Source: Longitalea arenae
Lineage (GTDB): Bacteria > Bacteroidota > Bacteroidia > Chitinophagales > Chitinophagaceae
Direction: 5' to 3'
Assembly: GCF_016924755.1 (NCBI RefSeq)
Contig: NZ_JAFFJX010000001.1
Span: 186,001 to 250,000, forward strand
Length of the DNA stretch: 64,000 nucleotides
Shown piece by piece: positions 1-64,000 of the stretch. Below the pieces are notes generated by a model, which saw only the letters and a list, made by a program, of their open reading frames with translations, made no database searches and had not been told where the DNA came from. Position 1 is the first letter of the stretch; every line of letters starts with the position of its first letter. A program made the translations under genes and the position numbers.

Positions 1-250
1 CTTCGGCGCTTCTGCCTAAGATATCGATGTAATTATTTTCTACTCTTTTGAAATCGTCTTCGCACTGTGCATACAGTAAGCCAAAAACGCAGTCGGCGTC
101 GGTTTTGCCATAGATATGGGGAATGCCCCATTTGTCGCGGATAATAGTCACCTGTTTTGCCTGTTGCTGCCAGCGCGTAATTTCTTCCTGCGTAAATTGT
201 TGCTGGGCCAGCAATGATATTGGAAATAACAAGAGTAGAATCAGCTTCAT
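1..250 (-). CDS. Penicillin acylase family hydrolase, N-terminal fragment
   Basis: The frame opens with ATG at 250 and runs off the left edge, giving 83 codons. It begins with a signal peptide ([17 protein letters not shown]) and reaches the segment [15 protein letters not shown] (about residues 34-48), followed by [16 protein letters not shown]. This is the characteristic N-terminal beta-strand and helix of the alpha chain of penicillin acylase family Ntn-hydrolases, which cleave amide bonds in the periplasm (beta-lactam acylases, acyl-homoserine lactone acylases, aculeacin acylase). The autocatalytic serine that starts the beta chain lies outside the window, so activity and substrate cannot be judged. 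Family assignment is confident; specificity is unknown. Confidence 0.85.
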
Positions 251-266
251 GGGGGTAAAGTTAGTA

Positions 267-300
267 ACCAATTCGCAATAGACAACTGGCAATTGACAAG
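267..300. repeat. Intergenic micro-repeat, AATTGACAA/AATAGACAA type
   Basis: Short repeated words (CAATAGACAACTGGCAATTG) lie in the gap upstream of the acylase. Related text with reading CCATTGACCATTCAC recurs at 23728-23757 and TTGACCGTTGACAATTC at about 25516-25534. No gene function is visible. Confidence 0.4.
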
Positions 301-367
301 TTATACAGTGGTAAAAATTCCAGTTCCCGGTTGTCGGGTACTGCGCCGGCGCGTAGCTGCGTTTTAA

Positions 368-401
368 CTCCCGGCAACCGGCACCTGGTAACCGGTAACT
401 C
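368..401. repeat. Intergenic micro-repeat, ACCGGTAACTGG family
   Basis: Overlapping words of the type CCGGCAACCGG, CTGGTAACCGGTAACTC. The same vocabulary occurs in other intergenic gaps of this window (5083-5168, 5269-5301, 28744-28777, 28852-28878, 29985-30046, 40861-40909) but was not seen inside genes. Confidence 0.6.
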
Positions 402-440
402 TATTTCTCTGTAACCTGAAACTTTTAAGCTGAACTCGAC

Positions 441-2018
441 TTACTTATTATACGCCGGCCCATACAACGCCACCCCGCTCCTCACTCCGGTATGTTTGCC
501 GTTTTCCACCACTAACTGCCCGTTCACCAACACATAATGAAAGCCGGTTGAATACTGGTGCGGCTTATCGAAGGTGGCATGATCGCTTACCGTTTTGTCA
601 TCAAAGATCACAATGTCTGCAGCCATACCTTCTTTCAGGAGTCCACGGTCTTTAAGCTGAAATTTTTGTGCGGCCAGTGAGGTCATTCGCCGGATGGCTT
701 CTTCCAGCGTGATCACTTTTTCTTCCCGCACATATTTACCCAAAACGCGGGCATTAGTGCCATAGCCTCTTGGATGCGGCATGCCTTTACCAGGTACAGG
801 AACGCCGGCATCTGCCCCGGTCATGCAAAACGGGTAGCGCATTATGTATTTCACATCTTCTTCATTCATGCTGTGGTACACCATCTGTGCGCCGCCTTTT
901 TCCACCATATCCATAATGGTTTCGGCTTCCTGCGCCGCTTTTGATTTGCGCCCGATCAGTTTGTTGATCTCGGTAATGCTTTTGCCGTTATAGCTGCTGT
1001 CGGCCGAATAATTGGCCACCACACAATAACTGTAATTTTTGAATTTGTAATTACGAAGCTGGTCGAGCATTTCTTTTTTGATCTGCGCCCTTATTCGGGG
1101 GTTATGCAAGCGGGCGATCAAAGAATCATTACCACCGGCAAAGGCCCAGTCGGGCAGGCGTACGCCCAGGTTGGTACTGCTGGCCGTGTAAGGATATTGA
1201 TCAATGGTCACATCCCAGCCTTCCTGCCGCGCCTGCTGAACAAGTCCTAAGGTAATATGGCTGGTGCCCCAATTGGCCTTACCACCGATCTTAAAATGCG
1301 AGATCTGCACGGGAATGTTTGCCGACCGGCCGATATTGATGGCTTCATTAATGGCATCAACCGCCTTGCTTTCTTCATTGCGAATATGCGACGCGTAGAT
1401 GCCATTGTATTTGGATGCTGCTTTTGCGAGTGCTACCACTTCCTCGGTGTTGGCAAAAGTGCCGGGAATATAAATAAGGCCGGTGCTGATGCCCACTGCA
1501 CCCTGTTTCATGGCTTCTTCTACCAGCGATTCCATTTGTTGTTGTTCAGCTGCAGTCGGTAAGCGGTTATCGCGCTGCATCACCTGCTGGCGAACAGTGT
1601 TATGTCCCATTAAAGAAGCTACGTTGATGGAAGGATGTAAGCTGTCGATACGATAAAAAAACTCTTTGAGGTTGGAAGAAGAGCCGCCGCAATTGCCCGT
1701 AATAACAGTGGTTACGCCATCGTATATATAATTATCGGCTGTGGGCCATTGAAAAATACCGCCTTCAATATGTCCGTGCACATCAATGAACCCCGGGGCA
1801 ATGATCATTTTGTTGGCATCAATGATCTTTGGGGCAGCGTAATCGGTAAGCTTTCCAACGGCCAGGATCTTGCCGCCCGCAACAGCTACATCGCCATAAA
1901 ACCAGGAGTTGCCCGTACCGTCGATAATGCGGCCGTTTCTAATAAGTATATCGCAGTTGGTTTGGCCGGTGCCAGCGATGCCTGCCAGCAGGAATAAGGC
2001 CGTTAGTAATTTTCTCAT
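441..2018 (-). CDS. D-aminoacylase / N-acyl-D-amino-acid deacylase-like amidohydrolase, secreted
   Basis: 525 aa with a signal peptide (MRKLLTALFLLAGIAGTGQT), so probably periplasmic. The amidohydrolase-superfamily metal site is visible: HGH at 81-83 after APGFIDV, the cysteine of VITGNCGG (C110), H211 in YASHIRNE, H241 in VQISHFK and D403 in TGADAG. A cysteine metal ligand together with HxH is typical of the N-acyl-D-amino-acid deacylase branch, which releases free D-amino acids from N-acylated forms. The C-terminal AADIVIFD strand closes the small beta domain. It is likely a single-gene unit, since the flanking genes are separated by gaps of about 200 bases. The exact substrate (D-amino acid, dipeptide or N-acyl compound) is inferred only at family level. 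Confidence 0.88.
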   Translation of the reverse strand: MRKLLTALFLLAGIAGTGQTNCDILIRNGRIIDGTGNSWFYGDVAVAGGKILAVGKLTDYAAPKIIDANKMIIAPGFIDVHGHIEGGIFQWPTADNYIYDGVTTVITGNCGGSSSNLKEFFYRIDSLHPSINVASLMGHNTVRQQVMQRDNRLPTAAEQQQMESLVEEAMKQGAVGISTGLIYIPGTFANTEEVVALAKAASKYNGIYASHIRNEESKAVDAINEAINIGRSANIPVQISHFKIGGKANWGTSHITLGLVQQARQEGWDVTIDQYPYTASSTNLGVRLPDWAFAGGNDSLIARLHNPRIRAQIKKEMLDQLRNYKFKNYSYCVVANYSADSSYNGKSITEINKLIGRKSKAAQEAETIMDMVEKGGAQMVYHSMNEEDVKYIMRYPFCMTGADAGVPVPGKGMPHPRGYGTNARVLGKYVREEKVITLEEAIRRMTSLAAQKFQLKDRGLLKEGMAADIVIFDDKTVSDHATFDKPHQYSTGFHYVLVNGQLVVENGKHTGVRSGVALYGPAYNK

Positions 2019-2269
2019 AGTCGTTTAAAATTAGGCAACCATTTTTACATTTTTCATTGCGTTTTTTTGCGGGGCGCTCATGATAAAAAATCTCTATAAC
2101 CGCCTGATCCATTGAGCCATGAATGCGGATGAATCGTTGTATTGCACCCTCACGGGCATTCGGATACAAGCAGTACTGTTGACAAATTTCCACAGCATAA
2201 TGGCCGCTGAAAGCCGCGCCCAACGGGGGCTGGAATGATTATTTAAGATATTGTGAGAAATGGATTCTT

Positions 2270-2560
2270 ATGAAAAAGACCAATTACTTTTTTCACATGC
2301 TGTTCGCGTTGAGCATGTGCGGCTTAATGTATTGTGCAAATGACGGAGCATCCAAAGACGACGGCGTATCGAAAGATGCGCAGGGCTATGATAGTACCAC
2401 GGCCCATGATCAGCAAAGTTCAGATTCAGCCAGTTCGGTACATCATGTAGATCCGGCCAACGCTTATCCGCAACCTCCGGTTACAGGTTCTAACCAGGAT
2501 AACAGCCGTACCAAAGATTCTGGCAAAATAAAAGATACGCCCAACAGGCCAGGTTATTAA
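2270..2560 (+). CDS. Small lipoprotein, function unknown
   Basis: 96 aa. A signal peptide of about 21 residues ends in LMYC, a lipobox, so the mature protein should be a lipid-anchored cell envelope protein starting at C22. The remainder is low-complexity and polar (repeated GASKDDGVSKD, SSDSASS, then a proline/asparagine-rich tail) with no recognisable fold. Lys-Asp words are repeated. The ATG at 2270 directly precedes the Lys-rich n-region. I do not recognise the family. Confidence 0.65.
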   Translation: MKKTNYFFHMLFALSMCGLMYCANDGASKDDGVSKDAQGYDSTTAHDQQSSDSASSVHHVDPANAYPQPPVTGSNQDNSRTKDSGKIKDTPNRPGY

Positions 2561-2688
2561 TTCCTGGGAAGTTTAAGCGTCGGCATATACAGCTGGTCGC
2601 GGAGCCGCCCCCGGCGGAACATTCGAGCGCGGTCAGCTGCAAATAATCAATGTTTTATTTTGGTTGGTTTTGTATCTGTACAAAAAAA

Positions 2689-2716
2689 GAAGGGGCCTTA
2701 TGGCTCCTTCTTTTTT
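2689..2716. terminator. Bidirectional intrinsic terminator
   Basis: Stem GAAGGGGCC / GGCTCCTTC (9 bp with one G-U) with loop TTAT, preceded by A7 and followed by T6. It sits between the convergent lipoprotein gene and the CsbD-like gene and can serve both strands. Confidence 0.85.
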
Positions 2717-2734
2717 CTATAGTTGAATAAGTGA

Positions 2735-2923
2735 TTAATCAAGCGATTTCAGCCATTTAACCAGGTCGTCCCTGGTTTTACCAGTCTTTTCCTGCATACG
2801 GCCCAGCCATTCGTCATCTTTGCCTTCTTCATACTTAATATCATCGTCAGTTAAGTTGCCAAAGGCTTGCTTGATCTTTCCTTTCCACTTATTCCAGTTG
2901 CCTTTAATTTCTAATCTGTCCAT
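2735..2923 (-). CDS. CsbD-like stress protein
   Basis: 62 aa. It begins [19 protein letters not shown] and contains the family pattern of a G-N-W-x-x-x-K-G-K-x-K-x-x-x-G-x-L-T-D-D segment followed by a charged helix. CsbD-like proteins are small, abundant, hydrophilic general-stress proteins of unknown biochemical role. The size matches the family. Just upstream of the ATG an inverted repeat AACTGT/ACAGTT (2924-2929 and 2941-2946) flanks an A/T-rich spacer and could be a regulatory site or a leader hairpin. This is an inference from its position only. Confidence 0.88.
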
Positions 2924-2963
2924 AACTGTCTTTTTTAATAACAGTTAAAATCTTGTGCCACCA

Positions 2964-3509
2964 TTAATCTGTTGTGGCGCCTTTTTCCCCAACAAACCAT
3001 TGCTCTTTATTCCTGAACAACACATTAAAGGTGGTCAATGAACCATAGATACGGGTAATGTATTGCTGCAGGTTCACTTTGTCTTCGTCGCTCAATTGTT
3101 TATGCGCATTGATCTGCTGTTCCAGCACCCGCAGGCGGTCGCGCAGCATCACGATCTTGTGAAAGAACACATCGATGGGAATGTCTTTTCCTTTCTGGGT
3201 TTTATCGGCCGGTTGCAATATCATGGTGCCGCCTTTCCAGCGATCGCCCAATGGAACGATCTCCTGGAAGCCGCCCCATAAGCGCAATATCTTTAAAAGT
3301 GATCGTTCTACATCACTGTGCGTTTCTATTTCTGCGGTAACATTTTCAGGAATTATCTCTTCGAGATGACTATCATTTTTATCAATCTCTTTAATGCCAT
3401 GATGAATAAAAGAAATGAGGTAGGTTGCGTATCTGATACCTACAATTACACCGGGGCCGTGTTGCCGGTGTTGTAAACGGGTTCCGATGCCGAGGTTCAA
3501 TTGATCCAT
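2964..3509 (-). CDS. Conserved hypothetical protein with CarD-like N-terminal strand pattern
   Basis: The chosen start is the ATG at 3509 (MDQLNLGIGTRLQHRQ), giving 181 aa. The frame stays open up to 3596 with other possible starts at 3518 and 3596, and the extra residues look unlike protein. The N-terminus GTRLQHRQHGPGVIVGI resembles the small SH3-like beta module seen in CarD and transcription-repair coupling factors (G-x-x-V-x-H-x-x-H-G-x-G-x-I). The second half is helical and charged (VFFHKIVMLRDRLRVLEQQ), compatible with a coiled coil. I know this arrangement only as a Bacteroidota hypothetical protein, so no function is assigned. Confidence 0.7.
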   Translation of the reverse strand: MDQLNLGIGTRLQHRQHGPGVIVGIRYATYLISFIHHGIKEIDKNDSHLEEIIPENVTAEIETHSDVERSLLKILRLWGGFQEIVPLGDRWKGGTMILQPADKTQKGKDIPIDVFFHKIVMLRDRLRVLEQQINAHKQLSDEDKVNLQQYITRIYGSLTTFNVLFRNKEQWFVGEKGATTD

Positions 3510-3694
3510 ATCATACATTTTCAATCTGAAATATACAATGAGTTTTTCATTAATATATTTATCGTGTAGGTAAAGTATGTCACTTATTTCCGGCAAAGCT
3601 CATAAAGTATACACGTTACAGCATCTTTAACTGTAACGGTTGCCGATCTTACTTTACCGTTAGCGGTGGTATGGCCATTCTGCAGTGTGCTTCA

Positions 3695-5017
3695 TTAATA
3701 ATTCATGGCCTGGTAAACAAGCACTTTATACAGGTTGCCAAGATTGCCCCAACTCGTAGGCCAGATGTTGCGGTAAAGTAATCCGATCAGTTTTTCTTTG
3801 GGATCTACCCAATAGGTAGTGGAAAACATACCACCCCATTCGAAAGTGCCTTCCTGTGTGGGCAATACAGCGCTGCCTTTTTCAGTCGTTATACCGAAGC
3901 CCAGTCCGAACTTGTTGGGACCGCGGCTGATATCGCCGATCTGATTCATCGTCATCATGCGAACACTGTTATGGCTGAGCAAGCGTTTGCCATTGTATTC
4001 ACCGCCGTTCAATAGCATTTGCAGAAAAATGGCATAATCATAAATGGTAGAGGACAGGCCGGCGCCGCCTGAATAGTATGTGCCTTTCATATTGGGGTAA
4101 TCGCGGAACATTTCATTTACCACGTTCACTCTTTCATTCATTTTTACCAGCTTTTTGGTGGCGCTGTCTTCGGTATACAGCATGACCAGCCGTTTTTGTT
4201 TGTCGGCCGGCAAATAAAAGTAAGTGTCCTTCATGCCTAAAGGCTCAAAAATGCGTTTGTGAAAAAAATCCTTCAGGCTCATGCCCGATACCACTTCTAC
4301 CAGGTAACCCAATACATCAGTATTCAAACCATAGGTGAACTTTTCTCCGGGCTGATGAAAAAGCGGAAGCGTGCCGAGGATCTTCATTTTCTCGGCGAGG
4401 ATATAGTTAGGAACTCCAATTCCGCCAACTACGCCAGCCTTGGCATAAATAGCTTTCGCTTCTGCAGAACCGATCTGTGCATACCCTAGTCCACTGGTAT
4501 GTGTAAGCAGATCGCGAATGGTGATCTCGCGTTTGGCGGGAACGGTCGTATAGGTAGTGTCTGCTTTATTATATTTATCGATCACCCTGGGGTTTTTAAA
4601 CTCGGGGATGAAGTTTGAAATAGGATCGTCCAGCATGAATTTTCCTTCTTCATATAACATCATCACGGCTACGCTGGTAATAGCTTTAGTTTGAGAGGCA
4701 ATGCGGAAGATGCCATCTTTGGGTAGCGGCGCTTTGGTATCAATGTCGTTGTAGCCAAAATTTTTATAATATACGATCTTGCCTTCATGCACGATCATCG
4801 CCACGGCTCCGTTAATTCTTCCCTTGTCAACATACTCCTGTAATGCAGTATCAATGCGCGCCAACCGCTTCGATGAAAATCCACTGGCTTCAGGGCTCGT
4901 TGCCATACTCAAAACAGGATGGCCAGAGTGGTTAACGGAATTGGAATGATTCGACTGGCAAAAACCAATGGTAATACCAAGCAGGATAACTGAAATTGTG
5001 CTGGCGAGCTTTCTCAT
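3695..5017 (-). CDS. Serine hydrolase, beta-lactamase/esterase family (PF00144-like), secreted
   Basis: 440 aa with signal peptide (MRKLASTISVILLGITIGFC). The class C beta-lactamase/D-Ala-D-Ala peptidase fold is shown by SQTK at 108-111 (nucleophile Ser108, general base Lys111), the tyrosine of FTYGLN (about Tyr229, the YxN position) and the C-terminal FEWGGMFSTTYWVDP, which occupies the KTG/HxG strand. It belongs to the broad EstB/PBP4-like group, so it may be an esterase, a peptidase or a peptidoglycan-trimming enzyme. No neighbour narrows the choice. Start at the signal peptide methionine. Confidence 0.88.
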   Translation of the reverse strand: MRKLASTISVILLGITIGFCQSNHSNSVNHSGHPVLSMATSPEASGFSSKRLARIDTALQEYVDKGRINGAVAMIVHEGKIVYYKNFGYNDIDTKAPLPKDGIFRIASQTKAITSVAVMMLYEEGKFMLDDPISNFIPEFKNPRVIDKYNKADTTYTTVPAKREITIRDLLTHTSGLGYAQIGSAEAKAIYAKAGVVGGIGVPNYILAEKMKILGTLPLFHQPGEKFTYGLNTDVLGYLVEVVSGMSLKDFFHKRIFEPLGMKDTYFYLPADKQKRLVMLYTEDSATKKLVKMNERVNVVNEMFRDYPNMKGTYYSGGAGLSSTIYDYAIFLQMLLNGGEYNGKRLLSHNSVRMMTMNQIGDISRGPNKFGLGFGITTEKGSAVLPTQEGTFEWGGMFSTTYWVDPKEKLIGLLYRNIWPTSWGNLGNLYKVLVYQAMNY

Positions 5018-5082
5018 GGTTACATGAAATATTTAGAATGGAAGATAATACTATAATTGAAAAAAAATCAAGGCATGGAAAA

Positions 5083-5168
5083 CTTACCGGTTGCCGGATC
5101 GCCGGAAAGCAGTTAGGTGTTTCATGGTTCAGACGACCGGGAAATAGGGTCACCGGTTACCAGATAAC
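5083..5168. repeat. Intergenic micro-repeat, ACCGGTTACC family
   Basis: Words TTACCGGTTGCCGG at the left and GTCACCGGTTACCAG at the right of an otherwise unique spacer upstream of the serine hydrolase. Same family as 368-401. Confidence 0.5.
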
Positions 5169-5268
5169 AATACATGTTTTTGAAGTTACCGGGTAATACA
5201 GGCTTACTGCAGCGCCATTGAGGTAACAGTGTGCCCATTGTCATCCTCTGTGACGGAATAAGCGTTTT

Positions 5269-5301
5269 GAAAACCGGCAAGCGGTAACTGGTGACCGGTT
5301 A
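5269..5301. repeat. Intergenic micro-repeat, ACCGGTAACTGG family
   Basis: AAACCGGCAAGCGGTAACTG followed by GTGACCGGTTAG, abutting the stop codon of the next minus-strand gene. Confidence 0.55.
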
Positions 5302-6054
5302 GTCTTCCTTTCTCAACTCGCCCATAATTTGCTTCAACTTCGTGTATTTTTCAAAGCTCTGCTTAATATAAGATTGCAGTTCGTAGTCAGTAGCGGTTTC
5401 TATAAATACGAGATCGGGGCGGTAGCGTTTCATGAAGGTATCCAACTCGGCGCCGCGCAGCCCCGTAAGGCGCACCACCAATGGCCGGCTGAATCGGTGA
5501 TCAATGAACTTTTCTTTTTCTTCCAGGATCAACCGGTCCCTGAATGCCGCCATACGCCGGTTCTTGCGGAAGTTAAATACGTCTATTAGCTGGTCAAGGT
5601 CAACACCCACGGCTGCATTTTGGGTGGTGGGGGTAACGATGCCGAGGCCGGGCTTTTTATAATTGAATGCTTTAGCGTATTCTTCGCGGTTGGCAAGAGA
5701 ATCGAGATGGTAATTCCGCTGCTTTACCATAATGGGTTTTAGTTCAGTAACATTTACATGCAGGGAAATTTCAAAGTTCTGCTGATTGGGGATCCCTGCT
5801 ACGGGATATTTGGGCGTGCCTTTGCCGAGGTAAGAGAACCAGATGGAGTCGGTATCCCTTACATACAGCGAATACCGGCCCAGCGAATCGGTGCTCGTTC
5901 CTGTGCCGCCTGTGCTCATTACACTCACCGATGCCAACGGGATCTGTTGTGTCATATCGAATACTTTCCCTTTAACCTGTATTTGTACCTGGCAAAGGGT
6001 GGTAAACGAACAGGAAACCAGTAAAATCAGAATTATGTACCGTTTTAAGATCAA
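5299..6054 (-). CDS. Secreted protein with carboxypeptidase-regulatory-like (CarboxypepD_reg) domain
   Basis: 251 aa. The signal peptide MILKRYIILILLVSCSFTTLC is followed at about residues 25-105 by a beta-sandwich of the type VKGKVFDMTQQIPLASVSVM ... DSLGRYSLYV ... IWFSYLGK, the transthyretin-like CarboxypepD_reg module found at the N-terminus of TonB-dependent receptors and in many Bacteroidota surface proteins. The C-terminal half (about 120-251) is helical and charged and unassigned. There is no receptor barrel, so this is a stand-alone module protein. Role unknown. Confidence 0.75.
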   Translation of the reverse strand: MILKRYIILILLVSCSFTTLCQVQIQVKGKVFDMTQQIPLASVSVMSTGGTGTSTDSLGRYSLYVRDTDSIWFSYLGKGTPKYPVAGIPNQQNFEISLHVNVTELKPIMVKQRNYHLDSLANREEYAKAFNYKKPGLGIVTPTTQNAAVGVDLDQLIDVFNFRKNRRMAAFRDRLILEEKEKFIDHRFSRPLVVRLTGLRGAELDTFMKRYRPDLVFIETATDYELQSYIKQSFEKYTKLKQIMGELRKED

Positions 6055-6117
6055 GCTGGTGTAATTAAGATTGTGATATTACTGCAAGAAAATGACATAT
6101 ATACAAACCGGCCAATT

Positions 6118-7047
6118 TTAACGGCGATTTTGCAGTTCGCGGATCAGTTTCTCAACAATGAGGGGATAATGCTCATGTTCCAGTGCATGGATCTTTTCGG
6201 CCAGTGTGTCGGCATTGTCGTTTTCATCGACAGTGCAGCGTGCCTGGAAGATGAGTTTCCCGTGGTCGTACAATTCATCAACATAATGAATGCTGATACC
6301 ACTTTCCTTGTCTTTGGCAGCGATCACTGCTTCATGAACAAAGCGGCCATACATACCTTTACCGCCATACTTGGGCAACAGGGCGGGATGTATGTTAATA
6401 ATACGTTGGGAATACGCCTGGATCAATGCAAGGGGAACTTTCCATAAAAAGCCTGCGAGTACAATAAAATTTACATTATGTTGTTTTATTTCGTCGACGT
6501 AGGCATTGCCGCGAAAGAACTGTTCCTTCTCTATTAATAAAGTGGGAATATTTTCTCTTTGTGCAATTGATAATACGCCAGCGCCTGGTTTGTTGCAAAC
6601 AATTAATGCTATTTTAATTTGGGATTGTTGCCGGAAATGATCAATGAGCTTTTGCGCATTCGTTCCTGTACCCGATGCAAAGATGGCAACGTTAATAGTC
6701 TGCATATTATTAATATCTACGTTTAAGTTCTTATTCGGGGAGTTATCATTATCTGTTGACCTGTTACCGATTAGTTTCATCCGTTGAAGGATCTTCTTTT
6801 CATACTTCCAGAAAAAATTGAATTGTCCGAAAGGAATGGAGAAGAGAAGAATTAGTACCTGGTAGCCGAAGAGCAGGATACCGATCTTAATGGCCCAGTA
6901 CCAAAAAGAGGATGCGTTCAGCTGTAACCATATAGTCACCTGCCTCGTTAACCAGGCGGTGGTTGTGCCGGTAACAGCAAAAACACACAGTATTAAAAAT
7001 AACTGGGTGCCAGATACGTTCCATTTTTGTTTCAGCCGTTGAAACAT
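6118..7047 (-). CDS. purN: Fusion of DUF6787-like membrane domain and phosphoribosylglycinamide formyltransferase (PurN)
   Basis: 309 aa in one open frame. Residues 1-95 contain two hydrophobic segments (about 13-32 and 48-72) and end IPFGQFNFFWKYEKKIL, matching the small DUF6787 membrane family of Bacteroidota. A polar linker (about 96-114) leads to MQTINVAIFASGTG at residue 115 (codon 6703-6705), the normal N-terminus of PurN. The catalytic triad of glycinamide ribonucleotide transformylase is present: N218 and H220 in INIHPALLPKYGG and D257 in HYVDELYDHG. PurN transfers the formyl group of 10-formyl-THF to GAR in purine synthesis. Translation could also start internally at 6705 and give a soluble PurN. 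Whether the fusion is made as one polypeptide cannot be seen. Confidence 0.88.
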   Translation of the reverse strand: MFQRLKQKWNVSGTQLFLILCVFAVTGTTTAWLTRQVTIWLQLNASSFWYWAIKIGILLFGYQVLILLFSIPFGQFNFFWKYEKKILQRMKLIGNRSTDNDNSPNKNLNVDINNMQTINVAIFASGTGTNAQKLIDHFRQQSQIKIALIVCNKPGAGVLSIAQRENIPTLLIEKEQFFRGNAYVDEIKQHNVNFIVLAGFLWKVPLALIQAYSQRIINIHPALLPKYGGKGMYGRFVHEAVIAAKDKESGISIHYVDELYDHGKLIFQARCTVDENDNADTLAEKIHALEHEHYPLIVEKLIRELQNRR

Positions 7048-7113
7048 GAACGCAAAAGTGCAGGAAAAATTTGGGGTGAAGAAAAGTCAATTTACCTGTG
7101 TTGAAATAGTTAG

Positions 7114-7128
7114 TTGTCACATTGACAA
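7114..7128. promoter_or_regulatory. Perfect inverted repeat, candidate operator
   Basis: TTGTCA-CAT-TGACAA, a perfect 6-3-6 palindrome in the divergent gap between the purN fusion gene and the respiratory operon. Its position, about 70 bp upstream of the purN fusion start and about 100 bp upstream of the act promoter, fits a regulator site. The regulator is unknown. Confidence 0.4.
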
Positions 7129-7220
7129 AAGCATGACATTTCTGACTGAACCGTTTTAACAGAGGGGGTAAAATCGGCTGAAACCCGCGCCCAGCCTGCA
7201 TTAAAAAAATTTTAAACAGG

Positions 7221-7253
7221 TTGTGATTTTGTTAATTTCCTGACTTATTTTTG
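7221..7253 (+). promoter_or_regulatory. Promoter of the alternative complex III operon
   Basis: -33 element TTG at 7221-7223, 22-bp spacer, -7 element TATTTTTG at 7246-7253, matching the Bacteroidota consensus TTG-N17-23-TAnnTTTG. Predicted transcription start near 7259, giving a leader of about 40 nt to the ATG at 7302. Confidence 0.65.
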
Positions 7254-7301
7254 CACCCAATTCGGGAAATTTTTCCACATAATTTCATCATATCCAACAA
7301 T

Positions 7302-8585
7302 ATGATTGATCATAGAGCAAACGTTAAGCGAACCCTCTTCAGTGCATTGTTCTTTTTACTATTGTCGTTCGGAAATAAGATTTTAGCCCAGGATGGTAGA
7401 GCAATATTCCAGGATAACTGTGCTTCTTGTCACGCTGTGTTCAAAGATCTTACCGGCCCGGCATTAGGTGGAGTAACAACACGTGGCCCCTGGACTGATC
7501 GTAAAAAACTTTACGACTGGGTTCATAATCCGGCTAAGTTTATGGCTTCTGATCCCTATACCCAAGGGTTGAAGCAAAAGTATGGCGGTACGGTAATGAC
7601 GCCGTTTCCATCATTGTCAGAAAAAGAGATCGATGCCGTAATTGATTACGTAGAGAAAACATTCAAAGCCGGCCCGCCCACTGCCTCAACAGGCACACCA
7701 CAGGGAGCATCAGGTGCCCAGGTGATGGGTGAAAGTGATAACTCGATCCTGTATGGCGTACTCACTCTGATCCTTGCCATTGTTGCATTGATCATGTTGC
7801 AGGTGAACAGCAATCTTAAAAAGCTGGCCGACGACAGAGAGGGTGTTCCTTCTTACGAGCCGATCCCATTCTATCGCAACAAATCTTACATCACTATCTT
7901 AACGCTGATCCTTTTCGTAGTTGGCGGATATTATATAGTGAAAGGTGCTATCGGTTTAGGCCGCAGTACAAACTATCAACCAGAACAACCGATCTACTAC
8001 TCACATAAGGTACACGCAGGTCAAAACCAGATCAGCTGTTTGTATTGCCACGGTGGTGCTATGGAAGGTAAACATGCCAACATTCCTTCGGTGAATGTTT
8101 GTATGAACTGTCACATGACCATCAGTGAATATACTGGCAGCGCCGGTAAACTGTTCCGCGAAGATGGTACTGAAGTGAACGGAACTGCAGAAATTCAAAA
8201 GATCTATGCAGCTGCCGGCTGGAACCCCGCTACCAAAACATACAGCGGTAAAGGTTCAGAAGTTCAGTGGATCAAAATTCACAACCTGCCTGATCACGTA
8301 TATTTCAGCCACGCGCAACACGTGAATGCTGGTAAGGTACAATGTCAAACCTGCCACGGCGACATTCAGAAAATGGATGAAGTAAAACAAATTGCCGACC
8401 TGAGCATGGGCTGGTGTATCAACTGTCACCGCACGACTAAAGTTAACTTTGGCGGTAAGGGCGAAGAAGGCAATAAGTTCTACAGCATCTATAAAAAATA
8501 TCACGACGAGATCAAAGAAGGCAAGAGAGATAGTGTAACAGTGAATGATATCGGTGGATTAGAGTGTCAAAAATGTCACTACTAA
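7302..8585 (+). CDS. actA: Alternative complex III subunit ActA: multiheme cytochrome c with an added N-terminal monoheme domain
   Basis: 427 aa from the ATG at 7302; the open frame upstream overlaps the promoter. A signal/anchor segment (about 9-30) is followed by a monoheme cytochrome c domain (CASCH 40-44, probable distal Met100 in VMTPFP), two membrane segments (about 147-168 and 196-214) and a pentaheme region with CLYCH 246-250, CMNCH 267-271, CQTCH 348-352, CINCH 372-376 and CQKCH 422-426. ActA is the periplasmic heme-wire subunit of alternative complex III, a quinol:electron acceptor oxidoreductase. First gene of the operon. Six CxxCH motifs mean six hemes are expected. Confidence 0.94.
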   Translation: MIDHRANVKRTLFSALFFLLLSFGNKILAQDGRAIFQDNCASCHAVFKDLTGPALGGVTTRGPWTDRKKLYDWVHNPAKFMASDPYTQGLKQKYGGTVMTPFPSLSEKEIDAVIDYVEKTFKAGPPTASTGTPQGASGAQVMGESDNSILYGVLTLILAIVALIMLQVNSNLKKLADDREGVPSYEPIPFYRNKSYITILTLILFVVGGYYIVKGAIGLGRSTNYQPEQPIYYSHKVHAGQNQISCLYCHGGAMEGKHANIPSVNVCMNCHMTISEYTGSAGKLFREDGTEVNGTAEIQKIYAAAGWNPATKTYSGKGSEVQWIKIHNLPDHVYFSHAQHVNAGKVQCQTCHGDIQKMDEVKQIADLSMGWCINCHRTTKVNFGGKGEEGNKFYSIYKKYHDEIKEGKRDSVTVNDIGGLECQKCHY

Positions 8586-8589
8586 TAGC

Positions 8590-8627
8590 AATGTGCTAAT
8601 GTGCCGATTTGCTAATGTGCTGATGAG
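8590..8627. repeat. Intergenic micro-repeat, ATGTGCTAAT family
   Basis: Repeated words ATGTGCTAATGTGCCGATTT followed by GCTAATGTGCTGATG between actA and actB. A second copy lies at 19206-19242 between coxA and ctaB in the same operon. Confidence 0.65.
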
Positions 8628-8688
8628 TTTCTTAACCCGTTTAGATGTAATATTTGATCATGCAGCCGTATAAAATTCTGATGGTTAC

Positions 8689-8723
8689 ATTATCAAATTA
8701 TTGAATTATCAAATTTTCAAATC
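8689..8723. repeat. Intergenic micro-repeat, ATTATCAAATT family
   Basis: ATTATCAAATTATTG is followed by AATTATCAAATTTTC just upstream of actB. Similar words occur at 58548-58574 and AAAATTATCAAATTATTTC near 44012-44031. Confidence 0.5.
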
Positions 8724-8732
8724 AAAAGATAA

Positions 8733-11700
8733 ATGGCTAATAAAAAGTACTGGCAGAGTTTCGGAGAGCTCAATAACAGTGAGGCCTATGAAAAGACGAT
8801 TTCGAACGAATTCAAGGAAGAATTGCCGTTTGAAAGTGCAGATAAAAAAGGATTGGAAACCAGTCCTGCCTCCCGTAGAGACTTTTTGAAATATCTTGGT
8901 TTTAGTACAGCGGCCGCAATCGCCGCAGCCAGTTGCGAAACTAAGGTTAGAAAGGCGATCCCCTATGTAAATAAGCCGCAGGATATGGTGCCTGGCGTTG
9001 CTGATTACTATGCTACTACTTATGTGAGTGGCGGTGAAGCAATTCCGGTTGTAGCCAAAGTGCGCGACGGACGTCCCATTAAATTAGAAGGTAATACCCT
9101 TTCCACTTTCACTAAAGGTGGTTCTTCAGCCCGGATGCAGGCTTCGGTGCTCGATCTGTATGATACAGCCCGTTTACGCCATCCGATGGCAAACAACTCA
9201 GCTACGAGTTACGAAGTAATTGACCGCGATATCAAGGGCGCTTTAGCCGCCATCGGCGGTGGTCAGCTGGTATTATTAACTTCTACCATCAATTCGCCTT
9301 CTACCAAACAGGTTATCGCAGAATTCTTAGCAAAATACCCCAACAGCAAGCACGTTCAGTTCGATGCCGTTTCTTACAGCGGGATGTTACTGGCCAACGA
9401 AGCTACTTTTGGCAAACGTGCTATCCCTTCTTACAATTTCGAAAATGCACAAACTATAGTGAGCCTTGGCGCTGACTTCCTGTGTACCTGGTTGAGCCCT
9501 GTTGAATTCCAGCATGGCTACAGCAAGAACCGTAAGGTTACGGAGACGAAGTTAGACATGAGCAAACACTACCAGTTCGAAAGCATGATGAGCACCACCG
9601 GTGCTGCTGCCGACGAGCGTTTTGTACACCGCCCTTCTGAGGCAGGTATCGTGGCAGCTGCTTTATTAAGCGCTGTGAACGGCCAGGGTGCTGCAGGCGT
9701 TACTGGCAAATTGAAAGCAGGAATTGAAAAAGCGGCTAAAGACCTGGTTGCCAACAGGGGCAAAGGCCTGGTGATAAGCGGCAGCAACAATACACAGGTT
9801 CAGATCATTGTAAACGCCATCAACGAAGCCATCGGTGCCTACGGTTCTACCATCAGCTGGGCGGCCCCCATTCTGATGCACCAGGGTGTTGACAGCGAAA
9901 TGGTTGCCCTGGTTCAGGATATGGAAGCCGGCCGGGTAGGAGCCCTGCTGATCTATGGCGCCAATCCTGCTTACGAATATTTCGACGCAGAACGTTTCAA
10001 GAAAGGGTTGAAAGCCGTTAAACTGTCTGTTTCTTTTAACGACAGAAGAGACGAAACAACTCAATTGTGTAAATATGTATTACCGGCTCCTCACTTCCTC
10101 GAAAGCTGGGGTGATGCTGAACCGAAAGCCGGTCATGTGAGCCTGATACAGCCTACTATCAATCCGCTGTTCGAGTCAAGACCTTTTGAACAGTCATTGT
10201 TGAACTGGGCGGGCAATAACACCCGTTGGGATGTTTACCTGAAGAACTTCTGGATCGCAAAATTAGGCAGCCAGAACACATTCAATAAAGCATTGCAGGA
10301 CGGTGTAATTGAAACCCCTGCTGCAGATACGGGCGCTGGCGGCTTCAATGGTGCTGCAGTAGCCCAGGCAGTTTCCGCGGCCAACGCCATGAAAAAGAAC
10401 AGTGAGTATGAAGTGGTGATCTATCAAAAAGTGGGTGTTGGTGATGGTAAACAAGCGAACAACCCCTGGTTGCTCGAACTGCCCGATCCTATCACGCGCG
10501 TAAGCTGGGATAACTATGCGATCGTATCGCCCGTAGTGGCCAAAAAACTGTTTGGCATCGATCTGAACGACAGAGGATCTGCCGATGACTACGAGGTTAA
10601 TGTAAAGAAGCCTGTTATCAAGGTTAAAGTTCGTGGTAAAGAAGTAGAACTTCCTATTATAGTAGTTCCGGGTACACAGGAAAATACCATTGCGATCGCC
10701 GTTGGTTACGGCCGCGATAAAGGTGTGGGCCGCGCTGTAATGGCTGCTGATGGCGGTACTTTAGGTAAGAACGCCTATCCGTTTTTGAACTTCAACGGTG
10801 CAACCTTTGAATGGAGTGGAATGGCTGAAGTGTCCAAAACCGGCGATTTTTACAAAGTTGCCCAGGCACAAACACATAACAGCTACGAAGGCCGCCATTC
10901 TGTTATCCGTGAAGTATCGCTGGATGAATATAAAAAAGAACCTGCGATCGTTCGCAACGAAAGAGCTGCTGAACTGAAGAATTTCGGCGGTCTCGAGAAA
11001 TTTGAGAAAGAGGGCACCCTTTATCCCGTGTACGAGCGTCCGGGCATCAAATGGGGCATGAGCATCGACCTGAACAGCTGTTTCGGTTGCGGTGCCTGTG
11101 TGGTAGCCTGTCATATCGAGAACAACGTTCCAATCGTAGGTAAACATGAGGTAATGCGTTACCACGATATGCACTGGTTGCGTATCGACCGTTACTTCAG
11201 TGGTAATCCCGATGATGCGGAAAGCATTCAAACGGTATTCCAGCCGATGCTGTGCCAGCACTGCGACAACGCGCCTTGCGAAAACGTATGTCCGGTGGCT
11301 GCTACGCACCACAGTGCTGAAGGTATCAACATGATGGCTTACAACCGCTGTATCGGTACCCGTTATTGCGCCAATAACTGTCCTTATAAAGTACGTCGTT
11401 TCAACTGGGCCGATTATACCGGCGCCGACAGCTTCCAAAACAACCAACAACCGCTGGTTGATGAAGGAAACCTCGACGATGTAGTGCTGATGATGAACGA
11501 TGATCTTACCCGTATGGTGCTGAACCCCGATGTTACGGTTCGCAGCCGCGGTGTAATGGAAAAATGTTCATTCTGCGTACAAAGAGCACAAGCTGGTAAA
11601 CTGGAAGCTAAAAAAGCAAACCGTCCTTTACAGGATAGCGATTTCCAGACTGCCTGTCAGCAGGCATGTTCAGCTGATGCTATCGTGTTCGGTAATGTGA

Positions 11701-11909
11701 ACAATACAGATAGCGCGATCTTCAAAACACGGAAAGAGAACGATAACCGTATTTACTTCGCGCTGGAAGAAATTCACACTATGCCGAATGTGAACTATCT
11801 GGCCAAAGTGAGAAATTCACATGAGATCAGCAATGGCGGTGTACTGGGAACCAGTGTTAGTGGTTCAACCCATACCCCTGCCGTTGAACATGGCGCAGAA
11901 CATAAGTAA
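8733..11909 (+). CDS. actB: Alternative complex III subunit ActB: molybdopterin-oxidoreductase-like and iron-sulfur fusion protein
   Basis: 1058 aa. The N-terminus carries a twin-arginine signal (SRRDFLK at 47-53) ending in a lipobox (AAASC, C68), so it is exported folded and lipid-anchored. Residues of about 90-760 are a molybdopterin-oxidoreductase-like domain, which in this family lacks the cofactor. The C-terminal part is a four-cluster ferredoxin like NrfC/PsrB: CFGCGACVVACH near 783, CQHCDNAPCENVCP near 840, CIGTRYCANNCP near 873, CSFC near 944 and CQQACSADAI near 975. It passes electrons from quinol oxidation toward ActA. The start ATG at 8733 is set by the TAT region. Confidence 0.95.
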   Translation: MANKKYWQSFGELNNSEAYEKTISNEFKEELPFESADKKGLETSPASRRDFLKYLGFSTAAAIAAASCETKVRKAIPYVNKPQDMVPGVADYYATTYVSGGEAIPVVAKVRDGRPIKLEGNTLSTFTKGGSSARMQASVLDLYDTARLRHPMANNSATSYEVIDRDIKGALAAIGGGQLVLLTSTINSPSTKQVIAEFLAKYPNSKHVQFDAVSYSGMLLANEATFGKRAIPSYNFENAQTIVSLGADFLCTWLSPVEFQHGYSKNRKVTETKLDMSKHYQFESMMSTTGAAADERFVHRPSEAGIVAAALLSAVNGQGAAGVTGKLKAGIEKAAKDLVANRGKGLVISGSNNTQVQIIVNAINEAIGAYGSTISWAAPILMHQGVDSEMVALVQDMEAGRVGALLIYGANPAYEYFDAERFKKGLKAVKLSVSFNDRRDETTQLCKYVLPAPHFLESWGDAEPKAGHVSLIQPTINPLFESRPFEQSLLNWAGNNTRWDVYLKNFWIAKLGSQNTFNKALQDGVIETPAADTGAGGFNGAAVAQAVSAANAMKKNSEYEVVIYQKVGVGDGKQANNPWLLELPDPITRVSWDNYAIVSPVVAKKLFGIDLNDRGSADDYEVNVKKPVIKVKVRGKEVELPIIVVPGTQENTIAIAVGYGRDKGVGRAVMAADGGTLGKNAYPFLNFNGATFEWSGMAEVSKTGDFYKVAQAQTHNSYEGRHSVIREVSLDEYKKEPAIVRNERAAELKNFGGLEKFEKEGTLYPVYERPGIKWGMSIDLNSCFGCGACVVACHIENNVPIVGKHEVMRYHDMHWLRIDRYFSGNPDDAESIQTVFQPMLCQHCDNAPCENVCPVAATHHSAEGINMMAYNRCIGTRYCANNCPYKVRRFNWADYTGADSFQNNQQPLVDEGNLDDVVLMMNDDLTRMVLNPDVTVRSRGVMEKCSFCVQRAQAGKLEAKKANRPLQDSDFQTACQQACSADAIVFGNVNNTDSAIFKTRKENDNRIYFALEEIHTMPNVNYLAKVRNSHEISNGGVLGTSVSGSTHTPAVEHGAEHK

Positions 11910-12022
11910 GTTAGAGGTTAAAAAAGAGTTTGAAAGGTGAACCACTCACCACAGACATATAAATTTCCCGGCTAACATTTTTCCGGCCGAAGGCAGGAAG
12001 GTAATAGCTAAAAGCATATAAC

Positions 12023-13474
12023 ATGGCATTATTAAGATACGAATCGCAAGTAAGACCTCCGCTGGTAGAAAATGATAAGAATTATCACCAGGTAACGGAA
12101 GATATTGTGCGTCCTATTGAAGCAAACCCAACCCGCCTCTGGTGGATCGGTTTTCTTATCTCAGTTGGTTTGTTACTTTTTGGTGTGTATTCAATTTACC
12201 GGGAGGTAACCTATGGGGTAGGTCAGTGGAACCTGAACAAAACAATCGGTTGGGGCTGGGATATCACCAACTTCGTATGGTGGGTGGGTATCGGTCACGC
12301 CGGTACACTGATCTCGGCGATCCTCTTGCTGTTCCGCCAGGGATGGAGAACAGGGGTGAACCGCGCCGCTGAAGCGATGACCATCTTTGCGGTAATGTGC
12401 GCCGGTCAGTTCCCGATCTGGCACATGGGTCGCGTTTGGATGGCCTTCTTCGTACTTCCTTATGCCAATACCCGCGGTCCGTTATGGGTAAACTTTAACT
12501 CACCGCTGTTGTGGGACGTATTCGCGATCTCTACATATTTCACTGTATCATTATTGTTCTGGTATTCTGGTTTGATCCCTGACCTCGCTACCGTACGTGA
12601 CCGCGCCCGGTTGAAATGGCGTAAATTTATGTATGGTCTGCTGTCATTCGGGTGGACTGGTTCTACCAAACACTGGCAACGCCATGAAAGTTTATCACTG
12701 GTACTGGCTGGTATGAGTACCCCCCTGGTATTATCAGTGCACACGGTGGTATCTTTCGACTTCGCCACTTCCGTTATTCCAGGCTGGCACACCACCATCT
12801 TCCCGCCTTACTTCGTTGCGGGTGCCATCTTCTCGGGCTTTGCGATGGTGCAAACCCTGCTGTTGATCAGCCGTAAGGTGCTGAACCTCGAAGAATATAT
12901 CACTATCGAGCACATCGAGGTGATGAACAAAGTAATCGTATTGACCGGTTCTATTGTAGGTGTTGCCTACCTGACCGAGTTGTTCATATCATGGTATGGT
13001 CAAAACCCGAATGAAGGCTGGGCATTCGCTCAAAACAGGTTGAACCTGTTCAGCCCTTATGGCTGGAGCTACTGGCTGATGATGGGATGTAACGTGATCT
13101 CTCCGCAGATCTTCTGGTTCCGGAAACTGCGCCGCAACCTGGTCGTTACCTTCTTCATGTCGGTGATCGTAAACATCGGTATGTGGTTCGAACGTTTTGT
13201 GATCATTGTTACTTCTATCTACCGCGATTACCTGCCCAGTAGCTGGAGTACTTACTATGCACCTACTATCTGGGAAATCGGTTTCTACCTGGGTACCTTC
13301 GGTTTGTTCTTCACCTGCTACTTCCTGTTCTCGAAATTCTTCCCCGTAATTGCGGTGGCTGAGATCAAGCACATCCTGAAGAAATCAGGTGAAAGCTACA
13401 AGAAGAATATGTATCATATTGAAAAGGAAAGTACTGAGCATTTCTATAATGAGGTTCATCACGACCATCATTAA
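12023..13474 (+). CDS. actC: Alternative complex III subunit ActC: NrfD/PsrC-like quinol-binding membrane protein
   Basis: 483 aa, highly hydrophobic with about ten transmembrane helices. The start MALLRYESQVRPPLV and the segments WVGIGHAGTLISAILLLF and PIWHMGRVWMAFF are typical of the NrfD-like integral subunit ActC, which together with ActF forms the membrane core and contributes a quinol site near ActB. It ends in a His-rich tail (HHDHH). It lies 113 bp after actB and 65 bp before actD, in the conserved act order. Confidence 0.94.
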   Translation: MALLRYESQVRPPLVENDKNYHQVTEDIVRPIEANPTRLWWIGFLISVGLLLFGVYSIYREVTYGVGQWNLNKTIGWGWDITNFVWWVGIGHAGTLISAILLLFRQGWRTGVNRAAEAMTIFAVMCAGQFPIWHMGRVWMAFFVLPYANTRGPLWVNFNSPLLWDVFAISTYFTVSLLFWYSGLIPDLATVRDRARLKWRKFMYGLLSFGWTGSTKHWQRHESLSLVLAGMSTPLVLSVHTVVSFDFATSVIPGWHTTIFPPYFVAGAIFSGFAMVQTLLLISRKVLNLEEYITIEHIEVMNKVIVLTGSIVGVAYLTELFISWYGQNPNEGWAFAQNRLNLFSPYGWSYWLMMGCNVISPQIFWFRKLRRNLVVTFFMSVIVNIGMWFERFVIIVTSIYRDYLPSSWSTYYAPTIWEIGFYLGTFGLFFTCYFLFSKFFPVIAVAEIKHILKKSGESYKKNMYHIEKESTEHFYNEVHHDHH

Positions 13475-13539
13475 TAGTTACGATAGAAAGGAAATATAGA
13501 ATTACAGAAATCCGAAATAAGAACTATCAAAATCTTTAT

Positions 13540-14136
13540 ATGGCTGTTAAAAAATTTGTTGTTGGTTGTTTTGATGATGAGGGGCCGTTATTTGATGCCG
13601 TTAAAAAAGTACGCAAATCAGGTTATAAACTGCATGATGTGTATACCCCATTTCCCATCCACGGCTTAGACAAAGCCATGGGATTAAGGGATACCAGCCT
13701 GCACACAGCCGGATTCTTATACGCCATTTTTGGTACTACTTCCATGTTATCATTCATGACATGGGTATTTACTGCAGACTTTCCGTTGAACGTTGGTGGT
13801 AAACCGCATTTCGCATTACCAGCGTGGATACCTATCACTTTTGAGTTTACCGTATTGTGCTCCTGCGTGGGTATGGTGATCACTTTCATGTACCTGTGCC
13901 AGTTAGCACCTTTTGTAAAAAAGCATCACTTCCACCTGCGTGCTACCGATGATAAGTTTGTAATGGTTATTGAGTTAACCAGTAAGACAAACGAAAGTGA
14001 AGTTAGTTCATTCCTTACCGGTCTTGGCGCCACAGAAGTGAATGTACAGAATGCCGAAACCGGCTGGTGGTTAGGCAGATACGATAAAGAACAAAAATTG
14101 TTTGTTGAAGGTCAAAGCGAAACTGTTTCTGCATAA
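13540..14136 (+). CDS. actD: Alternative complex III subunit ActD (DUF3341)
   Basis: 198 aa. The N-terminal soluble part (KKFVVGCFDDEGPLFDAVKK, THE DUF3341 signature with YTPFPIHGLDKAMGL) is followed by two transmembrane helices (about 60-85 and 100-125) and a small C-terminal ferredoxin-like part. DUF3341 proteins occur only as ActD, an accessory membrane subunit that stabilises the complex. Position between actC and actE matches the standard order. Confidence 0.93.
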   Translation: MAVKKFVVGCFDDEGPLFDAVKKVRKSGYKLHDVYTPFPIHGLDKAMGLRDTSLHTAGFLYAIFGTTSMLSFMTWVFTADFPLNVGGKPHFALPAWIPITFEFTVLCSCVGMVITFMYLCQLAPFVKKHHFHLRATDDKFVMVIELTSKTNESEVSSFLTGLGATEVNVQNAETGWWLGRYDKEQKLFVEGQSETVSA

Positions 14137-14153
14137 TATCTGAATACTTAAAG

Positions 14154-14858
14154 ATGAAAAAATTATCAATTATTTCTGTTTTAGTGATGGCTGTGATAGT
14201 TTGGAGTTGCAGTGACGTACGTAGAAGTCCGGGCCGCGTGTATATGCCTGATATGGGTTATAGCCGGGCCATCGAAACCTATGCGCCTATAGATACACTC
14301 GCGAAGCAGGGTATTAATTATAACCGCATGCCGGTAGTTGGTACTATCAAACGCAACGAATTACTGCCTTTCCCACTGCTGGCAGATAAAGCTGGCGACA
14401 CTGCCAACTACATTGCATCTATGCAGATCGCTAATCCTTTACCAGCGTTGAATGCCGTTCAGATGAAAGAAGCAGAACGTTTATATCTTGTTAACTGCGG
14501 TATTTGCCATGGTACTGCGCTTGATGGTAATGGCCCCCTGTACAATGGTGGCAATGGACCGTACGCAGCAGCTCCTGCCAAACTGGTTGGCCAGGCCAAA
14601 TATGAAAATATGCCTGAAGGCCAGATGATGTATTCTGTTACTTATGGCAGAGGGCAGATGGGAAGTTATGCTTCTCAGCTGAGCACTACACAACGCTGGA
14701 TGATCATTCACTATGTGAAATCAAAACAAGGTGGTGGCAAGCAGCAAGCTGCAGCGGCAACCCCGGCTCAACCGGCTGATTCTGCTGCCGCTGTAAAAGA
14801 TCCGGGTACTGGTCCGGGCACAGGCGCTCAACCCGTTGCTGATACAACAAAAAAATAA
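14154..14858 (+). CDS. actE: Alternative complex III subunit ActE: monoheme cytochrome c lipoprotein
   Basis: 234 aa. The signal peptide ends in a lipobox (VIVWSC, C19). A single heme site CGICH is near residue 113 with a likely distal methionine in YGRGQMGSYA near 168. The tail from about 190 is rich in Ala, Pro, Gln and Thr and probably disordered. ActE is the outer monoheme cytochrome that hands electrons from ActA to the oxidase or to a soluble carrier. It starts 17 bp after actD. Confidence 0.93.
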   Translation: MKKLSIISVLVMAVIVWSCSDVRRSPGRVYMPDMGYSRAIETYAPIDTLAKQGINYNRMPVVGTIKRNELLPFPLLADKAGDTANYIASMQIANPLPALNAVQMKEAERLYLVNCGICHGTALDGNGPLYNGGNGPYAAAPAKLVGQAKYENMPEGQMMYSVTYGRGQMGSYASQLSTTQRWMIIHYVKSKQGGGKQQAAAATPAQPADSAAAVKDPGTGPGTGAQPVADTTKK

Positions 14859-14892
14859 CTGATACGAACACAGAACATATAAATTACTGATA

Positions 14893-16116
14893 ATGGCTAT
14901 TAAAGAAGTTTTCGCCATCCCCGCACGATACAGAACCTGGTCTTTGGCTTTGATGGGAGTCGGCATTTTATCTGTTATCATCGGTTTTTTCTTATACGGA
15001 ACCGGTGAACATCCGGCAAGATTTTGGGCTACCATGTTGCAGAACAGCGTATTCTTTTTGCTGGTAACCAACGCTGCCATGTTTTTCCTTTGCGCCACTA
15101 CCCTGGCTATGGGGGGCTGGCAACTGACTTTCGGACGGGTTACAGAAGCCATTTCTGTTGCAGTTATTCCTTTGGGTATTATAGCCTTTATAGTATTAAT
15201 ATGCCTGGTCACTGTTGACCCCCATGTTTATCACTGGCTGCACCCACACGGTGATAAGATCCTGGAAGGCAAATCAGCCTTTTTGAATAAAGGATTTTTC
15301 ATTACCTGGACCATCCTTACCATTGGTTTGTGGATCGTACTGGGTTATAAAATGCGCCAGTTATCCCGGGAAACCGACAATGCGCCCCTGGGTGATCCTG
15401 AAACTGGCCGCAGATATATCTTCAAAAATACCGTTTGGGCTGCCATCTTCATCGTATGGTTTGCGTTGACAGTAATGTCTGTTACGCCCTGGTTCTGGTT
15501 AATGAGTATTGATGCACACTGGTATTCTACCATGTATAGCTGGTATACTTTCGCCAGTACTTTTGTGAGCGGTATGGCCCTCATCACCCTGTTTGTGGTG
15601 TTCCTCAAAAACCAGGGTTACCTGGAGTTTGCCAACGAAGAACATATCCATGACCTCGGTAAATTCATGTTCGCTTTCTCAATCTTCTGGACATACCTGT
15701 GGTTTGCACAATACATGCTTATCTGGTATGCAAACATTCCTGAAGAAACTGTTTATTTCAAATCGCGCGTAACCAGCAAGAACCACAGTGGTCCGTACAC
15801 TGGCCTGTACTGGTTTATGTTCTGTATAAACTTCCTGGCTCCTTTATTAATATTAATGCGCCGGGGATCAAAAAGAAACTATACTACGGTTACGTTTATG
15901 GCGATCCTGATCATATTCGGTCACTGGTTGGATTTCTATCAAATGATCCACGCCAGCCTGTTCCCTGATCATGTTACCCTGAACCTGTTCGATTTTGGTG
16001 TGGCTGCCGGCTTTGTAGGGCTGATACTGTATGCAGTAGGAAATGCTTTGACAAAAGCGCCGCTGGTTGCCAAAAATCATCCGTTCATCAAAGAAAGTAT
16101 TATCCATCATACCTAA
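14893..16116 (+). CDS. actF: Alternative complex III subunit ActF: second NrfD-like membrane subunit
   Basis: 407 aa with about ten transmembrane helices (for example WSLALMGVGILSVIIGFFLY and FMFAFSIFWTYLWFAQYMLI). It is a divergent ActC paralogue, the usual second integral subunit of alternative complex III. It follows actE by 34 bp and is followed after 71 bp by coxB, so the complex and the oxidase are probably co-transcribed. The label quinol:cytochrome c oxidoreductase membrane subunit fits. Confidence 0.92.
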   Translation: MAIKEVFAIPARYRTWSLALMGVGILSVIIGFFLYGTGEHPARFWATMLQNSVFFLLVTNAAMFFLCATTLAMGGWQLTFGRVTEAISVAVIPLGIIAFIVLICLVTVDPHVYHWLHPHGDKILEGKSAFLNKGFFITWTILTIGLWIVLGYKMRQLSRETDNAPLGDPETGRRYIFKNTVWAAIFIVWFALTVMSVTPWFWLMSIDAHWYSTMYSWYTFASTFVSGMALITLFVVFLKNQGYLEFANEEHIHDLGKFMFAFSIFWTYLWFAQYMLIWYANIPEETVYFKSRVTSKNHSGPYTGLYWFMFCINFLAPLLILMRRGSKRNYTTVTFMAILIIFGHWLDFYQMIHASLFPDHVTLNLFDFGVAAGFVGLILYAVGNALTKAPLVAKNHPFIKESIIHHT

Positions 16117-16187
16117 CCGGCAACACAGGTGTGATACTTATAAAACAACGAACTTAGTTTCGATAGTATAAAAATTATTGAAAGATC

Positions 16188-17345
16188 ATGACAACTACCG
16201 GATTATTTTTGTTAGCTATTCTGGCGCTTGGGTTTCTGATAACATTTCAGATAGCCAAGGCGAGTGAGTATGTCTCCGTATTAAAAGGAGAAAAAAAGTC
16301 CTTCGAACAAAATAACAAGATCAATGGCTTCCTGATGGTAGTGTTCCTGGTGCTGGGTCTGATCGGGGTATACTGGTGCAACAAAGCGTTGTATCATAAA
16401 ACACTGATGCCCTATCCTTCAGCTTCCGAGCACGGCGAGAACATCGATACCATGCTGAAGATTACATTGCTCATTACCGGTATTGTGTTTTTCATTACGC
16501 AGATCTTATTATTCTGGTTCGCTTATAAATACCAATACAGCGATAAAAGAAGAGCTTTCTATTATCCCCATAACAACAAACTGGAAGTTTTATGGACAAC
16601 CGTTCCTGCTATTGCCCTGTGTACCCTGGTAGGTTTCGGTTTGTATTACTGGTTCAAGATCACCGGCGAAGCGCCTGCTAACGCAATGCAGGTAGAGATC
16701 ACCGGCCGCCAGTTTGGTTGGATCTATCGCTATCCCGGCAAGGACAATGTGTTTGGTAAGAAATATTTCCGCATGATCGATGAAGCCGATGGCAATATCC
16801 TCGGCATGCTGTGGAAAGATTCTACCATGGAAACGCCCAATGGTGTTCAGAACCTGAAAGCCGACCCCACCGGATATGATGATATTATTCAAACATCGGC
16901 TATGTACCTGATCAAAGATCAACCGGTGAAACTCATCATCAATTCACGCGATGTGATCCATGACGTGGGTCTGCCTCATTTCCGCATGAAAATGGATGCC
17001 GTTCCAGGTACGCCAACAACTATGTGGTTTACTCCTAAGTATACTACAGAGGAAATGAAAAAAATTACCAATAATCCCAATTTTGAATATGAGATTGCCT
17101 GCGATCAAATGTGTGGTAACGGCCACTATTCAATGAAAGGGCTTATTAAAGTAGTAACCCGCGATGAGTTTGTTTTATGGCGGGCGAAACAACAGCCTGG
17201 TTACAAGGCGCCTACAAAAGCGGGTGATCCTGCGATCACTGAACCTGGTGCGCAACCTGCACCTGCTGCACAGCCGGCAGATACTGCAGCTGCAGGAGCT
17301 GGTGCGGTAGTACCCAAAGGAAACCTGGTAGCAGCACATAAATAG
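16188..17345 (+). CDS. coxB: Cytochrome c oxidase subunit II (CuA protein)
   Basis: 385 aa. The CuA site is intact: H258 in DVIHDVGLPHF, then C305, C309, H313 and M316 in CDQMCGNGHYSM. There are four hydrophobic segments (about 3-23, 47-66, 90-115, 133-155) where textbook subunit II has two. The extra pair is at the N-terminus. There is no fused cytochrome c domain after the cupredoxin, so the enzyme is aa3-type and should be fed by ActE/ActA directly or by a separate cytochrome. The Ala/Pro-rich tail is probably disordered. Confidence 0.95.
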   Translation: MTTTGLFLLAILALGFLITFQIAKASEYVSVLKGEKKSFEQNNKINGFLMVVFLVLGLIGVYWCNKALYHKTLMPYPSASEHGENIDTMLKITLLITGIVFFITQILLFWFAYKYQYSDKRRAFYYPHNNKLEVLWTTVPAIALCTLVGFGLYYWFKITGEAPANAMQVEITGRQFGWIYRYPGKDNVFGKKYFRMIDEADGNILGMLWKDSTMETPNGVQNLKADPTGYDDIIQTSAMYLIKDQPVKLIINSRDVIHDVGLPHFRMKMDAVPGTPTTMWFTPKYTTEEMKKITNNPNFEYEIACDQMCGNGHYSMKGLIKVVTRDEFVLWRAKQQPGYKAPTKAGDPAITEPGAQPAPAAQPADTAAAGAGAVVPKGNLVAAHK

Positions 17346-17390
17346 GTCAAATTCGAAACAGATTAATTACGACTTACAAAAAAAGATACA

Positions 17391-19199
17391 ATGAGTCACG
17401 GTCACGCAGAAGTAATAACAACGCATGAAGTGCATCACGATGAGCATGGCGCGCATCATCACCACCAGTCGTTCATTACAAAATATATATTCAGCCAGGA
17501 TCATAAGATCATTGCAAAGCAATTCCTGATCACTGGTATGATCTGGGCGATCATCGGTGGTTTGATGTCGGTGCTGTTCCGTTTGCAATTGGGATATCCC
17601 GACCAGACTTTCCCCTGGCTGGAAGATATTCTGGGCAACTGGGCCAGAGGTGGAAAGATCACCCCTGAGAATTATTATGCCCTGGTGACCATGCACGGTA
17701 CCATCCTGGTGTTCTTCGTATTAACAGGTGGTTTGAGCGGTACATTCGCCAACTTCCTCATCCCTCTGCAATGCGGCGCCCGTGATATGGCTTCTCCCAT
17801 GATGAACATGCTGTCGTACTGGTTCTTCTTCGGCGGTAGCATCGTTATGTTGTCTTCCCTGTTCATTCAAACCGGTCCGTTCAGCGGTGGTTGGACTGCC
17901 TACCCGCCATTGAGCGCCCTGGGTGATGCTTCACCTGGTTCTAAAACCGGTATGGACCTGTGGATCACCGCTATGGCCATGTTCGTGGTATCTTCCTTAC
18001 TCGGTGGTTTGAACTACGTTTCTACTGTATTGAACCTGCGTACCAAAGGTATGAGCATGACCCGTTTGCCGTTGACCATCTGGGCCCTGTTCTTTACTGC
18101 GGTTTTAGGTATCTTATCTTTCCCTGTATTATTATCAGGTTTCATCCTGTTGCTGTTCGATCGTCACGCCGGCACCAGCTTCTACCTGTCAGATATTTAT
18201 ATTGCCGCTACTAACCAGGCATTACCTAATGAAGGTGGTAGCGCTATCCTGTACCAGCACCTGTTCTGGTTCCTGGGTCACCCCGAGGTATACATCATCC
18301 TGTTGCCTGCGATGGGTATGGCCTCTGAGATCTTATCAGTGAACTCGCGCAAACCGATCTTTGGTTATATGGCCATGGTGGGCTCCCTGTTCGCCATCAC
18401 CATCCTTGCCTTCCTGGTTTGGGCGCACCACATGTTCGTAACCGGTTTGAATCCATTCCTGGGCTCGGTATTCGTACTGTTGACTCTGTTGATCGCGGTA
18501 CCCTCTGCCATCAAAGTGTTCAACTGGTTAACTACCATCTGGAAAGCAAATATCAAGTTTACCCCGGGTATGCTGTTCGCATTGGGTTTTGTGAGCCTAT
18601 TCATCTCTGGTGGTTTAACAGGTATCTTCCTGGGTAACTCTACATTGGATATTCACCTGCACGATACTTATTTTGTGATCGCGCACTTCCATATAGTAAT
18701 GGGTGTATCGGCCTTTTTCGGAATGTTCGCCGGTATTTACCACTGGTTCCCCAAAATGTATGGCCGTTTTATGAATAATACCATGGCATACATCCACTTC
18801 TGGGGAACGCTGATTGGCGCTTACCTGATCTTCTGGCCAATGCACTACGAAGGTCTGGCTGGTATGCCCCGCCGTTACCTCGATTACAGCAACTGGTCTT
18901 CATTCAACCAGTTCGCTGATCTGAACAGGTTCATTTCTACAGTGGCAATGATCGTATTCGCATTGCAGCTGCTGTTCGTGTTCAACTTCTTCTACTCCAT
19001 TTGGAAGGGTAGAAAAGTGACCACCCTGAATCCATGGGATGCTACCACCCTGGAGTGGACTACCCCCATCCACCCCGGCCACGGTAACTGGGAAGGTGAA
19101 ATACCTGAAGTTCATCGCTGGGCTTATGACTATAGCAAGGATGGACGCGATTTCATTCCTCAAACCGAGCCGATCGGACCGAATGAATCGAAGCACTAA
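17391..19199 (+). CDS. coxA: Cytochrome c oxidase subunit I
   Basis: 602 aa, twelve predicted helices. Key residues are visible: the heme a ligand in TMHGT, the helix VI motif GHPEVY (CuB histidine, glutamate and the cross-linking tyrosine, marking an A1-type heme-copper oxidase), the CuB pair in WAHHMF, and the heme a3/heme a ligands in HDTYFVIAHFHIVMG. The first 30 residues are strikingly His-rich. It reduces oxygen to water and pumps protons in the inner membrane. It starts 45 bp after coxB. Confidence 0.97.
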   Translation: MSHGHAEVITTHEVHHDEHGAHHHHQSFITKYIFSQDHKIIAKQFLITGMIWAIIGGLMSVLFRLQLGYPDQTFPWLEDILGNWARGGKITPENYYALVTMHGTILVFFVLTGGLSGTFANFLIPLQCGARDMASPMMNMLSYWFFFGGSIVMLSSLFIQTGPFSGGWTAYPPLSALGDASPGSKTGMDLWITAMAMFVVSSLLGGLNYVSTVLNLRTKGMSMTRLPLTIWALFFTAVLGILSFPVLLSGFILLLFDRHAGTSFYLSDIYIAATNQALPNEGGSAILYQHLFWFLGHPEVYIILLPAMGMASEILSVNSRKPIFGYMAMVGSLFAITILAFLVWAHHMFVTGLNPFLGSVFVLLTLLIAVPSAIKVFNWLTTIWKANIKFTPGMLFALGFVSLFISGGLTGIFLGNSTLDIHLHDTYFVIAHFHIVMGVSAFFGMFAGIYHWFPKMYGRFMNNTMAYIHFWGTLIGAYLIFWPMHYEGLAGMPRRYLDYSNWSSFNQFADLNRFISTVAMIVFALQLLFVFNFFYSIWKGRKVTTLNPWDATTLEWTTPIHPGHGNWEGEIPEVHRWAYDYSKDGRDFIPQTEPIGPNESKH

Positions 19200-19205
19200 T
19201 GGGAG

Positions 19206-19242
19206 CATATGCTAATTAGCTGATTTGCTAATGTGCCAATGA
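19206..19242. repeat. Intergenic micro-repeat, ATGTGCTAAT family
   Basis: CATATGCTAATTAGCTGATT then TGCTAATGTGCCAATGAC directly after the coxA stop. Shares words with 8590-8627. Confidence 0.65.
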
Positions 19243-19278
19243 CTACAAGTGATCGATCACTTAAATTATTAACAATAG

Positions 19279-20181
19279 ATGCAGCAGATAACCGTGAAGC
19301 AACAGAGTTCTTTAAATATAGCCGGTAAGGTAAAGGATTATATGATGCTGATTAAGTTCAGCCTCAGCTTCATGGTCGTATTCTCTGCTGTTATCAGTTA
19401 CCTGCTGGCGCCGAAAGTTGTTGAATACGACTGGCTGCATATTATCCTCTTGTTTATAGGTGGCCTGCTGGTAACCGGCAGCGCCAATGCTGTAAACCAG
19501 GTAGTAGAAAAAGATACCGATGCGATGATGTTGCGCACTTCCAAAAGGCCTGTGGCCGCCGGAAGAATGCAACCGGCTGAAGCCTGGGCATTTGCCATCA
19601 TTGCTGTTGCCGCCGGATTATTCATCCTGGGCTATTTCTTTAACTGGCTTTCTGCCGGGCTGGCCCTGTTCAGCTGGTTTGTGTACGCCTATATGTATAC
19701 GCCCTTAAAGAAAGTGAGCGCAGTATCAGTATTGTTAGGTGCTGTACCAGGTGCTTTGCCCTGTTTAATTGGCTGGGCCGCAGGACAGGATGAGCTAAGC
19801 GCAGGCGGTTGGGTGCTTTTTGCCATCCAGTTTTTCTGGCAGTTCCCGCACTTCTGGGCAATAGCCTGGATCGCGCACAAGGATTACTCGAATGCCGGTT
19901 TTAAACTGATGCCATCTGTGGAAGGCCCCACGAAGTATTCCGCCGTTCAATCGATCATCTACTCATTGGTATTGATTCCGGTTGGAACACTGCCTTACCT
20001 GGTTGGAATGAGTGGCATGATCAGCTTTTGGATCGTATTGGCCGCTAACCTCTACATGCTTTGGCAAAGCATCAGGTTGTATCGTGAAATGGAAAAGAAG
20101 GCAGCGCGCCGGGTAATGTTTACAAGTTATATCTATCTGCCGGTGGTTCTTTTGGCGCTTTTGGCAGATAAACTAGGCTAG
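19279..20181 (+). CDS. ctaB: Heme O synthase (protoheme IX farnesyltransferase)
   Basis: 300 aa, about nine membrane helices. The UbiA-type prenyltransferase motif is seen as NAVNQVVEKDTDAMMLRTSK, with the family residues N-x4-D-x-D and the following RPVAAGRM. It converts heme B to heme O, the first step in making heme A for the oxidase encoded beside it. Also called cyoE. The start ATG at 19279 is the first in the frame. An ACCGG-type word and a micro-repeat precede it. Confidence 0.95.
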   Translation: MQQITVKQQSSLNIAGKVKDYMMLIKFSLSFMVVFSAVISYLLAPKVVEYDWLHIILLFIGGLLVTGSANAVNQVVEKDTDAMMLRTSKRPVAAGRMQPAEAWAFAIIAVAAGLFILGYFFNWLSAGLALFSWFVYAYMYTPLKKVSAVSVLLGAVPGALPCLIGWAAGQDELSAGGWVLFAIQFFWQFPHFWAIAWIAHKDYSNAGFKLMPSVEGPTKYSAVQSIIYSLVLIPVGTLPYLVGMSGMISFWIVLAANLYMLWQSIRLYREMEKKAARRVMFTSYIYLPVVLLALLADKLG

Positions 20182-20246
20182 TTGAAAAATTGATGAGGCA
20201 GGAAGGGCCGATTCATAATGACGAAACATAAAATTTAAAAACAGTG

Positions 20247-20816
20247 ATGACCGAAGCAGTGAGTACGCAACGAAAAAAAATACATCCCCACAAATTCACC
20301 TTGTGGATAGGCATAGGCAGCATCATTATGATGTTTGCCGGTTTAACCAGTGCCTATATTGTAAAAGGCAGTATGGCTGGTTTTACCACCGTGCAAATGC
20401 CGCAGCTCTTTTATTATTCAACAGCTGTTATGCTGATCAGCAGCTTTACTATGCAATGGGGCCTGAAATCGTTCAAGGAACGCAGTATGCAACAGTACCG
20501 CCGCTTGTTAACGGTTACAATGATATTGGGGTTGGCCTTTATTGCCATGCAGCTGATCGGGTTTTCGCAGTTGTGGGAAGCCGGCACCAAAATGAAAGGA
20601 TCAACCGGCGCAGGCCAGTTCTTATATGTTATTTTCGGATTGCACGCGGTGCACGTATTGGGTGGCATCATTGCATTGATCGTGATGTTCATTAAGGCAT
20701 TCAGCGCGCGCATCAGGAATTATAATTCAGTACCGGTAGAAGTAATGAGCACCTACTGGCATTTTGTAGACCTGTTATGGGTTTATTTATTCGTGTTCTT
20801 TTTGTTTAAATTATAA
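20247..20816 (+). CDS. Cytochrome c oxidase subunit III-like protein, first copy
   Basis: 189 aa from ATG 20247 (a GTG three bases upstream is also possible). Five hydrophobic helices, with SAYIVKGSMAGF, GLHAVHVLGGIIALIVM and the closing TYWHFVDLLWVYLFVFFLF, the signature end of CoxC/CtaE proteins. It is shorter than mitochondrial subunit III and is one of two adjacent paralogues, a normal arrangement in Bacteroidota. It supports the stability of subunit I. Confidence 0.9.
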   Translation: MTEAVSTQRKKIHPHKFTLWIGIGSIIMMFAGLTSAYIVKGSMAGFTTVQMPQLFYYSTAVMLISSFTMQWGLKSFKERSMQQYRRLLTVTMILGLAFIAMQLIGFSQLWEAGTKMKGSTGAGQFLYVIFGLHAVHVLGGIIALIVMFIKAFSARIRNYNSVPVEVMSTYWHFVDLLWVYLFVFFLFKL

Positions 20817-20846
20817 TTGCAGAACTACTAATACTAAAATAGCAAC

Positions 20847-21521
20847 ATGGCACAAGTAGCAACGGCTAATCAAAGCATGTGGTCAGGAGGAAAGAGTCCA
20901 TTTAAAGTGGAGTATGGAAAGCTGATGATGTGGTATTTTTTGATGAGTGATGCTTTTACTTTTGGCGCATTCTTGATTTCGTACGGTACCATCCGGTTTT
21001 CAACCAATTCATGGCCCGATCCCAACCACGTGTTCAGGTCTTTCCCCGTCATTGGTGAAATGAATATTCCCCTGGCATTCGTGAGCTTGATGACCTTTAT
21101 TCTGATCATGAGTTCGGTAACCATGGTACTGGCTGTAGGCGCTGGCCATGAAATGGATAGAAAAGGCGTATTGAAATGGTTAGGCTGGACCATCCTCGGT
21201 GGTGCTGCTTTCCTGGGTTGCCAGGCATGGGAGTGGACGCACCTTTATCACCAGGGCGCCTGGTGGGGTTCTAATCCGTTCCCGAATATCGACGGTACGC
21301 AAGCTTCTACCAACTTCACCAATTTCTTCTTTACCATCACCGGTTTCCACGGTTTTCACGTATTGTCGGGTGTTGTGATCAACATCATCATGTTCATCAT
21401 GACCTGGAAAGGGGTGTTTGACAGAAGAGGCCATTACCTGATGATCGAGAAAGCTGGTCTCTACTGGCACTTCGTTGACCTGGTATGGGTATTTGTATTT
21501 ACCTGTTTTTACCTGTTCTAG
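20847..21521 (+). CDS. ctaE: Cytochrome c oxidase subunit III, second copy
   Basis: 224 aa. Five helices, with FLGCQAWEWTHLYHQGAWWG, FFFTITGFHGFHVLSGV and the C-terminal LYWHFVDLVWVFVFTCFYLF motif, all typical of heme-copper oxidase subunit III. It begins 30 bp after the first copy. The two genes share the ending but differ in the N-terminal half, so they are old paralogues and not a recent duplication. Confidence 0.93.
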   Translation: MAQVATANQSMWSGGKSPFKVEYGKLMMWYFLMSDAFTFGAFLISYGTIRFSTNSWPDPNHVFRSFPVIGEMNIPLAFVSLMTFILIMSSVTMVLAVGAGHEMDRKGVLKWLGWTILGGAAFLGCQAWEWTHLYHQGAWWGSNPFPNIDGTQASTNFTNFFFTITGFHGFHVLSGVVINIIMFIMTWKGVFDRRGHYLMIEKAGLYWHFVDLVWVFVFTCFYLF

Positions 21522-21587
21522 TTGATGGATTCAACTTCAGGACGTACATTGTAGACAGTTTATTGATTTACATATAATATTGTGATT

Positions 21588-22061
21588 ATGGCAAACGCAC
21601 ATGCAGCAGAACATCACCACCCTCACGACGAGCAGCATACTTTCGACAGAAAAGCGATCTGGAGAACTTTCCGCATCCTTCTATACATAACTTTATTTGA
21701 GCTTGTACTGGCTATCGGCTATTACTCTATGTCGTTCTCAAATCCCGAGCTGGTAAAGTACATGCTCAATGGGGTATTCATCGTGCTTACATTGGCCAAG
21801 GCATTTTTCATTATTGCTGAATTCATGCACTTGCGTCATGAGATCAGGAATATGATCCTCACCATTTCTATTCCTGCGCTGCTGTTCATCTGGTTCATTA
21901 CCGCCTTTTTGTGGGATGGAAATTCTTACAAGAACCTGCGTAATACCTACGACAGACATTATTTAGACCACAGCAAGGAAAAAGCCCCGGCGCCAAAACC
22001 GCATGGTCATGGTGAAGAAAAGCATGACGGCGGAACCCAGGAGCCTGGTAAGTTACATTAA
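21588..22061 (+). CDS. Cytochrome c oxidase subunit IV-like protein
   Basis: 157 aa from ATG 21588. A His-rich N-terminus (AEHHHPHDEQH) precedes three hydrophobic helices, the usual make-up of prokaryotic subunit IV (COX4_pro), and the C-terminus is again His- and Lys-rich. It is the last gene before a strong terminator and closes the oxidase gene set. Confidence 0.85.
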   Translation: MANAHAAEHHHPHDEQHTFDRKAIWRTFRILLYITLFELVLAIGYYSMSFSNPELVKYMLNGVFIVLTLAKAFFIIAEFMHLRHEIRNMILTISIPALLFIWFITAFLWDGNSYKNLRNTYDRHYLDHSKEKAPAPKPHGHGEEKHDGGTQEPGKLH

Positions 22062-22089
22062 TCGACTTTACTGCTAAATGTGATATAAA

Positions 22090-22127
22090 AAAGAACCATC
22101 GCTGCTTCAGCGGTGGTTCTTTGCTTT
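22090..22127 (+). terminator. Intrinsic terminator of the act-cox operon
   Basis: 15-bp stem AAAGAACCATCGCTG / CAGCGGTGGTTCTTT with one G-U pair and a three-base CTT loop, followed by TTTGCTTTT. It ends the run of genes that began at 7302. Confidence 0.88.
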
Positions 22128-22254
22128 TGGCAGAACCGGTTAATGGACAAGCAATTATAAACCATCCTTGAAGCGGGCACGAAAAGGCTTCAAATGGGAA
22201 ATACATAAATGTGTTATATTCAAATAAAAAGCTGCATGGCATTGCCTCGTGCGG

Positions 22255-22262
22255 TAACTTTG
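22255..22262 (+). promoter_or_regulatory. -7 promoter element before the SCO gene
   Basis: TAACTTTG, a full match to TAnnTTTG, ending 19 bases before the GTG start. No TTG at the expected -33 distance, so activation may be needed. With the upstream terminator it indicates a separate transcript for the SCO gene. Confidence 0.5.
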
Positions 22263-22281
22263 CGCAGCAAAAGAAAAGATC

Positions 22282-23097
22282 GTGAGTCAGAAAGCATTAT
22301 TAGGACTGTGTATAGCAATCATATTGCCGCTTCTCAGCTACTTTATTGTAAAGGGTGTAAGCCGCGATGCCATTCATATGCCGCCGCGTTACTATCCCGA
22401 CGATATCGTTGAAACGGTTAAGAACGGTAAAAAAGTAAGCGATACCATCTGGCACCAGGTGGCCGATATCAGGCTTACAAATCAGCTGGGTGATTCTGTA
22501 TCACTACATGACCTGCGTGGTAAGATTGTAGTAGCCGATTACTTCTTCACCCATTGTCCTTCCATTTGCCCCTTTCTTACTAAGAATATGAAGGGCCTGC
22601 AGGACGCCCTGAAGATGAAAGATGTAAGGAAAAGGATCGACACTTCATTTGTTCATTTTGTATCGTTCAGTGTAGATCCAGAAAGGGATTCGGTGGCCGC
22701 TTTAAAAAGATACGCCGATCATTTTGGCGTAAACCCCGATGTATGGTGGATGCTCACCGGACCTAAAAAAGCCATCTATGATTTTGCACTGAACGAGGTT
22801 AAGCTTGGTCTCCAGGATGGAGAAGGGGTTGATTCGAACTTTATTCATACCTCCAAATTTGTGGTGCTCGACAAAAAAGGCGTTATCAGGGGTTATTATG
22901 ATGGCCTTGATACGGCCGCTTTATCAAAGCTGGCAGAAGATATCACCCTGTTGATGCTGGAAAAAGACAAGAACGAGTCTTCGCCGGTTTTAGCCCAGTT
23001 AAAGGGACTGTGGCCTATTTATATTGCCGTTATTGTGGCGGTAATATTATTTGTATGGATCACCCGCAAACCTGCTAAAGAACCCAAATTTTCATAG
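22282..23097 (+). CDS. SCO1/SenC-type copper chaperone for CuA assembly
   Basis: 271 aa from a GTG start at 22282; the next residues form an N-terminal membrane anchor (LLGLCIAIILPLLSYFIV). The thioredoxin-fold domain carries the copper ligands C92 and C96 in HCPSICP and H189 in FIHTSKF. A second membrane segment follows at the C-terminus (about 246-264), unusual but known in Bacteroidota SCO proteins. It delivers copper to subunit II, and its place after the oxidase operon fits. Confidence 0.93.
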   Translation: MSQKALLGLCIAIILPLLSYFIVKGVSRDAIHMPPRYYPDDIVETVKNGKKVSDTIWHQVADIRLTNQLGDSVSLHDLRGKIVVADYFFTHCPSICPFLTKNMKGLQDALKMKDVRKRIDTSFVHFVSFSVDPERDSVAALKRYADHFGVNPDVWWMLTGPKKAIYDFALNEVKLGLQDGEGVDSNFIHTSKFVVLDKKGVIRGYYDGLDTAALSKLAEDITLLMLEKDKNESSPVLAQLKGLWPIYIAVIVAVILFVWITRKPAKEPKFS

Positions 23098-23098
23098 T

Positions 23099-23680
23099 AT
23101 GCTTCCTCCTGTTCTGGCAAAAAATGATAAAAAAGCCAATTGGCTCATCCTTATATTTTCTTTGGTAGTATTCGTTGCTGTATCCGCACTGAGCCGCATA
23201 AAGCTGGATGTTGACCTGGGCTTCGATGTGCATGTGTTTGCCAAGTTGAATGCGATCCTAAATTCGATGGTAAGCCTGTTGTTACTGGCTGGATTAATGG
23301 TCGTCAGGCAGGGAAAATACCTGCTGCATAAGCGTATTATGATCACCGCATTGGTATTATCAGTTATTTTCCTGGTATCCTATATCTGCCATCACTTACT
23401 CGCCGGCGATACCCGCTTTGGTGATATAGACCATGACGGGCTCGTTACAGAAGCAGAGAAAGCATTGGTTGGTTCCAAAAGAACCTTTTACTACATTATA
23501 CTTGGCACTCATATTCCGTTAGCAGGGATTATTCTTCCTTTTATATTATATACCGCTTACAGAGCGTTAATAGGTGAATGGGGTAAACACGTTAAACTGG
23601 CCCGCATTACCTGGCCCGTATGGTTATACGTTTCGGTAACCGGCGTATTGGTGTATTTGATGATCAGTCCGTATTACTAG
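23099..23680 (+). CDS. DUF420 (CtaM-like) membrane protein with an EF-hand-like loop
   Basis: 193 aa from ATG 23099, immediately after the SCO stop codon. Five hydrophobic helices with the DUF420 pattern of histidines (VHVFAKLNAILN, YICHHLLAG, IILGTHIPLA, KLARITWPVWLYVSVTGV). DUF420/CtaM proteins assist maturation of heme-copper oxidases. Between the third and fourth helices residues 109-120 read DIDHDGLVTEAE, a complete 12-residue EF-hand calcium loop (Asp at 1, 3 and 5, Gly at 6, hydrophobic at 8, Glu at 12). Overlap with the SCO gene suggests one transcript. Confidence 0.88.
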   Translation: MLPPVLAKNDKKANWLILIFSLVVFVAVSALSRIKLDVDLGFDVHVFAKLNAILNSMVSLLLLAGLMVVRQGKYLLHKRIMITALVLSVIFLVSYICHHLLAGDTRFGDIDHDGLVTEAEKALVGSKRTFYYIILGTHIPLAGIILPFILYTAYRALIGEWGKHVKLARITWPVWLYVSVTGVLVYLMISPYY

Positions 23681-23727
23681 AACTTGTATTAACGGGCTAT
23701 TAAGAAAGCGATGCCGGGCTCAGCGAT

Positions 23728-23757
23728 ATTAGTAATTCACCATTGACCATTCACTAT
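23728..23757. repeat. Intergenic micro-repeat, ATTCACCATTGACC type
   Basis: GTAATTCACCATTGACCATT followed by CACTATG; its last three bases are the start codon of the next gene, so the repeat lies exactly in the ribosome-binding region. Confidence 0.5.
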
Positions 23758-24220
23758 GCAAAACGCATTCACAACATTAAGGATCGTGCATATTGCCTTA
23801 CTCAGTGGTATGGCTGCCTTTAATATTGTTTCGCTGATCCTGGTGAAGCAAGGTTTTCCTGCCATGGACGAATCGGTACAAAGGGCCTTCCAGGTTGTTT
23901 GTATTTTGATCTCTACTGTATGCCTGGCGGCCGGCTTTCAGCTGTTTAAGAAAAAAATGATGGCCGCGCGTAACAGCATTGAATCAGGAGAGAAGAGGAT
24001 GGCTTTATATAAAACAGCCTGTATTTTGTGGTGGGCAATGATAGAAGCGCCGGGTATACTGGCTGGTATTGGTTTTATCATGACCAGCAACTATGCCTTC
24101 TTTGCATTGGCCCTTTTTCATTTATTGGTCATCCTGATCTTCACCCCGCGCAAAGCAAATATCATTGTGTTGCTGAATCTTAATAGTGAAGAGGTGAAAA
24201 GGTTGGAAGGGGTAAGTTAA
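23756..24220 (+). CDS. Four-helix membrane protein, function unknown
   Basis: 154 aa with four hydrophobic helices (about 8-29, 44-62, 86-106, 108-128) and a charged C-terminus. Helix 1 starts TLRIVHIALLSGMAAFNIV. It follows the DUF420 gene by 75 bp on the same strand, so a link to respiration is plausible but rests on position only. I know it only as a Bacteroidota hypothetical. Confidence 0.7.
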   Translation: MQNAFTTLRIVHIALLSGMAAFNIVSLILVKQGFPAMDESVQRAFQVVCILISTVCLAAGFQLFKKKMMAARNSIESGEKRMALYKTACILWWAMIEAPGILAGIGFIMTSNYAFFALALFHLLVILIFTPRKANIIVLLNLNSEEVKRLEGVS

Positions 24221-24409
24221 GTTGCCCGGTGGATAAAGTTTATAAATTATTGAGTTGTTGAGTTAAGAAAGGCGCGTAGAAGAGTTGCGGGTAGGGAAAA
24301 GAGGCAGTGCTGCCAAAAATTAGTGAGTTATGAAAATAAACCCGGTCAGCCATTCACCACTAGCCTCGATTATGCGAGGTTCCCGATTGACGATAAGAAA
24401 TTCTATATA

Positions 24410-25420
24410 ATGAAGCAATTAGTTTGTATCACACCGGGCCAGTTGGCCTACCAGGATGGTCAGCCACCAGTGGTTAAAGAAAATCAATCCCTGCTTAGGA
24501 TAAAGCGCATAGGCATTTGTGGCACCGACCTGCATGCGTATGAAGGCACGCAGCCTTTTTTCAACTATCCCCGCATTTTGGGCCATGAACTGGCTGCTGA
24601 ATACGTATCGGGCGATGCACCAGGTTTTACCCCGGGTGAAGCCGTTACCATTATTCCATACTTTAATTGTGGAAAATGTATTGCCTGCCGAAGTGGTAAA
24701 CCCAATTGCTGCACAAGCATCAATGTATGCGGTGTGCATGTTGACGGCGGTATGCGCGAATACCTCGTAGTTCCGTCTTATTCTTTACTGCATGGTGATG
24801 GATTGAGCTATGATGAGCTGGCGCTGGTTGAACCGCTGGCGATCGGCGCGCATGGCGTACGCCGGGCGGCTGTGCGACCGGGTGAATATGTGCTGGTGAT
24901 CGGCGCCGGACCTATTGGTCTGGGCATTATGGAATTTGCCCGCATTGCAGGTGCACATGTCATTGCCATGGACATTAATGAACAGCGGCTAAACTTCTGC
25001 CGCGAAAAATTGCAGGTGGCCTTTACCATCAATGCTGCAACCGAAGATGTGATGAAACGTTTGCAGGAAATAACCGGCAATGATATGCCTACTGTGGTCA
25101 TTGATGCCACCGGAAGTTTGAAGGCCATCAATAATGCTTTTCAGTATATGGCGCATGGCGCCCGTTATGTACTGGTGGGTTTGCAAAAGAATGAGATCAG
25201 CTTTTCACATCCTGAATTCCATAAGCGCGAAGCTACATTAATGAGCAGCCGCAATGCTACCAAAGAAGATTTTGACCTGGTAATGCAAAGCATGAAGAAA
25301 GGATTGGTAAACCCAGCTACTTATATCACGCACCGGGTCTTGTTCGATAATGTAAAAACTGAATTTGCCAGCTGGCTGAAGCCGGAAACGGGTGTTATTA
25401 AGGCGATGATTGAATTGTAA
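24410..25420 (+). CDS. Zinc-dependent alcohol/polyol dehydrogenase (MDR family)
   Basis: 336 aa from ATG 24410 (the frame is open further upstream, but family alignment begins at MKQLVCITPG). Catalytic zinc ligands C37 (GICGTDLHAY), H59 and E60 (LGHE) and E141 are present, as is the structural zinc site C87-C90-C93-C101. The Rossmann motif GAGPIGLGIMEFARIAG binds NAD(P). This places it with sorbitol, L-threonine and sugar-acid (galactonate, gulonate) dehydrogenases. No neighbour reveals the substrate. Monocistronic by appearance. Confidence 0.88.
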   Translation: MKQLVCITPGQLAYQDGQPPVVKENQSLLRIKRIGICGTDLHAYEGTQPFFNYPRILGHELAAEYVSGDAPGFTPGEAVTIIPYFNCGKCIACRSGKPNCCTSINVCGVHVDGGMREYLVVPSYSLLHGDGLSYDELALVEPLAIGAHGVRRAAVRPGEYVLVIGAGPIGLGIMEFARIAGAHVIAMDINEQRLNFCREKLQVAFTINAATEDVMKRLQEITGNDMPTVVIDATGSLKAINNAFQYMAHGARYVLVGLQKNEISFSHPEFHKREATLMSSRNATKEDFDLVMQSMKKGLVNPATYITHRVLFDNVKTEFASWLKPETGVIKAMIEL

Positions 25421-25445
25421 AAAATGGCATAAAGGCAACGGGGTT

Positions 25446-25474
25446 AGTTTGTGGTTTGTGGTTTGTAGTTTGAC
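25446..25474. repeat. Intergenic micro-repeat, GTTTGTGGTTTG type
   Basis: AGTTTGTGGTTTGTGGTTTG then TAGTTTGACG, about four 7-bp copies. The gap 25421-25630 is otherwise filled with short words (GACCGTTGACAATTC, ATCACCGGTTTACGG) of the other micro-repeat families. Confidence 0.55.
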
Positions 25475-25630
25475 GTTTCATGATGGCCCTTGCTGATCGC
25501 TATGGACGTCTTCTGTTGACCGTTGACAATTCAGGATTTAACTGGCGAGGTCATTGTTATTGGTCGATTCCCGAAGGGCGACTGTTAATTTGCGACTCAC
25601 CACTGTCCATCACCGGTTTACGGGTTGCGG

Positions 25631-26895
<1,265 letters not shown>

Positions 26896-26902
26896 GAAGC
26901 GG

Positions 26903-26910
26903 CAAAAATA
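26903..26910 (-). promoter_or_regulatory. -7 element of the trmB operon, implying a near-leaderless mRNA
   Basis: TATTTTTG on the minus strand, separated by 7 bases from the trmB ATG. With the usual distance between this box and the start point the transcript would begin 1-3 bases before the ATG. Confidence 0.5.
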
Positions 26911-26964
26911 GGCGAGAAAAATGAATGGAAAAAAGACCGGATGGGTAAGGGCTGGAAAGCGGAT

Positions 26965-27198
26965 AAAAAGGGGGATACTGATCGGGAAGGAAAACCGCCA
27001 GCTGGAATGCGTAATGGGCTGGAAAGACGGTTAGGAATCCGGAAAGAAAGCGCCAGCTGGAATGCGGAATGGGCTGCGAAGAGGGTTACGGATGACGAAT
27101 GAAATGCCGCCCGAAAAGAGGGATACTGATCGGAAGGAAAGCGCCAGCCAAAATACGGAAGTGTCAAAAAGGGGGTTACTGATCCGAATGAAAGAGCC
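26965..27198. repeat. Degenerate tandem repeats of about 52-58 bp
   Basis: About five imperfect units start near 26965, 27023, 27079, 27114 and 27166. Shared words are AAAGAGGGATACTGATCGG, GGAAAGCGCCAGCTGG and AATGCGGAATGGGCTG. The third and fifth units are truncated. The minus strand is open across the array but shows only the repeated text, so I regard the array as noncoding. The remainder of 26896-27240 holds nothing else that I recognise. Confidence 0.7.
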
Positions 27199-27240
27199 AA
27201 ATGCAGAAGGTGTTTAGCAGCTAAAAACGACAGGCATGCA

Positions 27241-27275
27241 TTAAAACAACAAAGCTTTCCCGGTTCACCGGAAAG
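27241..27275 (-). terminator. Terminator downstream of the tRNA-like pair
   Basis: On the minus strand CTTTCCGG-TGAA-CCGGGAAAG (8 bp with one bulged G) is followed by CTTTGTTGTTTTAA. It lies 12 bases past the end of the second tRNA-like RNA and suggests that both RNAs are transcribed from right to left. Confidence 0.65.
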
Positions 27276-27286
27276 GCCCTGATTCG

Positions 27287-27454
27287 CTGTAGAGGGAGGA
27301 TTCGAACCTCCACGGGGCAGTTAGCCATGGCGCAATTCTGTGGTGGTCAACCCCAGTCGGCCTAATTGCTTAAGCCGGCATTACACCACGTTTATCCCGA
27401 ACTCCCCACCCCCGAGACAAGAGGGCATGTCTGCCAAAGTTCCATCACTCCACA
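27287..27454 (-). tRNA. tRNA-like RNA A, GUC anticodon loop, giant variable region (168 nt)
   Basis: A cloverleaf can be drawn in full. Acceptor TGTGGAG/CTCTACA pairs (7 bp, one G-U), position 8-9 is TG, the D arm is ATG/CAT around GAACTTTGGCAGA with G18-G19 present, the anticodon arm is CCCTC-TTGTCTC-GGGGG, and the T arm is GGAGG-TTCGAAT-CCTCC with a canonical T loop. The discriminator is G and CCA is not encoded. Instead of a normal variable loop there are about 97 nt enclosed by TGGGG/CCCCG, containing a GTGGTG/CACCAC helix. The D arm and closing stem resemble class II (Leu/Ser) tRNAs, yet the anticodon would be GUC (Asp) with an unusual pyrimidine at 37. It may be a specialised non-ribosomal tRNA-like RNA or a tRNA with an insertion. 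Confidence 0.6.
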
Positions 27455-27477
27455 AGATAAAAACGTGTAAAAAGCTG

Positions 27478-27609
27478 CTGTAGGAGGAGGATTCGAACCT
27501 CCACGGGGTAGTTAGCCACGCTAAGAGCGTAATTTGTCCTTCCTGGCGAACCAGTATTCCCCACCCTCGAGACAAGAGGGCATGTCTGCCAAAGTTCCAT
27601 CACCCCACA
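27478..27609 (-). tRNA. tRNA-like RNA B, GUC anticodon loop, large variable region (132 nt)
   Basis: Paralogue of RNA A, 23 bp upstream of it on the minus strand. Acceptor TGTGGGG/TCCTACA, D arm ATG/CAT, anticodon arm CCCTC-TTGTCTC-GAGGG, T arm GGAGG-TTCGAAT-CCTCC, discriminator G, no encoded CCA. Acceptor pair 6-67 is G-C here and A-U in copy A, a compensatory change that supports the fold. The variable region is about 61 nt, closed by TGGGG/CCCCG, with hairpins CTGG-TTCG-CCAG and ACGCT-CTT-AGCGT. The segment TGGCTAACT before the closing stem is identical in both copies although the inserts differ. The two are obviously duplicated and under structural constraint. Confidence 0.6.
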
Positions 27610-27759
27610 GTATATTTCGCTGTTTAAAGAGCTATTTCATAGCAATATTAAAGAAATAGGCAGTATTGTTGTAAATTATTCAAGAAAAATTTTGAAAGTT
27701 TCGACAATATATAAATATTTGCACACTTAGTTGAAATTTGTAAAAAAACGATTGCAAAA

Positions 27760-28230
27760 ATGGCAGCTAAATTGAATTTAGATAAACTGGACCTGCAGAT
27801 AATCCACGAAATGATGGACAATGCAGAAATTTCCTATGCAGATCTGGGTAAGAAGCTTTTCGTTTCCGGAGGTACCATCCATGTACGTATAAAAAAATTG
27901 CAGGAAGCGGGTATTGTCAAAGGTACAAAATTAAATGTGGACCTAAAAGCGCTCGGATACGACGTCATTGCGTTTATTGGCATATATCTTGAGAAAAGCT
28001 CCCTGTATGATTCCGTAGCCAAAGAACTGCAGCGCATCCCCGAAATTGTACGGTTAAATTATACAACAGGTAATTACAGCATGTTTGCTGAAATAGTATG
28101 TAAAGATATTAATCAATTACGGTTTGTGTTACACGATGAATTACAGAAGATAAAAGGAATTGAACGAACCGAAACGTTCATTTCCCTTGAAGAAAGCTTC
28201 AGCCGTAATGTGCAGGTTTTTACGCAGTAG
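27760..28230 (+). CDS. Lrp/AsnC family transcriptional regulator
   Basis: 156 aa. N-terminal winged helix-turn-helix (LDLQIIHEMMDNAEISYADLG ... VSGGTIHVRIKKLQEAG, about 8-55), then the RAM ligand-binding fold (about 65-145). Such proteins sense amino acids and form octamers that wrap DNA. Upstream, TTG at 27692-27694 and AATATTTG at 27714-27721 make a promoter with one mismatch and a 19-bp spacer. No divergent or downstream amino acid gene shows its target. Confidence 0.92.
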   Translation: MAAKLNLDKLDLQIIHEMMDNAEISYADLGKKLFVSGGTIHVRIKKLQEAGIVKGTKLNVDLKALGYDVIAFIGIYLEKSSLYDSVAKELQRIPEIVRLNYTTGNYSMFAEIVCKDINQLRFVLHDELQKIKGIERTETFISLEESFSRNVQVFTQ

Positions 28231-28315
28231 GCGCTATTTTCAGTATGCATTTATACACAACGGTTTGTCTGTAGCGTTATATAATGTATTTTTTCAACAA
28301 ATATCTTTACCTCTT

Positions 28316-28732
28316 ATGAAAAAAATTGTCCTGTTTGGTTTGGCCACAATACTTGCGCTCACGGTAACCGTTGGTTGTAAAAAGAAAAAAGATGATGGCG
28401 GTAATAACAGATGTGGAGAATCAGAAATAAAAGTAACCACCATTCCTGCTAACGGAACTATTGATCCCCCGGCTCCTGGTACTTCTTTTCCTTTGGTTGT
28501 AAATGTTGAGGCCATGCCTGTAAGCGGCGCTTCCATAACCGTTTCTGCAAGGACTGAAGGAGGTAATACAACACCTTATTTTACGACTACACTCGATAAT
28601 GCTTTAGCTTCAAACAGTTTTACTATTAATAATACACCTGCGGGTACAACCTGTATTGTAGATGTTTTGGTGACCTCTAAGACCTGCAATACCAATCAAT
28701 GGAAAGGTAGCTACCGCTATTCTGCAAAATAA
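28316..28732 (+). CDS. Lipoprotein, function unknown
   Basis: 138 aa from ATG 28316. The signal peptide MKKIVLFGLATILALTVTVGC has a lipobox at C21 and is followed by KKKKDDGGNN, a typical linker of Bacteroidota surface lipoproteins. The rest looks like one beta-sandwich domain with four cysteines in the mature part. I do not recognise the family. It lies 85 bp after the Lrp gene. Confidence 0.7.
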   Translation: MKKIVLFGLATILALTVTVGCKKKKDDGGNNRCGESEIKVTTIPANGTIDPPAPGTSFPLVVNVEAMPVSGASITVSARTEGGNTTPYFTTTLDNALASNSFTINNTPAGTTCIVDVLVTSKTCNTNQWKGSYRYSAK

Positions 28733-28743
28733 GGAAGATAAAT

Positions 28744-28777
28744 ACAGTTACCGGTTACCTGGTACCAGTTACCGGGG
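28744..28777. repeat. Intergenic micro-repeat, ACCGGTTACC family
   Basis: ACAGTTACCGGTTACCTGG followed by TACCAGTTACCGGGG, in the gap between convergent genes. Confidence 0.6.
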
Positions 28778-28851
28778 AAATATAATTACAAGGAACGCAG
28801 TCTGCAAAAACGGATCACTTAAAGCGGTAGCGAGCCCGCAATAAATGGCCG

Positions 28852-28878
28852 GGCAACAGGTAACCGGTAACTGGAACC
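28852..28878. repeat. Intergenic micro-repeat, ACCGGTAACTGG family
   Basis: GGGCAACAGGTAACCGGTAA then CTGGAACC, adjacent to the stop codon of the ABC permease gene. Confidence 0.6.
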
Positions 28879-28881
28879 TTA

Positions 28882-29979
28882 CTATTCCTTCACCTGTAAG
28901 GCATCGCGCAAGCCATTGCCAAGCATATTAAATGCCAGCACCAATATCATAATGGCAAATCCGGGCGCGAGCGCCAGCATCGGGTTATGTGTAATAATGA
29001 AATTGTAGTTCTCTTTGATCATAAGTCCCCAGCTGGGTTGTGGTGGCTGAACGCCAACCCCCAGGAAGCTCAAACCTGCTTCAATAACGATCGCTGAGGC
29101 AAAATTTGAAGCCGCTACTACCATCACCGGGCCCATTACATTGGGCAGTACATGCCGCGTAATGATCCGGGTATGTGAAAAGCCGAGCGCTTTGGCCGCT
29201 TCTACATATTCAAGCTCCCGTACGCTCAGCACCTGCCCACGAATGATCCGCGCCACACTTACCCACATGGTTAATCCTATTGCAACAAACACCTGCCAAA
29301 AACCTTTGCCCAATATTAATGTGATGGCAAAAACAAGCAAGAGGGTGGGAATGCTCCAAATAACGTTAATGAACCACATAATGGCATCATCGGTGCGGCC
29401 CCTGAAATAACCGGCCAGCGCACCCAGCAATACGCCAATACTTAATGAAATAAGCACGGTCACCAGACCAACGCCCAGACTTACCCGAACGCCTACCAGC
29501 AAGCGGCTGAGAATATCGCGGCCATATTTGTCGGTTCCCAGGTGGAACTTTTTAGTAATGACCTTGAAGGGGCCGGAAGCTGCGCCTTCCTGCCACCGCG
29601 TTTGATACAGCGGTAAGGCAACTCTTTCTGTAATACCTTCATCAATATATTGCTGAATGATGATACTGTCTTTCTGCTGTTGAATACTTTGAATAGGTAT
29701 ATACTGGTATTTGTCTTCCTCACCAAAGAGCAGGCGGGTGGCAAAAGATGCAGATCGTATTTTTCTTTCCCGGGGTAACTGAAGGAATAATTGGGTGTAA
29801 CCTGGTTTTTGACCGCCTATTTCCACCACCATTCTGTTGGCATTGGGCGAGCCATCCGGCGCTATCAGGTAAGCAAATAGAGCTACCAGAATAGCCAGAA
29901 CAATAATGGTGATACCAATCAGTGCGCCTTTGTTTCGCTTAAGTCGCCGCCAGGTGGTTCTTGTGGTGGCAGAGTTCAT
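28882..29979 (-). CDS. ABC transporter permease, OppC/DppC type
   Basis: 365 aa. An N-terminal transmembrane helix (about 18-40) follows a basic start (RRLKRNKGALIG), then comes a periplasmic insertion of about 100 residues, then the BPD_transp_1 domain (about 165-365) with the EAA loop EYVEAAKALGFSHTRIITRH that contacts the ATPase. OppC-type permeases import peptides or nickel. The partner permease, ATPases and binding protein are not adjacent, so the transporter must be assembled from other loci. The large periplasmic insertion is an unusual length for OppC. Confidence 0.88.
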   Translation of the reverse strand: MNSATTRTTWRRLKRNKGALIGITIIVLAILVALFAYLIAPDGSPNANRMVVEIGGQKPGYTQLFLQLPRERKIRSASFATRLLFGEEDKYQYIPIQSIQQQKDSIIIQQYIDEGITERVALPLYQTRWQEGAASGPFKVITKKFHLGTDKYGRDILSRLLVGVRVSLGVGLVTVLISLSIGVLLGALAGYFRGRTDDAIMWFINVIWSIPTLLLVFAITLILGKGFWQVFVAIGLTMWVSVARIIRGQVLSVRELEYVEAAKALGFSHTRIITRHVLPNVMGPVMVVAASNFASAIVIEAGLSFLGVGVQPPQPSWGLMIKENYNFIITHNPMLALAPGFAIMILVLAFNMLGNGLRDALQVKE

Positions 29980-29984
29980 TATGT

Positions 29985-30046
29985 TACAGGTTAGAGGTTG
30001 CAGGCTACAGGGAGCTTTGAAACTGGCAACCTGTAACCGGGAACGT
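29985..30046. repeat. Intergenic micro-repeat, AGGTTGCAGG and AACCTGTAACCGG words
   Basis: TTACAGGTTAGAGGTTGCAGG-type words at the left, GGCAACCTGTAACCGGGAAC at the right. A weaker member of the ACCGG family. Confidence 0.4.
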
Positions 30047-30064
30047 CATCTAATTTAAAATAGG

Positions 30065-31216
30065 TTACTTTTTAATTCTTCTTCCCTTCCAATCGTAATG
30101 CCCGAATTTTCCCAACCAGCCTGCAATGATCGTATAACCAATATGCAGGGGTTGTAAAAAAGGAAAGTACTTCATTAACTTTTGCTGACCAAAAAAGATG
30201 GCTACGGAATTTACAAAAGGAAATTCGATCAACACCTTAGCCAGTAAGAACAGCAGTACCAGAAAAGCCCAGGTGCTTTTCCAGAAGGCAGCAATGGCTC
30301 CTGCGAGAAAACATACATTCAGCAGGTATACGAGCAGCAAGACCCAGAAGATGCGTTTATCGTCGTACCGGTCGGCCTTACTGGCCCATCGAATGCGCTG
30401 ATGAAAGAATTGCTTCCAGTTGGCAGCAGGTTCTGTAGTTACTATTGCGTACCGGTTTTTCAGGTAATATACCTGCTGCGGATACTGTTTGAATATTTTA
30501 TGCATCAGCAGCATATCGTCGCCCGAAGCAATGGCGTCGATATTGTTAAAACCACCCACTTCGTAAAATGCCGCTCTTTCATAAGCGAGGTTGGCGCCAT
30601 TACACATGCTGTGAAACCGTTTATACACCGATGCGGCGGTAATACCCTGCAGGGTTAAAAAATCAAGGGATTGGAAAACCGATAGTAAAGAGTGCTTGTG
30701 GTAAAAGGTCACCGGCGCTGCAATGAATTTGGCTGCATTCATTTCGTAGAAGGATGCCATGGTCTGCAGCCAGCGGGCATCAAAACGGCAATCGGCATCG
30801 GTAGTTACGATCAATTGCCCGGTCGCTGTACGAATGCCGGTTTCAATGGCTTTTTTCTTGTAGGAAGCTACCGGGCTTCTGTCTTCCAAATAATCCTGTA
30901 GTTGAAGTGCTTTCAGCTGCAGCTCATCAAAACGATGCTCCTGTAATAAAGCCCAGGTATTGTCGGTTGAATGATCGTCGATGATGATGACCTCGTACAG
31001 CGATTTCGGATATCGCTGATCCTGTAATGATTGTAACAACTGAGGAATATTCTTTTCTTCATTGCGGGCGGCAATGATCACCGAGATGAAAACAGCGGCC
31101 GGCCTTTCAGGTAATACAAATTCCGGAAGTTTATTCCATGCACTATGATAATACGCTATCAGCACTGCATATACTACCATCAGCAAAAAGAACAGGAAAA
31201 AGAAAAGCGGCATCAT
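30065..31216 (-). CDS. Family 2 glycosyltransferase, membrane-bound
   Basis: 383 aa. An N-terminal membrane helix (about 1-22), a GT-A domain with VFISVIIAARNEEKNIPQLL, the metal-binding ATDADC motif, IASGDDMLLMHK, and QRIRWASK (the QxxRW motif), then three C-terminal helices. This is the architecture of processive or polyprenol-dependent sugar transferases that work on the cytoplasmic face of the membrane. The product is unknown. It lies 24 bp downstream of the alpha/beta hydrolase gene, probably one operon. Confidence 0.88.
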   Translation of the reverse strand: MMPLFFFLFFLLMVVYAVLIAYYHSAWNKLPEFVLPERPAAVFISVIIAARNEEKNIPQLLQSLQDQRYPKSLYEVIIIDDHSTDNTWALLQEHRFDELQLKALQLQDYLEDRSPVASYKKKAIETGIRTATGQLIVTTDADCRFDARWLQTMASFYEMNAAKFIAAPVTFYHKHSLLSVFQSLDFLTLQGITAASVYKRFHSMCNGANLAYERAAFYEVGGFNNIDAIASGDDMLLMHKIFKQYPQQVYYLKNRYAIVTTEPAANWKQFFHQRIRWASKADRYDDKRIFWVLLLVYLLNVCFLAGAIAAFWKSTWAFLVLLFLLAKVLIEFPFVNSVAIFFGQQKLMKYFPFLQPLHIGYTIIAGWLGKFGHYDWKGRRIKK

Positions 31217-31239
31217 TCAATTGGATTTGGAAATAGATT

Positions 31240-32055
31240 TTAAGATTGTATTAATTGCAGGATCTGATACGCATGTTTTTCCTGTAATACCTGGTGGCCT
31301 GTCTGAATTATATGCAACGTACAGAAAGATTCAATACCCTTGCGAAATTTTTCTCCCCGTTCATGCCTGATGATGCGGTCGTATTGCCCGTACAATAAGC
31401 GAACAGGCAGCTGATGGGTTTTAATTAGCTTTTTTATGTATGCAAGATCGGGTTTAATAGCACGCATGCCCGTCCAGCGTTCATATAATAATCTGCGCAC
31501 GCGGGTATCGTGAATATAATAGCGGGTGAACTTCAACACACTTTGATTGATCAGTTGCAGCCGGTTACCTGCCTGTAACAAAGAGAAGAACCAGGCAGGA
31601 TGTTTCATGGTAAAGGCGAACAGGCGGTTACCAATAAAAGTTTGGGTAGCGAGCCAGTACCAGAAATTCACTTTCAATCCATCCGGCGCCAGCAAGACCA
31701 GCTTCTCAATTTTACCGGGAATAAGTTGCAACAATTGCAAGGCAACGCGGCCGCCCATACTGTAACCAAGCAGGGTTAAGCGGGTTTTTTCTGAACCATG
31801 TTTTACCAGCAATGCTTGGGTGATGGCTACAAGATCTGCGGTTGAAAACAGCAGCCCCTCATGCCATTGGGTCTCTCCATGGAAGGGCAGGTCGATAGCT
31901 ATTACGGTGTATGCAGCAGACAGCGCTTTTTCCAGGAACAGAAAGGATTCTTTTGATTCGCCATAGCCATGCAAACAAAGGACGATCTTCTCCCCGGCGC
32001 CAAACCAGCAGTAATGTATTTGCGATGACCGGTATGGAAGAAAGGCCTTTTGCAT
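31240..32055 (-). CDS. Alpha/beta hydrolase
   Basis: 271 aa without signal peptide. The oxyanion strand LCLHGYGESKESF is followed by the nucleophile elbow LLGYSMGG (Ser99), an acid in YGQYDRI and the histidine of IQTGHQVLQE. It resembles the cytoplasmic esterase/lipase-like hydrolases of family I. Possible substrates are acyl esters. The gene is followed by the glycosyltransferase on the same strand. Confidence 0.85.
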   Translation of the reverse strand: MQKAFLPYRSSQIHYCWFGAGEKIVLCLHGYGESKESFLFLEKALSAAYTVIAIDLPFHGETQWHEGLLFSTADLVAITQALLVKHGSEKTRLTLLGYSMGGRVALQLLQLIPGKIEKLVLLAPDGLKVNFWYWLATQTFIGNRLFAFTMKHPAWFFSLLQAGNRLQLINQSVLKFTRYYIHDTRVRRLLYERWTGMRAIKPDLAYIKKLIKTHQLPVRLLYGQYDRIIRHERGEKFRKGIESFCTLHIIQTGHQVLQEKHAYQILQLIQS

Positions 32056-32224
32056 GAGGCTCGAAATTAGTTACAATATAGGGATTAATGAACAACCCGG
32101 TTCCCGCCGTACCGCATAAAGTATCAGATCGTTTGTGCGATCAGGATATGTACTTTAGATGCCTGGCCCAGGTTTTCGTAAATGTATTGTTCAGCCAACG
32201 CAAGAAGGACATGTGGAAATAAAA

Positions 32225-32590
32225 GTTTTTTCTCAATAGCAAAAAGTCCTTTTGGAGAAAAACACCGCTTTCTTCCTGAGAAATACCCCGTTTTTATGAA
32301 AGCTCCTGATATGGTTTTAATATAATTGGTGCCTGCATAAACACAGACAGGAGCACAAAACAAGAACTCTTTTCGCGAGAAAAAACTTATTTCAATAAAC
32401 CATTTCTTTTTCTGAAAGAAAAACAACTTCCTTCATGCAAAGCGTACCCGTTTCAAGAAAGGAAACTATCAATACTAAAGAATTTCCTCTTTTACCAAAG
32501 AAACCGTTGCCTGCATGAAACCAGCATGGCGTTCCATGAAAATGATTGCGTCCTCAACAGAATAGAACTTTTTTCAAGAGAAAAAGCCTT
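32225..32590. repeat. AT-rich block of imperfect TTTTTC-n-GAAAAA palindromes
   Basis: At least seven short near-palindromes of the type CTTTTTTC-n-GAGAAAAA occur, for example CCTTTTGGAGAAAAA, CTCTTTTCGCGAGAAAAA, TTTCTTTTTCTGAAAGAAAA and CTTTTTTCAAGAGAAAAA, interspersed with GTGCCTGCATAAAC and TTGCCTGCATGAAAC words. They are not regularly spaced, and no long frame is plausible. The gap 32056-32767 holds nothing else that I can identify. Confidence 0.55.
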
Positions 32591-32767
32591 TTATTACCAT
32601 GTAAACTTGTGCATATTTCAGCGGTTGTTTTTTGTTAGTTTATTCATTTTCAATCGTTTGCTCTTACGATAAAATAAAAATAAACTAGTAGCTGCCCAAC
32701 GGAGCCCGCAGGAGCGCCGGCTGCACCTCATAAATTTAACCGGCATCAAATTTTGTGGGCTAAAAAA

Positions 32768-32798
32768 TTGTTTAAATGGCCGGAAATTGCTAGATTTG
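32768..32798 (+). promoter_or_regulatory. Promoter of the MarR gene
   Basis: TTG at 32768-32770, 20-bp spacer, TAGATTTG at 32791-32798. This is a full Bacteroidota promoter match. The predicted start point falls near 32804, inside the adjoining palindrome. Confidence 0.7.
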
Positions 32799-32799
32799 G

Positions 32800-32819
32800 A
32801 TAGTTGTATAAACAACTAT
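32800..32819. promoter_or_regulatory. MarR operator, perfect palindrome over the start point
   Basis: ATAGTTGT-ATAA-ACAACTAT is an 8-4-8 perfect inverted repeat. It lies between the -7 box and the MarR ATG (32820), the ideal place for autorepression. Size and symmetry fit a MarR dimer. Confidence 0.7.
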
Positions 32820-33260
32820 ATGTCAAACAACCAATTCAAGAGAGGCGAATTATACAGCTTTATCACAGGAAAGGCATCAACTGCTATAGCCCGGCGCTTG
32901 CAAAAGAAGTTTAACGCGGCCAACCTTAACTTAACCATTGAACAATGGAGCGTGTTATATCATTTATGGAAACAGGATGGCATCAGTCAGCAGGAATTAG
33001 GCAATGCTTCATTCAGGGATAAACCCAGCATTACCCGCCTGGTAGATAACCTGGAAAAACTGCAGTTGGTGAAAAGAGTATCGTCTGAATCGGACCGCAG
33101 GATGAACCTGATCTATTTGACCAAACAGGCACAGAAGCTGCAGGAGCAAACCATGGAGCTGGCCAATGAAACCCTCAATGAAGCGCTGGAAGGGGTATCA
33201 CCAGACAGGATAGACGTATGCCGGGAAGTGCTACAGATCGTATATGATAACCTCAAGTAA
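32820..33260 (+). CDS. MarR family transcriptional regulator
   Basis: 146 aa from ATG 32820; the frame upstream belongs to promoter DNA. The winged helix has the MarR core EQWSVLYHLWKQDGISQQELG, then KPSITRLVDNLEKLQLVKRV and SESDRRMNLIYLT in the wing. The perfect palindrome directly before the ATG implies autorepression. The next gene downstream on the same strand is an acyl-CoA dehydrogenase. MarR regulators next to beta-oxidation genes are common in Bacteroidota, so fatty acyl or phenolic CoA ligands are plausible. Confidence 0.92.
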   Translation: MSNNQFKRGELYSFITGKASTAIARRLQKKFNAANLNLTIEQWSVLYHLWKQDGISQQELGNASFRDKPSITRLVDNLEKLQLVKRVSSESDRRMNLIYLTKQAQKLQEQTMELANETLNEALEGVSPDRIDVCREVLQIVYDNLK

Positions 33261-33375
33261 CATACGCAGGGGGTAATAAACAGAAGTAGGACCGCGAGCC
33301 TACTATTCATTTACTACCAGCTACCGGCTTTTCAAACGATTGCAACAATATTTTACCCAACATAAACACAGTTAT

Positions 33376-35172
33376 ATGAGCACCACCACACAACAAAATA
33401 ATATACTCAAAGGTGGCGAATGGCTGATAAAAGAAAGCTCTCCCTTTGAGACCTTCATCCCCGAAGATTTTTCCGAAGAACAGCAGATGGTTAAAGATAT
33501 GTGCGCTTCTTTCCTCGACGCAGAGGTTTTACCCATTCTCGAGCGCATCGATAAACTGGAACCGGGTCTCATGCCCTCCCTGGTAACCAAAGCCGGCGAA
33601 CAGGGTTTACTGGGCGCCTCCATACCAGAACAGTACGGCGGACTGGGTAAAGATTTCATTACTTCCAACCTGGTAAGTGAAGCGCTGGGCGGCGGCTTTT
33701 CTTTCTCTGTGGCGGTTTCTGCGCATATGGGTATTGGCACCTTGCCTATCCTGTACTTTGGCAATGAGCAGCAAAAAGAAAAATATATTCCAAAACTCGC
33801 TACCGGTGAATGGAAAGGCGCTTATGGCCTCACAGAACCGAATAGCGGCAGTGATGCCCTGGGCGCTAAAACAACAGCGAAGCTCAGCGACGATGGAAAA
33901 TATTATCTCCTGAACGGACAAAAATGCTGGATCACCAATGGCGGTTTTGCCGATGTGTATACCGTTTTTGCCAAGATCGACGGCGATAAATTCTCTGCTT
34001 TTATAGTTGAACGAGGATTCGAAGGCTTTACCCAGGGCGCCGAAGAGCATAAAATGGGTATTAAAGGTTCGTCAACCGTTCAGTTATATTTCCAGGACTG
34101 CAAAGTGCCGGTAGAAAACCTCTTGGGCGAGGTTGGCAGAGGCCATGTCATTGCCTTCAATATTCTGAACATTGGCCGCCTCAAATTAGCTGCTGCCGCA
34201 TTGGGCGGCGCCAAGCGGGCTACTTCCACCACGATCCAATATGCGAATACCCGCGAACAGTTTAAAACACCGATCGCTTCTTTTGGCGCTATCAAAAATA
34301 AACTGGCTGAAATGGCCATTGCCATGTGGGTATGCGAAAGCGCCCTGTATCGTACGGCCAAATGGGTCGACGACAAAGAGCATGAATTGCTGTCGGCCGG
34401 CAAACCATTCAGCGAAGCTGTGCTGGGCGGCGCTGAAGAGTATGCTATTGAATGCGCCATGTTAAAAGTATTTGGCAGCGAAATGCTCGACCTTGTAGTA
34501 GATGAAGGCGTACAGATCCATGGCGGTAACGGGTACAGCGATGAATATGTTATTTCGAAAGCATACCGCGACAGCCGCATCAACAGGATCTATGAAGGAA
34601 CCAATGAGATCAACCGTCTGCTGACCGTTGATATGGTGCTGAAACGCGCCATGAAAGGGCGTTTAGACCTGATGACGGCCGCCATGAATGTGCAAAAGGA
34701 GTTAATGAGCATTCCTGATTTTGGCAGTGGGGCTGATGAAGAAGCGTTTGCCAAAGAGAAAAAGATAATTGCCAATTTTAAAAAGGCGATCCTCTTAACG
34801 GCCGGTGCTGCCGTGCAAAAGCTGATGATGAAGATTGAACACGAACAGGAGATCTTAATGCATATCGCCGATATGGCCATTCAGACCTTCGTGGCTGAAA
34901 GCGCCCTGTTACGCGTAATGAAACTGGCTGAACGCAAAGGCGAATCAGCGGTTGCCTATGAACTGGATATCACCAGGACCTGGTTGTACGATGCCGCCGA
35001 CATTATTAACAAGCATGGTAAAAACGCTATCAATGCTTTCGCCGACGGCGACGAGCAACGGATGATGTTACTGGGATTAAAACGCTTTACAAAGGTTGAA
35101 CCTTTTAACAGCAAGGAGGCCAAACGCCGTATTGCTGCAAAGCTTACCGGTGAAAACAGGTATCCGCTTTAA
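33376..35172 (+). CDS. Acyl-CoA dehydrogenase with extended C-terminal domain
   Basis: 598 aa from ATG 33376. Typical segments are GAYGLTEPNSGSD, GQKCWITNGGFADVYTVFA, MGIKGSSTVQLYFQDC, and the catalytic region with YSDEYVISKAYRDSRINRIYEG, with a glutamate at the usual catalytic-base position in YEGTNEINR. The length of about 600 aa and the extra C-terminal helical domain (about 400-598) match the very-long-chain/ACAD9-like group. It performs the first step of fatty acid beta-oxidation. It is 115 bp behind the MarR gene. Confidence 0.93.
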   Translation: MSTTTQQNNILKGGEWLIKESSPFETFIPEDFSEEQQMVKDMCASFLDAEVLPILERIDKLEPGLMPSLVTKAGEQGLLGASIPEQYGGLGKDFITSNLVSEALGGGFSFSVAVSAHMGIGTLPILYFGNEQQKEKYIPKLATGEWKGAYGLTEPNSGSDALGAKTTAKLSDDGKYYLLNGQKCWITNGGFADVYTVFAKIDGDKFSAFIVERGFEGFTQGAEEHKMGIKGSSTVQLYFQDCKVPVENLLGEVGRGHVIAFNILNIGRLKLAAAALGGAKRATSTTIQYANTREQFKTPIASFGAIKNKLAEMAIAMWVCESALYRTAKWVDDKEHELLSAGKPFSEAVLGGAEEYAIECAMLKVFGSEMLDLVVDEGVQIHGGNGYSDEYVISKAYRDSRINRIYEGTNEINRLLTVDMVLKRAMKGRLDLMTAAMNVQKELMSIPDFGSGADEEAFAKEKKIIANFKKAILLTAGAAVQKLMMKIEHEQEILMHIADMAIQTFVAESALLRVMKLAERKGESAVAYELDITRTWLYDAADIINKHGKNAINAFADGDEQRMMLLGLKRFTKVEPFNSKEAKRRIAAKLTGENRYPL

Positions 35173-35195
35173 TATATTCTCGGGACGGCACATCG

Positions 35196-35229
35196 AAAAC
35201 CTTTTGCCAATGGGCAGAAGGTTTTTTTT
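35196..35229 (+). terminator. Intrinsic terminator after the acyl-CoA dehydrogenase gene
   Basis: Stem AAAACCTTTTGCC / GGCAGAAGGTTTT with a T/G mismatch and four-base loop, followed by T5. It ends just over the stop codon of the next minus-strand gene. Confidence 0.8.
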
Positions 35230-35425
35230 ATGCTTTTCCACCCTCTTCGTCTGAATTAAAAGCAGCACGGGCCAGTAAGAGAAAACCGGCTGTAGACATC
35301 AGTATAAAACAGGTATGGGATACTTTATCAATATAACCTGTACGGGTTACCATGATCACTAAAGAGGTAATTACAGCCAAAAGACACACGATAAACAAAC
35401 TGTTGACTAAGGGTACGATACGCAT
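35228..35425 (-). CDS. Small membrane protein, two helices, unknown function
   Basis: 65 aa from ATG 35425 (an upstream ATG at 35476 would add 17 unlikely residues). Two hydrophobic stretches, LVNSLFIVCLLAVITSLVIM and TCFILMSTAGFLLLARAAF, with a polar acidic tail (SDEEGGKA). No family recognised. Confidence 0.55.
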   Translation of the reverse strand: MRIVPLVNSLFIVCLLAVITSLVIMVTRTGYIDKVSHTCFILMSTAGFLLLARAAFNSDEEGGKA

Positions 35426-35636
35426 AGGTTGAATTTTTACGCAATATTCAGTTTGAATATAATATCTGCCATGCATTTTTTCTAGCTTTTGTCAAAAATC
35501 AGTTTGGTTTTGTAAATATTCTAAGGGTTTGTACCAATTATTACAGGTTTTTAAAACCAAAATTTGGTTGTGTAAGGTTCAGCCCCAGCAGTTTGCAAAA
35601 GGCAGCCGGTAATACGGTCCCTCGCTGTTTTTCGGT

Positions 35637-35644
35637 TATTTTTG
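35637..35644 (+). promoter_or_regulatory. -7 element of the dGTPase gene, leaderless arrangement
   Basis: TATTTTTG is followed by CCGCC and then the ATG at 35650. The expected start point is within a base or two of the ATG. No TTG at -33. Confidence 0.5.
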
Positions 35645-35649
35645 CCGCC

Positions 35650-37032
35650 ATGAAATGGCAACAACTCTACAGTACCAAAAGAAGCGGTTCTGAGCATAAA
35701 ACGGCTTATAGCGATGCCATCCGTACTTCCTTTCTGCGCGATTATGACCGGCTGATATTTTCATCGGCTTTCAGGCGGCTCCAAAACAAGACCCAGGTCT
35801 TCCCCCTGCCCGGGCCTGTGTTTGTGCATAATCGCTTAACGCATAGCCTTGAAGTGGCTTCTGTAGGCCGTTCGCTGGGCAAAGCCGTAGGGGATGCCAT
35901 CGCTCAGAAGTATCGTGATGAGGATGACAATTTCAGGGAGTTTTACAAATACGAATTGCCTTCCGTAATTGCAGCCGGTTGCCTGGCCCACGATATTGGC
36001 AACCCGCCATTCGGGCATTCGGGGGAAGACGCCATTCGAACTTTTTTCCGGAACCTTCAGGGATCAGAAAAACAGCAGTTTTCCGAGCTGCTGAGCGAGA
36101 ACCAGCAACGGGATTTTCTTTTTTTCGAGGGAAATGCCAATGCTTTCAGAACCCTTACCCATAGCTTTAATGAGAAAACACCGGGTGGTTTCCGCTTAAC
36201 CTATACCACGCTGGCCTCCATTATCAAATACCCGGCTGATTCCCTCAACGGATTTAATAAACAACGGCTGGTAACAAAAAAGTCGGGCTTCTTTGATTCG
36301 GAAATTGAAACCTACAGGCATATTGCCGGGGACCTGGGCATTCCCCAGCTGGATGCTTCCAAAAATATTTATGCCCGTCACCCTTTCGTGTACCTGGTAG
36401 AAGCGGCTGATGATATCTGTTACCGCATCATTGATTTTGAAGATGCGCACCGGCTGAATATCATTTCCATAGATACCATTAAAGAGCTGTTCCTGGCCTT
36501 CTTCAATAATGAAGAAGGGTACGATGCCCGCGAACGCGTTGAGCAGGTGTTCAATGATATTAACGATCACAACCAAAGGGTGCAGTTCCTGCGCGCGAAA
36601 CTGATCAACCTGTTGTTGAATCGGGTAACCACCGTGTTCATGCAAAATGAAGAGGCTTTATTACAGGGAACTTTGCAACATGCATTGATCGATTATTTGC
36701 CTGAAACAGAAAAGCAATTGATAAAAACCATTGATGCGTTCTCCATTGAACATATTTACAACCACCGGTCGGTAGTGGAAATTGAAATTGCGGGGTATAA
36801 TGTCATTGGAGGCCTGCTGCAGGAGTTTTTTGCCGCCGTGATCAATCCCGGGTCGGCCAAATCGCAGAAGCTGTTGCAGCTGATCTCGCAGCAATTTGTA
36901 ATTACGGGCGATCCCAAAAAACTGTATAACGACATTCAATCGGTGGTTGATTTCATTGCGGGCATGACCGATCTCTATGCCGTAGATGTATACCGCAAGA
37001 TCACCGGCATTGCTTTTCCGCAGATACGCTAA
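35650..37032 (+). CDS. dgt: Deoxyguanosinetriphosphate triphosphohydrolase (dGTPase)
   Basis: 460 aa from ATG 35650. It contains FSSAFRRLQNKTQVFPLP, NRLTHSLEVASVGRSLG (first His and metal site), LAHDIGNPPFGHSGE (the HD metal pair), and ERGF-like FRTLTHSFNEKTPGG, all typical of dGTPase/SAMHD1-like HD hydrolases. It releases triphosphate from dGTP or other dNTPs. The later residues DICYRIIDFEDAHRL also belong to the HD fold. Confidence 0.93.
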   Translation: MKWQQLYSTKRSGSEHKTAYSDAIRTSFLRDYDRLIFSSAFRRLQNKTQVFPLPGPVFVHNRLTHSLEVASVGRSLGKAVGDAIAQKYRDEDDNFREFYKYELPSVIAAGCLAHDIGNPPFGHSGEDAIRTFFRNLQGSEKQQFSELLSENQQRDFLFFEGNANAFRTLTHSFNEKTPGGFRLTYTTLASIIKYPADSLNGFNKQRLVTKKSGFFDSEIETYRHIAGDLGIPQLDASKNIYARHPFVYLVEAADDICYRIIDFEDAHRLNIISIDTIKELFLAFFNNEEGYDARERVEQVFNDINDHNQRVQFLRAKLINLLLNRVTTVFMQNEEALLQGTLQHALIDYLPETEKQLIKTIDAFSIEHIYNHRSVVEIEIAGYNVIGGLLQEFFAAVINPGSAKSQKLLQLISQQFVITGDPKKLYNDIQSVVDFIAGMTDLYAVDVYRKITGIAFPQIR

Positions 37033-37116
37033 CTAATGCATTATTAAATCGGCTGAACATTCAATTGTGCAAGGGGGCGGCCGAAAACTTTTCTTAGCTT
37101 TACCAAAACCAATTAT

Positions 37117-37524
37117 ATGTCAACAAGACGTGAATTTATCAGCAATATCGGAAAAGCGATGGTTGCCGGCGGATTGGTTACCTTAGCAGAAAAAGGGGAT
37201 TCCGCTATGATCGAAAATAAGTTCATACATCACGTTTATTTCTGGTTAAAGAATGCCGGTAGCAAGGAAGATCGCGCCAAACTGATCGAAGGTCTTCAAA
37301 AATTATCTAAAGTAAAGACCATTAAGACCTTTCATATTGGCCAACCGGCAGATACCAACCGCGAGGTCATTGACCGTTCCTATGCTATTTCCTGGTTTAC
37401 CATGTTTGACAATGCAGCTGATCAGCAAAGCTACCAGGTAGATCCTATTCACCTGAAATTTGTTGAAGATTACTCACACTTATGGAGCAAGGTGATCGTA
37501 TATGACTCTGTAGATGCCAAATGA
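37117..37524 (+). CDS. Dabb-domain protein (stress-responsive A/B barrel) with TAT-like start
   Basis: 135 aa. The N-terminus MSTRREFISNIGKAMVAGGL has the RR-x-F pattern of a twin-arginine signal, and from residue 38 the Dabb ferredoxin-like fold begins (IHHVYFWLKN, FHIGQPADTNREVIDRSYAISW, YQVDPIHLKFVEDYSHLW). Dabb proteins form dimers and bind small hydrophobic molecules, with some acting as enzymes. The histidines of HHVYFWL and the end DPIHLKFV are conserved positions. Confidence 0.85.
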   Translation: MSTRREFISNIGKAMVAGGLVTLAEKGDSAMIENKFIHHVYFWLKNAGSKEDRAKLIEGLQKLSKVKTIKTFHIGQPADTNREVIDRSYAISWFTMFDNAADQQSYQVDPIHLKFVEDYSHLWSKVIVYDSVDAK

Positions 37525-37553
37525 TAATACCTTTTGCTTCTTAATTTTCTTGC

Positions 37554-37964
37554 ATGAACGGATATCTATTGAGGGAGCAGGCCTTTACTGCGGGTGAAGA
37601 TACATTCGTTGAATGTATGATCGATGAAAGCAATTACGGCGTTGTATTTGAGGACGATACCGATACCGGTTATTTTTATGCCGTCGATGTAGAGCCGGGC
37701 ACGGGAAAGCTGACCATCCTCGATGCCTTGCATATTTACAATGCAGAAGAAGTGCCTGATGAACAACGGAAGGGAACTATCCGGATCATCTGGTCAAAAG
37801 ACTGGCAGCGGTGCGCACTCATCATAGACAGCTATTGCCATGCTGTATTTGATTTCAAGAATCATGGTGGCTATAACCGCAATGAATTTCCACCGCCCAA
37901 TGCTATCTGGACAAAAGGCGAAAGAACGCTGACCAATGAAATGATCACAGCTTTTTTTAGTTGA
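37554..37964 (+). CDS. DUF2251-like hypothetical protein
   Basis: 136 aa, soluble. It contains YGVVFEDDTDTGYFYAVDVE, ILDALHIYNAEEVPDEQRKG and AVFDFKNHGGYNRNEFPPP, which I match from memory to DUF2251 proteins, a small family without known function. No signal peptide or catalytic motif is visible. It starts 29 bp after the Dabb gene. Confidence 0.7.
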   Translation: MNGYLLREQAFTAGEDTFVECMIDESNYGVVFEDDTDTGYFYAVDVEPGTGKLTILDALHIYNAEEVPDEQRKGTIRIIWSKDWQRCALIIDSYCHAVFDFKNHGGYNRNEFPPPNAIWTKGERTLTNEMITAFFS

Positions 37965-37977
37965 TGGGCCTGCCCCG

Positions 37978-38826
37978 TTATTTTGTAATCGGCGCTTTCT
38001 TATAAGCGTTGGCGGCGTTTCCTGACTGGTTGAGCTGCCGGGAGGCTAATGACTTTGTTTCCGTCACCATTTGCCACATGGTGGTGAAATCGCCCTCTGC
38101 TTGCAGGTCTTTAATAAGGCGGTATAAACGTTGTTGTAGTTTTTCGCCTGACCATCTTTTGGCGTAACCCGGTAATTTAAATTCCCAGATGTCGATAAAC
38201 TCCCAGGGATGAAAATATAAACACAGGTAACCGTCCTTGCGCAGCGATTGAATGGCCAGGTATTTAAAAAAGCTGTAGGGCATATTCTTAAAAGCCAGCC
38301 AAAACAACGGTATGCGCATGCGTGGACTTACCGTGGCCGGTATACGCAACATATTCTTATCATAATACACCGTTCTGGGCAGGGAAAGATCATTATATCG
38401 ACCCGGTATCCAGGTGGGATTTACCGAAGAATCGTAGCTGTAGCCGGCTTCAATAACATGCTCCATCGGCACTTTTTTCAATCGCGGCATTCTTAAGCCG
38501 TATACAGGCTGGCCGGTAATACTTTCCAGGGTAAGCCTGCTTTGTAAAAGGTCTTCGGTTTTATAATGGGAATGATAGAAAGTATGAGATGCTACTTCAT
38601 GTTTGTGCACCAGTTGCTGTATGCTGGCGGGATACCAGCTGGCAAAATTGGCGGTAGTAAAAAAAGTACAGGATACGTCTGCGCCGCTGATCACGGGCAT
38701 GGTAGCTTCCAGCCCTTTGAAGCCGGTTTCCATTTGTTCTTCCAGGGTGAGGTTTTGACCATACTCCAAAGGCATATCAAATTCCTCAACGTCAAAACTC
38801 ATCAATATGTATCGCTGACGGCTCAT
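37978..38826 (-). CDS. Polysaccharide deacetylase family protein
   Basis: 282 aa, without signal peptide. The NodB-type motifs SFDVEEFDMPLEYG (catalytic Asp/metal) and HEVASHTFYHSHY (H-x3-H metal site) are present, and C-terminally LCLYFHPWEFID holds the conserved His region of the DUF3473 subfamily. It probably acts on an extracellular polysaccharide precursor in the cytoplasm or inner membrane leaflet. It overlaps the upstream glycosyltransferase gene by 35 bp, so the two belong to one operon. Confidence 0.88.
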   Translation of the reverse strand: MSRQRYILMSFDVEEFDMPLEYGQNLTLEEQMETGFKGLEATMPVISGADVSCTFFTTANFASWYPASIQQLVHKHEVASHTFYHSHYKTEDLLQSRLTLESITGQPVYGLRMPRLKKVPMEHVIEAGYSYDSSVNPTWIPGRYNDLSLPRTVYYDKNMLRIPATVSPRMRIPLFWLAFKNMPYSFFKYLAIQSLRKDGYLCLYFHPWEFIDIWEFKLPGYAKRWSGEKLQQRLYRLIKDLQAEGDFTTMWQMVTETKSLASRQLNQSGNAANAYKKAPITK

Positions 38827-39748
38827 GGATGTTAGATTCTTTTACTATGTAAACAGGTCGGTGTTTGTTTTGCATGAACAGCTTGCCCAGGTAAATACCA
38901 ATAATGCCCAGGATCATTAGTTGCAGGCCGCCGAAAAATATAATGGTAACTATCACGGAGGTCCAACCGGAGATGGTATAACCGAAGTAATAGCTATACA
39001 GCGCATATGGGATATACAGTGTAGACAATGCTGCAAATGTAAAACCAATATAGGTGGCTGCATATAATGGCCTTATACTGAATGAGGTTATACCCTGTAA
39101 GGCAAACCGGATCATTTTTTTGGAAGTGTATTTCGAGGCGCCTGATTTACGCTGGTCGGGTTGGTATTCAACCGGCAGTTGCTTAAACCCGGCCCATTTT
39201 ACGAGCCCTCGGAAGAAGGGTTCAAACTCTTCAAGGCTCTTTAGCACATTTACTACGTTCCGGTTCATTAACCTGAAATCGGCAGTTCCTTTTTCGAGCT
39301 GTATATCGCTGAGCCAGTTCAGCACCCGGTAAAAAAGGTTCGAGGTGGCTCTTTTTAAGAAAGGCAGGTTTTTATCTTCCTTACGAACAGTATATACAAC
39401 ATCATATCCTGCTGTCCATTTTTCGAGCAGGAGCGGAATCAAATGAGGTGGGTGTTGCATATCGCCATCCATGGTAATTACACAGTCCCCATCGGCTTTG
39501 TCTAACCCCGCCTTGATAGCGGCCTGGTGGCCGAAATTGCGTGAAAATGAAATGTACCGGATATTTTCATCCTGTGCAGCCAGCTTTTTGACCTCGGGCA
39601 AGGTATTGTCACTGCTGCCATCATCCACAAAAAGAAGGTTATACCGGTAAGGCAGCTCTGTAAATATGCGCTTAACGGTTTTGGCCATGATGGCTACATT
39701 ATCCCTTTCATTATGTACCGGAACAATGATAGTTACGAGTTTAGTCAT
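38792..39748 (-). CDS. Family 2 glycosyltransferase, polyprenyl-phosphate sugar transferase type (GtrB/DPM-like)
   Basis: 318 aa. GT-A domain with VTIIVPVHNERDNVAIM, FVDDGSSDNTLP and the metal site VITMDGDMQHPP, plus two C-terminal transmembrane helices (about 232-255 and 267-292). This is the design of enzymes that load a sugar on undecaprenyl phosphate for later flipping. It overlaps the deacetylase gene by 35 bp. The pair is typical of surface polysaccharide or glycolipid modification. Confidence 0.9.
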   Translation of the reverse strand: MTKLVTIIVPVHNERDNVAIMAKTVKRIFTELPYRYNLLFVDDGSSDNTLPEVKKLAAQDENIRYISFSRNFGHQAAIKAGLDKADGDCVITMDGDMQHPPHLIPLLLEKWTAGYDVVYTVRKEDKNLPFLKRATSNLFYRVLNWLSDIQLEKGTADFRLMNRNVVNVLKSLEEFEPFFRGLVKWAGFKQLPVEYQPDQRKSGASKYTSKKMIRFALQGITSFSIRPLYAATYIGFTFAALSTLYIPYALYSYYFGYTISGWTSVIVTIIFFGGLQLMILGIIGIYLGKLFMQNKHRPVYIVKESNIHEPSAIHIDEF

Positions 39749-40083
39749 GCTGTCATTGTTTTAAATGGGTAAATAATAGGGAACAGTACATCTGGATCTG
39801 TTGAGAACCAATTATTTGAACCAAATAAGCAGTGGTAAACATAAGAAGATGGCAGGGCAATAGCATACCCGGCTTGCAAGATCATAACTGGCAAGCTTTC
39901 GTCCCTACACCTGATTTGTGCGTCTGGCTTCGATGTTAACATCTCAATAACTATATATCAAAACGCTCTTTTTGCTTTTTCCCCTATGTATTAAGGCAAA
40001 AATATATCCAAATCAGGCAAAAAGAAGCCAAAATATTAAGCTGCCGGTATATTATAAACCGTATTCTGCTGAAAGTTAAATGA
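39749..40083. other. Gene-free stretch with one candidate promoter
   Basis: No credible coding frame. On the minus strand TATTTTTG (39998-40005) with TTG 23 bp upstream (40029-40031) could be a promoter for the glycosyltransferase operon, which would then have a leader of about 240 nt. CGGTATATTATAAACCG near 40044 is a small palindrome. Nothing else recognised. Confidence 0.35.
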
Positions 40084-40803
40084 TTATTGTATCCGGCTGG
40101 CGGCGGCTTCATCAACAAACCAGTGTAATTCGCCGCTGGCAGGCTGAATGAGCTGAGAAGGAAACTGGTCTGCGTTTGGGGCTCCTTTTAATACTTCATA
40201 CAGGGCATTTGCTTTGTTCGCCCCGAAGGTGATGAAGGCTATTTTACGGGCCCTGTTTACAAGCGGGGCTGTTAAAGTGATGCGGTGCATTTGCTGGGCT
40301 TCGAGGTAGAATGATTGAACCCAGGCTTGTTTTTCGTGTATGACTGGGGTATGGGGGAACAACGATAAGGTATGCCCATCGTCGCCCATGCCATTCAGCA
40401 CCAGGTCGAAGCTGGGGCCATCGTCCTTAAAATATTCGTGCAACAGGTCTTCATAGGCTTTTGCCGAACCGGCCGGAGGCAGATCTGTGTTCATAATATG
40501 CACCTGCTCGCGTACTACGGGTACCTTGTTCAGCAAATGTTCAAAGGTCATTTTTGCATTGTTGCGGCTATCGGTGAAGGGCACGGCCCGCTCATCGCCC
40601 CAGAAAATATGCATTTTGCTCCAGTCGATACGTTCCCTGAAAGGACTGGCCGCCAGTAATTCATACAATTGTTTGGGTGAATTACCACCAGTTACCACCC
40701 AGGTGAAACGCTCCCGTTGCTGCAGGGTGCTTTCAATAGTTTGGGTGATCCACTCGGCGAGGGCGGCACTTAGTTCTTGGGGAGACTTGTATATATGGAG
40801 CAT
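40084..40803 (-). CDS. pgl: 6-phosphogluconolactonase
   Basis: 239 aa. Characteristic segments are VTGGNSPKQLYELLA, FWGDERAVPFTDSRNN and NGMGDDGHTLSLFPHTP, conserved in the glucosamine-6-phosphate isomerase-like lactonase family (the DGHTLSLFPHTP motif separates it from NagB). It hydrolyses 6-phosphogluconolactone. Last gene of the gnd-zwf-pgl series. Confidence 0.93.
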   Translation of the reverse strand: MLHIYKSPQELSAALAEWITQTIESTLQQRERFTWVVTGGNSPKQLYELLAASPFRERIDWSKMHIFWGDERAVPFTDSRNNAKMTFEHLLNKVPVVREQVHIMNTDLPPAGSAKAYEDLLHEYFKDDGPSFDLVLNGMGDDGHTLSLFPHTPVIHEKQAWVQSFYLEAQQMHRITLTAPLVNRARKIAFITFGANKANALYEVLKGAPNADQFPSQLIQPASGELHWFVDEAAASRIQ

Positions 40804-40860
40804 GTTGAATTCTAAATTCTGGTTCTGATTATTTATTCCAGCTTTCGGTATAAAGGAAAT

Positions 40861-40909
40861 GTTGCCGGTTACCAGTTACCGGTAACCGGCGACTGGTAAC
40901 TGGTGACTG
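40861..40909. repeat. Intergenic micro-repeat, ACCGGTAACTGG family, best example
   Basis: GTTGCCGGTTACCAGTTACC is followed by GGTAACCGGCGACTGGTAAC and TGGTGACTG. The copy fills most of the gap between zwf and pgl without interrupting the operon. Confidence 0.65.
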
Positions 40910-40911
40910 TT

Positions 40912-42441
40912 TTATACGCCCGCCTGAACTCCCTGGTGGGCTACCGGTAAAGAGATCCAGTTGCGGCCATCGCGGGCGATGAGTGCTTCTGCATCTTCGG
41001 GTCCCCAGCTGTCGGGCGAATAATTTGGAAAATCAACCGGTGTTCTGCTTTCCCAGGCTTCCTGGATGGGCATCACTACTTTCCAGGCGGCTTCTACCTG
41101 GTCGCTGCGCATGAACAGGGTAGCGTTGCCTTCCATAACGTCGAGCAACAGGGTTTCATATGCTTCGGGATCATCATCCCCATAAGTGTCTTTATAATTG
41201 AAGATCATATCAACCGGGTTCAGGGTCATCGTTTGCCCCGGGCGTTTAGCCTGGAAGCGTAAGCGGATATCCATTTGCGGTTGAATGCTGATGGTAAGCC
41301 TGTTGGGCCGCCACGTTAAAGCCGCTTCCGGTGGAAAGGCAAAATTGGGCGCCTGTTTGAACTGGATGGTGATGATGGTTGACTTTTCATGTAAGCGTTT
41401 GCCGGTACGCACATAAAAAGGCACATCCTGCCAGCGCCAGTTATCGATGTAGAATTTCACCGCCGCAAAAGTATCCGTAGGTGAATTGGGGTTAATTTTT
41501 TCTTCATTGCGATACCCCGGTACTTTTTTCCCCTGCATCCAGCCGTCTGAATACTGACCTCTTACCGCATATTTATGTACTTCTTCTTTAGTGTATTTGC
41601 GAATCGCGTTCAATACATCTACTTTTTTATTACGGATCTCATTCGCATCAAACGATACGGGCGCTTCCATAGCGATCATACACAGCAGCTGCAGAATATG
41701 GTTCTGCACCATATCGCGTAGGGCGCCGGAACGTTCATAATAATCGCCGCGGTTTTCAAGGCCAACGGTCTCGGCCGCGGTTATTTGAATGTGATCGATG
41801 TAATTCCTGTTCCAGATGGGTTCAAACAGGGCATTGGCAAAACGCAGCGCCAGGATGTTTTGAACCGTTTCTTTACCCAGGTAGTGATCGATGCGATAGA
41901 TCTGCGTTTCATCGAACATTGAAGTGAGCAGCTCATTTAATTCATGAGCGCTCTTGAGGTCATGACCGAATGGCTTTTCAACCACGATGCGGGTGCATTT
42001 GGTATCATGACATATATTTAACGGCCCCAGTTTGCTGGCGATCTGCGGCACCAGGTGCGGGGCTACCGACATATAAAAAATAACGTTGGGATGCTCGCCG
42101 AATTCCTGTTCTTTTTGTTTTACGATGTCGGCAATTTTTTGATAATCGGCATCATTGCCTACATCCATGGGCAGGTAGGAGATGTGTTTTTGAAATTCCT
42201 GCCATTTACCGTTCTGATCGCCTTTGCGGCGGGAGAACTGTTGAATGCCATCTTGCAAATGTTTCCTGAAGCTATCGTCGGTATAGGCCGTTCTGCCGAT
42301 GCCAACGATGTGGAATTTCTCAGGCATCCAGTTATCGATGAACAGGTTGTATAAAGCGGGAGAAAGTTTACGCTGATTTAAATCGCCACTGCCACCAAAA
42401 ATGAATAGCAATGAGGCCGGCGGACATTTATGGTTTGTCAT
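40912..42441 (-). CDS. zwf: Glucose-6-phosphate dehydrogenase
   Basis: 509 aa from ATG 42441. The dinucleotide site LFIFGGSGDLNQRKL and the substrate site RIDHYLGKETVQN, with the catalytic histidine region, are both present, as is the conserved RYSDGWMQGKKVPGY-like C-terminal part. It oxidises glucose 6-phosphate to 6-phosphogluconolactone. It sits between gnd and pgl, so three of the oxidative pentose phosphate steps are encoded together. Confidence 0.95.
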   Translation of the reverse strand: MTNHKCPPASLLFIFGGSGDLNQRKLSPALYNLFIDNWMPEKFHIVGIGRTAYTDDSFRKHLQDGIQQFSRRKGDQNGKWQEFQKHISYLPMDVGNDADYQKIADIVKQKEQEFGEHPNVIFYMSVAPHLVPQIASKLGPLNICHDTKCTRIVVEKPFGHDLKSAHELNELLTSMFDETQIYRIDHYLGKETVQNILALRFANALFEPIWNRNYIDHIQITAAETVGLENRGDYYERSGALRDMVQNHILQLLCMIAMEAPVSFDANEIRNKKVDVLNAIRKYTKEEVHKYAVRGQYSDGWMQGKKVPGYRNEEKINPNSPTDTFAAVKFYIDNWRWQDVPFYVRTGKRLHEKSTIITIQFKQAPNFAFPPEAALTWRPNRLTISIQPQMDIRLRFQAKRPGQTMTLNPVDMIFNYKDTYGDDDPEAYETLLLDVMEGNATLFMRSDQVEAAWKVVMPIQEAWESRTPVDFPNYSPDSWGPEDAEALIARDGRNWISLPVAHQGVQAGV

Positions 42442-42527
42442 ATTCTGAATTAAAATAGCTTTTTTACGTTCCTTCAATCTGCCCTTCGGGCGTCATGAAT
42501 TTCTTAACGCGATCCCAATCTGCACAA

Positions 42528-43949
42528 TTAGATCTTAGCCCACTCGGTATGGAAGCTTCCTTCCTGGTCGATACGTTGGTAAGTGTGCGCGCCAAAATAG
42601 TCGCGTTGCGCCTGCAGCAGGTTAATGGGCAGTTGTTTGCTACGATATGAATCAAAATAGCTCAGCGCACTCATTAAAGCTCCGGCTGGTATGCTATGCT
42701 GAATAGCCAGCGCAGCTACTGCCCTGATACCGGCGGCTTTGGCCTGTAATATTTTGGCTATCTCAGCATCTAATAACAAATTTGACAACTGAGGGTTCAG
42801 TGCAAAGGCGTTTCCAAAAAGCTCGAGCAGTACAGATCGAATGATACAGCCGCCGCGCCAAACACTTACCACCTGCGGCATGGGGATCTGCATATCCAGG
42901 TCTGTGCCCGCTTTATGCAGTAATGCCAGGCCCTGCGCGTAGCTGATAATGGTCGCAAATACCAGGGCATCCTGTACCTGTTTGATAAATTGTTCTTTGG
43001 GTAACCCTATTAAACCGGTATTGGCAGCAGGATACAGTGCGGAAGCCTGTACCCGTTCTGCTTTTATGGCCGATAAATTACGCATGGTAACTGCCATATC
43101 GATGGTAGGAATGGCTACACCCAGGTCCATGGCGTCCTGAGAGGTCCATTTGCCGGTGCCTTTAGCCCCCGCTTTGTCAAGAATCATATCAACGAGGCGG
43201 TTGGGCGTTTTATCGTCGGACTGTAAAAATATGTCGGCTGTAATTTCAATGAGAAAGGAGCGCAGTTCGCCTTTGTTCCAGTTATCAAAAATAGCGTGCA
43301 GTTCATCATTTGTTAAACCCAGGCCGCGGTGCAGGAGATCATAACACTCGCTGATCAGCTGCATGATGGCATATTCAATACCATTGTGCACCATTTTAAC
43401 GTAGTGGCCCGCAGCGCCTTTGCCCAGGTGGGCAACGCAGGGAACAGCATCAACCTTGGCGGCAACGGCTTCGAGCATGGGTTGAACATGCGGATAAGCT
43501 TCAGGATCGCCTCCGGGCATGATGCTGGGGCCGGTACGGGCGCCCTGTTCACCACCTGAAACGCCGATGCCCATGAAATGAATGCCTTTTTGCTGCAGAT
43601 AAGCCACCCGTCTTAAGGTATCGGTATAATGACTGTTACCACCGTCGATAATGATATCGCCTTGCTGCACCAGGGGCAAGAGGCTTTCAATGACATCATC
43701 AACCGGTTTTCCGGCGGGAACAAGCATCATGATCTTACGGGGAACGGCCAGCTGATTGATCATATCCTGTAAGGAAACAACGCCTTTTACTGTAGTACCC
43801 GCGGTGGCGGCTGATTCCAGGGCTGAAGTCTTCTGGTTGTCTTTGTCGAACCCGATCACTTTAAAACCATGGTCGGCCATATTGAGCAGAAAATTCCGGC
43901 CCATAACGCCTAAGCCAATCATGCCAAAGTCAAATAGTTGTGCACTCAT
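42528..43949 (-). CDS. gnd: 6-phosphogluconate dehydrogenase, decarboxylating
   Basis: 473 aa from ATG 43949. Rossmann motif GMIGLGVMGRN, the signature GVSGGEQGARTGPSIMPGG and the helical domain beginning KMVHNGIEYAIMQLI are complete. It converts 6-phosphogluconate to ribulose 5-phosphate, giving NADPH. First gene of the operon; the -7 element lies 18 bp upstream. Confidence 0.95.
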   Translation of the reverse strand: MSAQLFDFGMIGLGVMGRNFLLNMADHGFKVIGFDKDNQKTSALESAATAGTTVKGVVSLQDMINQLAVPRKIMMLVPAGKPVDDVIESLLPLVQQGDIIIDGGNSHYTDTLRRVAYLQQKGIHFMGIGVSGGEQGARTGPSIMPGGDPEAYPHVQPMLEAVAAKVDAVPCVAHLGKGAAGHYVKMVHNGIEYAIMQLISECYDLLHRGLGLTNDELHAIFDNWNKGELRSFLIEITADIFLQSDDKTPNRLVDMILDKAGAKGTGKWTSQDAMDLGVAIPTIDMAVTMRNLSAIKAERVQASALYPAANTGLIGLPKEQFIKQVQDALVFATIISYAQGLALLHKAGTDLDMQIPMPQVVSVWRGGCIIRSVLLELFGNAFALNPQLSNLLLDAEIAKILQAKAAGIRAVAALAIQHSIPAGALMSALSYFDSYRSKQLPINLLQAQRDYFGAHTYQRIDQEGSFHTEWAKI

Positions 43950-43967
43950 ATCAGATAGATAAGGTTG

Positions 43968-43975
43968 CAAAAGTA
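43968..43975 (-). promoter_or_regulatory. -7 element of the gnd-zwf-pgl operon
   Basis: TACTTTTG on the minus strand, full match to TAnnTTTG, leaving a short leader of about 12-14 nt before the ATG at 43949. No TTG at the standard -33 distance. Confidence 0.5.
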
Positions 43976-44190
43976 GTCAAATTGCAAATAGGCGGGAGGG
44001 GATCGGGAAAAATGAAAATTATCAAATTATTTCAGGGGATCGCAAAGCGCAGGCCGGAAAGGCAAACCTTATAGGAGAAATCATTTGCTTTTATCTAACG
44101 TAAACGTTTCCGTAGATCCCTTTATAAAAAGCCGTTAGAGCAGGTATACCCCTGGAAGCCCATATATTATGAGAAATGAGCTTAGGGCTG

Positions 44191-44240
44191 GAAAAGAATA
44201 AGCCCGGTTTGTCTATAGCTTCTATGTATACAAACCGGGC
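44191..44240 (-). terminator. Terminator of the diheme cytochrome gene
   Basis: On the minus strand GCCCGGTTTGT / ACAAACCGGGC pairs over 11 bp around a 17-base loop that contains a smaller ATAG/CTAT hairpin, followed by TTATTCTTTT. The gap 43950-44304 has nothing else except an ATTATCAAATT micro-repeat word near 44015. Confidence 0.7.
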
Positions 44241-44304
44241 CCGAAAAAGTTGCTAACTGTAAAAGCCGGATGAGATATAAATTACAGCTAAACGATGTTC
44301 TGAA

Positions 44305-44766
44305 TTATTTACCGGTTTGCTGCTGCGCAGGAGGCGGCGTCTTCTTTTCTTCTTTCTTTTCTTCTTTGGGCGCCATTGCTTCGGGGTGCGGACTTCCATT
44401 ATGGCAGGTCATACATCCCACCGGTGGAATAGGGTGTTGATCGTCTTTTTTGTACTTAAAGAATTTCCTGTTAATGCGGTCGGTCATCCGCATCATATCG
44501 CGGGTGATGTTTTTCTCTCCTTTTTCATCGCTGGCGAAATCGAGCTTGCGGGCATTCTCTTTCTGCGGAGCGTGACAAAAATTACATTTTACCCCCAGGG
44601 AGCGATTGAACTGATGCATTACGCTGTCCAGCTCCTCGTGACTGATATTTTTGGGCAGGATCTTGAGGTTTTTGTAGGAGGGATCGGCGGGGGCGCTGGC
44701 TGCAATGCCTAATACTACCAGGGCAACCAATGTGCCGGCAACCGTAAATTTCTTTTTGAAAAACAT
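44305..44766 (-). CDS. Diheme c-type cytochrome, reaction-centre cytochrome-like (PF02276-type)
   Basis: 153 aa from ATG 44766 (frame open to 44844). A signal peptide (FFKKKFTVAGTLVALVVLG) precedes a domain with two heme sites, CNFCH and CMTCH, separated by about 60 residues. The block NISHEELDSVMHQFNRSLGVKCNFCHAP belongs to the family of cytochrome subunits of photosynthetic reaction centres, which in heterotrophic Bacteroidota are common as stand-alone small proteins. The tail is Lys/Glu/Pro/Gln-rich. Its electron partner is unknown. Confidence 0.85.
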   Translation of the reverse strand: MFFKKKFTVAGTLVALVVLGIAASAPADPSYKNLKILPKNISHEELDSVMHQFNRSLGVKCNFCHAPQKENARKLDFASDEKGEKNITRDMMRMTDRINRKFFKYKKDDQHPIPPVGCMTCHNGSPHPEAMAPKEEKKEEKKTPPPAQQQTGK

Positions 44767-45051
44767 AGCAGTTGATGTTTTAGCTAGTGAAATGGGGTTA
44801 AAGACAGAAATACAAGATACTGGATTCGGTTTAAATGAAAGCACCGGGTTTAAGATCGGAAGTAAAGATCATGAAGTAAGCGTTAAGAAATTCGCGAACT
44901 TCTTACTTTCTGCTTCGTGCCCTCTTGCTTCCTGGTACTAATACCAGGCTGTTTGTTCCGGTTCATGGGCTATCTTCATGATCATTTGATGTTTTTGTTC
45001 AGTAAAACCTGCGTTAAAATAAATTAACGTAGGCATGAGCCGTTTTAAACA

Positions 45052-45081
45052 TTGTAATTCAGTGTGAATAGAGTATCTTTG
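45052..45081 (+). promoter_or_regulatory. Promoter of the RRM gene with a long leader
   Basis: TTG at 45052-45054, 19-bp spacer, TATCTTTG at 45074-45081. The predicted start near 45087 leaves a leader of about 138 nt to the ATG at 45225, a length seen with cold-shock type RNA-binding proteins. The preceding stretch 44767-45051 shows no other gene. Confidence 0.65.
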
Positions 45082-45224
45082 TGATCATATTTGAGTGATA
45101 ATAGCATATGGTAAGTGAACGATATATCTCGCTACGCATTTCTGCTAATAGTTGTTAGTCTTCCTTTACTCCCTGCTTTACCTCAGATCCATTTTAATTT
45201 TTTTAACCAATTTTAGTTAGTAGT

Positions 45225-45530
45225 ATGAACATTTACGTGTCTAATTTAAGTTTCAACGTAACAGATGATGATTTGGAAGGCTTTTTTGCTGAATACGGCG
45301 AAGTAAGTTCTGCCCGCGTAATTACCGATAAGTTCACTGGCAAAAGCCGTGGATTTGGATTTGTTGAAATGCCTAATGATGAAGCTGCCAGAAAAGCTAT
45401 TGCTGAGCTGGATGGTGGTAGAGTTGAAGGCAGGGAGATCAAAGTTGCCGAAGCTCGTCCCCGTGAAGAGCGTGGTGGCAACGAAAAGCGTTCTTTTAGC
45501 CGCAACAACAGCTACAATAATCGTTATTAA
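45225..45530 (+). CDS. RNA-binding protein with one RRM domain
   Basis: 101 aa. RNP2 IYVSNL at 3-8 and RNP1 KSRGFGFVEM at about 43-52 make a complete RRM, followed by a tail rich in Arg, Gly, Ser and Asn (REERGGNEKRSFSRNN). These glycine/arginine-tailed single-RRM proteins are the RNA chaperones of Bacteroidota and cyanobacteria, often cold-inducible. The long leader and a perfect terminator make a separate unit. Confidence 0.93.
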   Translation: MNIYVSNLSFNVTDDDLEGFFAEYGEVSSARVITDKFTGKSRGFGFVEMPNDEAARKAIAELDGGRVEGREIKVAEARPREERGGNEKRSFSRNNSYNNRY

Positions 45531-45551
45531 TCCTGTTAGGTTAAAATACCG

Positions 45552-45585
45552 ATCCTCCCGATGCATCGGGAGGATTTTTTATTTT
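45552..45585 (+). terminator. Intrinsic terminator after the RRM gene
   Basis: ATCCTCCCGA-TGCA-TCGGGAGGAT is a perfect 10-bp stem with four-base loop, followed by TTTTTATTTT. Confidence 0.92.
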
Positions 45586-45640
45586 ATAGAGTGCATTAAA
45601 TAAGTTGAAACAAATTTTTTCTAAAAACAATAATTCGTTT

Positions 45641-46096
45641 TTAGCAATAGGTTTGAACCGGTGCAGCCATGGAGAAAGTAAGGGTGGTTCCCTCATTGTG
45701 CTGGTTGTAGATGCTGATATTGCCGCCTAGTTGCCGGGCAGCCTGTACCACATGCGAAAACCCATTCGACACAGTACTGTAGAAATAACTGCCATTATTA
45801 CGAACCCGAATATGCACTCCTTCTTTATTACAAACCGCCTCCACCCGGATGCATACATTTTCTGTACCATTAATGGCACCGCTTAACAGGTTGCCCAGCA
45901 CATAGGCCAGCAGATCTTCATCGGCCTGAAGTTGGAATGTTTGGTCGACGTCATTAATAATAAAACTCTTTTTACCGGTTACAAGTGGTAAAAGGCCTAC
46001 CATTAGTTGATCAATCAGGCGGTGAAGAGGAACAGGTTGTGTTACTACGGTTTGAGTGGATGGTATTGGGTGAGGTAATTGTATCAGGCTCTTCAT
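45641..46096 (-). CDS. Stand-alone degenerate histidine-kinase ATPase-like protein
   Basis: 151 aa. The pattern LLAYVLGNLLSGAINGTENV occupies the N-box place of a GHKL ATPase, later VHIRVRNNGSYF replaces the G1 box, and the end NISIYNQHNEGTTLTFSMA matches the last strands (G2-like GTT). The usual DxGxG and the helix with the phospho-acceptor histidine are absent. It may be an anti-kinase or nucleotide-binding adaptor, or a remnant. No sensor or receiver gene lies nearby. Confidence 0.7.
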   Translation of the reverse strand: MKSLIQLPHPIPSTQTVVTQPVPLHRLIDQLMVGLLPLVTGKKSFIINDVDQTFQLQADEDLLAYVLGNLLSGAINGTENVCIRVEAVCNKEGVHIRVRNNGSYFYSTVSNGFSHVVQAARQLGGNISIYNQHNEGTTLTFSMAAPVQTYC

Positions 46097-46390
46097 ACAA
46101 AGGGATTTTAATTACACAAAAAATTGTTCACAGGGTACCATTACATTAAAAATAGTCGTACAGATCGAAAATGTTTCAGAACCTTAACCAAGACTTCGTA
46201 TAAAAATGCGCAGCAAATTAATGACTAAAAATGTGAAAAAGACAATTGAGGATATCTTCTTGCCAATTTCTTAGCATAAATCAAGTGAACATCCTACATG
46301 ATTACATGTAGTGCGTTTTTTCCAGTTGAAAATTTATAACACCCGCCTGCTTATAAAGATTAGCGGCAAATAGTTGCAAAACGTATAGCA

Positions 46391-47122
46391 TTATTTTGAT
46401 GCAAGCGCTTGTACGTAACGCGCATTTTGTATTGCCCAGGTTTGTGCCGTATTATTAAAGTATACGAATGCCTGCTTCACTTGTTTAGCTTTTTTTATAG
46501 CCGTGGTCACTTTTTCCAGGAAGCTTTCCTCATAGGCAGAGTAATACAGATCAGGCACGCCATGAAAGCGGTAATAGACAAGATCCGTATTTGTAATTAC
46601 ATCATCAGGTAAGAGCGGGTGACTGATGCTGCAAAAGCAAATGCGATGCTTTGAAAGCACATCATACACCCGGGGCTGCCACCAGCTGGCATGGCGAAAC
46701 TCAACTACATTAATAAATGAAGCACTGAGGGCCGCTACGATCTTTTGTAACAGGTCTTCTGTAAAGGTCATTTGCGCAGGTAACTGAAATAAAACACAGG
46801 CTAATTTTTCCTGCAATCCTTTCTGTGTGGTGTTATAAAAATCGTTCAGCAAAGAAATGCTATCATGGAATTTTTTGTAATGGGTAATGAGGCGCGGCGC
46901 TTTAACTGCAAAAGAAAAATGTGAAGGTGTTTTTTGATACCAGTTTTGCAAAAATGAAAATTGAGGGAAGCGGTAAAAAGTTACGTTCAGCTCCAGCGTA
47001 TTAAAATGCTGGCAATAATAGTCGAGCCATAAACGCTGCGGCATTCCCTTTGGGTAAAATACCTCTTTCCATTCTTTGTAATGGAAACCTGAACAACCGA
47101 TATGCCACTGAAGGGTAGGCAT
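46391..47122 (-). CDS. DUF72 family protein (YecE-like)
   Basis: 243 aa. The TIM-barrel motifs HIGCSGFHYKEWKEVFYP, YYCQHFNTLELNVTFYRFP, FSFAVKAPRLITHYKK and the end YVYFNNT-like FVYFNNTAQTWAIQNA match DUF72. This family is widespread but of unknown reaction. A gap of 294 bp before it (46097-46390) contains no recognisable feature. Confidence 0.92.
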   Translation of the reverse strand: MPTLQWHIGCSGFHYKEWKEVFYPKGMPQRLWLDYYCQHFNTLELNVTFYRFPQFSFLQNWYQKTPSHFSFAVKAPRLITHYKKFHDSISLLNDFYNTTQKGLQEKLACVLFQLPAQMTFTEDLLQKIVAALSASFINVVEFRHASWWQPRVYDVLSKHRICFCSISHPLLPDDVITNTDLVYYRFHGVPDLYYSAYEESFLEKVTTAIKKAKQVKQAFVYFNNTAQTWAIQNARYVQALASK

Positions 47123-47358
47123 TTGTTTACATGTTATATTTCCTAATACTTAAATTTTCATACCAGAACTGCCTGTATATGGCAGCCGGCATTCCGCCAA
47201 CCGCCGTATGACATCAATGCATGAGCCGGATGAACGCAGGCTATGCTTGCCAGTTAAATCTGTCTTTTGAATTTGCAGGCCCATTGCTTATAACCATTCT
47301 TTTTTCTTATTTTACAAAACAATCGGCCTGTTCTCAAACATTCAGTACAAACAGCGTT

Positions 47359-47727
47359 ATGAATTTACTTGGTAATATCATCTGGCTTTTACTTGGCGGG
47401 CTGGCGGCTGCGCTTGGCTATGTAGTGGGTGGATTTGTATTATGTATTTCTATTGTCGGTTTACCTTGGGGTTTACAATGCTTTAAATTGGCCGGGGTTG
47501 TTTTATGGCCCTTTGGCAAAATCATTGTTCCCAAGGAAGGTGGAAGCGGTTGCCTGTCGTTTTTTTGCAATATTATCTGGCTACTCTGTGGTGGATTATA
47601 TACCTCGCTGGTGCACCTGTTCTTTGCAGCCATTTTATTTATCACTATTATAGGAATTCCCTTTGCGCGCCAACATCTGAAATTGGTAGAACTTTCCCTC
47701 TTACCCTTCAGCAGGAATGTGGTGTAA
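47359..47727 (+). CDS. YccF family membrane protein
   Basis: 122 aa from ATG 47359 (the frame extends upstream without family similarity). Two related halves are visible, NIIWLLLGGLAAALGYVVGG with IVGLPWGLQCFKLA and NIIWLLCGGLYTSLVHLFFA with IIGIPFARQHLKL. This is the duplicated YccF (DUF307) unit with four membrane segments. Function unknown. Confidence 0.88.
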   Translation: MNLLGNIIWLLLGGLAAALGYVVGGFVLCISIVGLPWGLQCFKLAGVVLWPFGKIIVPKEGGSGCLSFFCNIIWLLCGGLYTSLVHLFFAAILFITIIGIPFARQHLKLVELSLLPFSRNVV

Positions 47728-48007
47728 TGCCATTGTTAATTCATTTCTAAAAACCGGAAATTGGTCAATAAGAAAGGAACTGCATTCGTTCCTATTGGTT
47801 CATGAAACGTTTAAGCAGAGAATTGAACCGTATTTTTACGATTCATGTCAATTGCATGGCTTGATACCGGTGGGGCATATATCATGCTTAATTAGCGATT
47901 GTAATTGCCTGACTGTAAAATGAAATAAAAAAGTCATACGTCAAAACAGCGCCGGGCATTGTTTTTGCGCTAAAAAGCCGCTTAACAAAACCGGCATCTA
48001 AACATAT

Positions 48008-49282
48008 ATGTTTACACACAGGGATTGGGGCATTGCTTTTTCACTTATGGCCATATTAATTGTGGCGGTAATTGTATTGAGCAGTTTGAACCTTTCTTTG
48101 CCCGGCGAAAAGGCACCCCAGGCAAAAAAGGATTCTACTGTTATTATTCCCCGCCGGTTCGGACTGGCCCTGGATTCTTTTAATGTAACTGAAAGTGTGA
48201 TCCAGAAAAATGAGTACCTGGCCTCTATTCTCGAATTATATAATATCGATAAAAGTACCATTGCGAAACTGCAGGAGAAATCGAAATACGTATACGATGT
48301 ACGTAAAATGAGAGCCGGCTCGCAATACACTGTTTTTTCTACAAAAGATACCTTGAATAAGGTTTGTTATTTCGTATACCAGCCTAACGCCATTGATTAT
48401 GTTCTATACGACCTGCGCGATTCAGTATCGGTAGTAACCGGTAAACGCCAGGTTACCGCCCGGCTTGAAACAGCTTCGGGTATCATTAATGGATCCTTAT
48501 ATGAAACCTTTCAAAAGTCAGGCACCGATCCCGCACTGGCGATGAAACTGGCCGACATGTACGCTTATACTGTCGATTTCTATGCTATTCATGATGGCGA
48601 TTACTTTAAAGTATTGTACGAACAGCGCTATATAAAGGATGAACCTGTTGAAACCGGCGCAATACAATCTGCTGTTTTCTCCCACAATGGCGAAAAGTTC
48701 TATGCCTTTTATTATCGGCCCGATACAACAGATGCCGGTGACTACTATGATGAAAAGGGAAGAAGCTTGCGCAAATCCTTTTTAAAAGCGCCTATAAAAT
48801 TCAGCCACATTACTTCCGGATATTCATTGAGACGTTTTCATCCGGTGCAGAAAAGATGGAAGACCCACCTAGGTACTGATTATGCCGCACCGCAAGGAAC
48901 ACCCATTATTGCTACCGGCGATGGAATGGTCATAGAGTCTGACTATACCGGCAACAATGGGAATTACGTAAAGATAAAACACGACGATACCTATATGACC
49001 CAATACCTGCATATGAGCAAGCAGGCTGTACGGGCCGGACAAAGCGTGCGCCAGGGCCAGATCATTGGCTATGTGGGCAGCACCGGGCTGGCTACAGGTC
49101 CACATGTATGTTATCGTTTCTGGAAGAATGGAAAACAGGTGAATCCACTGCAACAGACATTTCCGCCATCGGTACCATTGCCTGATTCTGTGATGAGCAG
49201 GTTCAATGAATATGTATCGAAGCAACAGCAACAATTGAACACCGTCAATATGGGCGTTGTTCAGAATTTGTCAATGAACTGA
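48008..49282 (+). CDS. M23 family peptidase, Cys variant of the HxH zinc motif
   Basis: 424 aa with an N-terminal membrane anchor (about 8-30), a central region of about 240 residues that may be an inhibitory or LysM-like part, and a C-terminal LytM domain (about 260-395). Zinc ligands H287 and D291 (HLGTD) are present, as is H335 (QYLHMS). The second motif reads GPHVC with H366 and C368, where the third zinc ligand is normally histidine. M23 peptidases cleave peptidoglycan crosslinks. The Cys variant may still bind zinc. Confidence 0.9.
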   Translation: MFTHRDWGIAFSLMAILIVAVIVLSSLNLSLPGEKAPQAKKDSTVIIPRRFGLALDSFNVTESVIQKNEYLASILELYNIDKSTIAKLQEKSKYVYDVRKMRAGSQYTVFSTKDTLNKVCYFVYQPNAIDYVLYDLRDSVSVVTGKRQVTARLETASGIINGSLYETFQKSGTDPALAMKLADMYAYTVDFYAIHDGDYFKVLYEQRYIKDEPVETGAIQSAVFSHNGEKFYAFYYRPDTTDAGDYYDEKGRSLRKSFLKAPIKFSHITSGYSLRRFHPVQKRWKTHLGTDYAAPQGTPIIATGDGMVIESDYTGNNGNYVKIKHDDTYMTQYLHMSKQAVRAGQSVRQGQIIGYVGSTGLATGPHVCYRFWKNGKQVNPLQQTFPPSVPLPDSVMSRFNEYVSKQQQQLNTVNMGVVQNLSMN

Positions 49283-49405
49283 TCCAGATCCATATATCTT
49301 CTTTCTTACTTCTAATTTATTGAATTGATTAACAGGTCTGCCAACCTGCAAGCCGTAATCTGGCACAAGCTTTGAAAACCAGTAGGGCAATAAATACCTT
49401 CAAAC

Positions 49406-49969
49406 ATGAAAAAATATGTTTTAGCCCTTGGTTTTCTCTGTATCATGGCCGCCGGCGTACAGGCCCAAAGAGTTACTCCCGGGATAAAAGGTGGATTGAA
49501 TATTTCGGATGTATCTGGTATGAATGGTGATAATCGGTTGAGTGGTCATTTCGGCTTCTTAATAAATAGCAAGTTCAATGCCCGGTGGGCTATTCAACCT
49601 GAAATACTGTATTCGGGTCAGGGCCAGCAATACATGGTTGGCAATGAAGAATATACCCTGGCGCTGAGTTATATCCAGGTTCCTGTTATGATCCAGTTTT
49701 ACCCGGTAAGACATTTCTATGTTGAGTTTGGTCCGCAACTAGGGTTTATGTTGTCAGCGAATGCAAAAAATGATGGCGACAAAGTAGAAGTGGACGAGTA
49801 TTATAAAAAGGTAGAAGCTGGAATCTCGTTTGGCGCCGGTTTCCAGGTAACCAATATGTTGGGCTTTTTTGGCCGCTACAATGCCGGCCTGTCTGACATC
49901 ACCAAGAATGATAACCGGGATTATTTTAACCGGGTAGGTCAGCTGGGGGTCTATGTGCTGCTTAAGTAA
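49406..49969 (+). CDS. Outer membrane beta-barrel protein (PorT-like)
   Basis: 187 aa. Signal peptide MKKYVLALGFLCIMAAGVQA followed by alternating strands typical of small eight-stranded Bacteroidota barrels (TPGIKGGLNISDV, WAIQPEILYSGQGQQY, YIQVPVMIQFYP, YVEFGPQLGFML) and the C-terminal strand RVGQLGVYVLLK. Function unknown; often annotated as porin family protein. Confidence 0.88.
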   Translation: MKKYVLALGFLCIMAAGVQAQRVTPGIKGGLNISDVSGMNGDNRLSGHFGFLINSKFNARWAIQPEILYSGQGQQYMVGNEEYTLALSYIQVPVMIQFYPVRHFYVEFGPQLGFMLSANAKNDGDKVEVDEYYKKVEAGISFGAGFQVTNMLGFFGRYNAGLSDITKNDNRDYFNRVGQLGVYVLLK

Positions 49970-49985
49970 TTTGACATACATCAAT

Positions 49986-50035
49986 ATGCCGCATTATAAA
50001 GTGAGTACTTTCATAATGCGGCATTTTCGTTTTTA
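49986..50035. terminator. Terminator between convergent genes
   Basis: ATGCCGCATTAT / ATAATGCGGCAT pairs over 12 bp with a weakly paired AAAG...CTTT top, followed by TTTTCGTTTTT on the plus strand. Confidence 0.85.
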
Positions 50036-50053
50036 TATGAACTGAATTTTACG

Positions 50054-51562
50054 CTATTGCTTCACTGCATGGTTGAACAGGGCGGGCACATCAATGGCCA
50101 TTGTATTCGCTTCCTGTAATGCCACCTGTTGATTAAAGGAAACTGCATCATCATCGTTGAACATCACCACTTCCGTTTTTTGTGCTATGCTTTTGTCATG
50201 GGTGATCTCATAGATCACCTGTTTTACAAAAGGTACAGGCACCCAGTCTTTGAACGTTAAAGGCACACCAAATTCATCGCGGTAATAATGTATGCCATAA
50301 TGATCCTTGTATAATTTTTCAGGCGGCCGCAGAAAATAAACCTTGTTGATCCCCGGCCTGTAATTTTTTTCGATATAGGTTCTCACCACCTGGTATTCTT
50401 TTACAACCGGCTTCAGAAAATTATAGCGGAAATTATAAAAACCAAAACCTGCAAATACGATCATGGCGCCAACCGCAAACGCGTTCTTCCAGCTGCTGTT
50501 TTTGATCCATTCAATGATCATATTACTTAGCATTAACATCACTGCCAGGTTCAATGCCAGCATAGACCTGTAAGAAGAGTAATTTTCAACCGTTGCCATC
50601 ACCGGCAGGTAGATCAACATAAGTAATGCAAATGTGCCAGCGATATAAATGACCTTACTAATGACCGGCTTATTACGATGGGTGAGGAAGGAATACAGTA
50701 CCCACACTGCTATGGCCAGGATGTAAAATACCTGCGAAATAATGCTGCTCAGATTGAACAGGAAATTAAAGCTGAAGGCCTGTGCGGTAGGCACGCCCAC
50801 GAAGAATGAGATCTTCTTCAAAATGTTAAAGGTTAAATTGGCCCGCTCGGGTTCATCAATGCCTTCGATCTTCAAATGCAATTTATACAACAGGTAATAC
50901 ACTGCTACAACTACCAGGAAGCCAACAACCCCGCTAATGATAAAGCGGTCGGGTTTTTCAAAGCGCCTGCTGTTGAAATGAAGGAAGAAGGGGATCAGGA
51001 ACATGCCAATGCCAATCTGGTAAATGAAGAGCGAGATAACCCCTAACAGCAGGATCAGTAATTGCATGGGAATGGGTATGGCCAGGTAGCGTTTGTGTTT
51101 TCTCAATTGCGCATAGAACAAATGCCCGCTTAAAAGGCCTGCTATGAATGTCAGGCAAATTTCAAAACAGGTACCGCCCCATCCGTTGGCAATGGCCACC
51201 GAAAGGCTGCACGCGATGTATACTGCGCTTATGAGCACCAGCCGGTTATCTATTAAATTGAAGCGCGCCCATTGAATGGCCACCCGTACGTACACATAAA
51301 GGGCCAGCGCCCATCCTGCTACAGAAAGGATACGGTATAATCTCACTGCGTCAATGGTATTAATAGAAGTGAATGCTTTATCCATTAACAGCCCGCCGAT
51401 CACCCGGCCATGGGTGAACCAGATATTGTATGTAGCGCCTTTTTCATTATACCATAATTGGTGAAAATCGTCGAGGTAAGCGTAATTGACCTGGAACAAT
51501 GGAAAAAATATTACCAGTAATACCAATACCGGTAAGCCATAAAGTACTAGCTTATTATTCAC
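50054..51562 (-). CDS. Polytopic membrane protein, GtrII-type glucosyltransferase-like
   Basis: 502 aa, about eleven transmembrane helices. After the first helix comes YAYLDDFHQLWYNEK with adjacent acidic residues and then THGRVIGGLLMDK, the DD...GR arrangement seen in GtrII-like (Glucos_trans_II) and other GT-C enzymes, where the aspartates contact the lipid-linked sugar. The C-terminus is a soluble domain of about 100 residues. Assignment as sugar transferase is probable and not certain. Confidence 0.65.
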   Translation of the reverse strand: MNNKLVLYGLPVLVLLVIFFPLFQVNYAYLDDFHQLWYNEKGATYNIWFTHGRVIGGLLMDKAFTSINTIDAVRLYRILSVAGWALALYVYVRVAIQWARFNLIDNRLVLISAVYIACSLSVAIANGWGGTCFEICLTFIAGLLSGHLFYAQLRKHKRYLAIPIPMQLLILLLGVISLFIYQIGIGMFLIPFFLHFNSRRFEKPDRFIISGVVGFLVVVAVYYLLYKLHLKIEGIDEPERANLTFNILKKISFFVGVPTAQAFSFNFLFNLSSIISQVFYILAIAVWVLYSFLTHRNKPVISKVIYIAGTFALLMLIYLPVMATVENYSSYRSMLALNLAVMLMLSNMIIEWIKNSSWKNAFAVGAMIVFAGFGFYNFRYNFLKPVVKEYQVVRTYIEKNYRPGINKVYFLRPPEKLYKDHYGIHYYRDEFGVPLTFKDWVPVPFVKQVIYEITHDKSIAQKTEVVMFNDDDAVSFNQQVALQEANTMAIDVPALFNHAVKQ

Positions 51563-51637
51563 AGTGACATATATTTAATAAAACATGGGGCCTGCCAAAC
51601 AGCGGGCTTGCATTCGATCCCCGAAAAATAAGGCGTT

Positions 51638-53788
51638 TTATTTAATCCACCTTTCAAAAAATTCCCAGGTGCGCAACATTTGATCTATGCGCTGCCGGTT
51701 GTCGCCGCTGCGGGTAATTTCATGCGATGCATTGGGATGCCGTACATATTCAACCGGGCGGCCTAATACTTTCAGGCTGCGGTACATCATTTCACTTTCT
51801 ACAAAGCCGGTGCGCCGGTCATTATCGCCGTGAAAGATGATATATGGCGTCTTTATGTTGTGAACATAGGTAATAGGCGATTCCCGTTCGAGATTGGCTT
51901 TTGCAGCCGGTTCCCAGGGATAACCGCCAAAATAATTTGGCACCAGCCGCCAGGCATTGCCTTCGCCAAAGAAAGTGTTGAGATCATATACACCGCGTTG
52001 CGAACAGGCTGCTTTGAACCGGTGGTCATGGGCGATGATCCAGGCCACCAGGTAACCAGCGTAAGAGCCACCGGTAATGGCCAGTTTTGAAGTATCGGCC
52101 CAGCCTTCGGCTACCGTTTTATCTAAAGCCGTTAAAACGTCGCTGGAAGGGCCTTTGCCCCAATCGTTGATATTGGCGCGCAAAAAGCTTTCGCCATAAC
52201 CGCCGCTGCCACGCGGATTGCAATACACAACGCCATACCCTTTATTGCAGAAGAATTGGTATTCGTGCCACATGCTGCTTTCACCAGGGCCCCACATGGC
52301 AGATGGCCCACCATGTATTTCGAGCAACAAAGGATATTTTTTTCCCGGCTGGTAATGGGCCGGTTTCATCACCCAATACTCGATCGTCATTCCCTTATCG
52401 TTGGTAAAGGTTTTCTTTTCGGGGAAGGAGAGTTCTTTGCTTCGCACCCAAAAATCATTGAAGTCGCTGATGCGGCGCGCGTTCTTTGCATTGGCATCTG
52501 CCAGGTATAATTCAAAAGGATTGGCCACTTCGGTCTTAACAAAAACCAGTTTGTTATTAACCACATCAAAACTGCTGATGCCCGAATTATAATCAGTTAA
52601 TTGTTCAACCTGTTTGGTCTTTATATTCACCTGGTACAGTGGAAAGCCGCCATTGCTCGGTGCGTTGAAGTAGAGGTATTTTTCATCGGTGCTCCAGGTA
52701 AAATTTCCCTTTGTACGGTCGAAGGGTATAATGATCATATCTTTTTCAGTGCCATTCAGCGGCATAATGGCCAGCTTGGGAACCGTAACCCATGATTCTT
52801 CAGCGATCTGAAAAGCAAGCCATTTACCGGATGGAGAAATGGCAGGAGCAGAGTAAGCCATATTTTCTTTGCCTAGCAACTTACGCAGACCACTACCATC
52901 GGCATTGGCTATATAGAGCTCATTTTCCTGCGAGCGGTTGGGATGTTGTAATGAATCTATATGTGCCGATAAAACAAGTTGTTTGCCGTCGGGCGTAAAC
53001 TCGGCAGAATTGAAAGAATAGAATCCAGGCGTCACCAGTTTGGGTGTATCGCCGGCGTGCGTACCGGTAACGAAGAAGTGAACAAAGCCGAGCTCGGCAT
53101 TAATGTTAAGCTCATCCTGGAAATTGAGTTTATTGATGACCCGTGCTTTTTTATCAACCACATTGTTGTTGAGGTAGGCCCTTACTTCCTCCAGGGTGCC
53201 ATCAGGATTGGCTTTTGCTGTCGCGGGTTTCAACTGTTCATTATTATTGAAGCCTGGTTTCTCAATAGGCCAGTTGGGTATTTTTTTATGGGGATTCAGG
53301 ATGGAATCTTTTAACAGGTCGGCCAGGGGAATATAAGTAGCAAACAGGAGCTGTTTTCCATCGGGACTCCATTTGGGTGCCGTGGCGCCGTATTTATATT
53401 TGGTGAGCTGTATTGCTTCACCCCCATCAAGGGAAAGCAGGAATAGCTGGTTCTTACCGTCTACCGTGCGGCTAAAGGCCAGTTGTTTGCCATCGGGGCT
53501 CCAAGCCGGCTGCGATGCATTTTCTTTGCCGGTGGTCATTTGCCGCGGCGCTGTATTACCATCGGTTGGCACCATCCATACCTGGGTAACATATTTATAA
53601 TCCAATTTACTTTCTCCATCATTTTCAATAGCTGTAACCGTAAAAGCTGCTTTACTGCCGTCGGGTGAAAGGGTAACACTGCCGATGGATCTGATTTTCA
53701 GCATATCTGTAACAGTAACAGGCTGTTTGTTTTGTCCTGCCACCCCGAGGGTGATGAACAGGCAAATACAAACCATAAGTCTTTGCAT
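51638..53788 (-). CDS. S9 family prolyl oligopeptidase-like peptidase
   Basis: 716 aa from ATG 53788. Signal peptide (MQRLMVCICLFITLGVAG), beta-propeller with repeated WSPDGKQL and LSPDGSKAAF words (about 40-420), then the alpha/beta hydrolase domain with LLEIHGGPSAMWG, nucleophile S575 in GGSYAGY, an aspartate in HGDNDRRTGFVES and the histidine of PNASHE. It cleaves short peptides, probably as a dipeptidyl or acylaminoacyl peptidase in the periplasm. Confidence 0.94.
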   Translation of the reverse strand: MQRLMVCICLFITLGVAGQNKQPVTVTDMLKIRSIGSVTLSPDGSKAAFTVTAIENDGESKLDYKYVTQVWMVPTDGNTAPRQMTTGKENASQPAWSPDGKQLAFSRTVDGKNQLFLLSLDGGEAIQLTKYKYGATAPKWSPDGKQLLFATYIPLADLLKDSILNPHKKIPNWPIEKPGFNNNEQLKPATAKANPDGTLEEVRAYLNNNVVDKKARVINKLNFQDELNINAELGFVHFFVTGTHAGDTPKLVTPGFYSFNSAEFTPDGKQLVLSAHIDSLQHPNRSQENELYIANADGSGLRKLLGKENMAYSAPAISPSGKWLAFQIAEESWVTVPKLAIMPLNGTEKDMIIIPFDRTKGNFTWSTDEKYLYFNAPSNGGFPLYQVNIKTKQVEQLTDYNSGISSFDVVNNKLVFVKTEVANPFELYLADANAKNARRISDFNDFWVRSKELSFPEKKTFTNDKGMTIEYWVMKPAHYQPGKKYPLLLEIHGGPSAMWGPGESSMWHEYQFFCNKGYGVVYCNPRGSGGYGESFLRANINDWGKGPSSDVLTALDKTVAEGWADTSKLAITGGSYAGYLVAWIIAHDHRFKAACSQRGVYDLNTFFGEGNAWRLVPNYFGGYPWEPAAKANLERESPITYVHNIKTPYIIFHGDNDRRTGFVESEMMYRSLKVLGRPVEYVRHPNASHEITRSGDNRQRIDQMLRTWEFFERWIK

Positions 53789-53907
53789 GTTAGGCGGTTT
53801 TAGGTGTTGAATGTACGAATTCAGCAAGATATCCGCACCTAAACCGGGCATTGTATGATCAACGGTCAGCGTATTGTCATATTAACAATTCCCGCAATCA
53901 ATAAAGC

Positions 53908-53938
53908 TTGTTCCTTGTTGGTTATTCCGATAATTTTG
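53908..53938 (+). promoter_or_regulatory. Promoter of the korB gene
   Basis: TTG at 53908-53910, 20-bp spacer, TAATTTTG at 53931-53938. The ATG follows 16 bases later. Confidence 0.7.
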
Positions 53939-53954
53939 CATTAATTATATAACT

Positions 53955-54980
53955 ATGAGTGAAATAACAGCGCCAGCGCTTACACCAAAAGATTTTGCCA
54001 CCGACCAGGAGGTACGTTGGTGTCCTGGCTGTGGGGATTATTCCATTTTGGCACAGGTGCAAAAGATCATGCCGGGTTTGGGAATTCCCAAAGAGAACAT
54101 TGTGATCATTTCTGGTATCGGCTGCAGCAGCCGCTTCCCTTATTATATGAATACCTATGGTATGCACTCGATCCATGGCCGGGCTACCGCCATTGCCAGT
54201 GGATTAAAAGCAACCCGTCCCGAATTGAGTGTATGGATCGTTACCGGTGATGGGGATGGTTTGAGTATCGGAGGTAACCATACCATTCACCTCCTGCGCC
54301 GCAATTTCGATGTGAATGTGATGTTGTTCAATAACCAGATCTACGGATTAACCAAAGGCCAGTATTCTCCGACTTCGGAAGAAAATAAAGTAACGAAGTC
54401 AACGCCATACGGCAGTATCGACCATCCGTTCAATCCCCTGGCATTGGCCATGGGCGCCGATGCAACTTTTATTGCCCGCAGTATGGACCGTGATCCCAAA
54501 CATTTGCAGGAAGCATTGATCAGAAGCCACAAACATAAAGGCGCTTCTTTTCTCGAGATCTATCAGAACTGTAACATCTTTAACGATGGAGCTTTTGAGG
54601 TCTTCACAGAAAAAGCAAGCAAACCGGATAACACCCTTTTCCTGGAACATGGCAAACCGTTGGTCTTTGGCGCCAAACAGGATAAAGGCATCAAGCTCGA
54701 TGGGTTCAAGCCGGTGATCGTTGACCTGAATGAAGGAGCATCTACCGCTGACCTCTGGGTGCATGATGAAAGGGATTTCTACAAAGCGCAGATCCTGGTC
54801 AGGATGTTCGATGATCCACGGGTAGAAGGACATTTGCCACGTCCGTTTGGCGTGTTCTATGAAACCGACCGGGCATGTTATGAAGACGTAATGCAATTGC
54901 AGATCGAAGATGTAATGGCGAAGGGTAAAGGAAACCTTGACAAACTGTTAAGGGGCAAAGAAACCTGGACCATTGCTTAG
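53955..54980 (+). CDS. korB: 2-oxoacid:ferredoxin oxidoreductase, beta subunit
   Basis: 341 aa. Iron-sulfur ligands C23 and C26 (WCPGCGDY), C57 (GIGCSSRF) and C206 (YQNCNIF) are present. The thiamine-diphosphate motif VTGDGDGLSIGGNH and LFNNQIYGLTKGQYSPTS are typical of KorB, which with KorA oxidises 2-oxoglutarate or a related 2-oxoacid using ferredoxin. No alpha subunit is next to it, as it has its own promoter and terminator. It may pair with a gene elsewhere in the genome. Confidence 0.93.
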   Translation: MSEITAPALTPKDFATDQEVRWCPGCGDYSILAQVQKIMPGLGIPKENIVIISGIGCSSRFPYYMNTYGMHSIHGRATAIASGLKATRPELSVWIVTGDGDGLSIGGNHTIHLLRRNFDVNVMLFNNQIYGLTKGQYSPTSEENKVTKSTPYGSIDHPFNPLALAMGADATFIARSMDRDPKHLQEALIRSHKHKGASFLEIYQNCNIFNDGAFEVFTEKASKPDNTLFLEHGKPLVFGAKQDKGIKLDGFKPVIVDLNEGASTADLWVHDERDFYKAQILVRMFDDPRVEGHLPRPFGVFYETDRACYEDVMQLQIEDVMAKGKGNLDKLLRGKETWTIA

Positions 54981-54995
54981 TCAATAACCTGTAAT

Positions 54996-55054
54996 ACCAG
55001 CGCGATTTACATTCAGTAATGAATAGGATCTTTTCGCGCTGGTTTTTCTTTTTC
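54996..55054 (+). terminator. Terminator after korB
   Basis: ACCAGCGCGA / TCGCGCTGGT, 10-bp perfect stem with a 28-base loop, followed by TTTTCTTTTTC. Confidence 0.78.
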
Positions 55055-55090
55055 TGCCGGAAAATAATACCAGTACCCTGACCACCTACT

Positions 55091-56176
55091 ATGAAAGAAA
55101 CATTACCCTTGCAGCATTCAAGACATAATAAGCAGGATGCTAATATTGAATCTGTTCAGATCATGCGGGGTTTTGCTGCACTGTTGGTAGTATTGTTGCA
55201 CATTTCTATCAAAGGTGCACAGTATGGGAACGATGCCTTAAAAGGATTTACCATCGGCGAGGCAGGGGTCGACCTGTTCTTTATCATTTCAGGGTATATC
55301 ATGTGCGTATCAACGATTGGGCGTGAGATGAATTTTGGCCAGTTTATGATGCACAGGGTGAGAAGGATCCTTCCGCTGTACTGGCTTACGACCACTATCG
55401 GGCTGATCATTTTTCTTTATAGACCCGAGATCATCAATACTTCGGGCGGTGAAACCAGCATCTGGGCCTCCTATACTTTAATTCCCAACGGCAAAAGGTA
55501 TCTCAATTCAAACGGGTGGACACTCAGTTATGAGTTTGTTTTTTATATACTGTTTGGCTTGCTTATTCACAGGGGCACGTATAAAGCCATGCAATTATCT
55601 TCCGTTTTATTGGTGATCATGGCAGCTGCCGGGCTGCTCTTCGCTTACCCCGGCCATACCTTCCATTTTTTGACCAGCAACCTCTTCCTGGAGTTTGTGT
55701 ACGGCATGGGCATTTTTTATTTGTTCAATAAAAAGATCATCAGACCCAATACCGCCATGGGCCTGGTCCTTTGTATCCTGGGCGTTTTACTGCTGGTGGC
55801 AGAAATGTACTTTCATGTGCCCGGTCAGCAGGAGAGCAGGGCCTGGCTTTGGGGTATTCCCATGCTGATGGTATTTACCGGCTTTTTAAACCTGGAAGGG
55901 TTTATTAAAGGAAGTAGATCGCGTATAAAGAAGTTGTTGCTCGAAGCAGGAAATTCATCTTATTCTTTATACCTCTTCCATCCATTTACATTAAGCGGAA
56001 CCGCCATGTGCCTGAAACGGCTAGGCATTGCGTATAACCCATACCTGTTCGCCTTCATTTTGTTTACCGTTACTGTAACAGCCGGCTACCTGGTATATAT
56101 TTATATAGAAAGGCCATTGGTGGCAGTTAGTAAGCAGTTTCTTGCAAAAAAATCGCCTTCAAAGCGCGAGGCATAA
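55091..56176 (+). CDS. Acyltransferase family 3 membrane protein (OafA/YrhL-like)
   Basis: 361 aa, about ten transmembrane helices. The start segment IESVQIMRGFAALLVVLLHI and the motif EAGVDLFFIISGYIM with HRVRRILPLYWLTT (R-x-x-R active-site region) define Acyl_transf_3. The end YIERPLVAVSKQFL is also typical. It O-acylates a surface glycan or lipid. No partner is adjacent. Confidence 0.93.
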   Translation: MKETLPLQHSRHNKQDANIESVQIMRGFAALLVVLLHISIKGAQYGNDALKGFTIGEAGVDLFFIISGYIMCVSTIGREMNFGQFMMHRVRRILPLYWLTTTIGLIIFLYRPEIINTSGGETSIWASYTLIPNGKRYLNSNGWTLSYEFVFYILFGLLIHRGTYKAMQLSSVLLVIMAAAGLLFAYPGHTFHFLTSNLFLEFVYGMGIFYLFNKKIIRPNTAMGLVLCILGVLLLVAEMYFHVPGQQESRAWLWGIPMLMVFTGFLNLEGFIKGSRSRIKKLLLEAGNSSYSLYLFHPFTLSGTAMCLKRLGIAYNPYLFAFILFTVTVTAGYLVYIYIERPLVAVSKQFLAKKSPSKREA

Positions 56177-56885
56177 GCTTTAGAAAGAAAGCTGTGCTTT
56201 ATGGAAATATGACTGTATCCTCTATGCTAAGTTAGGTGCATAATTTGTAGAGCAGTGGTCTATTAAAAAAAGGAGCCAGCGATGGATATCGCCGGCCTGT
56301 GCTTACCTCTGAAACCACAAAAAGAAAGAAGTTAGCAATATATTGATCTATAAATTTTAATGAAGACGGGGTTCAATGGATGATGGACAGCCTGGATATA
56401 TAGCGAAGGAGATTGCATCAGGCATAAGGTTGATCAACCTCAGATACCCGGGACTATCCCCTTTTTACGAAAAGTGAATGAAATATTGGCTGCTGATACA
56501 GGAGTAAAAGCAGTTAGTTTCAGTTATTGGTACAATCTTTTCTTTTGCAGTTTCTGATCACAATTGCGGCAACACGGTAACAGAGATAATTAAAAAGGGT
56601 GGCGGACAATATTTAGTACGAACAAATCTATATCCGTACCTAGAAATATAAGTTCAGTATTTATTTGGAAATTGGAGGGTTAACGGAAATTGGATGGTTG
56701 GAAAACGGGAGATTGGATTACTTACTGATTGCGCTGCCGGTGAGAATATTAATTCAGCACATAGCGCGGTAAAAATAAAGACAGTTTTGTTAAAAATCAA
56801 TATTTTTTTTAAAATTTTTTAATGTCTGAGCCACATATCCAATTTCTTAAGTTGGATCAAACCATAATTAAAAAATCCATCCTCC
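56177..56885. other. Gene-poor stretch, possible decayed sequence
   Basis: No intact gene of useful length in about 700 bases. Parts look like decayed coding sequence (see 56514-56651), and 56760-56820 is very T/A-rich with T8 and T6 runs on the plus strand. Beyond this I see nothing definite. Confidence 0.5.
56514..56651 (+). pseudogene. Possible remnant of a transposase
   Basis: A 45-codon frame reads CGNTVTEIIKKGGGQYLV in its middle. This is reminiscent of the ISAs1-type transposase segment with a Cys-Gln-x-x-I-x-x-K-I-x-x-x-G-G-D-Y-x-L pattern. Only this fragment is similar, there are no inverted repeats, and the upstream frames are broken. The assignment is weak. Confidence 0.2.
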
Positions 56886-57773
56886 TTATTTGAAGTCGGC
56901 TGCTTCCATTTCTTTTTCGGCTGCCTTTAAAAGGCTTGTCTTTTTATATTCATACCACCACTTCGGCGCTGTTTTCTTCATCAGTGTGTCAATATTCCGC
57001 ATGCCGAACAAATTCCAGGCGCCCTTTAGCTTGCCACCGATGGAAGATTGCAATGCTCTTAAGCTCATGGCAAAGCCGCTATCGAGGTATTCCATATGAT
57101 GCCAGTAACCGGCAGGCATGAAAAGTGTGTCGCCATGGTTAAGGATCACTTCGTAACCTTTCGCCAGCTTCAATGCGGGGAATTGGGTATAGTCGGGCCG
57201 TCCATTCTGGTTATAGTTAGAAAAATCCGCAAGGCTTAACACTTCGAATGGCTTCCTGTATAACTTATGCTGTTCTTCGAATGGGAAGAGTAACACTTTT
57301 TTGCGTCCAACGAACTGGGTATGCAGAATGTGCGACATGTCGATATCGAAGTGCATATGGGTAATGCTGGTAGCGCCACCCACAAACAACATGGGATATT
57401 TTTTTACAAAGCCTTTCATCAGGTGATCGGGCCAGGTAAAATCCTCGGTCAGCTGCGGGGCATGATCGAATATGTTGAAAAGGAAAATACGCCATCCGGC
57501 CGGCCCCTTACTGATCATATCAACGTATTCGCCAAATGTTTTGTAATCATCGGCGGTGTTGATGGGGGTATAGGCATCACTTTTAATGTTGTTGTACAGT
57601 CCTACTTTCTTACTACCCACTATTTCCTTAAAATAAGCCCAGTTCCACTTTGTAAACGCCGGCCATTCCCTGGCCAGGTCGGTAATAACTACTGGTTTCA
57701 GTGGCAGATAGTAACGCTGCTGAAAATCTTCGGCGCTGATAGAGTCAACGCGGTCAACAGGTTGTAATTGCAT
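56886..57773 (-). CDS. Cupin-like JmjC-type oxygenase
   Basis: 295 aa, cytoplasmic. The double-stranded beta helix carries the iron site H141-x-D143 in THMHFDIDMSH and a distal His in AGYWHHMEYL (225/226). The segment KPVVITDLAREWPAF is typical of Cupin_8 proteins related to FIH/JmjC enzymes. These are 2-oxoglutarate-dependent hydroxylases, and bacterial members may modify ribosomal proteins or peptides. Substrate unknown. Confidence 0.9.
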   Translation of the reverse strand: MQLQPVDRVDSISAEDFQQRYYLPLKPVVITDLAREWPAFTKWNWAYFKEIVGSKKVGLYNNIKSDAYTPINTADDYKTFGEYVDMISKGPAGWRIFLFNIFDHAPQLTEDFTWPDHLMKGFVKKYPMLFVGGATSITHMHFDIDMSHILHTQFVGRKKVLLFPFEEQHKLYRKPFEVLSLADFSNYNQNGRPDYTQFPALKLAKGYEVILNHGDTLFMPAGYWHHMEYLDSGFAMSLRALQSSIGGKLKGAWNLFGMRNIDTLMKKTAPKWWYEYKKTSLLKAAEKEMEAADFK

Positions 57774-57940
57774 GAAATAAGTTTGCGCAAATTTAATATT
57801 AAATTCATGTACACTGTATAAAGAAGTTCCTAATACATAAGCGGCTTTAACATTTATATAAATAATGACATGTGTAACCCCGGGCGCATATTTTGCCGTT
57901 ATGGTTATGTGTCTAACGTTAAAAACTATAATTTGCCGTT

Positions 57941-58561
57941 ATGTTGTTACATCTTCATCCTGAAAATCCACAACCGCGAAACATTTCAACCATCGTAAAT
58001 GTTTTGTCGAAAGGCGGAATAATTATTTATCCTACTGATACTATATATGGATTGGGCTGTGATATTTTTCAGCATAAGGCCATCGAGCGTATTTGTCGCA
58101 TTAAAAACATCGACCCGCAAAAAGCGCAACTGTCGTTTGTTTGTTACGATCTGAGTGACCTGAGTCGTTATACAAAAAGCATCAGCACACCCATGTACCG
58201 CATGTTAAAACATTATTTGCCGGGTCCGTATACCTTTATTTTACCCGCCAGCAGGGAAGTACCTAAAATTTTGCAAAGCAAAAAAAATACGATCGGTTTA
58301 CGCATTCCCGATAACCTGGTCGCACGAACTATTGTAAAAGAACTGGGGCATCCGATATTAAGCACTACATTGCCGGGAAACATGGTAGAAGAATATACCG
58401 ATCCTGAGCTCATGCACGATAATTTTGAAAAGCTGGTAGATGTGGTGGCAGATGGCGGCATTGGAGGTATGGTGCCTTCTACCGTTGTCGATTGTACCGG
58501 TGACGAGCCTGTTCTAATTCGGCAGGGAGCGGGTGAATGGGAAAGCAATGTGATAATGTGA
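57941..58561 (+). CDS. Sua5/YciO/YrdC family protein, YciO-type
   Basis: 206 aa. It contains IIYPTDTIYGLGCDIF, FVCYDLSDLSRYTK, MLKHYLPGPYTFILPASREV, KKNTIGLRIPDN and PSTVVDCTGDEPVLIRQG. These segments follow the E. coli YciO pattern (CRDLSELS, TPGNYTFIL, KTIGMRVP) more closely than TsaC, which makes threonylcarbamoyl-adenylate for tRNA t6A. YciO has the same fold; a reduced or different activity is proposed for it. The start ATG at 57941 follows a short duplicated sequence (TTTGCCGTTATG at 57892-57903 and 57932-57943). Confidence 0.88.
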   Translation: MLLHLHPENPQPRNISTIVNVLSKGGIIIYPTDTIYGLGCDIFQHKAIERICRIKNIDPQKAQLSFVCYDLSDLSRYTKSISTPMYRMLKHYLPGPYTFILPASREVPKILQSKKNTIGLRIPDNLVARTIVKELGHPILSTTLPGNMVEEYTDPELMHDNFEKLVDVVADGGIGGMVPSTVVDCTGDEPVLIRQGAGEWESNVIM

Positions 58562-58574
58562 TAATTTGATAACC
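58548..58574. repeat. Micro-repeat, GATAATGTGATAATTTGATAA type, crossing a stop codon
   Basis: AATGTGATAATGTGATAATT then TGATAAC. The last codons and stop of the YciO gene lie inside the repeat. Confidence 0.4.
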
Positions 58575-58673
58575 AAATACACCACAGGGCGCCGGTAAGC
58601 CCGACCTCAGGAATAATCCGAAGCTCAACAACAGTCCCAACCTCAAAAAAATAAAAGAAACGTTTACAATAAT

Positions 58674-59285
58674 ATGACTGCTACGAAAAGTGAATATCAG
58701 AAATTCTTTCCCGACCATTTTACCCTGGAAACACCGCGGGTGCTGTTGCGTTTGATGACGCCGCAGGACATAGATCTGTTACTGCCGCTCACCAAAGACA
58801 AAGAGATATGGAAGTATTTTACCCATGACCTCAGCCAGGAGCAGGAGCTGAGCCGATGGATGCAGCAACTGTTGCGTGAGCGCGAGCAGGAAGTAAGAAT
58901 GCCCTTTGTTGTTATTGACAAACATTCCAATGAAGTGTGCGGCTGTACCAGCTACCTGAATATTTCCTTTTATGACAAAAGGCTTGAAGTAGGAAGTACC
59001 TGGCTCGGCACTTCGTTTATAGGAACCGGCGTGAACCGCCAGGCAAAATTCGCCCTGTTTTCCTTTGCATTTGAAGTGATGAAGATAGAGCGGGTGGAAA
59101 TAAAGACAGATAACCTGAATGAGCGGTCCAAAGCCGCCTTGTTAAAAGTGGGCATGAAACCTGAAGGCGTTTTACGCAGTCACATGCTGATGCACGACAA
59201 CCGGCGGCGCGATTCCATTTACTTCAGTATTTTAAGAAATGAGTGGGAAGAAAGAAAATTGCATTTTTTTCCCGAAATGCTCTAG
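58674..59285 (+). CDS. GNAT family N-acetyltransferase (RimJ/RimL-like)
   Basis: 203 aa. Begins with the usual ETPRVLLRLMTPQDIDLLLPL strand-helix, has a central beta sheet with EVGSTWLGTSFIGTGVNRQA, where G-x-G-x-N-R-Q-A forms the acetyl-CoA binding turn, and RVEIKTDNLNERSKAALLKV. It transfers an acetyl group to an amine, perhaps a ribosomal protein or small molecule. It ends 6 bp before the stop of the convergent RNase HII gene. Confidence 0.9.
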   Translation: MTATKSEYQKFFPDHFTLETPRVLLRLMTPQDIDLLLPLTKDKEIWKYFTHDLSQEQELSRWMQQLLREREQEVRMPFVVIDKHSNEVCGCTSYLNISFYDKRLEVGSTWLGTSFIGTGVNRQAKFALFSFAFEVMKIERVEIKTDNLNERSKAALLKVGMKPEGVLRSHMLMHDNRRRDSIYFSILRNEWEERKLHFFPEML

Positions 59286-59291
59286 TCATTG

Positions 59292-59891
59292 TTACATATC
59301 CAGTTCCAGCTGGTTGGAGGTGCATTGGAAGGAGCGGCGATGATAGGGCGTTAAGCCAAAGGCACCGATCGCCCTCCGGTGTTCCGGCGTGCCATAGCCT
59401 TTGTTGGTGATCCATTTGTATTCCGGGAATTCATTGTGCAGGTTTCGCATAAAGTCGTCGCGATAGGTTTTCGCCAGAATGCTGGCGGCCGCAATAGACG
59501 CATAAGACGCATCGCCCTGCACAATACATTGGTGCGGCACGCGCTTGTATTTGGTGAACCGGTTGCCGTCGATGATGAGGAATTGCGCTTTTTTCTGCAG
59601 TTTGCCAATGGCCAGGTGCATGGCCTTGAAGGAAGCGTTCAGAATGTTGATGCGGTCAATTTCTTCATGATCTACCATGGCAACCTGGTAGCAAATGGCA
59701 TTTTTTTCAATAAAACTTCTTAATTCATACCGGTCCTCTTCATTCACCTGCTTCGAATCATTCAGCTTTTCGTGGTAAAATCCCTCGGGCAGAATAACAG
59801 CAGCGGCAAACACGGGTCCGGCCAAACATCCCCGGCCAGCCTCATCGCAGCCAGCCTCAACAAGTTCAGTTTGGTAAAATACTTTAAGCAA
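59292..59891 (-). CDS. rnhB: Ribonuclease HII
   Basis: 199 aa. Motif AGCDEAGRGCLAGPVFAAAV gives the first catalytic Asp-Glu pair, IIDGNRFTKY and GDASYASIAAASILAKTYRD the further acidic residues of the active site. The sequence also includes the conserved EYKWITNKGYGTPEH end. It cuts RNA from DNA hybrids and single ribonucleotides in DNA. Normal length. Confidence 0.95.
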   Translation of the reverse strand: MLKVFYQTELVEAGCDEAGRGCLAGPVFAAAVILPEGFYHEKLNDSKQVNEEDRYELRSFIEKNAICYQVAMVDHEEIDRINILNASFKAMHLAIGKLQKKAQFLIIDGNRFTKYKRVPHQCIVQGDASYASIAAASILAKTYRDDFMRNLHNEFPEYKWITNKGYGTPEHRRAIGAFGLTPYHRRSFQCTSNQLELDM

Positions 59892-59907
59892 TTGGTTTTA
59901 TTTGGCT

Positions 59908-59915
59908 CAAAAATA
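59908..59915 (-). promoter_or_regulatory. -7 element of rnhB
   Basis: TATTTTTG on the minus strand, 16 bp from the ATG at 59891. No clear -33 TTG. Confidence 0.4.
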
Positions 59916-59977
59916 AGGCATGCCTGTATTTAAATTTTATTTACCAACTTTGTTTTTTTACACATCACATTCCCATT

Positions 59978-60610
59978 ATGGAAATAAACGCAATAAATCA
60001 GCTGTTCCCCGCTTTTGAAAAAGAATTGCAACGTGAGATCCAGGAGCAGGGCGAGATCCGTTATTATAAAACGGAGGAGCCATTGATGCGTACAGGCCAG
60101 TATTTCCGTTCAACCATGCTGATCCTGAACGGGCTGGTTAAAATCTACCGGGAAGACGATGATGGTAATGAGTTTTTCATGTACTATCTGCAACCCGGTC
60201 AGGCATGCGCATTGTCGATGGTGTGCGCAGCGGAGCATAAACGAAGTGCCATAATGGCAAAGGCGGTAAAAGACACTGAAATAATTGCCATTCCATTGCA
60301 TTTTATGGAGGAATGGATGGGTAAGTACAAAAGCTGGAATCATTTTGTTATCGGAACCTACCGCGCGCGCTTTGAAGAATTGTTAAGCACCATTGATCAC
60401 ATCGCTTTCCGCGGCATGGATGAGCGGTTGGAGTTCTACCTCAAAAAACACCAGGATACCATGCGCACGAACCTGATCACCATTAATCACCAGGAAATTG
60501 CCAATGAACTGAATTCTTCCCGCGAGGTGGTTTCAAGGCTGCTGAAAAAAATGGAACAATTCGGCAAGGTAAAACTGCACAGGAACGCTATTGAAATTAT
60601 TCAATTGTAA
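59978..60610 (+). CDS. Crp/Fnr family transcriptional regulator
   Basis: 210 aa. An N-terminal cyclic-nucleotide-binding-like barrel (about 20-120, GLVKIYREDDDGNEFFMYYL and a PGQACALSMVCA turn) is joined by a long helix to a helix-turn-helix (INHQEIANELNSSREVVSRL, about 168-190). Residues for cAMP binding are not the classical set, and no Fnr-type cysteine cluster is seen at the N-terminus. It stands before a sulfur gene set and a palindromic site (60748-60763), which suggests that it senses a sulfur or redox signal. Confidence 0.92.
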   Translation: MEINAINQLFPAFEKELQREIQEQGEIRYYKTEEPLMRTGQYFRSTMLILNGLVKIYREDDDGNEFFMYYLQPGQACALSMVCAAEHKRSAIMAKAVKDTEIIAIPLHFMEEWMGKYKSWNHFVIGTYRARFEELLSTIDHIAFRGMDERLEFYLKKHQDTMRTNLITINHQEIANELNSSREVVSRLLKKMEQFGKVKLHRNAIEIIQL

Positions 60611-60747
60611 CCGGGTTGTTTTAAAGACTGTTGAAAATTTATTCCGGTTGTGTTAATACAGCTTAATAAATAGGCCGAAAGCTTAGAAAATCAATCTCCC
60701 TGCGGAAATGGTATTAGTCTATCCGGTATGACTACAATCAGGCTTAC

Positions 60748-60763
60748 TGTGACCTTCGTCACC
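60748..60763. promoter_or_regulatory. Candidate Crp/Fnr binding site
   Basis: TGTGACCTTCGTCACC, with a GTGAC-CTTC-GTCAC inverted repeat (TGTGA-N6-TCACC). It lies in the 262-bp gap after the Crp/Fnr gene and before the sulfur transporter gene. The same gap carries a further weak palindrome (TCATG...CATGA, about 60791-60809). Confidence 0.6.
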
Positions 60764-60872
60764 TTTGGCATTTTTATTTTAACGCACCTTCATGAAATGG
60801 TCACATGATCCAGTATGCCAATACCCGGTTAACTGCACATGATCATTAAAACCTGTTTGTTTTGATTATCGA

Positions 60873-61676
60873 ATGTTTACTTACATGGAAATAGCCGGTT
60901 ATTTAGCAGCCGTTTTTATTGGCGTATCGTTAGGCTTAATTGGGGCCGGGGGATCCATACTTACTGTACCGGTTTTTGTGTACCTCCTGCATGTGCATCC
61001 GGTACTGGCCACTACTTATTCCTTATTTGTAGTAGGAAGCTGCAGCCTCATCGGCAGTGTGCGTGCCTATGCGAAAAAACTGATCGACTTTCATGTAGTA
61101 CTTTCTTTCGGTTTGCCTTCCCTGTTGTCTGTTTTCCTGGTACGTCACTTTCTGTTGCCGGCCATTCCCGATCATTTATTTTCCATTGGTGAACTGAATA
61201 TTGACAAAGCTGTTTTTTTAATGCTGCTCTTTGCCCTGTTAATGCTGGCAGCTGCCATATCAATGATCCGCTCGGCGGTTAAACCGCCTGTGTCGCCCGG
61301 GCGTAAAGAAAGAACGGGCTGGTTATTAGTGCAGGGATTGTTTGTTGGCGCCATTACCGGTTTGCTGGGCGCAGGCGGCGGGTTTTTGATCATTCCGGCC
61401 CTGGTGCTCATCAGCCGCCTGCCTATGAAGATAGCGGTTGGCTCATCATTGACCATTATGGCGATCAGTTCTTTCTTTGGCTTTTTCAGTACCCTGCCGC
61501 ACTATACCATTCACTGGATGCAGTTACTGGTATTTACCGGTATTGCTATAGCCGGCATTTTTGCAGGGTCTGCTTTAAGCGAGAAAATTCCCGGGCAGCA
61601 CTTAAAGAAGGGATTTGGCTGGTTTGTGCTGGCGATAGGACTGTTTATTTTGGTACATGAATTATTCTTTCCGTAA
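60873..61676 (+). CDS. TSUP family transporter (TauE/SafE-like sulfite exporter)
   Basis: 267 aa, eight transmembrane helices. The two-fold repeated sequence is visible in SLGLIGAGGSILTVPVFVYL and GLLGAGGGFLIIPALVLI. TSUP proteins move sulfite, sulfonates, or other sulfur compounds across the inner membrane. The next gene is a persulfide dioxygenase-like protein, so export of sulfite or thiosulfate formed from sulfane sulfur is plausible. Confidence 0.9.
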   Translation: MFTYMEIAGYLAAVFIGVSLGLIGAGGSILTVPVFVYLLHVHPVLATTYSLFVVGSCSLIGSVRAYAKKLIDFHVVLSFGLPSLLSVFLVRHFLLPAIPDHLFSIGELNIDKAVFLMLLFALLMLAAAISMIRSAVKPPVSPGRKERTGWLLVQGLFVGAITGLLGAGGGFLIIPALVLISRLPMKIAVGSSLTIMAISSFFGFFSTLPHYTIHWMQLLVFTGIAIAGIFAGSALSEKIPGQHLKKGFGWFVLAIGLFILVHELFFP

Positions 61677-61771
61677 GAATTCTGTATACCATTAGGTTGC
61701 TCTGTGATAAAAGTCATACTCTATTAAAACCATATAACAGAAATTGCGTTGATCATTTAAACAGCATTGAT

Positions 61772-63190
61772 ATGAAGATAGAACAAATTTATACCGGTTG
61801 TCTGGCGCAGGGTGCATATTATATAGAAAGTGAAGGCGAAGCTGTGGTAATAGACCCGTTGCGGGAAATAGAACCATATGTACAAAAAGCTGCACGTAAC
61901 GGCGCTACCATAAAGTATGTTTTTGAAACTCACTTTCATGCTGATTTTGTGTCGGGTCACCTTGATCTGGCAAAAGCTACCGGAGCCACCATTGTGTATG
62001 GACCCACAGCTACACCCTCATTCAATGCGCATATAGCGCAGGATGGTGAGGTTTTTAAATTGGGGAAACTAAGTTTTACGGTGCTGCATACGCCGGGCCA
62101 TACGATGGAAAGCAGCTGTTACCTGCTAAAGGATGAAGCGGGTAAAGAAGTTGCCCTCTTCAGTGGCGACACCTTGTTCATAGGAGATGTTGGCCGTCCT
62201 GATCTGGCACAAAAAGCCAATCATATTACGCAGGAAGATCTGGCCGGTCTGTTATATGATTCATTGCGCAGTAAGATCATGCCATTGCCTGATTCGGTAA
62301 TTGTTTACCCGGCCCATGGCGCCGGCAGCGCCTGTGGCAAGAACATGAGTAAAGAAACTACTGATACCTTAGGTCATCAGAAAGCAACCAATTATGCGTT
62401 GCGCGCCGATATGAGCAGGTCAGCATTCATTCAGGAAGTTACTGCCGGCTTAACCGCCCCGCCGCAATATTTCCCGCTGAACGTGCAATTGAACAAACAG
62501 GGATATGAAAGTATTACGGAAGTAATAAAAAAAGGAACACATCCATTGGGTGTAGAGGCATTTGAGGCCGCTGCCAATGAAACCAATGCGCTTATCCTGG
62601 ATACCCGCGATCCGCAGCAATTTGCAAAGGGTTTTATTCCCAATTCAATCAATATTGGCATCGATGGCAATTTCGCACCCTGGGTAGGGGCGCTTATTCC
62701 TGATATAAAACAGGCGATATTAATAGTGGCAGAACCCGGCCGACAGGAAGAAGTAGTTACCCGCCTGGCCCGTGTAGGTTATGATAATGCCATTGGTTAC
62801 CTGGCAGGGGGTATCAATGCATGGCAAAAAGCCGGTAAAGAAATTGATACCATTACTTCCATCAGTGCCCAGGAACTCGCAACCGTTTATGAAGCCAATC
62901 CCGATATAAATGTGTTGGATGTACGTAAAAAAAGCGAGTACGATGCAGAGCATGTTAAAGGCGCCATCAATGCCAGCCTCGATTTTATAAACGATAGTAT
63001 GCACCAGGTAGATAAAAACAAAACGGGTTATGTTCATTGTGCAGGCGGCTACCGCTCAATGATCTTTATTTCTATTTTAAAAGCCAGGGGCTTTGATAAC
63101 TTAATAGATATAAAAGGCGGTTTCAAAGCCATCAAAGAATCGGGCAGGTTTCCGGTAACGGATTATGTTTGTCCGACCACTATGCTTTAA
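61772..63190 (+). CDS. CstB-like metallo-beta-lactamase/rhodanese fusion (persulfide dioxygenase type)
   Basis: 472 aa from ATG 61772. Domain 1 (about 1-240) is a metallo-beta-lactamase with THFHADF (H54, H56, D58), LHTPGHT, FSGDTLFIGDVG and VYPAHGAGSACGK. Domain 2 (about 260-365) is a rhodanese fold without the active cysteine (LIVAEPGRQEEV replaces the loop). Domain 3 (about 370-472) is an active rhodanese with C423 in VHCAGGYRSM. The three-part order equals that of S. aureus CstB, which oxidises persulfides to thiosulfate. It acts in the cytoplasm. Confidence 0.93.
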   Translation: MKIEQIYTGCLAQGAYYIESEGEAVVIDPLREIEPYVQKAARNGATIKYVFETHFHADFVSGHLDLAKATGATIVYGPTATPSFNAHIAQDGEVFKLGKLSFTVLHTPGHTMESSCYLLKDEAGKEVALFSGDTLFIGDVGRPDLAQKANHITQEDLAGLLYDSLRSKIMPLPDSVIVYPAHGAGSACGKNMSKETTDTLGHQKATNYALRADMSRSAFIQEVTAGLTAPPQYFPLNVQLNKQGYESITEVIKKGTHPLGVEAFEAAANETNALILDTRDPQQFAKGFIPNSINIGIDGNFAPWVGALIPDIKQAILIVAEPGRQEEVVTRLARVGYDNAIGYLAGGINAWQKAGKEIDTITSISAQELATVYEANPDINVLDVRKKSEYDAEHVKGAINASLDFINDSMHQVDKNKTGYVHCAGGYRSMIFISILKARGFDNLIDIKGGFKAIKESGRFPVTDYVCPTTML

Positions 63191-63224
63191 TGTGAACTAA
63201 TAACGTGAAATTTCGCTAACTTAT

Positions 63225-63256
63225 AGCTGTGTGATTTATGTCGCACAGCTTTTTTT
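63225..63256 (+). terminator. Terminator or attenuator between the CstB-like gene and the YeeE gene
   Basis: AGCTGTGTGA / TCGCACAGCT pairs over 10 bp with one G-U, loop TTTATG, then T6. An ATG at 63257 follows directly, but the more likely start of the next gene is 63290. Confidence 0.78.
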
Positions 63257-63289
63257 ATGAAAGCACCATATTTACAAAAATTAGTCATC

Positions 63290-63859
63290 ATGCAATTCTG
63301 GGAATGGATAAAAGAACCCTGGCCCTGGTATGTGGCAGGTCCGTTGATCGGGCTGGTAGTGCCGCTGCTGTTGATCATGGGTAATAAAGCATTCGGTGTA
63401 TCTTCTTCATTGCGGCATATTTGCGCGGCCTGCATTCCGGCTGATATTCCATTTTTCAAATACAACTGGCGCAAAGAAAGCTGGAACCTGTTTTTTGTAG
63501 CAGGTATTTTGTTGGGAGCCATTATTGCTGCCAATTGGTTAGATCGTGGTGAACCCATTGCTGTAAACCCCCGACTGCAAACCGAATTGGAAGAGTATAA
63601 TATTCGTAATTATTCCTCCCTGGTCCCATTGGATCTGTTTAACTGGCCTTCTTTATTTACGGTTCGTGGGTTTATATTAATGGTTGCAGGCGGGTTCCTT
63701 GTAGGATTTGGTACCCGTTACGCCGGCGGTTGTACTTCGGGTCATGCCATTATGGGCCTTTCGAACCTCCAATGGCCATCCCTGGTGGCTACCTGTTGTT
63801 TCATGGCCGGTGGTTTTGTCACCGCCAATCTCCTGATCCCAATCGTATTGAACCTGTAA
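63290..63859 (+). CDS. YeeE/YedE family sulfur transporter, N-terminal half protein
   Basis: 189 aa from ATG 63290. It has about five hydrophobic segments with PLIGLVVPLLLIMGNKAFGV, NWRKESWNLFFVAGILLGAI and the sulfur-transport motif VGFGTRYAGGCTSGHAI, whose cysteine is conserved in TsuA (YeeE) proteins that import thiosulfate. In Bacteroidota the transporter is split in two proteins, and the second starts 10 bp downstream. Confidence 0.9.
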   Translation: MQFWEWIKEPWPWYVAGPLIGLVVPLLLIMGNKAFGVSSSLRHICAACIPADIPFFKYNWRKESWNLFFVAGILLGAIIAANWLDRGEPIAVNPRLQTELEEYNIRNYSSLVPLDLFNWPSLFTVRGFILMVAGGFLVGFGTRYAGGCTSGHAIMGLSNLQWPSLVATCCFMAGGFVTANLLIPIVLNL

Positions 63860-63869
63860 AACCTGCTGC

Positions 63870-64000
63870 ATGGAAACGAAAGACATTGTAACGAAATCTA
63901 CAATAAAAGAAACGAATACCGATTTTGAAGTACGTTCATTAGATACCATTTGTATCAATGAATCGCAGATGCAACATCCGTGGTGGCATTCGATAAAATA
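63870..64000 (+). CDS. Second YeeE/YedE (DUF6691-type) protein, cut by window end
   Basis: 43 codons of an open frame starting ATG 63870, 10 bp after the first half. The start METKDIVTKSTIKETNTDFE is soluble, and HPWWHSIK at the end is where the first transmembrane helix of the DUF6691-type partner begins in homologues. The assignment depends on gene order and this short end. Confidence 0.65.
   Translation, partial: METKDIVTKSTIKETNTDFEVRSLDTICINESQMQHPWWHSIK

Follow-up and report, generated by a model that had tools for sequence, protein, structure and literature searches.

Tandem tRNA-like RNAs with large variable domains in Longitalea arenae: a candidate carrier family for tRNA-dependent asparagine formation

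Two tRNA-like RNAs beside an AsnC-type regulator gene

The window, by which we mean the whole 64,000-nt stretch that was analysed (Longitalea arenae, GCF_016924755.1, contig NZ_JAFFJX010000001.1, positions 186,001-250,000, forward strand), contains two tRNA-like RNAs in tandem, separated by a spacer of 23 nt, together with a regulator gene of the Lrp/AsnC family and a terminator-like hairpin (Table 1). Both copies have a 7-bp acceptor stem, a 3-bp D stem of the tRNA-Leu type, a 5-bp anticodon stem with a 7-nt loop and a canonical T arm, and the anticodon arm of both reads CCCTC-TTGTCTC-G(A/G)GGG. A first-pass annotation had described these elements as two minus-strand RNAs with a full cloverleaf, in which acceptor pair 6-67 changes from G-C to A-U between the copies; the sequence and alignment to a covariance model confirmed the coordinates, the strand and the pair change. 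The class II-like D arm that it had noted corresponds to the tRNA-Leu-type D stem, and the variable regions have the lengths it gave, 61 and 97 nt, closed by GGGG/CCCC. In copy 1, the variable domain holds a hairpin inside a conserved internal loop, GGACAAAU / GGCUAAC, while in copy 2 the internal loop is GAUAAA / CUAA and a long arm carries GGGGUUGACCAC.

Table 1. Positions of the RNAs, their parts and neighbouring features in the window
Feature	Positions	Strand	Details
RNA copy 1, short type	27478..27609	-	132 nt from U1 to G73; covariance model 110.5 bits
Ends of copy 1			acceptor UGUGGGG/UCCUACA; discriminator G73; CCA not encoded
Anticodon loop, copy 1	27569..27575	-	UUGUCUC, positions 32-38; from sequence and conservation
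Variable domain, copy 1	27503..27563	-	61 nt; closing stem GGGG/CCCC
RNA copy 2, long type	27287..27454	-	168 nt from U1 to G73; covariance model 129.8 bits
Ends of copy 2			acceptor UGUGGAG/CUCUACA; discriminator G73; CCA not encoded
Anticodon loop, copy 2	27414..27420	-	UUGUCUC, positions 32-38; from sequence and conservation
Variable domain, copy 2	27312..27408	-	97 nt; closing stem GGGG/CCCC, 3-bp stem
AsnC-type (Lrp/AsnC family) regulator gene	27760..28230	+	divergent, ~150 bp from copy 1
Terminator-like hairpin with T-rich tail	27257..27274	-	downstream of copy 2; consensus match only

ARAGORN called 0 tRNA and 0 tmRNA genes within the window, and a search of the window against Rfam 15 returned nothing at the gathering threshold and no tRNA match up to E=10. 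Because ARAGORN and Rfam do not call the family, most annotations probably lack it, also those of phage genomes in which it stands beside full tRNA sets. A relative of tmRNA with a tag was ruled out, since an anticodon arm is present, a coding part is absent and ARAGORN called no tmRNA.

The best NCBIfam match of the regulator is AsnC (NF008384) with 164 bits, which lies below the 227-bit cut-off, compared with 55 bits for Lrp, and its nearest solved structure is E. coli AsnC (PDB 2cg4, E=2e-33). The protein has the Lrp/AsnC fold and is closest to AsnC. In E. coli, AsnC controls asnA according to asparagine.

A covarying family in bacteria and phages

Relatives of the RNAs were found by BLAST in 25 of 41 near genomes, and the exact anticodon-arm pattern matches at least 120 genome stretches, almost all of them from Bacteroidota (e.g. 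Chitinophaga, Niabella, Algoriphagus, Cyclobacterium, Marivirga, Fulvivirga, and Saprospiraceae), with one Ignavibacteriales genome, as well as 23 viral contigs. After parsing, 187 unique members were obtained, with variable regions of 39-131 nt and a range that spans Chitinophagales, Cytophagales, Saprospirales, Ignavibacteriales, and phage tRNA arrays. When the covariance model (R1) was run across 392 genomes of the phylum, members scored above ~90 bits and ordinary tRNA-Leu 55-61 bits. A literature search of mainly open-access journals, bioRxiv excluded, returned no description of this RNA family. The family to which the two RNAs of the window belong appears to be undescribed.

Among 60 diverse members, 93.2% of cells were paired as the cloverleaf predicts, compared with 81.2% after shuffling and 48-58% when the sequences were slid, and two-sided changes occurred at 20 of 33 pairs. 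In the 93 members aligned to the covariance model, pairing reached 95.4% of cells and two-sided changes 25 of the 33 pairs; covarying homologues, whose absence had been named beforehand as grounds for giving up the first-pass reading, were therefore found. As judged from these alignments, the cloverleaf exceeds chance expectation. Single-sequence minimum-energy folding of the RNAs did not recover the full cloverleaf, so the structural evidence is comparative rather than thermodynamic; minimum-energy folding of short members likewise gave no signal.

Across the family, the variable domain consists of the closing stem, a 3-bp stem, the internal loop GAUAAA/CUAA and, above it, an arm that varies freely. 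The internal loop may resemble the UAA/GAN-type loop that many bacterial 16S rRNAs have in helix 8. The first-pass annotation had allowed for tRNAs with an insertion, a description that was not supported, as nearly all members keep the variable region, which is structured and covaries. A removable insertion was ruled out on the same grounds, with the domain missing only from a 76-nt derivative (L252, G110:C23:55338-55413) that has the loop CUAUCUC. The genome of this derivative has asnA, and its AsnC orthologue lies on a separate contig.

In phages, the RNA lies inside tRNA arrays, the largest of which hold 14 tRNAs or more, and in one case a tmRNA is present too; it is also found in the 636-kb uncultured phage LR756504.1. 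A further set of RNAs in phages has constant tRNA ends, UAGUCAGG plus a Leu-type D arm at one side and a T arm plus CCUGACUA at the other, around a hypervariable middle. This set comprises 151 distinct elements, 73-193 nt long, from 138 viral loci (e.g. L298, L299, L296 at 3600-4100, L300 at 2380-2500, and L318 onward). ARAGORN calls few of the elements as tRNA, and they may represent tRNA-capped small RNAs. On the host chromosome, a compact array of at least nine tRNAs (L058, G000:C11:482825-483523), some of them odd, such as a tRNA-Asp starting with U, probably derives from a mobile element or phage.

Conserved bases and co-occurrence with GatCAB

Loop positions were counted in the 82 distinct members from the BLAST and covariance-model searches, in which the loop was not fixed. 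G34 is present in 78/82 members, U35, C36, and C38 in all 82, and U37 in 80/82. U33, on the other hand, is present in just 63/82 (77%) and is replaced by C, G or A in the other 23%, whereas it is found in all 144 ordinary tRNAs counted (40/40 in the host and 104/104 in phage arrays). The first-pass annotation had considered U37 very unusual, and a purine does occupy this position in 40/40 host tRNAs. Set against a canonical tRNA, the family thus has the covarying cloverleaf and lacks both a conserved U33 and recognition by tRNA models.

These counts bear on one alternative, a specialised tRNA that decodes Asp codons with an oversized variable arm and is kept for certain conditions. Although the GUC anticodon and a position among ordinary tRNAs in phages would suit such a role, we consider it very improbable, given the replacement of a U33 that the ordinary tRNAs in these genomes always keep, the U37, and the presence of ordinary tRNA-Asp(GUC) genes in the host genome and in several phages; moreover, U1-A72 combined with GatCAB would put asparagine at Asp codons.

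A review lists G73, G34, U35, C36, and C38 as the strong Asp determinants and attributes the amidation of Asp-tRNA to U1-A72 and its prevention to G1-C72 and U20a (PMC9976931); a requirement of GatCAB for U1-A72 has also been described (PMC4206432). All five of these AspRS determinants are present in the RNA family. None of the 93 aligned members departs from G73, U1-A72 or G2-C71, phage members with rewritten acceptor stems included, and position 20a is A in 92/93, such that the GatCAB determinants (U1-A72 without U20a) are present as well. The host tRNA-Asp has G1-C72, and the host tRNA-Asn has U1-A72. A further bacterial AspRS determinant, G10, is not shared, as position 10 is mostly A (A 66, U 17, G 10 in 93 members). 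Since the Asp determinants other than G10 are combined with U1-A72 and A20a, the RNA looks, from its conserved bases, as though it were made for charging by AspRS followed by acceptance by GatCAB, unlike ordinary tRNA-Asp.

Exceptions at position 34 comprise C34 in L292 and L293, U34 in L231, and A34 in L252. The U34 and C34 members have the Glu-type anticodons UUC and CUC, and some of them would suit GluRS over AspRS; the genomes of L292 and L293 have no GlnRS over the cut-off, which may point to a switch towards glutamate/glutamine.

Other identities were also considered. A leucyl identity was rejected because, despite a Leu-like body, G73 argues against LeuRS. A seryl identity is possible on sequence grounds, as SerRS shares G73, G2-C71, R4-Y69, and a large variable region with the RNA, though it leaves the conservation of GUC and C38 and the link to GatCAB unexplained. 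The tightly conserved fold and the carriage by phages are also what would be expected of a structural or decoy RNA that binds AspRS, GatCAB or a nuclease while remaining uncharged; we regard this as very improbable, as a decoy of one protein needs less than conserved U1-A72, G2-C71, G73, and C74 together with the AspRS determinants.

The gene gatB was examined in 53 genomes after the Asp and U1-A72 features had been seen, and was present in 20/20 RNA-positive genomes. AsnRS is present in nearly all 53. Among the 31 class members that possess AsnRS as well as GlnRS, gatB is present in 14/14 genomes with the RNA and in 0/17 without it (Fisher 3.8e-9, a value that is descriptive only, as the genomes are related and independence is overstated). 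In genomes with both synthetases, GatCAB has no obvious or known decoding role. GlnRS is absent from each of the five class members that have gatB but not the RNA, so that gatB fits the ordinary glutamine route there. The RNA and gatB also switch together inside families: in f1, RNA-positive genera have gatB and G056, G153, G010, and G021 have neither, and in f19 the switch separates G118, G137, G252, and G415 from G042, G160, and G383. Two genomes of another class, G070 and G100, are misfits with gatB, AsnRS, and GlnRS but no RNA. A non-discriminating AspRS could instead explain the retention of GatCAB, because the host tRNA-Asn also has U1-A72.

Other routes to asparagine coexist with the RNA to varying degrees. 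The host has two AsnB-like genes, one of them outside an exopolysaccharide cluster, so the RNA would not be the sole asparagine route there but an additional or conditional one. Three RNA-positive genomes have asnA, and the RNA-positive G415, G228, and G287 have neither asnA nor asnB over family cut-offs. AsnB of E. coli-like length (~555-578 aa) was seen solely in RNA-negative genomes of the tested set.

A proposed asparagine carrier and its relation to known systems

The first-pass annotation had suggested that these are not routine decoding tRNAs and that they may be specialised RNAs, for instance for aminoacyl-tRNA-dependent synthesis. This suggestion is supported by the comparative data: U33 varies while positions 34, 35, 36, and 38 are conserved, the host has ordinary tRNA-Asp(GUC), and the occurrence of the family follows that of GatCAB and of an AsnC-type regulator. 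We consider it somewhat probable that the RNAs belong to a tRNA-derived, non-decoding family whose members serve as carriers in tRNA-dependent asparagine formation, controlled by AsnC. The stricter proposal, in which a former tRNA no longer decodes and is solely an AspRS/GatCAB asparagine platform under its own asparagine-type regulator, we hold to be evenly balanced between right and wrong.

From sequence comparison we infer charging, amidation, exclusion from ribosomes, release of asparagine, and regulation as the steps of such a pathway. The RNA would be matured by RNase P, RNase Z, and CCA addition, and AspRS would load aspartate through G34-U35-C36, C38, and G73. The large variable domain might clash with this enzyme, since AspRS approaches tRNA from the variable-loop side. 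GatCAB would then recognise U1-A72 and convert Asp-RNA to Asn-RNA. Decoding would be barred by the free U33, U37, and the structured variable domain, because asparagine on a GUC anticodon would misread Asp codons, a risk that would explain the relaxed U33 and perhaps the variable domain. The asparagine would be released or handed on, with bulk supply needing an enzyme, and the divergent AsnC-type regulator would tune RNA supply to asparagine status.

Of 133 bacterial loci, 86 have a gene of the Lrp/AsnC family, in every case upstream and divergent, at a median distance of 128 bp, and this linkage extends from Chitinophagaceae to Ignavibacteriales. An AsnC orthologue is present in 20/20 RNA-positive genomes examined; among RNA-negative genomes, four of the five with an AsnC orthologue have asnA, compared with 3/28 of those without one. 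A link to trmB was rejected as too little conserved, trmB lying downstream at 26 loci only. In Cyclobacteriaceae (e.g. L079, L081, L083, L091, and L099), a conserved GGTTATTTTGGGTTTATTGTTAATTGACTAAAGC directly 3' of the RNA is perhaps a leader or a further RNA.

The divergent AsnC-type gene would also suit a sensor or regulatory RNA, charged and amidated in the same way, that reports Asp/Asn/Gln status to AsnC or to target RNAs instead of producing asparagine in bulk. An amino-acid regulator beside a divergent small RNA has a precedent in E. coli gcvA/gcvB, the conserved internal loop of the variable domain suggests a binding site, and the flux through a slow-releasing RNA is estimated to be low. 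We nevertheless consider this reading unlikely, as the phage arrays carry the RNA without any accompanying AsnC gene and tandem copies in many genomes suit carrier dosage better. Carriage by phages without AsnC is in keeping with a role in supply while the host is infected, and speaks against an RNA that acts in host regulation alone. A seed-pairing small RNA acting through UCUC is another possible explanation.

The non-decoding loop together with charging determinants would also be expected of an aminoacyl donor that transfers Asp or Asn from the RNA to a protein, lipid or cell-wall acceptor independently of the ribosome, for which the non-proteogenic tRNA-Gly that serves staphylococcal cell-wall synthesis is a precedent. 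This appears distinctly unlikely, since the AsnC-type gene is the sole conserved neighbour, with no conserved transferase gene beside the RNA, and phage carriage would be less expected.

For the preferred reading, an asparagine carrier, the significance is twofold. A 2014 survey counted 67-68 bacterial genera with AsnRS, GlnRS, and GatCAB and lists genera, Bacteroidetes included, with GatCAB despite AsnRS (PMC4206432); the reason for this retention is open in most genera, and the RNA would offer a specific, directly testable answer for many Bacteroidota. If this reading is correct, the RNA would also be one of the rare tRNA folds retained for a metabolic role and not for reading codons.

One of the closest known systems is tRNA-dependent asparagine synthesis, in which AspRS and GatCAB act on tRNA-Asn and with which the RNA shares Asp determinants, U1-A72, and co-occurrence with gatB in genomes with AsnRS, while differing in its GUC loop, class II body, 39-131-nt variable region, unconserved U33, and own AsnC-linked locus. 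With tRNA-Leu it shares the D arm, the bases of the tertiary core and, at the variable arm, the stem-GU-T-stem junction, but it has G73 instead of A73, an Asp-type anticodon loop, and a structured domain where tRNA-Leu has a short variable hairpin. Similarly, G34 U35 C36, C38, G73, and G2-C71 are held in common with tRNA-Asp(GUC), from which the RNA departs in U1-A72 instead of G1-C72, U37, the class II body, and the unconserved U33. The staphylococcal non-proteogenic tRNA-Gly is likewise a tRNA fold withdrawn from decoding, though with a different amino acid, different partner enzymes, and no comparably large extra domain. Finally, pairs of the gcvA/gcvB type resemble this locus in their divergent genes and amino-acid-type regulator, whereas the RNA described here is a cloverleaf with conserved charging determinants.
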